A DNA stretch of 27,360 bases from a virus: positions 1 through 27,360 of IMG/VR virus record IMGVR_UViG_3300031774_000116. The stretch is one strand, 5' to 3'. The notes beneath the pieces are model-generated. The model searched no databases and was not told the DNA's origin. It was given only the letters and a program-made list of their open reading frames with translations. This document shows, in pieces, positions 1 to 27,360 of the stretch (within the stretch, counting starts at the first letter, position 1; every line of letters starts with the position of its first letter). The translations under genes and the position numbers were made by a program.

Positions 1-51
1 ACTGTACATTTAGCATCTACAGTAGAAATTACAGCAATTACAGTAGCATAA
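1..51 (+). CDS. C-terminal end of an upstream gene, cut by window edge
   Basis: Frame 1 is open from the first base and ends at TAA (49-51), immediately followed by a second TAA. The 16 visible residues read TVHLASTVEITAITVA, an alternating small/hydrophobic pattern typical of the last beta strands of a virion protein. The next gene starts 10 bases later on the same strand. Too little is visible to name a function; a chance open stretch cannot be excluded. Confidence 0.4.
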   Translation, partial: TVHLASTVEITAITVA

Positions 52-61
52 TAATTAGTTG

Positions 62-223
62 ATGAAATCCCAAGGATTAGGCGATTCTATTGAAAAGTTT
101 ACTACAAAAACAGGTATTAAGACCATCGTTGATTCAGTCTCCGAAGGTCTTAATATTCCTTGTGGATGTCAACAACGTAAAGATGCATTAAACAAAATGT
201 TTCCATATTCAACAAGAAAATAA
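62..223 (+). CDS. 53-aa small conserved-type phage protein with CGC motif
   Basis: ATG at 62 opens a 53-residue frame ending at TAA 221-223, which overlaps the next ATG by one base (TAATG). The N-terminal part (GLGDSIEKFTTKTGIKTIVD) should form an amphipathic helix. It is followed by Cys34-Gly-Cys36, then QQRKDALNKMFPY. From memory, small proteins with a 'GIK..V' helix, a Cys-x-Cys pair and an 'RK..LN..FPY' ending recur near head and packaging genes of Bacteroidota phages; their function is unknown to me. The two cysteines might bind metal, but no full zinc ligand set is visible. The one-base overlap suggests co-translation with the HEXXH gene that follows. Confidence 0.7.
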   Translation: MKSQGLGDSIEKFTTKTGIKTIVDSVSEGLNIPCGCQQRKDALNKMFPYSTRK

Positions 224-549
224 TGGCTTTTAAACTTAATAACCCTCCTTACGTAGCAACAGCTCCAGTCCATGAAATTAACATGGAAGATGGTGTATTA
301 GGTAAAGCTGATAGAAATGGAAATATATTAATTAATAATAAAATAACAGATCCTAAGCAAAGACAAGAAGTTATTGATCATGAACAAATTCATATTAATG
401 ACATTCAATCTGGTCTTTTGTATTATGATGATGAAAATGTATATAGTCGTGAATCAGTAAATGATAAGTGGCAAATTCATCCTCGAGCTAATATAAAAGA
501 AGGTAGTAAGACGTTAAGTTGGGAGAAAAAAGCACATAAACACACATAA
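223..549 (+). CDS. Small HEXXH protein, metallopeptidase-like
   Basis: This 108-aa soluble protein has no signal peptide or membrane segment. Residues 49-60 contain HEQIH (His53, Glu54, His57), the zincin HEXXH signature, preceded by a helix-compatible segment (DPKQRQEV). Upstream, NGNILINNKI looks like the edge strands that precede the active helix in minimal gluzincin folds. Downstream, YYDDENVY and LSWEKKAHK are ordered-looking motifs that may supply a third ligand. The start is fixed by the TAATG overlap with the preceding gene. Small HEXXH proteins of this type are, from memory, recurrent in marine and Bacteroidota phages without an assigned role; prohead or virion protein processing would be a guess. 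HEXXH alone does not prove catalysis. Confidence 0.75.
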   Translation: MAFKLNNPPYVATAPVHEINMEDGVLGKADRNGNILINNKITDPKQRQEVIDHEQIHINDIQSGLLYYDDENVYSRESVNDKWQIHPRANIKEGSKTLSWEKKAHKHT

Positions 550-560
550 AAATAAATAAA

Positions 561-926
561 ATGGGAACAGGTAAAAAAATGGCTGGTGGTTCATTCATGA
601 GTAAACACGCTAAAAATCTATTGAACTACATGCCTATTGATGATAGGGCTGGTTCAGGTTCAGATTCAGATTTAAATTATAATGGTAGTCCATTAAACGA
701 TAACGGAGATCACAAACATCCACATAGTACATTCGAAAGTATTAAAGCTTATGGTAGAAAAACAGTACAAAATGTAAAAGACTTTGTAAAGGCTGGAAAT
801 AAAAAAGGGTGGACATTAAAATCAAGTGGACCAGCAGGAGGTAGAAGCTTAGTAGCACCTAGCTCTGAAGGAGGTCAAGTTGGATTTTCTGGAGATTCTA
901 AACCTTCTTGGAAGAAAAATAATTAA
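561..926 (+). CDS. Hypothetical Gly/Ser/Asn-rich basic protein
   Basis: This 121-aa protein starts at an ATG preceded by AAATAAATAAA, the leader style used throughout the window. It is hydrophilic and low in complexity: Gly/Ser/Asp/Asn runs at residues 30-50, a short helix-compatible segment around residues 57-76 (STFESIKAYGRKTVQNVKDF), and a Gly/Ser-rich C-terminus ending in SWKKNN. No enzyme motif, signal peptide or membrane segment is visible. It ends at 926 and the holin-type gene starts at 927 with no gap. I do not recognise the family. Coding is supported by its leader, tight packing and lack of a competing frame. Confidence 0.7.
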   Translation: MGTGKKMAGGSFMSKHAKNLLNYMPIDDRAGSGSDSDLNYNGSPLNDNGDHKHPHSTFESIKAYGRKTVQNVKDFVKAGNKKGWTLKSSGPAGGRSLVAPSSEGGQVGFSGDSKPSWKKNN

Positions 927-1346
927 ATGAGTAAAAAAAAGCCTTTTAAAGATACTGGGGTAGGTAAATTTCTTATTGAAAAAGCCCCTAGTATCTTAGG
1001 AATTGTTGGTGATGCTATATTACCAGGTAATGTAATCTCTGGATTAATATCCGGTAATAGTAGTTTATCTGCTGAAGATAAAGCTATAGCATTAAAGAAA
1101 CTATCAATTGAAAAGGCTGAAATAGATGGAACAACTAAAAGGTGGGTTGCAGATGCAAAATCAGGGGCCTGGCTTGCGGCTAATGTACGGCCAATAGTAT
1201 TAATATTCTTAACAGTAAGTTATGTAGTAGGATGGTATTTAAGTTACCCCTTAGATTCTATCACTGGACTTCTTACAATAGTAATTGGAGGCTATTTCGG
1301 TTCTCGTGGAGTTGAAAAAGTATTCGGAAATAATAAACATAAATAA
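927..1346 (+). CDS. Holin of the three-transmembrane (GTA-type) family
   Basis: This 139-aa protein has a hydrophobic/amphipathic stretch at about residues 16-41, a polar helix (residues 48-70), then RWVADAKSGAWLAANVRP at 72-89. That leads into a membrane helix at 89-106 and a second at 111-125, ending in GGYFGSRGVEKVFG. The sequence 'W..D..SG.WLA.NVRP' followed by two closely spaced helices is characteristic of phage holins of the 3TM family (Pfam holin_3TM type). Such proteins form the inner-membrane lesion that times lysis. No endolysin is visible nearby, so the lysis genes are not all in this window. The start follows the previous stop directly. Confidence 0.75.
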   Translation: MSKKKPFKDTGVGKFLIEKAPSILGIVGDAILPGNVISGLISGNSSLSAEDKAIALKKLSIEKAEIDGTTKRWVADAKSGAWLAANVRPIVLIFLTVSYVVGWYLSYPLDSITGLLTIVIGGYFGSRGVEKVFGNNKHK

Positions 1347-1354
1347 ATAAAAAA

Positions 1355-2065
1355 ATGGGATTTTATCAAAAAAATATGGTTGATGCATCTACTCATGCAG
1401 TAGCTATAGAAACAGTTGGTACTTTAAGAGCACCAGGTGCATCAGCGGCTGGTATACCTGTAGGACAATTTACAGATACAACTGCTAATATAGCTGCATC
1501 TGCTCAAACTGTTACAGCTTTTGCTTCTGGAGGTACTTTTTTAGGTTCAGCAAGTAACACTCAAAACAAACAATGGGGAGCGTATTATACTATTGAAACA
1601 GATAGTGCTGGAGCAATAACAAATGTAAGAGTAGTACAAACACGACCTGATGGATTAAATCAAGGCGCTGCACCAGGTGCACCCGCTAATCCAGGTTCTG
1701 GTCCAAATATGGGAGTTGCTACACAAACTATTGTTTTTAGCGCATCAGATTTAAATACAGCTTTTGGACAAACTAATATAACAGGTACGTTATCAATAGC
1801 TTTAGCTGGTACAGATTTACAAGCTCCTACTACGGGTGCTGATGCTGGTACAAACGCAATATATGAAGCTGATCCTGGATTTAGTGGTTTTGGATTATAT
1901 GTAGGTGGAACTGGAGATATTAAATTAGAATTTGCTGCAGCACCACCAAATCAAACAGTAACAATACAAAGTATTCCAGCGGGAACTACATTAAGTATGC
2001 TTGTTAGAAAAGTATATACCAATGATACTACTACCACTGCATCAGAAATGATAGCACTATATTAA
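1355..2065 (+). CDS. Beta-rich virion surface protein (decoration, spike or head-fibre type)
   Basis: This 236-aa protein is rich in Ala, Gly, Thr and Ser and nearly lacks charged clusters, as expected for an extracellular beta-structured capsid or tail component. It divides into an N-terminal region (1-115), a Pro/Gly linker (QGAAPGAPANPGSGPN, about 104-119) and a C-terminal region. Its end runs GDIKLEFAAAPPNQTVTIQS, then IPAGTTLSMLVRKVYT, then ASEMIALY. That ending pattern (strand, 'T..I..IPAGT.L...V..V', 'ALY') is, from memory, common in phage capsid-decoration or spike-like proteins. The leader is AAATAAAAAA before ATG. The exact virion location cannot be read from the sequence. Confidence 0.6.
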   Translation: MGFYQKNMVDASTHAVAIETVGTLRAPGASAAGIPVGQFTDTTANIAASAQTVTAFASGGTFLGSASNTQNKQWGAYYTIETDSAGAITNVRVVQTRPDGLNQGAAPGAPANPGSGPNMGVATQTIVFSASDLNTAFGQTNITGTLSIALAGTDLQAPTTGADAGTNAIYEADPGFSGFGLYVGGTGDIKLEFAAAPPNQTVTIQSIPAGTTLSMLVRKVYTNDTTTTASEMIALY

Positions 2066-2094
2066 TAAATAAATAAATAATTAAATCTAATCAA

Positions 2095-2412
2095 ATGACA
2101 AAAAAAGAAACAACAGAAGGATGTTCTTCTTGTGACGATAAAAATAAAAAAGTTGCAGGAAAAATAACTGAAGAACAATTATCTACTATTAAAAAACAAC
2201 AAGAAGAAATAACTCAATCATTAAGAGATATAGGATATTTAGAAAGCCAAAAACATGGTTTATTACATAAATATGCTGGTATTGTACAAGATGCTGAGGA
2301 GTTTAAAACAAAACTTGAAGAAGAATATGGAGGTATAAATATTAGTCTTGATGACGGTAGTTATACTATGATAGAAGATAAAAAAGAAGAAGATAAAAAA
2401 AGTGAGCAGTAA
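2095..2412 (+). CDS. Coiled-coil protein with N-terminal CxxC
   Basis: This 105-aa protein has an N-terminal polar tail with Cys10-Ser-Ser-Cys13, then a long helical segment (residues 25-83) with heptad-like spacing of Leu/Ile (EEQLSTIKKQQEEITQSLRD and onward). A small 'GGINISLDDGSYTMI' hairpin follows, then an acidic/Lys-rich tail. The helical part plus 'YGGINI.L..G.YT' resembles a prefoldin-like coiled-coil family that recurs in Bacteroidota phages; I know no function. Its last 11 bases overlap the next gene, suggesting coupled translation. Confidence 0.7.
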   Translation: MTKKETTEGCSSCDDKNKKVAGKITEEQLSTIKKQQEEITQSLRDIGYLESQKHGLLHKYAGIVQDAEEFKTKLEEEYGGINISLDDGSYTMIEDKKEEDKKSEQ

Positions 2413-2632
2413 AGTTATAAGAAAAATCAGTATTGGCTCTGATTATAAAAATGATGCCATGCATTACGCTGTAGGTCAGCAAGTGTATGGCGGTCATACT
2501 ATCTCTCATATTTTAAATAATGAAGAAGAACAATCTTATAATATATTTATAAAAAAAGATGACGAGGTATTGCCATGGAAAAAATTTAATTCTCAAATGG
2601 CTATATCTGTTGAATATGATCTAGAATATTAA
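2402..2632 (+). CDS. Hypothetical 76-aa protein, GTG start
   Basis: The frame opens with GTG at 2402, inside the 3' end of the previous gene (11-base overlap), and ends at TAA 2630-2632, which shares one base with the next ATG. It begins SSKVIRKISIGSDYKNDAMH, then YAVGQQVYGGHTISHIL. 'ISIG.DYK..MHY.VGQ' is a motif I recall from uncharacterised marine phage proteins. Alternating strands and two charged loops suggest a small beta fold. No better in-frame ATG precedes the conserved-looking motif, which is why the GTG is chosen. Confidence 0.7.
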   Translation: MSSKVIRKISIGSDYKNDAMHYAVGQQVYGGHTISHILNNEEEQSYNIFIKKDDEVLPWKKFNSQMAISVEYDLEY

Positions 2633-3222
2633 TGAATAGTTTATATCAATTTATTATAAAACCTATAGGTGAAAGATATAAAAATAAAATTAATATTGAA
2701 AATAAAGAATTAATCATAAATTCTAGTATATCTAATCATAAATTTATAAATAGAGAAGCAGAAGTTGTGTCTGTTCCACTTGTATATAAAACATCTATAA
2801 ATAAAGGAGATAAAGTTATAGTTCATCATAATTTATTTAGAAGATATTATAATATGAAAGGTAAGTCTGTAAATAGTAGTAAATATTTTAAAGATGATTT
2901 ATACTTTGCAATTCCTTCTCAAGTTTATATGTATTATAGAAACAATACATGGAATACTAATGAAAATTATTGTTTTGTAAAACCGGTATCAGAAGATGAA
3001 AAAATTATAAAGAATACTGGTATACTAAAATATGGTAATAGTTCACTAGAAGTGCTTAATATCAATCCAGGTGATGTTATTGGATTTAATCCATTAAGAG
3101 AATTTGAATTTATAATTGATAATGAGCTTTTATATTGTATGGAATCAAATGATATTGTAATTAAATATGAACACAAAGCAAACCAAAAAGAGTATAATCC
3201 AAGCTGGGCAAAAAGCTGTTGA
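2632..3222 (+). CDS. Tandem GroES-like co-chaperonin candidate
   Basis: This 196-aa protein looks like two GroES-type beta-barrels in one chain. Repeat 1 (about 6-104) opens with FIIKPIGERY, the position of the 'IRPLxDR' strand of GroES, followed by REAEVVSVP, KGDKVIVHHN and PSQVYMYYR. Repeat 2 (about 112-182) opens with CFVKPV and continues TGILKYGN, GDVIGFN, IDNELLYCM, ESNDIVIKYE. The last part matches the order of the GroES C-terminal half (GDIVIFN, IDNEEVLIM, SESDILAIVE). GroES-like phage proteins such as T4 gp31 cap host GroEL while capsid protein folds, so a head-folding role fits its place just before terminase and capsid genes. Repeat 2 lacks room for a normal mobile loop. The assignment is from visual comparison only. 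The start shares a base with the upstream stop. Confidence 0.6.
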   Translation: MNSLYQFIIKPIGERYKNKINIENKELIINSSISNHKFINREAEVVSVPLVYKTSINKGDKVIVHHNLFRRYYNMKGKSVNSSKYFKDDLYFAIPSQVYMYYRNNTWNTNENYCFVKPVSEDEKIIKNTGILKYGNSSLEVLNINPGDVIGFNPLREFEFIIDNELLYCMESNDIVIKYEHKANQKEYNPSWAKSC

Positions 3223-3439
3223 AGAATTAATTAAGGTTGCTAAGGAAAAAATAGTAGACTCAGAAGATGATGTTTCTGCTGATAGATTAAAAAATGCAGC
3301 AGCAACTAAAAAATTAGCTATTTTTGATGCTTTTGAAATACTCACACGTATAGAAGAAGAAGAGAATATGCTAAAAGAGATTAAAGAAGAAAATCGCGGA
3401 AATAACTTTAAAGGATTCGCAGAAAATAGATCTCGATAA
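3167..3439 (+). CDS. Small terminase subunit candidate (TerS)
   Basis: This 90-aa all-helical, highly charged protein sits directly upstream of TerL, whose ATG overlaps its stop by one base. The N-terminal segment (SIIQAGQKAVEELIKVAKEK) and DRLKNAAATKKLAIFDAFEI are two helices, followed by an acidic helix (EEEENMLKEIKEENRG) suited to oligomer ring contacts. Position, size and helical make-up match a small terminase, which binds phage DNA and regulates the large subunit. No helix-turn-helix is obvious. The chosen ATG lies 56 bases inside the GroES-like gene; the overlap is long but falls after the conserved part of that protein, and no later in-frame ATG would keep the first helix. Confidence 0.65.
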   Translation: MNTKQTKKSIIQAGQKAVEELIKVAKEKIVDSEDDVSADRLKNAAATKKLAIFDAFEILTRIEEEENMLKEIKEENRGNNFKGFAENRSR

Positions 3440-5661
3440 TGTACACACAAACTTTATATAAAATTTTACCTAATCATATTAAATCTAATGTAATAAAAAG
3501 AAACAATAGATATAAAAAATGGAAACAAGGTTATGATAAAGAAAATGATATTGTGGTTATCAGCAAAACTGGAGAAATTGGCGAAATATATGAAATCCAA
3601 GGTCTAAAGATTGCATTACCACTCGAAAAAACAGTATATAAAAGAGCAAAAAAGAAAGATGAACAGTATTGGGAGGTTTTTAACTATCCAAAAGAATTAT
3701 CCAAACTTAAAACAGTTTTTGATTGGAATGATAGATCTCTTGATTTTAAAAATAAATGGTATGATTATATTGACGAAGAATTTAAAAGACGTGAAGAAGG
3801 TTTTTGGTTCTACAATAAAGGTAATCCTACTTACATTACTGGTTCTCATTACATGTACCTGCAATGGACCAAGATTGATGTTGGGTCAGCAGAATTTAGG
3901 GAATCGAACAGATTATTCTTCATTTTCTGGGAGGCCTGTAAGTTGGATACCAGATGTTATGGAATGTGCTACCTTAAAAATAGACGGTCTGGCTTTTCGT
4001 TCATGGCGTCTTCAGAATTGGTACACCAAGCAACCATATCCAGTGATTCACGATACGGAATTTTATCTAAGACTGGAGCCGATGCTAAAAAGATGTTTAC
4101 AGATAAAGTTGTACCGATATCGGTTAACTACCCATTTTTCTTCAAACCGATTCAAGACGGTATGGACAGGCCCAAAACGGAACTTGCCTATAGAGTACCA
4201 GCATCCAAACTTACGAGAAAGAAGTTGGACGAAAACACCAAAGTTGAAGAAATACAAGGATTGGACACAACGATCGACTGGAAGAATACCGGGGACAACT
4301 CGTACGATGGGGAGAAATTACAACTTCTCGCCCATGATGAATCAGGGAAATGGGAGAGGCCCGACAACATCCTCAACAACTGGAGGGTCACAAAAACCAC
4401 ATTAAGGTTAGGAAGTAGAATAGTTGGAAAATGTATGATGGGTTCTACTTCAAACGCTTTAGATAAAGGAGGAAATAATTTTAAAAAATTATATGATGCA
4501 TCAGATGTTACAAAAAGAAACCGCAATGGACAGACTAACTCAGGATTATATAGTTTGTTCATACCTATGGAATGGAACTACGAAGGATACCTTGATGCTT
4601 ATGGAATACCTGTCTTTGAAACTCCGAAAAAAGCAATACCTGGGATCGATGGATCGCAAATTGAAATTGGGGTCATTTCCCATTGGGAAAACGAAGTTGA
4701 AGGATTAAAAGATGATCAAGATAGTTTAAATGAATTTTATCGTCAATTTCCCAGAACTGAAAAACATGCTTTTAGAGATGAAGCTAAGGAATCTTTGTTT
4801 AATTTAACAAAAATTTACGAACAAATTGATTATAATGAGGATTTAAGAAACACAAATATTGTTACTCAAGGTAATTTTCAATGGGAAGGTGGGATTAAAG
4901 ATACTAGAGTATTATTTGTTCCTAATAATAATGGAAGATTTTTTATATCTTGGGTTCCTCCAATTAATTTACAAAATAGGTACTTAATAAAAAATGGAAT
5001 TAAATATCCTGGTAATAATGATTGTGGGGCTTTTGGTTGTGACCCTTATGATATATCAGGCACAGTAGACGGTAGAGGATCAAAAGGATCTTTGCATGGT
5101 CTTACAAAATTTACAATGGAGGATGTTCCTCCTAATACATTTTTTTTAGAATATATAGCACGACCACAAACTGCAGAAATATTTTTTGAAGAAGTATTAA
5201 TGGCTTTAGTTTTTTATGGCATGCCATTACTTGCAGAAAACAACAAACCTCGATTATTGTATTATTTAAAAAGAAGAGGTTACCGAGGGTACTCAATGAA
5301 TAGACCTGATAAAATTTATAATAAACTATCTGTAACAGAAAGAGAAATAGGTGGAATACCTAACTCTAGCGAAGATATAAAACAAGCTCATGCTGCTGCA
5401 ATAGAAGATTATATTGAAAATTTTATAGGATATAATGGAGAAAATTATGGAGATATGTATTTCCAAAAAACTCTTGAAGATTGGGCTAAATTCAATATTA
5501 ATAATAGAACTTTACACGATGCGTCTATAAGTTCTGGATTAGCAATTATGGCTTGTAATAAAAATAGATATAGACCTACTGCTGAAAGAACAATAACAAG
5601 TGTACCTTTAGGTTTTAAAAAATATGATAATAAAGGAGTAAATTCAAAAATACTAAATTAG
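3439..5661 (+). CDS. terL: Terminase large subunit (TerL), ATPase and nuclease
   Basis: This 740-aa protein powers DNA packaging into the prohead and cuts the concatemer. The ATPase half shows a divergent Walker A at about 179-191 (LKNRRSGFSFMAS, lacking the classic GKS/T), Walker B at 296-301 (LLAHDE, Asp300/Glu301), and a coupling motif GSTSN at 335-339. The nuclease half shows Asp535 in GCDPYD, a Glu571-containing EYIARPQTAEIFFEEV segment, and Asp694 in LHDAS, fitting the three acidic positions of RNase H-like TerL nucleases. Length is close to TerL of large Bacteroidota podoviruses. The ATG overlaps the upstream stop (TAATG); the portal ATG follows its TAG directly. Bases 3840-4410 have much higher GC and different codon choice than the rest. 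Confidence 0.93.
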   Translation: MYTQTLYKILPNHIKSNVIKRNNRYKKWKQGYDKENDIVVISKTGEIGEIYEIQGLKIALPLEKTVYKRAKKKDEQYWEVFNYPKELSKLKTVFDWNDRSLDFKNKWYDYIDEEFKRREEGFWFYNKGNPTYITGSHYMYLQWTKIDVGSAEFRESNRLFFIFWEACKLDTRCYGMCYLKNRRSGFSFMASSELVHQATISSDSRYGILSKTGADAKKMFTDKVVPISVNYPFFFKPIQDGMDRPKTELAYRVPASKLTRKKLDENTKVEEIQGLDTTIDWKNTGDNSYDGEKLQLLAHDESGKWERPDNILNNWRVTKTTLRLGSRIVGKCMMGSTSNALDKGGNNFKKLYDASDVTKRNRNGQTNSGLYSLFIPMEWNYEGYLDAYGIPVFETPKKAIPGIDGSQIEIGVISHWENEVEGLKDDQDSLNEFYRQFPRTEKHAFRDEAKESLFNLTKIYEQIDYNEDLRNTNIVTQGNFQWEGGIKDTRVLFVPNNNGRFFISWVPPINLQNRYLIKNGIKYPGNNDCGAFGCDPYDISGTVDGRGSKGSLHGLTKFTMEDVPPNTFFLEYIARPQTAEIFFEEVLMALVFYGMPLLAENNKPRLLYYLKRRGYRGYSMNRPDKIYNKLSVTEREIGGIPNSSEDIKQAHAAAIEDYIENFIGYNGENYGDMYFQKTLEDWAKFNINNRTLHDASISSGLAIMACNKNRYRPTAERTITSVPLGFKKYDNKGVNSKILN
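3840..4700 (+). other. High-GC mosaic patch inside terL
   Basis: Hand counts of 60-base lines give 47% GC (4141-4200), 48% (4261-4320) and 52% (4321-4380), against 30% just before (3781-3840), 27% just after (4441-4500) and 20% later in the same gene (5401-5460). A second smaller patch, about 4561-4700, reaches 43% (4621-4680). Synonymous choice changes with it: CTC, CTG, ACC, AAC, GGG, AGG, TCG and CCC codons appear that are rare elsewhere in the window. The main patch covers the Walker A to Walker B core. Recombination or gene conversion from a higher-GC relative is the simplest reading. Confidence 0.7.
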
Positions 5662-8073
5662 ATGGTTAAGATTAACTATAATAGTGCTTTCCCCGATCAG
5701 GTAGTACCTGAAGAAGAGAAAAAATCTAGAGAGTATGGGTTACAAGTGGCTCAAGCTATTGAATATGAGTGGTTTAGAAATTCTAGTGGTCAAAATAGAT
5801 TTATTAATAATTTTCAAAATTTTAATAGATTAAGATTATATGCTAGAGGAGAACAACCAGTTCAAAAATATAAAGATGAATTAGCTATAAACGGTGATTT
5901 ATCTTATCTTAACTTAGACTGGAAACCCGTACCAATTTTATCTAAATTTGTTGATATTGTAGTTAATGGAATGACAGATAAAGGATATGAAATAAAATCC
6001 TACGCACAAGATCCTTTCGCAAACAAACAAAGAACTACATTTGCGGAAAATGCATTAAGAGATATTCAAAACAAAGCTGAAATAGAGCAGTTAACTCAAA
6101 TGACTGGAAAAAGTTATTATTCATCTGCAGATCCGTTAAATTTACCAGAAGATCCAGGAGAATTAGATCTTTATATGCAATTAAGTTATAAACAAAGCAT
6201 TGAAATAGCGGAGGAAGAAGTTATAAATAATATTTTAGATTATAATAAATACGATGAAACTAAAAAAAGATTAGCATACGATTTGTCTGTTTTAGGAATT
6301 AGTTGTGTTAAAACCAGTTTTAATTTATCTGAAGGAATAACGGTAGATTACGTTAATCCAGCCAACATAGTATATTCATATACAGATGATCCTAATTTTG
6401 AAGATATTTATTATGTAGGAGAAATTAAAAATATGTCACTTTCTGAAGTTAAAAGACAATTTCCTTATTTAACTGAAAGTGAATTAGAGGAAATCCAAAA
6501 ATATCCCGGAAGAAATTCTTACGTAGAAAATACGTGGTGGGGACAAGAAACACAGGATCAAGTTCAAGTTTTATTTTTTGAATATAAAACATACCAAGAT
6601 CAGGTATTTAAAATAAAGCAAACCGAACAAGGTTTAGAAAAAACATTAGAAAAACCAGATACCTTTAATCCTCCTCCAAATGATAATTTTGATAGAGTGT
6701 CAAGATCTATTGAAGTTTTATATTCTGGAGCTAAAGTATTAGGTTTAGCTAATAATTTACTTCAATGGGAATTGAGTGAAAATATGACTCGTCCTTATAG
6801 TGATACTACTAAAGTAAATATGAATTATATCATTAGTGCACCTAGAATGTATCAAGGTAGAATTGAATCTTTAGTTAGTAAAAGTGTAGGTTTTGCAGAT
6901 ATGATTCAATTAACTCATTTAAAATTACAACAAGTGTTATCAAGAATGGTACCAGATGGTGTATATTTGGATGTAGATGGACTTGCAGAAGTAGATTTAG
7001 GAAACGGTACTAATTATAATCCATCAGAAGCCTTAAATATGTACTTTCAAACAGGTAGTATAGTTGGAAGATCTTTAACACAAGATGGTGAATTGAATAG
7101 AGGTAAAGTGCCTGTTCAAGAATTACAGACGTCAAATGGAATGTCTAAAATTCAAGCTATGATTCAAACTTATCAGTATTATTTACAAATGATAAGAGAT
7201 GTCACTGGGCTTAACGAAGCTAGAGATGGTAGTACACCAGCAAAAGATTCATTGGTTGGACTACAAAAATTAGCTGCGGCAAATTCCAATACAGCTACTA
7301 AACATATATTACAATCATTAATGTATTTAACTATAAGAGTTTGTGAAAATATAAGTTTAAGAGTAGCTGATATGCTTCAATTTCCTCTTACTGAACAAAG
7401 TTTATTAACTAGTATAAATACTTTTAATACAAATACTTTACAAGAAATAAAGAAATTAAGTTTACATGATTTTGGAATATTTCTAGAATTAGAACCTGAA
7501 GAAGAAGATAAAGCAACATTAGAACAAAATATACAAATAGCCTTACAAGCAGGTAATATTGGATTGGAAGATGCGATAGATTTAAGAGAAATAAGAAACC
7601 TTAAATTAGCTAATCAAAGTTTAAAATCTCGTCAAAAGAAAAAGCAAGAGATAGAAAGAGCTCAACAGTTAGAAAACATAGAAGCACAAGCTGCCGCTAA
7701 CGCTGAATCAGCAGAAAAAGCTGCTTTAGCTGAAGTTCAAAAACAACAAGCATTAGCTGAAACTGAAATTCAAATTGAACAAGCTAAATCTCAATTTGAA
7801 ATTCAAAGAATGGAGCAAGAAGCTGTAATTAAAAAACAATTAATGGCAGAAGAATTTAATTACGATCTAGAACTTGCTCGTTTACAATCAAGAGCACAAC
7901 AACAAAAAGAAGCTGAAATTGAAGATCGAAAAGATAAAAGAGTAAAAATACAAGGAACACAACAAAGTGAACTTATAAATCAAAGACAAAATGATTTACT
8001 ACCAAAAGATTTTGAATCAGCAGGTAATGATACATTAGGAGGATTTGGTTTAGAGCAATTTGGTCCTAAATAA
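5662..8073 (+). CDS. Portal protein
   Basis: This 803-aa protein would form the dodecameric ring at the capsid vertex through which DNA passes and on which the head is built. It lies between TerL and a scaffold-like gene, the classical portal position. The core contains MIRDVTGLNEARDGSTPAKD (about 511-530) then a long helix (LQKLAAANSNTATKHILQSL and on), the stem-helix arrangement typical of podovirus portals. Residues about 656-776 are a very long Gln/Glu/Lys/Ala-rich coiled coil, suitable for a P22-like C-terminal barrel. Length is near that of the largest podovirus portals (P22 is 725 aa). The start is the ATG directly after the terL stop codon. Confidence 0.88.
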   Translation: MVKINYNSAFPDQVVPEEEKKSREYGLQVAQAIEYEWFRNSSGQNRFINNFQNFNRLRLYARGEQPVQKYKDELAINGDLSYLNLDWKPVPILSKFVDIVVNGMTDKGYEIKSYAQDPFANKQRTTFAENALRDIQNKAEIEQLTQMTGKSYYSSADPLNLPEDPGELDLYMQLSYKQSIEIAEEEVINNILDYNKYDETKKRLAYDLSVLGISCVKTSFNLSEGITVDYVNPANIVYSYTDDPNFEDIYYVGEIKNMSLSEVKRQFPYLTESELEEIQKYPGRNSYVENTWWGQETQDQVQVLFFEYKTYQDQVFKIKQTEQGLEKTLEKPDTFNPPPNDNFDRVSRSIEVLYSGAKVLGLANNLLQWELSENMTRPYSDTTKVNMNYIISAPRMYQGRIESLVSKSVGFADMIQLTHLKLQQVLSRMVPDGVYLDVDGLAEVDLGNGTNYNPSEALNMYFQTGSIVGRSLTQDGELNRGKVPVQELQTSNGMSKIQAMIQTYQYYLQMIRDVTGLNEARDGSTPAKDSLVGLQKLAAANSNTATKHILQSLMYLTIRVCENISLRVADMLQFPLTEQSLLTSINTFNTNTLQEIKKLSLHDFGIFLELEPEEEDKATLEQNIQIALQAGNIGLEDAIDLREIRNLKLANQSLKSRQKKKQEIERAQQLENIEAQAAANAESAEKAALAEVQKQQALAETEIQIEQAKSQFEIQRMEQEAVIKKQLMAEEFNYDLELARLQSRAQQQKEAEIEDRKDKRVKIQGTQQSELINQRQNDLLPKDFESAGNDTLGGFGLEQFGPK

Positions 8074-8104
8074 AAATTTATTATTAATTTTATATTATTA
8101 TATT

Positions 8105-9400
8105 ATGTCAAAAAAAGAAACAAAAATAAAAGAAAAAGTATTAGAAAAAGTAGAAGAAACTAAAGCAGTTACAACAGCTGAAGTGTCTGAACCTACTAAA
8201 GAAGAAGGAAGTTTTAAAATAAAAAAAGTAACTAAACCAAAACAACTAGGTGAAGATAAAGTACCTGAAATGATAAAGGTAGATTTAAGTAAACCTAAAA
8301 AAGAAGAAAAAGATGCCATTTCAATCGACGGAACAGGAAAATTGGCTGAAGAAAAACAAGCCGCAGATATGGTTAAAATGGATGAACAAGTACGGGAGTC
8401 CATTTCCACTATTGAAGATAAAAAAGAAGAAGAAGTAAAAGAAGAAAAATCTGATTCACCAATACAAGAGATTACAGATGAAGAAGATAATTCTAACGAA
8501 ACAGGAGTGGATGTAAGCACTGAAACTACCACTACCTTACCGGAACAGGAAAAAATATTACAGGAAGATAAAACACAAGAACTTCCTGAAAATGTAGAAA
8601 AATTAGTAAAATTCATGAAAGAAACAGGTGGAACTGTTGAAGACTACGCTAGATTAAATGCTGATTATAGCAATGTTGACAACGGTCTGTTACTACAAGA
8701 ATATTACAAAAAAGCTAAACCTCATTTAAATACTGAAGAAGTAAATTTTATTATTGAAGATACTTTTCAATATGATGAAGAGGTTGATGATGAGCGAGAT
8801 ATAAAAAAGAAAAAACTCGCTTATAAAGAAGAGATAGCGAAAGCCAAAAGTTTTTTGGAAGATCTTAAAAAAGAGTATTATGCTGAAATCAAGTTGAGAC
8901 CCGGTGTTACTCAAGAACAACAAAAAGCTATGGATTTTTTCAATCGCTATAACGAAGACAAGCAAGCAAGTGAAGCTAAACATGAAAGATTTGTAACTGA
9001 AACAAAAAGCCTTCTCAACAACGAATTCAAAGGTTTTGATTTTAAATTAGGAGATAAAAAATTCAGATACGGAATAAAAGATCCTTCAACTGTTGCCGAT
9101 AACCAAAGTGATATATCGAACTTTATTAAGACGTTCTTAAATGACAAAGGAGAGATACAAGATGCCAGAGGTTATCATAAAGCTTTATATGCCGCACAAA
9201 ATGCTGATACTATAGCTAATCATTTTTATGAGCAAGGTAAAACCGATGCAATTAAAGAAACAATGGCTAAATCAAAAAATATAAATTTAGAGCCACGTAA
9301 AACGGCATCTGGAGAAATATTTGTTGGTGGTTTAAAAGTAAAAGCAATTAGTGGGCTTGATTCTTCAAAATTGAAAATAAAAAAGAAAACGTTTAATTAA
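8105..9400 (+). CDS. Scaffold-like acidic head assembly protein
   Basis: This 431-aa protein lies between portal and capsid, where phage scaffolding proteins or protease-scaffolds sit. Residues 1-150 are low-complexity, very rich in Lys and Glu and probably disordered. Residues 155-265 contain helical segments (VEKLVKFMKETGGTVEDYAR, KKKKLAYKEEIAKAKSFLED). The C-terminal third ends in a basic tail (KLKIKKKTFN), as expected for a scaffold that docks on acidic capsid surfaces. No protease motif is visible. I start it at ATG 8105, not at the upstream in-frame ATG 8060, because 8105 is preceded by the usual A/T leader and begins MSKKETK, whereas the 8060 extension overlaps the portal and adds an unlikely hydrophobic stretch. 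Confidence 0.7.
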   Translation: MSKKETKIKEKVLEKVEETKAVTTAEVSEPTKEEGSFKIKKVTKPKQLGEDKVPEMIKVDLSKPKKEEKDAISIDGTGKLAEEKQAADMVKMDEQVRESISTIEDKKEEEVKEEKSDSPIQEITDEEDNSNETGVDVSTETTTTLPEQEKILQEDKTQELPENVEKLVKFMKETGGTVEDYARLNADYSNVDNGLLLQEYYKKAKPHLNTEEVNFIIEDTFQYDEEVDDERDIKKKKLAYKEEIAKAKSFLEDLKKEYYAEIKLRPGVTQEQQKAMDFFNRYNEDKQASEAKHERFVTETKSLLNNEFKGFDFKLGDKKFRYGIKDPSTVADNQSDISNFIKTFLNDKGEIQDARGYHKALYAAQNADTIANHFYEQGKTDAIKETMAKSKNINLEPRKTASGEIFVGGLKVKAISGLDSSKLKIKKKTFN

Positions 9401-9417
9401 AAATTAATAAATAAATT

Positions 9418-10869
9418 ATGGGAATTTTAACTCCACAATTTGGCTCAATAGTTCCTGCTCCTAATCAGCAGCTATTAGCCAGTAATTACCTATCTTTTAC
9501 AGATGGGACAAGTGATTTTGCTCAGCAATATCTACCAGAAATATATGAACAAGAAGTAGAGAGATATGGAAATAGAACTCTATCTGGTTTCTTACGTATG
9601 GTAGGTGCTGAAATGCCTCTGACTTCAGATCAAGTTGTTTGGTCAGAGCAAAATAGATTACATATAGCATATGACAACTGTGTTAACGATCAAGCTAATC
9701 CATCCACTATTACTGTTCCTGCTGCAACAGCTCCTGGTGTTACAAGAAATGTAGTATCTCCAGGTCAAACTATTGTAGTTTTAGACGATAGTGGCAATGA
9801 AGCAAAATGTGTTGTAACAGCTTCTAATACCGCTACTGGTGTTATAACTGTTGCTCCTTATTTAAGTACAGATTTAAGCGGTTTAGGTACTTCAGTAAAA
9901 ATATTTGTTTATGGTTCAGAATTTGTTAAAGGCGCATCCACATCTAATGCAGGTGCTGGAGCTTTAGCTTTAAATAATACTGTACAACCACAAATTACTA
10001 TTACTCCAGCTTTTCAACAATATAATAACTCACCAGTTATTATCAGAAATGTTTATACAATAAACGGATCAGATATGGCTCAAATAGGTTGGGTTGAAGT
10101 TGCTACAGAAGATGGAACTACTGGTTATCTATGGTACTTAAAAGCGGAATCTGAAACTAGATTACGATTTGAAGATTACCTAGAAATGGTATGTGTTGAA
10201 GGTGAGATCGCTGTGGCGGCTGCTGGAAATAATGCTGCTGCTTCAGGGTTTAAAGGTACTGAAGGTCTTTTCGCCGCTATCTCATCAAGAGGTAACGTAG
10301 AAGTTGGATTTGCTGGCGCAGCTGGTATAGATGACTTTGATGAAATACTTAAAAACCTAGATACTCAAGGTGCTATTGAAGAAAATATGCTGTTCTTACA
10401 AAGATCAACTGCATTAGAATTTGATAACATGCTTGCTAATGTATCTTATGGTGCTAACGGTGGTACAGCTTATGGATTATTTGAAAACTCAGAAGAAATG
10501 GCTTTAAATCTTGGATTTAGTGGTTTCAGAAGAGGTTCTTATGACTTCTATAAAACTGACTGGAAATACTTAAATGATGCTTCTACAAGAGGAGCAATTG
10601 CAGGTACTCAATCAATCGAAGGTGTTTTAATACCAGCAGGTACTTCAACAGTTTACGATCAAATTTTAGGTACTAATATAAGAAGACCATTTTTACACGT
10701 ACGTTATAGAGCTTCTCAAACAGAAGACAGACGTATGAAGTCTTGGTTAACTGGATCAGCTGGAGGTGCTTACACTTCTAATCTTGATGCAATGGAAGTA
10801 AACTTCCTTTCAGAAAGATGTCTTGTAACTCAAGCTGCAAATAACTTTGTATTATTCAAAGGTATTTAA
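9418..10869 (+). CDS. Major capsid protein
   Basis: This 483-aa protein follows the scaffold and is closed by a strong terminator, as expected for the most abundant virion protein. The N-terminal region has FAQQYLPEIYEQEVERYGNR, a long helix like the capsid spine-helix lead-in. A Thr/Val/Ala-rich beta segment (about 95-200) could be an inserted surface domain. The middle has an acidic helix (ETRLRFEDYLEMVCVEGEIA), and the C-terminal half is well ordered with many aromatic and Gly residues (GFSGFRRGSYDFYKTDW, about 373-389). HK97-like folding is inferred from context; no family is matched by a short signature. The leader AAATTAATAAATAAATT before ATG is the strongest of the A/T type here. It may be the client of the GroES-like protein encoded upstream. 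Confidence 0.85.
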   Translation: MGILTPQFGSIVPAPNQQLLASNYLSFTDGTSDFAQQYLPEIYEQEVERYGNRTLSGFLRMVGAEMPLTSDQVVWSEQNRLHIAYDNCVNDQANPSTITVPAATAPGVTRNVVSPGQTIVVLDDSGNEAKCVVTASNTATGVITVAPYLSTDLSGLGTSVKIFVYGSEFVKGASTSNAGAGALALNNTVQPQITITPAFQQYNNSPVIIRNVYTINGSDMAQIGWVEVATEDGTTGYLWYLKAESETRLRFEDYLEMVCVEGEIAVAAAGNNAAASGFKGTEGLFAAISSRGNVEVGFAGAAGIDDFDEILKNLDTQGAIEENMLFLQRSTALEFDNMLANVSYGANGGTAYGLFENSEEMALNLGFSGFRRGSYDFYKTDWKYLNDASTRGAIAGTQSIEGVLIPAGTSTVYDQILGTNIRRPFLHVRYRASQTEDRRMKSWLTGSAGGAYTSNLDAMEVNFLSERCLVTQAANNFVLFKGI

Positions 10870-10875
10870 TACTTT

Positions 10876-10920
10876 GTAAAGATGGGGCATCTTAAATTAG
10901 GTGCCCCTACCTTTACTTTT
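10876..10920 (+). terminator. Intrinsic terminator after the capsid gene
   Basis: Seven bases after the capsid stop, GTAAAG (10876-10881) pairs with CTTTAC (10911-10916), and within it GGGGCA pairs with TGCCCC, separated by a small internal loop and a loop of about 12 bases. TTTT follows directly. This is a GC-rich hairpin in an otherwise very AT-rich gap. Confidence 0.85.
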
Positions 10921-10942
10921 AACTATTTAATTATATTATATC

Positions 10943-11770
10943 ATGGCAAAAAAAATGAAAAAAGAAGAGGAAGTTTTAGATGAACCAGTAATGGTTAAAA
11001 CTCCTATTAAAAAAGAAAAAATAACTCCTAAAGATACTTGGGAGGTAAAAGATAGAACTTATGTTTTAACAGGTAATAAAACTCCTTTAACATATAAAAT
11101 TCCATCTAGGCACACCACAAGACATGCTTTATTGTGGTATGATAATAAAACTAGGGAGCAACGAGAAATTAGATATGCGACTAATCAAAATTCTCCGTTT
11201 AAAGATGAACAAAAAGGAGAATCTACTTTAGGACATATTGTTTTTAGAGACGGTGCTTTATTAGTAAAAAAAGAAAAAGAAGCATTACAAAAAATATTAT
11301 CTTTATATCATCCATTAAAAGGACAACGATATAGAGAAGTAGATGAAGTCGTGCAAGCTCAAGATGACTTAATGGATTTAGAATTAGAAATAGACGCACT
11401 TAATATGGCTAGAACGGTTGATATTGATCAAGCTGAAGCTATTTTAAGAGTAGAAGTTGGTTCTAAAGTTGGAGATATGAGTTCTAAGGAAATCAAAAGA
11501 GATTTATTAGTATTTGCTAAGAAAAATCCAAAATTATTCATAGATCTAGCAAATGATGAAAATGTACAACTAAGAAATTTTGCAATAAAAGCTACAGAAG
11601 CTGGAATAATAAAATTAAGTTCTGATCAAAGAACATTTATGTGGGCTTCAAACCAAATGAAATTAATGACAGTTCCATTTGATGAACATCCATATTCAGC
11701 TATGGCTCAATTCTTTAAAACAGATGAAGGCTTAGAGGTTTTTAAGTCAATAGAGAAAAAACTTTCTTAA
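10943..11770 (+). CDS. Capsid-associated protein, function unknown
   Basis: This 275-aa protein lies alone between two terminators, right after the capsid gene. It has a Lys/Glu-rich N-terminus (1-30). A beta-type domain follows (about 33-105: DTWEVKDRTYVLTGNKTPLT, REIRYATNQNSPF, GHIVFRDGALLV), then helices (111-175), then a C-terminal helical domain (180-275: SSKEIKRDLLVFAKKNPKLF, DENVQLRNFAIKATEAGIIK, ending VFKSIEKKL). From memory, proteins with this domain order accompany capsid genes in marine and Bacteroidota phages and are unnamed. Capsid completion, or a small neck role, are both possible. No catalytic residue pattern is evident. The start has an A/T leader and no alternative. Confidence 0.75.
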   Translation: MAKKMKKEEEVLDEPVMVKTPIKKEKITPKDTWEVKDRTYVLTGNKTPLTYKIPSRHTTRHALLWYDNKTREQREIRYATNQNSPFKDEQKGESTLGHIVFRDGALLVKKEKEALQKILSLYHPLKGQRYREVDEVVQAQDDLMDLELEIDALNMARTVDIDQAEAILRVEVGSKVGDMSSKEIKRDLLVFAKKNPKLFIDLANDENVQLRNFAIKATEAGIIKLSSDQRTFMWASNQMKLMTVPFDEHPYSAMAQFFKTDEGLEVFKSIEKKLS

Positions 11771-11779
11771 TATAATGTT

Positions 11780-11807
11780 AATAAGGGAGGCTTTGGCCTC
11801 CTTTATT
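11780..11807 (+). terminator. Intrinsic terminator, 12-bp stem
   Basis: AATAAGGGAGGC (11780-11791) pairs with GCCTCCTTTATT (11796-11807) around a TTTG tetraloop, with a single G-T wobble in the stem. The 3' arm itself supplies a T-rich run. It lies 10 bases after the stop of the preceding gene and 19 bases before the next ATG. Confidence 0.85.
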
Positions 11808-11826
11808 ATAATAATAAAAAATACAG

Positions 11827-12603
11827 ATGGCTATAAATGTAAATACGGTATACCAAACTGTTTTACTTATCTTGAATAAAGAACAAAGAGGTTATATAAC
11901 ACCCACTGAGTTTAATAATTTAGGAACTCAAGTGCAGTTAGAAATATTTGAAAAATATTTTGAAGATATTAACCAACAAATAAGAGTACCCCAAACTGAC
12001 ACAGATTATGCGGATAGAGTTAAAAATCTTGATGGAAAATTAGCTATATTTAAAACTTTTGGAAACGCTAATTATGTTTCTACCACTCCATCAGGAACTA
12101 ATAATACTTTAACTTATTGGACTTTACCTGGTTTAGATGCTTATGGTAATCAAGTAAGTTTTTACAGATTAGGAACTGTATTATACAATAATGAAGTCGA
12201 ACTCCAAAGACTTGATAGACATGAATTCTACCATGTTAATAATTCCTTATTAACAAAACCTTCTAAAACTTTTCCAGTTTATTTATTTGAAGATTACAAA
12301 CTTTTTGTAAAACCGACAACTATTAATACTGCCGGAGATATACAAGTAGATTATATTAGAAAACCTGTAGATCCTATTTGGGGATTTGACGTAGGTGCTT
12401 TAGGTCAATACGTTTATAACTCTAACGCTTATAATGCAAGTACTACTCCCTCTGGTTCTAGAGATTTTGAACTACATGAATCAGAACAAACTAATGTTAT
12501 ATTACAAGTATTAAAATATGCTGGGGTAATAATAAGAGATCCTGAAATTGTACAAGCTGCTACACAAGAAGTAGCAATGAATGAACAAAATGAAAAAAGT
12601 TAA
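11827..12603 (+). CDS. Head-to-tail connector (ring or adaptor-type) protein
   Basis: This 258-aa protein begins with a helical segment, MAINVNTVYQTVLLILNKEQ then RGYITPTEFNNLGTQVQLEI and FEKYFED. A beta-rich middle follows (about 80-175), and there is a helix near the C-terminus (ESEQTNVILQVLKYAGVIIR). Phages with this N-terminal motif carry it among neck and tail genes. Its place after the capsid block and before a second adaptor-like protein supports a connector or ring role. No signal peptide or enzymatic motif is seen. It is followed after six bases by the next gene, so the two are almost certainly co-translated. A minor tail-protein role is the alternative. Confidence 0.6.
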   Translation: MAINVNTVYQTVLLILNKEQRGYITPTEFNNLGTQVQLEIFEKYFEDINQQIRVPQTDTDYADRVKNLDGKLAIFKTFGNANYVSTTPSGTNNTLTYWTLPGLDAYGNQVSFYRLGTVLYNNEVELQRLDRHEFYHVNNSLLTKPSKTFPVYLFEDYKLFVKPTTINTAGDIQVDYIRKPVDPIWGFDVGALGQYVYNSNAYNASTTPSGSRDFELHESEQTNVILQVLKYAGVIIRDPEIVQAATQEVAMNEQNEKS

Positions 12604-12609
12604 TAAATT

Positions 12610-13833
12610 ATGGCACAACCTAACGGAGGATTAATCACAGAAACTAATTCGCAATATTATGCAGGTGCTCAAATGTTTGTAGCTACTGCTGATCAAACAA
12701 TTTTTACGGCTACTTTTAACACAGAAATAACTTTTGGAAGTGCTGATCCTACATCTGAAGATTACAATCAAAATAATTTTAGGTTATATACTAGCGCAAC
12801 AGGTAATCCAGGAACTTTTGCTGAATATACTTCAGCGTATACAGTATTAAATAATGTATTTACTTTACCAGCACAAGCAGTTGGTACTTATGTAGTTATA
12901 CAATTACTAACTGAAAGTGGAGGTAATTTTGGAAATAAAGATGCTTACGGAAAAGTTACTCAACATAATTATAATAATTATTCTTATATAAAAGTAGAAG
13001 ATTTAGTTAATAACTTCTTAGTGGCTTATGTCGGTGCGGGTAAATTAATTTCAAGTGTTAAAAAAACAGATGTTATTTTTCACACAAAAAGAGCATTACA
13101 AGAATTTAGTTATGATACATTAAGAAGTATAAAATCTCAAGAACTAACTATACCAGCTAGTTTAAGCGTACCTATACCACAGGATTACGTTAATTATGTT
13201 AATGTATCATGGGTGGATGAGTTAGGTGTTACACATGTAATATATCCAACTACTTTAACTACTAATCCTTATACTAAACCTATTCAAGATGCCGCAGGTA
13301 TACCTACACAAGATAATGAAGGAAGAAATTTAACAGGAACATCTATAACTGAAGAGCGTTGGGATAGTCAAAACACGGAATTATTAAAAGAAATAAGAGA
13401 TGATATAACAGGTAGATTGATATCTGATGGATTATACGGTTTATATGGAAATTGGTTTTATGGATATGGGCAACGTTATGGTATGCAACCAGAAACTTCT
13501 CAGATAAATGGTTGGTTTACAATTAATGATCGTAATGGAATGTTATCTTTTTCTAGTGATTTAAAAGACAAAGTTATAGTATTAGAATATATATCAGATG
13601 GATTAGGATATGAAGAAGATATGAGAGTTCCTAAATTAGCTGAAGAAGCTGTCTACGCTTATTTAAGTCACGCTATTTTAGCTAGTAGAATAAATCAACC
13701 TGAATATGTAGTTCAAAGATTAAAAAGAGAAAAAAGTGCTAAATTAAGAAATGCAAAAATAAGATTATCTAATATTAAATCAAATGAGTTTGTTCAGATT
13801 ATGAGAGGTAAATCTAAATGGCTTAAAAATTAA
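12610..13833 (+). CDS. Head-tail adaptor with extra N-terminal beta domain
   Basis: Residues about 126-407 look like a podovirus adaptor (T7 gp11 / P22 gp4 type). Helices VEDLVNNFLVAYVGAGKLIS and DVIFHTKRALQEFSYDTLRS are followed by ELTIPASLSVPIPQDYVNYV, the 'helices then P..Y' pattern that packs under the portal. C-terminal helices (about 335-395, LAEEAVYAYLSHAILASRIN and a Lys/Arg-rich end) complete it. Residues 1-118 form a separate Thr/Ala/Gly-rich beta domain (AGAQMFVATADQTIFTATFN and on) not expected in the plain adaptor fold; it may decorate the neck or bind a fibre. The end of the gene is six bases from the next start. The adaptor call is from pattern and order, not from a search. Confidence 0.7.
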   Translation: MAQPNGGLITETNSQYYAGAQMFVATADQTIFTATFNTEITFGSADPTSEDYNQNNFRLYTSATGNPGTFAEYTSAYTVLNNVFTLPAQAVGTYVVIQLLTESGGNFGNKDAYGKVTQHNYNNYSYIKVEDLVNNFLVAYVGAGKLISSVKKTDVIFHTKRALQEFSYDTLRSIKSQELTIPASLSVPIPQDYVNYVNVSWVDELGVTHVIYPTTLTTNPYTKPIQDAAGIPTQDNEGRNLTGTSITEERWDSQNTELLKEIRDDITGRLISDGLYGLYGNWFYGYGQRYGMQPETSQINGWFTINDRNGMLSFSSDLKDKVIVLEYISDGLGYEEDMRVPKLAEEAVYAYLSHAILASRINQPEYVVQRLKREKSAKLRNAKIRLSNIKSNEFVQIMRGKSKWLKN

Positions 13834-13838
13834 ACTAA

Positions 13839-16800
13839 ATGGCAGAAGCTAAAAATTCTTTTATTAAGTCCAAAATGAATAAAGACCTAGATGCTAGGTT
13901 ATTACCAAATGGTGAGTATCGTGAAGGAATTAATATACAAGTAAGTAAATCCGAAGGAGCTGATGTAGGCGCTTTAGAAAATGTATTAGGTAACATAGAG
14001 CTTGTTGATTTAAAAACATTAAGTGGTTGTAATTGTAATCTTACTACTATTGGTTTATATACTGATGAAGTTAATAATAATATTTATATATTTTTAACTG
14101 ATTATGATGAAAGATTAGCTCCTGGTTATAATACACAACTTTTAAATTATTCTTCTAGTGCTAATAATTATATTTATGTACACAATACTTCAAATAAAGA
14201 AACTGATTTATTACTTACTGGTGCATTTTTAAACTTTTCTACCACACATCCTATATTATCTGTAAATTTATTAGAAGGAATATTATTTTGGACAGATAAT
14301 AGGAATCAACCTCGTAGAATAAATATTGATAGAGCTAAAACTCTAAATTACTATTCAAATGAAGATCAAATATCAGTAGCTACTTACGCGCCTTTTCAAG
14401 CTATTGAACTATATCAACAACGCGCTGCAGAATATTGGCCAAATGGTGGTTCGGCAATAACTACTGGAACTGCAACTGCAGGACAAAATAAAATTTTATT
14501 AAGCGCAGATAATAGATTAGGTTTAGCTAACGAACTTGATGTAGGAAAAACTTTAGTAGGAGCTTTAATTACATCAGATGTTACTGGTGCTATACCTAAT
14601 AATACCGCTTATTGTTGTTATTCTAATGGTAACCAAATAGAATTAATAGATAGAAGTGCGTTACCAGGAGCAGAAACACCAGTAAATTTATTACTAGATT
14701 TACCTCCAGGATCAAAAATTTATTTCAATCAAAACTTAAATCCTATAACAGGGCCTACCGCAGGAACTGGTTTAGGTACTGACAATTGGGTTACAAGTAT
14801 GGAGGATGCTAGTTCTCCTATGAATCCAGGTGGTACATATAATGCTGGATATCCAGGTCTTACAACAAATCCAAATTATAACCCAAAATTTAATGGAGAT
14901 CCTGATTTCTTAGAAGATAAATTTGTAAGATTTAGTTATAGATTTAAGTTTGAAGATGGAAATTATTCTTTAATGGCTCCATTTACTCAAGCAACTTTTA
15001 TACCTAAACAAGATGGTTATTTTATAGGAGCTACAACTCCAGTAGGTATGACAACAGATGAACAAGCTACGTATAGAAGTACCGTAGTAGGTTTTATGGA
15101 AAATAAAGTAAATAATATATTTTTACAAATACCTTTACCTTTAGACAAAGATAATAATGGTATTGCTGCTAACGCTTTGTTTAGCGCAATGCAAGTAGAT
15201 GAAATTGAAATTTTATATAAAGAATCAGATGCTCTAGCTATTCAAGTTGTAGATACAATTCCAAGGGTTGGAACAAATGGATATGAAAATTTTGGAACAG
15301 ATACTGTTATAGAATACAACTACCAAGGAGATAAACCTTATAAAACTTTACCAGATAGCGAAATAACTCGTGTATATGATAAAGCACCAGTTAGAGCCCA
15401 TGGTCAAGAAATTATTAGTAATAGATTAGTTTATAGTAATTTTCAAAATAAACACACTCCACCTGAAACGTTAGATTATAATGTAGGTATAGGAGATAAA
15501 TATGATGTGTTTGTTGCTGATGATCCTACAGTTCCACGCCCTATCGAAAGAACTGTATCTAGGGAATATCCTATGCATACTGTTAAGCAAAATAGAAATT
15601 ATCAAGTAGGAGTTGTTTTATCTGATAGATATGGCAGAAGTTCTACTACTATTTTGTCATCAGTAAACACGCAAGCTCTTGATGGAGAACTAACATTGTT
15701 AGGAGACACTATTTATTTTCCTTATAATAACATTTCTAGCACTACACCTTCTGAGAATTTAATACAAAAATGGCCAGGAGATTCTATAAAAGTATTATTT
15801 AACACTCCAGTTGAAGAAAATGTGCCACATAATTTAAGTACAGGATGGCCAGGTTTATATAATGGAGATCCAACATCTGATGATTACAACCCATTAGGAT
15901 GGTATTCTTATAAAATTGTTGTTAAACAAACTGAACAGGAATATTATAATGTGTATCTACCTAGTATTATGAATTTTTATCCTAACCTTACTGCTGCACA
16001 ACAATCAACTGATGCTCCTGATCCTGTAAATACAGTTTCTTTTACTACTTTATTAAATGATAATATAAATAAAGTACCTAGAGATTTAACTGAAGTAGGA
16101 CCTGAACAAAAACAATTTAGAAGTTCTGTACAATTATATGGAAGAATTGCTCCTCATGCTAACGCTACGCCTACTTATAATTATCAATTTAATCCTGTAG
16201 ACGCCGCAACAAGAATAGCTATTTCTGATACAGTATCTACTATTGCAGATCAAAATTATCTTTTTGATAATACTAGTAATGTAAAATATGGTTCAATATA
16301 TCAAACTGTATCAAATCCTTCTTTAGCTCGTATCTCTATCACTTCAAACCCTATAGGGACAGCAGCTAAAACAGCTGTAACTGATGCTCAAACATCATGG
16401 TTAAGCGTTTATGAAACTCAACCTGTAGAATCAAGATTAGATATTTATTGGGAAACTTCATCTAGTGGAACTATAGCAGAATTAAATGAAGCTATAAAAA
16501 CAGGTAGTTCAGCTATTAAAAATTTTACAACAGACCAAGATATGGCTGCGGCTCCTAATACGTGGACATTTAATTTAGCTGAAGATATAACACCAGGTGA
16601 ATCCCCTACAGCAACGTATTCTAATGGAGTATACACATCTAAACCATTTTTTCCTTATGTTCAAGATGCCTCAGGTATAAAATTAATGGTAATAAATAGT
16701 AACATTGACACAACATCAGGTTTTTGGGTAACAGATGGAGAAAATCAAGATGTAACAGAAAAATTTGAATTAATTCGAACTGCAGGTAATGGGGTTAATA

Positions 16801-19199
16801 CTCCTGATACTTATATTCTTCAAATATCTAGTGGAACATATTTTTATTATAATACAAATTCTCCAGTAAAAGATTCTTTTACATTTAATTTTGACGTACA
16901 AAACAATGATAGTGGTTCACAGCAAGGTATAGTTACTAAAATTGCTATAACTGAAAAGTTATTTAATGTAAAACCTGAAATAACTTGCCCAAGTGAAGGT
17001 ATTGTAGTAGAACCTGGTACTAGTCCTTTATATACTTTTGAAGGGGTAAATGGAAGCGCTTGGAATGAACAAAACCAAAATGATTTAACTTGGAGGATAA
17101 TATCTCAAGATCCTATAGGAAATGGTGTTCCTGAATTAGTTATAAATGATAATGGAGAAGTTACTGATCCTACTGATACATTAAATGTACCAGTAAATTT
17201 AGAAATAGGTCTTACAGATGCTGGTACTAATGAAACCACTATAGGTGGTGTTGCTGAAGGAACTTGTGCTCCAGAAGTAAGTGGAAATACAGGTTATGAA
17301 ACTCTTCCATTAAATAGCACGTTTGGAAGTACTAAAAACATGTGTATTAATCAAGCGGCTGAATCCTCTGGATATTATTGGGCTGCTCCTACTCCTGATC
17401 CTGTAGAAAGCACACCTTTACCTCCTATTAATAGAGAAGTTGTAAGTGGTTTAGGATTAGGTACAAGTTTACCTAGTTATGCAACTAGTGCTGCAGCTGA
17501 TGGGTGGCAATGGAATAATTCAAATAGAAATGCACAAGTTGAAATGAATGCTACAAATTCTGGTTTAGGAACAGTAGTAAGTTCAGGACGAAGTGATTGT
17601 GTTACCAATGTTATTCCTGTTCCTGAAGGAATTACAAACGGTAGTGCTTATATAATAGTAGATTTTGAATTAGGGAATTATGGTTCAGCACCTAATGATA
17701 GACCAGGTGTTATTTGGCCAACTTATTTACAGTACAGAGAAAATAGTAATGCAACATGGATGACCGCTAAAGATGTAGAGGGTAATGATATAAAATTTGG
17801 AGGTGCACAAGCTGATGCTTATTATAAAGATAGTGTAGGAAGTGGAGTAACAATTGGAGGTTCACAATTTATTGGTGGTTCAGCATTTTATACTACTGGT
17901 GTTAAAGATAAATTAAGTAATGCAATTACTGATGAAGGTAGTGGTGCAGACCCTGCTACAGCTGATTGTTTTGAATCATGGATGGATTCAAGAGAAACTC
18001 AAGTAGATCCTTTATTAAACACTTTAGGTAGAAAATTATTTGTTGTAGGTAGAAATCAAGCTTATAGAGATCCAGGAGGTACTGCTCCTACCGATGCTCC
18101 AGATAGATTTGGAGAATATAGATTAATTACTCGTTATCCTTATGGTACTAATATTTCACCTACTACTTCATCATCGGTAACTAATCCTAAAATACCAACA
18201 TTAACACCATTTAAAACTCCGCCATTTCCATATGATAATTATACAACAGCTCAACAAAATCAAAGAGTATGGTTAAGTTTTGGAGATTTTTATAATCCAA
18301 GTCAATTAGTATCTTTTTATAGTAATGGTTCTGGAAGTGATTCAGCAGCTCCTGCGTCTTTTGCTTATAGAGTAACTGCAGCATGTGATGATAGAACTAG
18401 CGCAGCTGGTGCATCTATAGATCAAGTTGTTTATGCAAGAGAATGGGGTTTTAAATATGTGTCTCAATTTTATACTGATCCTCAATTAACTAGTGGTTGG
18501 TCTCCAGGGGCTACAAATAAATGGTTTGGTTATACAGCTGTTTCTGATACATCATTAAATACAAAATGGGGAAATGAAAATAGTTGTACTAGAGACGGTG
18601 CTCCTTTGTGGACTTGTCCTACTTGTCCTGCTCCTGATTATGTTATTGGTACGATGATGACTCAGAAAAATATGAGATGGACTGCTCAATTTGATCAAAT
18701 GGGTAAAAAAATTATTCGTACTGCTGAACCATGTGTAGCTAATTTAGATCCAGCTACTGGAGGTAATAATAACCAATGTAGTTCTCCTGCCGCAGCTTAT
18801 CGATTTGGTGTAATGCAGGTATATGCTCCAGGTAATAATAAAATAGAATTTTTACAAACTTTAGATGCATTAACCATGTCCTCTACTTGTAATATATATA
18901 CATTATTTCAAAATGTAACAAATAGCAAAGGTGCTGAAGGTTCTCCGGCAGCTGTTGTTGGGGTTAGTGAAATAACAGTAAGATCTCCTAATGCTTCTAA
19001 TTGTTATGAAAAAATTGGATCTGTAAGTTTTGGTGCAGGATCTAGAGCAACATATCAGACCGTTAATTTAGGTGGATATAGTGGAACCTATGTAACACTA
19101 ACTATAGATGGAGCTACTTCAGCTTTAGATGCTTTTCAAAATGGAACAGCAAATGGGGGACAAAATTGGTATTTACAAGGAGTTCCTGCTTGTCCTTAA
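13839..19199 (+). CDS. Giant tail nozzle/stabilisation-type protein with Ig-like and Cys-rich regions
   Basis: This 1786-aa protein is the largest complete gene. It starts with SFIKSKMNKDLDARLLPNGE then YREGINIQVSKSEGADVGAL, a motif typical of phage tail nozzle or stabilisation proteins (T7 gp12 / P22 gp10 role). At about 144-162 it has ILFWTDNRNQPRRINIDRA, a YWTD-like propeller blade. Residues about 1045-1145 (CPSEGIVVEPGTSPLYTFEG and on) resemble an Ig- or cadherin-like domain. Around 1580-1605 is a cysteine cluster including CPTC. The C-terminal half is Gly/Ser/Asn-rich and probably lies outermost. At over twice the length of T7 gp12, it probably fuses the nozzle with receptor-side domains. 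No enzyme motif was seen. Assignment of individual domains is inference. Confidence 0.7.
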   Translation: MAEAKNSFIKSKMNKDLDARLLPNGEYREGINIQVSKSEGADVGALENVLGNIELVDLKTLSGCNCNLTTIGLYTDEVNNNIYIFLTDYDERLAPGYNTQLLNYSSSANNYIYVHNTSNKETDLLLTGAFLNFSTTHPILSVNLLEGILFWTDNRNQPRRINIDRAKTLNYYSNEDQISVATYAPFQAIELYQQRAAEYWPNGGSAITTGTATAGQNKILLSADNRLGLANELDVGKTLVGALITSDVTGAIPNNTAYCCYSNGNQIELIDRSALPGAETPVNLLLDLPPGSKIYFNQNLNPITGPTAGTGLGTDNWVTSMEDASSPMNPGGTYNAGYPGLTTNPNYNPKFNGDPDFLEDKFVRFSYRFKFEDGNYSLMAPFTQATFIPKQDGYFIGATTPVGMTTDEQATYRSTVVGFMENKVNNIFLQIPLPLDKDNNGIAANALFSAMQVDEIEILYKESDALAIQVVDTIPRVGTNGYENFGTDTVIEYNYQGDKPYKTLPDSEITRVYDKAPVRAHGQEIISNRLVYSNFQNKHTPPETLDYNVGIGDKYDVFVADDPTVPRPIERTVSREYPMHTVKQNRNYQVGVVLSDRYGRSSTTILSSVNTQALDGELTLLGDTIYFPYNNISSTTPSENLIQKWPGDSIKVLFNTPVEENVPHNLSTGWPGLYNGDPTSDDYNPLGWYSYKIVVKQTEQEYYNVYLPSIMNFYPNLTAAQQSTDAPDPVNTVSFTTLLNDNINKVPRDLTEVGPEQKQFRSSVQLYGRIAPHANATPTYNYQFNPVDAATRIAISDTVSTIADQNYLFDNTSNVKYGSIYQTVSNPSLARISITSNPIGTAAKTAVTDAQTSWLSVYETQPVESRLDIYWETSSSGTIAELNEAIKTGSSAIKNFTTDQDMAAAPNTWTFNLAEDITPGESPTATYSNGVYTSKPFFPYVQDASGIKLMVINSNIDTTSGFWVTDGENQDVTEKFELIRTAGNGVNTPDTYILQISSGTYFYYNTNSPVKDSFTFNFDVQNNDSGSQQGIVTKIAITEKLFNVKPEITCPSEGIVVEPGTSPLYTFEGVNGSAWNEQNQNDLTWRIISQDPIGNGVPELVINDNGEVTDPTDTLNVPVNLEIGLTDAGTNETTIGGVAEGTCAPEVSGNTGYETLPLNSTFGSTKNMCINQAAESSGYYWAAPTPDPVESTPLPPINREVVSGLGLGTSLPSYATSAAADGWQWNNSNRNAQVEMNATNSGLGTVVSSGRSDCVTNVIPVPEGITNGSAYIIVDFELGNYGSAPNDRPGVIWPTYLQYRENSNATWMTAKDVEGNDIKFGGAQADAYYKDSVGSGVTIGGSQFIGGSAFYTTGVKDKLSNAITDEGSGADPATADCFESWMDSRETQVDPLLNTLGRKLFVVGRNQAYRDPGGTAPTDAPDRFGEYRLITRYPYGTNISPTTSSSVTNPKIPTLTPFKTPPFPYDNYTTAQQNQRVWLSFGDFYNPSQLVSFYSNGSGSDSAAPASFAYRVTAACDDRTSAAGASIDQVVYAREWGFKYVSQFYTDPQLTSGWSPGATNKWFGYTAVSDTSLNTKWGNENSCTRDGAPLWTCPTCPAPDYVIGTMMTQKNMRWTAQFDQMGKKIIRTAEPCVANLDPATGGNNNQCSSPAAAYRFGVMQVYAPGNNKIEFLQTLDALTMSSTCNIYTLFQNVTNSKGAEGSPAAVVGVSEITVRSPNASNCYEKIGSVSFGAGSRATYQTVNLGGYSGTYVTLTIDGATSALDAFQNGTANGGQNWYLQGVPACP

Positions 19200-19236
19200 C
19201 AAGGTAATAATAAAAATAAATGTGCAATTATAAATT

Positions 19237-20718
19237 ATGGCTGCAACAGTAGAAGTAAAATTTTTTAATTCCTTCGTATTAAGAAAGACTTTAAATGATG
19301 GAAGTAATCCTGCCCCTGCAGAATGGAATGGTTCTAGAGGTGATTTAACCTATCCTGCTATAGCTACTAATCCTGATAACGAACAAGATTGGGCAGTAGA
19401 AGAAGCAAGAATTCGAGGAGGATATAATAATACTTATGTAGGTCAAGGAGTTAAAGCATATTTAGTTGAAGATAATCCTAAATCATCTGTAAGGATTAAT
19501 TCTATGATTTATTCAGGTATATTTAACGCTAGAACAGGTATTAATGATACTAATGTTTTTTCTGTAGGAGAAGATATAATTAAAAGTGTAGATCCAGCAA
19601 ACGGTAGTATACAAAAAATTTATGCTGAAGATACTAATTTAATAATATTTCAAGAGAAAAAAGTTAGTAGAGCACCTATTGATAAAGACATTATATATAC
19701 AGCCGAGGGATCTACCAATGTAACTACATCTAATACTGTTATAGGTACAGTTCAAGCCTACGTAGGAAATTTTGGAATTAGTAAAAATCCTGAAAGCTTT
19801 GCTGTGTATGGTAGAAGAAAATATTTTACCGATAAAGATAGAAATGCAGTAATGAGATTATCACAAGATGGTCTTACTGAAATATCAAACTATGGTATGA
19901 TTGATTTCTTTAGAGATCAATTTGGCACAATGGGCGAAGGTAAACTAACTGGTGGTTGGGATATATATAATAAACAATATGTTTTATCCATTCAACCAGA
20001 AAGTTCTTTAGTACCTTATAAAACATTATCTTTTGATGAAAACATACAAGGTTGGACAAGTTTATATACTTACAAACCAGGTATGATGTTAAGTTTAAAA
20101 AATAAATTTTATACTACTGGTCCATCAAGTACTGCTGCTACAGATAGTGCAAGTTTATATCAACATTATATTGCCACCCAACCAAGAGGTAATTTCTATG
20201 GTTTAAATAATGATTCTTCTATAGAGTTTATTTTTAACCCGGATGTTAGTCTTTCTAAAGTATTTAAAACAATTAACTATGAAGGTAGTAACGGATGGGA
20301 AGTTACAAGTTTTATATCTGATGCTACAGGTATAGGATCAGTGAACACTGATTTTGAAGGATATGCCACTACAAATACTAGTGATACTATTACTTCTATA
20401 TATAGTTATAACGAAGGAGCATATGATAATTATGGAAATCAATTTGCTAATTTAGATAATAATCCAATTACAGCTAATACTACAGCTTTAATACCTCCAA
20501 TAAATCATGCTGGTTTTGATAGAAAAGAGAATAAATATATGGCTAATTTAGTTAACAATAGTACAGCCGCACCAGGAGAAGTAATATTTGGTAACCAAAT
20601 GACAGGTATTAAAGGTTATTATGCAACAGTTAAAATATCTACTGATACATTAACCGATCCGGGAGGAATGAAGGAATTATTTGCCGCCTCATCGGATTAT
20701 GTCGAATCCGCATATTAA
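19237..20718 (+). CDS. Tail structural protein, second nozzle-type partner
   Basis: This 493-aa beta-rich protein follows the giant tail gene after a 37-base A/T gap. Repeated short units of strand-loop character (SVRINSMIYSGIFNARTGIN, KIYAEDTNLIIFQEKKVSRA, FAVYGRRKYFTDKDRNAVMR, GGWDIYNKQYVLSIQP) look like propeller blades and resemble the middle of podovirus nozzle proteins, where a 'D..RN.V.R.S.DG..EIS' unit recurs. The end (GYYATVKISTDT, then a short tail ending in SAY) looks like a closing beta strand. I infer that the nozzle function is split between this and the preceding protein. A receptor-binding or fibre-attachment role is the alternative. Confidence 0.65.
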   Translation: MAATVEVKFFNSFVLRKTLNDGSNPAPAEWNGSRGDLTYPAIATNPDNEQDWAVEEARIRGGYNNTYVGQGVKAYLVEDNPKSSVRINSMIYSGIFNARTGINDTNVFSVGEDIIKSVDPANGSIQKIYAEDTNLIIFQEKKVSRAPIDKDIIYTAEGSTNVTTSNTVIGTVQAYVGNFGISKNPESFAVYGRRKYFTDKDRNAVMRLSQDGLTEISNYGMIDFFRDQFGTMGEGKLTGGWDIYNKQYVLSIQPESSLVPYKTLSFDENIQGWTSLYTYKPGMMLSLKNKFYTTGPSSTAATDSASLYQHYIATQPRGNFYGLNNDSSIEFIFNPDVSLSKVFKTINYEGSNGWEVTSFISDATGIGSVNTDFEGYATTNTSDTITSIYSYNEGAYDNYGNQFANLDNNPITANTTALIPPINHAGFDRKENKYMANLVNNSTAAPGEVIFGNQMTGIKGYYATVKISTDTLTDPGGMKELFAASSDYVESAY

Positions 20719-20728
20719 AAAAAATAAC

Positions 20729-21007
20729 ATGTCAGAATTAAGCGAAGATACTAAGTTTCAAGTTAGTATAAAAACATTAGTTGCTATTGGAGTAGCTTTA
20801 GCTACTTTAGTAGGTATGTATTATACTTTACAGGAAGGCATCGAAGAAGCAAAACTTTTACCCGAACCTCCGGTTTCGAGAACAGAATATGATCTAAAAG
20901 ACGAATTAATACGTGAATCAATAATGAACACTGAAGAAAAGGTTCAAGAAAATTCACAAAAACTAGACAAAATAGATGAAAAATTATATGAAATAATTAA
21001 AAAATAA
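20729..21007 (+). CDS. Membrane-anchored coiled-coil protein (holin-like candidate)
   Basis: This 92-aa protein has one membrane helix at about 13-34 (SIKTLVAIGVALATLVGMYY), a Pro-rich hinge (LPEPPVSRTEYDLKDEL, 44-60) and a charged coiled coil to the end (EEKVQENSQKLDKIDEKLYE). The layout of one N-terminal helix with a long polar helical tail occurs in small class III-like holins and in membrane-anchored accessory proteins. I start at ATG 20729, after AAAAAAAATAAC, not at the upstream in-frame ATG 20681, whose extension would overlap the 3' end of the tail gene. It ends five bases before the next gene. A lysis role is a guess; a 3TM holin is already present at 927. Confidence 0.65.
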   Translation: MSELSEDTKFQVSIKTLVAIGVALATLVGMYYTLQEGIEEAKLLPEPPVSRTEYDLKDELIRESIMNTEEKVQENSQKLDKIDEKLYEIIKK

Positions 21008-21011
21008 TAAA

Positions 21012-21356
21012 ATGAAATATATATTAACTTTGATTTTACTCTTGAGTTTCTATCTTAGCTTTAGTCAAGCTACTGATATTCAACTGTTACAAATCAATTC
21101 AAGTTGGAATTTAAAAAACGATATTCCACGAGGAGAATTACCAAGCAGATATATGGCACATAAAATAAGAATAGATCATGCTACTATAGAACATCAAGGA
21201 CCTAACTTTAAAGAAAGTTTTTCTGGTAAACCTTTACCTATACTAATTTTATATGTAGATGGTAGAATAAAATATCAATGGACAGCCGACCTATCTTTTA
21301 AATTAAAAGTATCTAAAGGTGAGATTTTAGATGTTATAGAGAAGGTGTTGAAATAA
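21012..21356 (+). CDS. Exported thioredoxin-fold-like protein without CXXC
   Basis: This 114-aa protein begins MKYILTLILLLSFYLSFSQA, a clear Sec signal peptide (basic residue, Leu/Ile core, cleavage near SFSQ-A). The mature part runs DIQLLQINSSWNLKNDIPR, a helix-compatible segment, KPLPILILYVDGRIKYQW and SFKLKVSKGEILDVIEKVLK. That matches the beta-alpha-beta plus closing beta-beta-alpha order of thioredoxin, with Pro75 in the place of the cis-proline before the 'ILYVDG' strand. The active-site position reads SSWN instead of CXXC, and the mature part has no cysteine. A non-catalytic role in the periplasm is implied; its use to the phage is unknown. The fold call is by eye and tentative. Confidence 0.6.
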   Translation: MKYILTLILLLSFYLSFSQATDIQLLQINSSWNLKNDIPRGELPSRYMAHKIRIDHATIEHQGPNFKESFSGKPLPILILYVDGRIKYQWTADLSFKLKVSKGEILDVIEKVLK

Positions 21357-21357
21357 T

Positions 21358-21426
21358 ATGGATTTTTTTCTATATATTTTATGTATTATAGCAATGTGTT
21401 TACACATTATTTATATATCAAAATAA
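21358..21426 (+). CDS. 22-aa hydrophobic micropeptide
   Basis: ATG at 21358, one base after the previous stop, opens a 22-residue frame (MDFFLYILCIIAMCLHIIYI then SK) ending at TAA 21424-21426. It is almost entirely a single membrane helix with a short charged end. It fills most of the 77-base gap before the cupin-like gene, whose start follows seven bases later. Hydrophobicity is unusually regular for noncoding AT-rich DNA, but Phe/Ile/Leu codons are A/T-rich, so chance cannot be excluded. If made, it could be a membrane helper such as a tiny lysis or anchor peptide. Confidence 0.4.
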   Translation: MDFFLYILCIIAMCLHIIYISK

Positions 21427-21433
21427 AATAAAT

Positions 21434-21955
21434 ATGGAATCTACTGTTATAATACCGGAAAATACCGGTTTAGAAGTTTTAGAACATTTATCTTATCAAA
21501 GAGGGATTTTGTGGGAAAATATAGAAATTTTTTTGAATCAATTATCTAAAGTAGAAGGAGTTGCTATAGCTCGAACTAAAGAAATGGATACTATATATCC
21601 AGTAAAACATAATCTAGAAGATGGTTTATATACTAGAGAATTATTTATTCCCAAAGGCCATTTAGTAGTTAGTTATATTCATAAACAAAATCATCCTTCT
21701 TTTTTATTAAAAGGAGATATATCTATTTTGTTAGATAGCGGAGAAATACAACGATTAAAAGCCCCACAAAAAGTATTTACTAAAATAGGTACTCAAAGAG
21801 TGTGTTATACTCATGAAGATGTTACTTGGGTTTGTGTTTACAAAACTAGATGTAAAAAAATAAAAAGTATTGAAAAAGAAATATATACTTTAAATTATAA
21901 AGAATTACCAATGAAAATAATAAATAAACAATTAAAATCATGGCAGGAGCAGTAG
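21434..21955 (+). CDS. Cupin-fold-like protein
   Basis: This 173-aa protein has a central beta-rich region (about 55-140). It runs GLYTRELFIPKGHLVVSYIH, then FLLKGDISILLDSGEIQRLK, APQKVFTKIGTQRVC and YTHEDVTWVCVY. The alternating strands, the 'FLLKGDISILLDSGE' turn and His83, His87 and His127 in the expected places suggest a cupin barrel, although the classic HXH...E motif is degenerate. Similar cupin-like proteins occur in tailed phages, from memory, without a fixed function. The N-terminal 50 residues are helical and unmatched. The last 16 bases overlap the next gene. A metal-binding sugar- or peptide-recognition role would be speculation. Confidence 0.7.
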   Translation: MESTVIIPENTGLEVLEHLSYQRGILWENIEIFLNQLSKVEGVAIARTKEMDTIYPVKHNLEDGLYTRELFIPKGHLVVSYIHKQNHPSFLLKGDISILLDSGEIQRLKAPQKVFTKIGTQRVCYTHEDVTWVCVYKTRCKKIKSIEKEIYTLNYKELPMKIINKQLKSWQEQ

Positions 21956-22671
21956 CAGCAATAGCAGGAGGTGTTTTAGCAGTTGGTGGAACTTGGTTCG
22001 GTATGAATCGAGCCGCTAAACAAAAAAAGTTTGCAAAAAGAGATGCAAATAGATTAAAAGGACAAATAGCTAAAGCAGAAAGAGAACGTCCATCAATAGT
22101 TAATCCTTTTGAAGGTATAACTGATTTATCTACATTGGCTAGTGACCTTAGTGGTATGGCTAGTAACCCTACAATGAATTTAGCTGTAGCCACACAAGCC
22201 GCTGAAATGCAAGTGGAAGAAGCTGACATTGCTTTAGCTAATACTTTAGACGCTTTACAAGCTAGTGGTGCTTCCGCTGGAGGAGCTACCGCATTAGCTC
22301 AAATGGCTTTAAAAAGTAAACAAGGAGTAAGTGCTAGTATAGAACAACAAGAGGCTAGAAATCAAGAAATTTCTGAAAAATCTAGAATTCAAGGAGAACT
22401 AAGAATTCAAGATATACAAATGGGGGAAGCTAAAAGAATGCAAGATGTTCAAATGAGTCAAGCAGAAAAAGTACAAAAAGCAGAAGCTCAAGGAAAAGAG
22501 TTTATGTATCGAGAAGAAGATAATCGCAAAATGCAAGAATTAAATAGATTGTCTGCTCAATTATCGGGTCAAGAACAACGTAAAGTAGCAGCTACTCAAG
22601 CTAGCAACGCAGCATTAGCTGGTGGTATAGGGGCAGTAGGAAATATAGCGGGAAGTTTAATTGGTGCATAA
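21940..22671 (+). CDS. Internal virion protein, ejection-type (small member)
   Basis: This 243-aa protein starts with a Gly/Ala-rich hydrophobic segment (AGAVAAIAGGVLAVGGTWFG), followed by basic and then long helical regions rich in Ala, Gln and Glu (about 78-215), and ends with a second Gly/Ala hydrophobic segment (NAALAGGIGAVGNIAGSLIG). Hydrophobic ends around a helical coil resemble T7 gp14-like ejection proteins. It overlaps the cupin-like gene by 16 bases and leads into two larger genes, matching the 14-15-16 order of podovirus ejectosomes by size. No enzymatic motif is visible. Function rests on layout and composition only. Confidence 0.6.
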   Translation: MAGAVAAIAGGVLAVGGTWFGMNRAAKQKKFAKRDANRLKGQIAKAERERPSIVNPFEGITDLSTLASDLSGMASNPTMNLAVATQAAEMQVEEADIALANTLDALQASGASAGGATALAQMALKSKQGVSASIEQQEARNQEISEKSRIQGELRIQDIQMGEAKRMQDVQMSQAEKVQKAEAQGKEFMYREEDNRKMQELNRLSAQLSGQEQRKVAATQASNAALAGGIGAVGNIAGSLIGA

Positions 22672-22699
22672 CTAAATATAAAAAAATAAATTATAAAAT

Positions 22700-24421
22700 A
22701 TGGGGGCATACGAAAATCCAGTACAAGCTATCGATACAAAATCAGGACTTATAATTGCTAATGCTATTGCAAATATAGGTAAACAAACTCAAAACGCTAT
22801 TGAAAAATATGCTGAAAATGAAAATGATATTTTTAAAAAAGCTACTGAAAAAGAATTTAAAAGACAAGAAGATGCTAATAAAAATGCAGAAAAACTATAT
22901 GCAAATATAGATAAAGCCAATGTTAAAAATCAAACATGGTATGATATGACTACTTTAGCCATAAACACTAAGTATGATTTAGAAACAAAACTTCAAAGTG
23001 ATGATAGTTTAAATGTGGAACAACGACAAGAACTAACTAATGCTATAGAATATCAAAAACAAAGTATTAGAATGATAATGAATTCTATAACAGATATAAA
23101 AGATTGGCAAGGAGCAGAAGGAGAACTTTTAACAGGACCTACAAATGTTGCCGGCGGAATATATACTGGAGATATGTCAGAAGGTAGTTCTGAATTTGAA
23201 AAAGGAGTAGGTAGAAATTTGTTTTTAAAACAAGCGTTAATGGGTATTGGTATTAAAGAGGATGGAAAGTTGGCTGGTAATCCTATATTTTTTATGAAAC
23301 AAATTGAAGATACTAATGGTAATAAAGTTCCACAATTACATGCTTATTTACCAGGAGAAGGACCCAGTAAATCTTTTAATGTATCTGAAGTTATTAATAA
23401 AGATTTAGCTTTTATAGAAAACATAGAACAAGATACTAAAGAAAATGGTGTTACAATAAAAGGTATAAACACTATTTGGAGAGATCTTGGAATACAAAAT
23501 AAAAATGGGGAAATTTTACCTGGATATTTTCAACGAGACGAACAAGGTGTACCAATAACAGAAAAAATAATTATTGGTAGAACTGATGAAAATCCTGAAG
23601 GTACAGGTACAGCGTTTATAAATTTAGTTGATGTTGAAAAAGTTATACAAGCTTCAAAAGAACAATTTAAAGGTAAGTTTGATGGTATGACATCTTTTAC
23701 TAATGATTACGGAGAATATGCTAGAATAAATTCAACTTATTTAAAATATGCCGATAAAGATGCAAAAGATTTAGCTACTGTAAAACCAGGTGTATATACT
23801 CTTACAGAAGAAGCTCAAAAAGATTTTACTGATGCTATGTTAAAATATTCTATGAACAAGTTTGTAAAAGGATATGAATTAATAGCTGCAACTGACAACA
23901 AAGATGGTACTGTTACTTATACTGATAGTGAAGGAAATGTAATAACACCTACAGTCCGTAATTCTTACGTAGATGATTTTGGATTTAAAAGAAATAAAGA
24001 GAAACCATCAGGATTTAAATTCAATAAAGCTCAAGAAGGTAAAATTAAAGACACAGTAGAACAATTTAAAAGTGGAAAAGGATATAATAAACTTATTGGA
24101 ACAAAAATAGAGGGTAAAACATTAAAAAAAGTTCTAAAAGGAGAAGGAGGTAAAGTAACTTTTACATATGATGATAACGATCCTTCTAACAAAACTATTG
24201 AAGAAAAAGATATTCCAGGTTATAAAGACGTTGTGCTAGATAAAGATCAATTGACACCTTTAGTAAAGGATTATCTTATAAAACAATACGGGATGGGAGC
24301 AAGTACGACTAGAACTAAAATGCAAGATAAAATTATAGAAGATATTTTAAACCAAGAAGTAGAAGAAGTAAACAAAGAAGAAAGTAGTACAGATAGAAAT
24401 AAACTATTAAATCCAAACTAA
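22700..24421 (+). CDS. Virion protein, ejection-type (middle member)
   Basis: This 573-aa charged protein has a helical N-terminal half: KSGLIIANAIANIGKQTQNA, then a long Lys/Glu/Asn coil to about residue 130. A mixed alpha/beta middle follows (about 140-320), and a Lys-rich C-terminal half contains GYKDVVLDKDQLTPLVKDY. It has no signal peptide or strong membrane helix. It sits between a small Gly/Ala-rich protein and a giant HEXXH protein, the position of T7 gp15 in an ejection set, but I see no direct sequence match. Its stop shares one base with the next ATG (TAATG at 24419-24423), so the two are co-translated. Confidence 0.6.
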   Translation: MGAYENPVQAIDTKSGLIIANAIANIGKQTQNAIEKYAENENDIFKKATEKEFKRQEDANKNAEKLYANIDKANVKNQTWYDMTTLAINTKYDLETKLQSDDSLNVEQRQELTNAIEYQKQSIRMIMNSITDIKDWQGAEGELLTGPTNVAGGIYTGDMSEGSSEFEKGVGRNLFLKQALMGIGIKEDGKLAGNPIFFMKQIEDTNGNKVPQLHAYLPGEGPSKSFNVSEVINKDLAFIENIEQDTKENGVTIKGINTIWRDLGIQNKNGEILPGYFQRDEQGVPITEKIIIGRTDENPEGTGTAFINLVDVEKVIQASKEQFKGKFDGMTSFTNDYGEYARINSTYLKYADKDAKDLATVKPGVYTLTEEAQKDFTDAMLKYSMNKFVKGYELIAATDNKDGTVTYTDSEGNVITPTVRNSYVDDFGFKRNKEKPSGFKFNKAQEGKIKDTVEQFKSGKGYNKLIGTKIEGKTLKKVLKGEGGKVTFTYDDNDPSNKTIEEKDIPGYKDVVLDKDQLTPLVKDYLIKQYGMGASTTRTKMQDKIIEDILNQEVEEVNKEESSTDRNKLLNPN

Positions 24422-27360
24422 TGTTTGAAATAGATCAAGAACAATTTACTCTTGAAGAACTTAAACAAGCTGCTAAAAAATTCAACATGGACTTTGTTAA
24501 GTACATGGAGAAGATGAAAGCTAAAGGTTTAAAAGAAGTTAAAAAATCTACTGATATCAATTCAGATGTTACTGGAGATAGTACCATTAAACCGCCGGTT
24601 ACAAGAACTAGTACTAGAACCGACGTTAGAAAAAGAGATTTAGAAAAAATAAAAGAAGAAAAAAATACATTTGAAAGTTCAGATTTTAATGATATTAGTT
24701 TTATTGATGATAAATATAAAAAGCCTAAAAAAAGTGACACATGGAGATCTTTTCAGCGCAAAATAAAAGAACTTAAGAAACAAAATGATCTTGAAGGGGT
24801 AAAATTAACTGACAATAGAGATTTAATGTCAGAGGAAGAATATAAAAATCAACAGAAAGAGTTAAACAATGAATTAACAAGAAATATAAATTCTTTACGA
24901 TCAACTATAGATATTAGTGATACGGACGATCAACTGTTAACTTATGACGACGCTTTAAATAATTTAATAAAAGATCCTTCGCAAGTAGATGGAGAGTGGA
25001 CAACTGATATAGAAGGAAATGAAGTTTTTGTACCTAAATATCATAATAGATATGATAGATTTTTAAAAGAAATTCCTAAAATATTTAATTACAATTATGA
25101 TCCTCACGAGGGAGATGAAAGACGTATAGATATAGAAGATAATATATTAGCTAAAGTTATAGATATAGCTACTGATAAGCAATTACAACAATTAGCTAAA
25201 AATAGAATGTCTTTAGAAAATAAAGAAGCATTATTAACTGAGGCTAGATTAACTGTAATTAAAGAAGAACAAACGTTGTTAGAAGATGAAATAACCTCTA
25301 TTACAGAAGAGTTAAGTTGGTTGTCAGGTGGAGATATGAAGATGGATAATTTAGATTCACCTAATAGAATTGAATCTTTCAACAAGTTAGTAGAAAAAAG
25401 AAATAAATTAGCGACTACTTTTCAACAACTTCAAGGTCAATATGGATTAGATTTAGCAGCAGGTATAATAAAAAACAATTTTAAAGGAACTGAAGAGTTA
25501 AAAAAATTTAATGAAAGATATAGTAGTCCGGGAGAAAAAGAAAGTTTAACTTTCGATCTTTTATCACGTTTTGAAAGTGGGGTGGTTAATACGGTTATGA
25601 AAATGAATCCTTTCACTCTTGGCTCTACAGCTGTAGGGATGTTAGGAAGTGAGATAACAAATCTTATTTCTGGTTCTGATGATTATAATATGTTTGATGA
25701 ATTTACAGACGTATTATATAATGTTGCAGATTTTAATTCATCTGGAAGAGGTAAACAGGAAAAATTTGAATGGGGTGGTGGACCGGAAACTTATGCGAGA
25801 TTAGCAATGGACATGTTACCTTTTACTTTAGGTATTATAGCTGAAGCAAAACGAGGTAACATTACAGGTTTAAAAAAAATAATAGGTAATACTATTGGTG
25901 GTAAAGCGGGAAGATTAAATGGATTATCCTCTAAATTAAAAAACCAAATATTAGTTGCTGACGCAGCTTTTAAAGTAACCGCTTTAGATAATTTAGAAGA
26001 AGCTAAAACTTTAGGATTAGAAGGTGGATCTGCTAAAGCATATGCTTTTATTAAGTCTTTAGGCACCGCAGTTACTTCAGCAAAAATTGGTATTGAAGGA
26101 AGGATTGCTGCTCCTATATTTACAAAAGCTACTTTAGCAACTTTTGCTAATACTTTAAAAGGCGCAGCTACAGTAGGTGCTATGAGAACTGCTACCACTA
26201 ATTTTTTGAAAACCACAGGAGGTGAATTATTACAAGAAGAAACAGAAGTAATAATAGACTTAGGTGTTAAATCGGCTTTTGCTTTAGCTTTACCTGGTTA
26301 TGAAAATTCTGTTCAACAACAAAAAGAACTTATAGCCGGTACTTTAATGTTGAGTGGAGGTTTTGGAGGAGCTCGAGCTATTACGGATTTTAAAATTAAC
26401 AAAAAACAATTATATGCTGACGTTATAAAACAAAGTAATGATTTATTAGAATCTTTCGATGTATTATTAAAAGCAACTAAAGATACAAAAAGTAAAGAGC
26501 AATTAAAAAAAGCTAAGCAGTTTACTATTGATATTATTCGTGCTGCTAAAATTTCTCCAGAAAACGTAACACCAGAACAATTAGAATTGTTAGTAGAGAA
26601 ACAAGAGTTATTACGTCAAAAAGAAAACACTGATTCAGCTTTCCACGTAGAATTAAACAACAAAATTAAAGAGATTGATGAAAAAATTAATCAAGGACAA
26701 GTTGTTAAAGGCAAAGAAAAAGTAGAACAAAAAATTATTAAAGGCGTAGAGAAGTATGGGGAAAAACTAAGTACATCAGTTGATAGATTAAGTCAACAAG
26801 AAGTAGATGATTTTATTGATAAATTAGATGATAAACAAAAAAAGAGATTTAAAAAATCAAAAGCTGGTGAACAATTAGGATTTTTTTATAAAAAAGAAGA
26901 TGGAACGAGAGGTTTTGTTATAAATACTGATGTGGCTGCAAGTGAAGGTAATATAACTACTGATGCTCATGAAATGGTACATGCTATTTTAGATGAGACT
27001 GTAGAAAATAATCCTGAAGCTGCAAAAAGTTTAGGTAAAGCTTTAACAGAAGAATTAGCTAAAATAGATTTTAACAATATAACAGATAGTGAATTTTCTA
27101 AAAGATTAAGTAGTTATTTAAAAGATGCTGATGATGGTAAAATATCTGAAGCTAATGCTTGGGAAGAGGCTTTAACTCTATTTTCTGAAGCAGCTTTAAC
27201 TGGAGATATAGTATATGATGAATCTGTATTATCTAAAATTAAAGATGTTATTAACAGAGTATTAAAAAATGTAGGTATTCAAAAAGAATTTAATACAGGT
27301 AGAGATGTATATAATTTTATAAAAGATTATAATAAAAGTTTATTAAAAGGAAAGGTTGAT
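24421..27360 (+). CDS. Giant virion/ejection protein with HEXXH domain, cut by window edge
   Basis: ATG 24421 overlaps the previous stop and the frame stays open for 980 codons to the last base. The N-terminal motif TLEELKQAAKKFNMDFVKYM then EKMKAKGLKEV resembles a start repeated in large Bacteroidota phage virion proteins. A charged helical region follows. A Gly/Ala-rich hydrophobic region (about 385-660) includes MNPFTLGSTAVGMLGSEITN, LAMDMLPFTLGIIAEA and GTLMLSGGFGGARA, suited to membrane insertion. A coiled coil precedes DAHEMVHAILDE, giving His850-Glu851-x-x-His854, with WEEALTLFSEA (Glu915/916) a plausible third zinc ligand. The whole fits a T7 gp16-like internal protein carrying a metallopeptidase instead of a lytic transglycosylase. 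The C-terminus is not visible. Confidence 0.75.
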   Translation, partial: MFEIDQEQFTLEELKQAAKKFNMDFVKYMEKMKAKGLKEVKKSTDINSDVTGDSTIKPPVTRTSTRTDVRKRDLEKIKEEKNTFESSDFNDISFIDDKYKKPKKSDTWRSFQRKIKELKKQNDLEGVKLTDNRDLMSEEEYKNQQKELNNELTRNINSLRSTIDISDTDDQLLTYDDALNNLIKDPSQVDGEWTTDIEGNEVFVPKYHNRYDRFLKEIPKIFNYNYDPHEGDERRIDIEDNILAKVIDIATDKQLQQLAKNRMSLENKEALLTEARLTVIKEEQTLLEDEITSITEELSWLSGGDMKMDNLDSPNRIESFNKLVEKRNKLATTFQQLQGQYGLDLAAGIIKNNFKGTEELKKFNERYSSPGEKESLTFDLLSRFESGVVNTVMKMNPFTLGSTAVGMLGSEITNLISGSDDYNMFDEFTDVLYNVADFNSSGRGKQEKFEWGGGPETYARLAMDMLPFTLGIIAEAKRGNITGLKKIIGNTIGGKAGRLNGLSSKLKNQILVADAAFKVTALDNLEEAKTLGLEGGSAKAYAFIKSLGTAVTSAKIGIEGRIAAPIFTKATLATFANTLKGAATVGAMRTATTNFLKTTGGELLQEETEVIIDLGVKSAFALALPGYENSVQQQKELIAGTLMLSGGFGGARAITDFKINKKQLYADVIKQSNDLLESFDVLLKATKDTKSKEQLKKAKQFTIDIIRAAKISPENVTPEQLELLVEKQELLRQKENTDSAFHVELNNKIKEIDEKINQGQVVKGKEKVEQKIIKGVEKYGEKLSTSVDRLSQQEVDDFIDKLDDKQKKRFKKSKAGEQLGFFYKKEDGTRGFVINTDVAASEGNITTDAHEMVHAILDETVENNPEAAKSLGKALTEELAKIDFNNITDSEFSKRLSSYLKDADDGKISEANAWEEALTLFSEAALTGDIVYDESVLSKIKDVINRVLKNVGIQKEFNTGRDVYNFIKDYNKSLLKGKVD

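Follow-up and report, generated by a model that had tools for sequence, protein, structure and literature searches.

This study identified a predicted zincin-like metallopeptidase domain in a giant protein of a short-tailed Bacteroidota phage, encoded by the last open reading frame of the window, which is an IMG/VR fragment of 27,360 bases analyzed here as a whole. Our preferred reading, to which we assign a probability of roughly 45%, is that of a giant ejection protein whose zincin works after ejection, with the giant itself as the likeliest substrate. The giant would be packaged in the head and, together with its gp14- and gp15-like partners, would be ejected into the cell ahead of the DNA. 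Zinc would be held by H850, H854, and E916, with E851 serving as the general base, and the zincin would most likely cut a polypeptide in the newly infected cell. A cut near the zincin would free the C-terminal modules from an envelope-anchored front. Self-release was favored because the zincin has a Gly/Ala membrane-type region on one side and the C-terminal modules on the other; in relatives, these modules are separate enzyme-like and helical units. The question of why zinc proteases are so frequent in injected phage giants was already raised in 2017, in the accessible text of PMC5512222, and our literature search found no experiment that settles the role.

Gene order and phage placement

The giant gene (24421-27360, + strand) starts with ATG and runs for 980 codons without a stop, reading past the contig end, which cuts its 3' end. 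Because complete relatives of the giant comprise 2056-3593 aa, the window shows only its front part, the N-terminal 980 aa. Genes for the terminase, portal, head protein, muzzle, a 243-aa protein, and a 573-aa protein lie upstream. The giant stands directly 3' of the last two, with the muzzle/nozzle and tail genes located earlier. The 243-aa gp14-like protein (21940-22671, + strand) carries hydrophobic Gly/Ala segments at both ends, with hydropathies of 1.63 and 1.45. The 573-aa gp15-like protein (22700-24421, + strand) was assigned by position, that is, by order and size; it yielded no meaningful family match in Pfam or PHROGs and was recovered at an E value of 1e-3 in one of the 80 relative loci described below. 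A gp14-like gene was found upstream in 54 of these 80 loci and a muzzle gene in 51, and the absences mean little because the loci have flanks of 6 kb. According to the available portion of PMC8954989, podovirus ejection operons run gp14-gp15-gp16. The original prediction had placed the giant at the gp16-type position, and its location after gp14-like and gp15-like genes, as in cultured flavophages and N4, agrees with that placement.

The muzzle/nozzle gene is present as two open reading frames that are 37 bases apart on the + strand. The N-terminal part (13839-19199) matched phrog_14478 from profile position 2, and the C-terminal part (19237-20718) matched phrog_14478 (E 1e-47) and Pfam crAss_MUZ_C (PF25729; E 9e-13). 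The same split occurs in Panino, and phi38:1 and Elemovirus have a single muzzle frame. A GroES-like co-chaperonin is encoded at 2632-3222, shortly before the terminase gene, and is also found in phi38:1, Panino, and Elemovirus.

We used the major virion (head) protein (9418-10869, + strand; phrog_13704, E 4e-88) to place the phage. It matched 85 phage records, the best at about 48%, comprising 68 from Flavobacterium, 15 from Cellulophaga, one from Maribacter, and one unnamed. The muzzle C-terminal domain is a Crassvirales feature; the head protein is not closest to Crassvirales, all 85 matched records being other phages. The same gene order was observed in the cultured or complete phages phi38:1 (Pervagoviridae), Panino, Elemovirus, and the Caudoviricetes genome ctfjg026. 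Elemovirus gp18 (HEIFH at 1543) and the unnamed ctfjg026 giant (HEFGH at 2500) resemble the window protein in genomic place and in HExxH, and both matched the zincin profile weakly (blastp E 0.007 for Elemovirus), whereas the remainder of each protein is barely alignable to the window family. At the corresponding place, phi38:1 gp101 and the large Panino protein have no HExxH, and the zincin is therefore common but not obligatory. Both phi38:1 gp101 and Elemovirus gp18 are annotated as 'structural protein'; by analogy with these cultured relatives, the giant is probably present in the virion and may be ejected from it.

No match for the window protein or its relative L009 was found among GenBank phages, and a plasmid search with the giant C-terminus was likewise negative. 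A search of genome contigs returned 20 matches; because all 20 are MAG contigs, we did not trust their host labels.

Motif, predicted fold, and conservation

HEMVH and WEEALTLFSEA, the two motifs on which the original prediction was built, are present as described, at residues 850-854 (26968-26982, + strand) and 914-924 of the 980-aa frame. From composition, 0.0023 HExxH motifs would be expected in a 980-aa protein with only 5 His. HEMVH would supply two Zn ligands and the catalytic Glu, and the E915-E916 pair is encoded at 27163-27168 (+ strand). Pfam returned no family for the giant at E values up to 1, PHROGs returned a chance-level match only (E 0.069), and PDB sequence searches returned nothing useful.

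The front of the protein contains a Gly/Ala-rich, weakly hydrophobic, putative membrane-contacting region at residues 398-655 (25612-26385, + strand), with the motif ELLQEETE near residues 602-609. The Gly/Ala segments had been described as membrane-insertion-like; the composition is real, with 26-30% G+A over residues 491-630, but the hydropathy peaks reach only 1.0-1.17 over 19 residues (398-416, 608-626, and 637-655), values that fall below the usual transmembrane cut-off. A helical coiled region (residues 689-782; 26485-26766, + strand; model helices 5-98) precedes the zincin-like domain (residues 785-976; 26773-27348, + strand), which was assigned from the model, structure alignment, and an hhalign comparison with domain C1 of N4.

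We modeled window residues 685-980 with AlphaFold2, using 64 rows that comprised the window and 63 of the 80 loci after near-identical ones had been removed. The model (pLDDT 83, pTM 0.73) places strands at model positions 101-106, 136-140, and 146-151, followed by helices at 163-177 and 226-243. The zincin fold anticipated around these residues is thus recovered as a prediction, with three strands first, then the helix containing HExxH, and further on a helix bearing E915/E916. Foldseek found no significant match in the PDB (best E 0.66), with lethal-factor and Certhrax chains at 2.9 or worse. With a slower structure aligner, anthrax lethal-factor and Certhrax zincin domains aligned to 154-178 model residues with Z 6.0-6.8 and 7-11% identity, a likeness in overall structural alignment that implies no functional link. 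The lethal-factor rows mostly align the N-terminal domain, and two (4xm6 and 4pkw) align the C-terminal part, 450-775, which we take to be the catalytic part. The other high rows, including two short helical ones that outranked the zincins (Z 7.0-7.1), mostly matched the coiled part over short helical stretches of about 50-80 residues; the lethal-factor and Certhrax rows are the long, non-coiled-coil alignments. These Z values are supportive rather than proof because, by the aligner's own note, values near 6.5 are common. A library of viral predicted structures yielded one significant match (E 1e-4), and several of its weaker rows bore names of large polyvalent, ART-PolyVal, MuF, or structural proteins, one of them from Tenacibaculum phage Gundel_1. 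Taken with the model, residues 785-976 would form a zincin-like metallopeptidase for which zinc binding and proteolysis are predicted.

Relatives were examined in two sets. The first was retrieved from viral contigs by using six peptide patterns, none containing HExxH, and comprised 80 loci. All 80 showed HExxH at the aligned place with a downstream Glu, and H850, E851, H854, E915, E916, and S922 were identical in 81 of 81 sequences, the window included. Because one retrieval pattern lay just behind the zincin domain, we built a second set that was picked solely by the C-terminus of L009; 30 records from 36 loci were used, 5 on contigs already in the first set and one 8-kb fragment being left out. 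The string YNFIKDYN behind the domain was rejected as a near-invariant motif, since its conservation was inflated by its use as a retrieval pattern and the exact string occurs in 0 of the 30 records.

The zincin profile matched 21 of the 30 C-terminally selected giants at an E value of 0.01, and the corresponding place reads HExxH in 26 and EExxH in 4. When the 111 sequences are pooled, H occupies position 850 in 107 and E in the remaining 4, and E851 and H854 are invariant. E916 is present in 110 (one row is gapped), including the 29 of the 30 C-terminally selected giants that align there, and E915 is present in 101; we consequently dropped E915 and regard E916 as the likely third Zn ligand. 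The expectation that the ligands would be conserved was accordingly borne out in the first set (81/81 for H850, H854, and E916) but not in the distant relatives with EExxH. The EExxH giants (L252, L255, L256, and L258) fall into two or more dissimilar zincin types (identity 43% and 53% within types, 23-29% between them) and have different C-termini.

Without catalysis, it would be difficult to account for the conservation of HExxH and the downstream Glu, and the conserved catalytic residues suggest an active protease in most members. Catalysis is not universal, given that 4 of the 30 C-terminally selected giants have EExxH. These four, spread over dissimilar zincin types, fit a fold retained for packaging or tail passage with dispensable catalysis, as does the N4 protein, whose HExxH region was reported as needed for encapsidation (PMC5512222, in the text available). 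We consider such a purely structural role unlikely, as the HExxH residues are kept in 26 of the 30 and 81 of the 81 sequences, and HExxH is present in 79 of 80 loci from N4-like contigs, with a fragment as the one exception.

Exchange of the protease-bearing front

The mosaic comparison covered 88 giants with both parts, 9 of 97 candidates having been dropped for a missing or short C-terminal match, and swap versus vertical descent was judged from pair identities. Sixty pairs had C-termini at least 85% identical (up to 97%). The zincins of these pairs were 20-34% identical in 24, more than 80% identical in 23, and between these values in 13, against a background of 26% (shuffled mean) or 34% (pairs with dissimilar C-termini). 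Identity profiles along the protein were computed for seven pairs. In six, identity was approximately 15-30% across most of residues 1-1500, somewhat higher in the first 100, and mostly 80-98% across the final 900 residues; G026/L012, one of the six, has an additional shared block at 1100-1400. A frameshift made the seventh pair, G028/G030, uninformative. In DNA, G025 and G035 are 88% identical in the head genes and 87% in the C-terminal block, and between these blocks gp14, gp15, and the front of the giant share only short patches. Together, these identities place the protease in the exchanged part, and the zincin-bearing front appears to have been swapped wholesale between otherwise similar phages.

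The apparent natural split of the G028 giant (1984 + 823 aa) was considered as evidence of cleavage and rejected, because it results from a frameshift in an A homopolymer. This homopolymer lies just before the HAD motif (L263, around 10790), and the frameshift would be an assembly error or slippage. The giant gene of G031 (L255) is also broken.

The exchange between close phages, the absence of the domain from some phages, and the EExxH variants would favor a role that is accessory, host-facing, or in part structural. One such role is that of an ejected effector protease, which as infection begins would cut proteins of the host such as a factor of its defence or envelope, its front cassette being exchanged to match hosts. 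The 24 pairs with zincins at or near background identity, the patchy G025/G035 front between similar blocks, and the accessory character implied by the phi38:1 and Panino proteins are all consistent with this role. The exchanged block, however, also carries the membrane region and gp14/gp15, and the protease may merely hitch-hike with envelope parts that are matched to the host; we hold the effector reading to be rather unlikely, though by no means negligible.

The C-terminal modules were examined in relatives. In L009, the modeled C-terminal part (pLDDT 73 overall) consists of a HAD domain followed by an all-helical region. The HAD domain (L009:8527-9240, outside the window) is closest to the T4 polynucleotide kinase 3'-phosphatase (Z 12.5 over 127 residues), and PHROGs reported a polynucleotide kinase in 5 of 18 relatives. 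The motif D-x-D-[DG]-T occurs in 21 of 42 slices, and the HAD part is for this reason a module too. L076 contains a P-loop motif, and a match to Zeta_toxin/AAA_33 models was obtained for one member. An ejected enzyme repairing nucleic-acid 3' ends would be a candidate anti-defence activity.

A broader picture, possible but tentative, is that this group of marine Bacteroidota phages carries the giant as a device of two parts. The C-terminal third would be constant and form the packaging and ejection base, and an exchangeable front two-thirds, containing the membrane region and the zincin and swapped along with gp14/gp15, would act as a host-matched 'warhead'. The recurrent EExxH forms would be inactivated or metal-retuned proteases in the same slot, and the T4 Pnkp-type phosphatase that is often present in the C-terminal third could mend nucleic acids cut by host defence. 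Near-identical giants with differing protease fronts, EExxH variants, and cultured relatives that either have or lack the domain are natural comparisons that would allow a direct test of the protease's role.

Comparison with T7, N4, and polyvalent proteins

Our literature search, mostly without full texts, found no paper describing this giant family. The giant is, similar to T7 gp16, the last and largest product of a gp14-gp15-gp16 type operon; its relatives differ from T7 gp16 in being 1.6 to 2.7 times longer and in carrying a zincin. The original prediction proposed that the metallopeptidase stands in for the usual transglycosylase, and a cell-wall peptidase of this kind would suit the gp16-type position. 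An N-terminal lytic transglycosylase, which is not universal in the gp16 type, had no Pfam match in the giant, and no transglycosylase family was found in the 18 window proteins scanned. Nevertheless, no result pointed to peptidoglycan and no similarity to peptidoglycan peptidases was found. The T7 hydrolase is, moreover, N-terminal (residues 1-156 in the accessible part of PMC8954989), whereas the zincin lies at residue 850. The replacement is unsupported because the closest precedents, the N4 virion RNA polymerase (vRNAP) and polyvalent proteins, read as protein processing or effector activity, and we consider a cell-wall role very improbable.

The available text of PMC12633501 describes N4 vRNAP gp50 as an ejection protein with an HExxH domain, C1 (2124-2375), followed by a mostly helical C2. 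The hhalign comparison of the window zincin with N4 C1 gave a probability of 88 (E 3e-6) and, on re-running, a probability of 86 with a score of 43.0, and none of 40 controls, in which columns were shuffled and the motif was kept, scored above 34.2; the alignment spans the sheet and the HExxH helix but not the Glu helix. Residues 594-654 aligned weakly with the N4 vRNAP N-terminal domain (probability 9, E 0.0035, 7 N4-type rows) and share the same E-rich motif, and a scan with the N4 N-terminal part found only N4 itself; an N-terminal kinship is a lead only. Equating the C-terminal domains of the giants with those of N4 vRNAP was rejected: both are mostly helical and look alike by eye, but the profile probability is 0.3. 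No N4 vRNAP chain was among the structure matches listed for either model, which excludes nothing. The giant thus resembles N4 gp50 in being a giant third ejection protein with a membrane-type N-terminal part, an HExxH domain, a large helical C-terminal part behind it, and the same gene order. It differs in that no RNA polymerase family was found by Pfam at an E value of 0.01 in 18 full-length relatives (the window gene being incomplete) and in that the C-terminal parts showed no relation by profile.

According to the accessible passages of PMC5512222, Iyer et al. (2017) described zincins as the commonest domain of phage polyvalent proteins, with diverse metallopeptidase clades, and proposed self-processing or effector roles. 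Their example of P1 DdrB, which has a C-terminal metallopeptidase and is processed before packaging, would be the model for processing before or during packaging here; N4 vRNAP, the closest functional analogue, is packaged unprocessed according to the same passages, and we judge such early processing improbable. Our preferred reading, self-release after ejection, would remain within the range of these proposals. The window domain shares with the polyvalent metallopeptidases a predicted three-stranded sheet, an HExxH helix, and a Glu on the following helix, and it is likewise contained in a giant multi-domain phage protein (incomplete in the window) next to virion genes. It differs in having no Pfam match at an E value of 1 or better, which concerns the models rather than the superfamily, and in its neighbors, which in relatives are a T4 Pnkp-type phosphatase-like module and a helical C-terminus. 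Because their structural description fits the domain, we assigned it to the polyvalent-protein metallopeptidases rather than to a new system.
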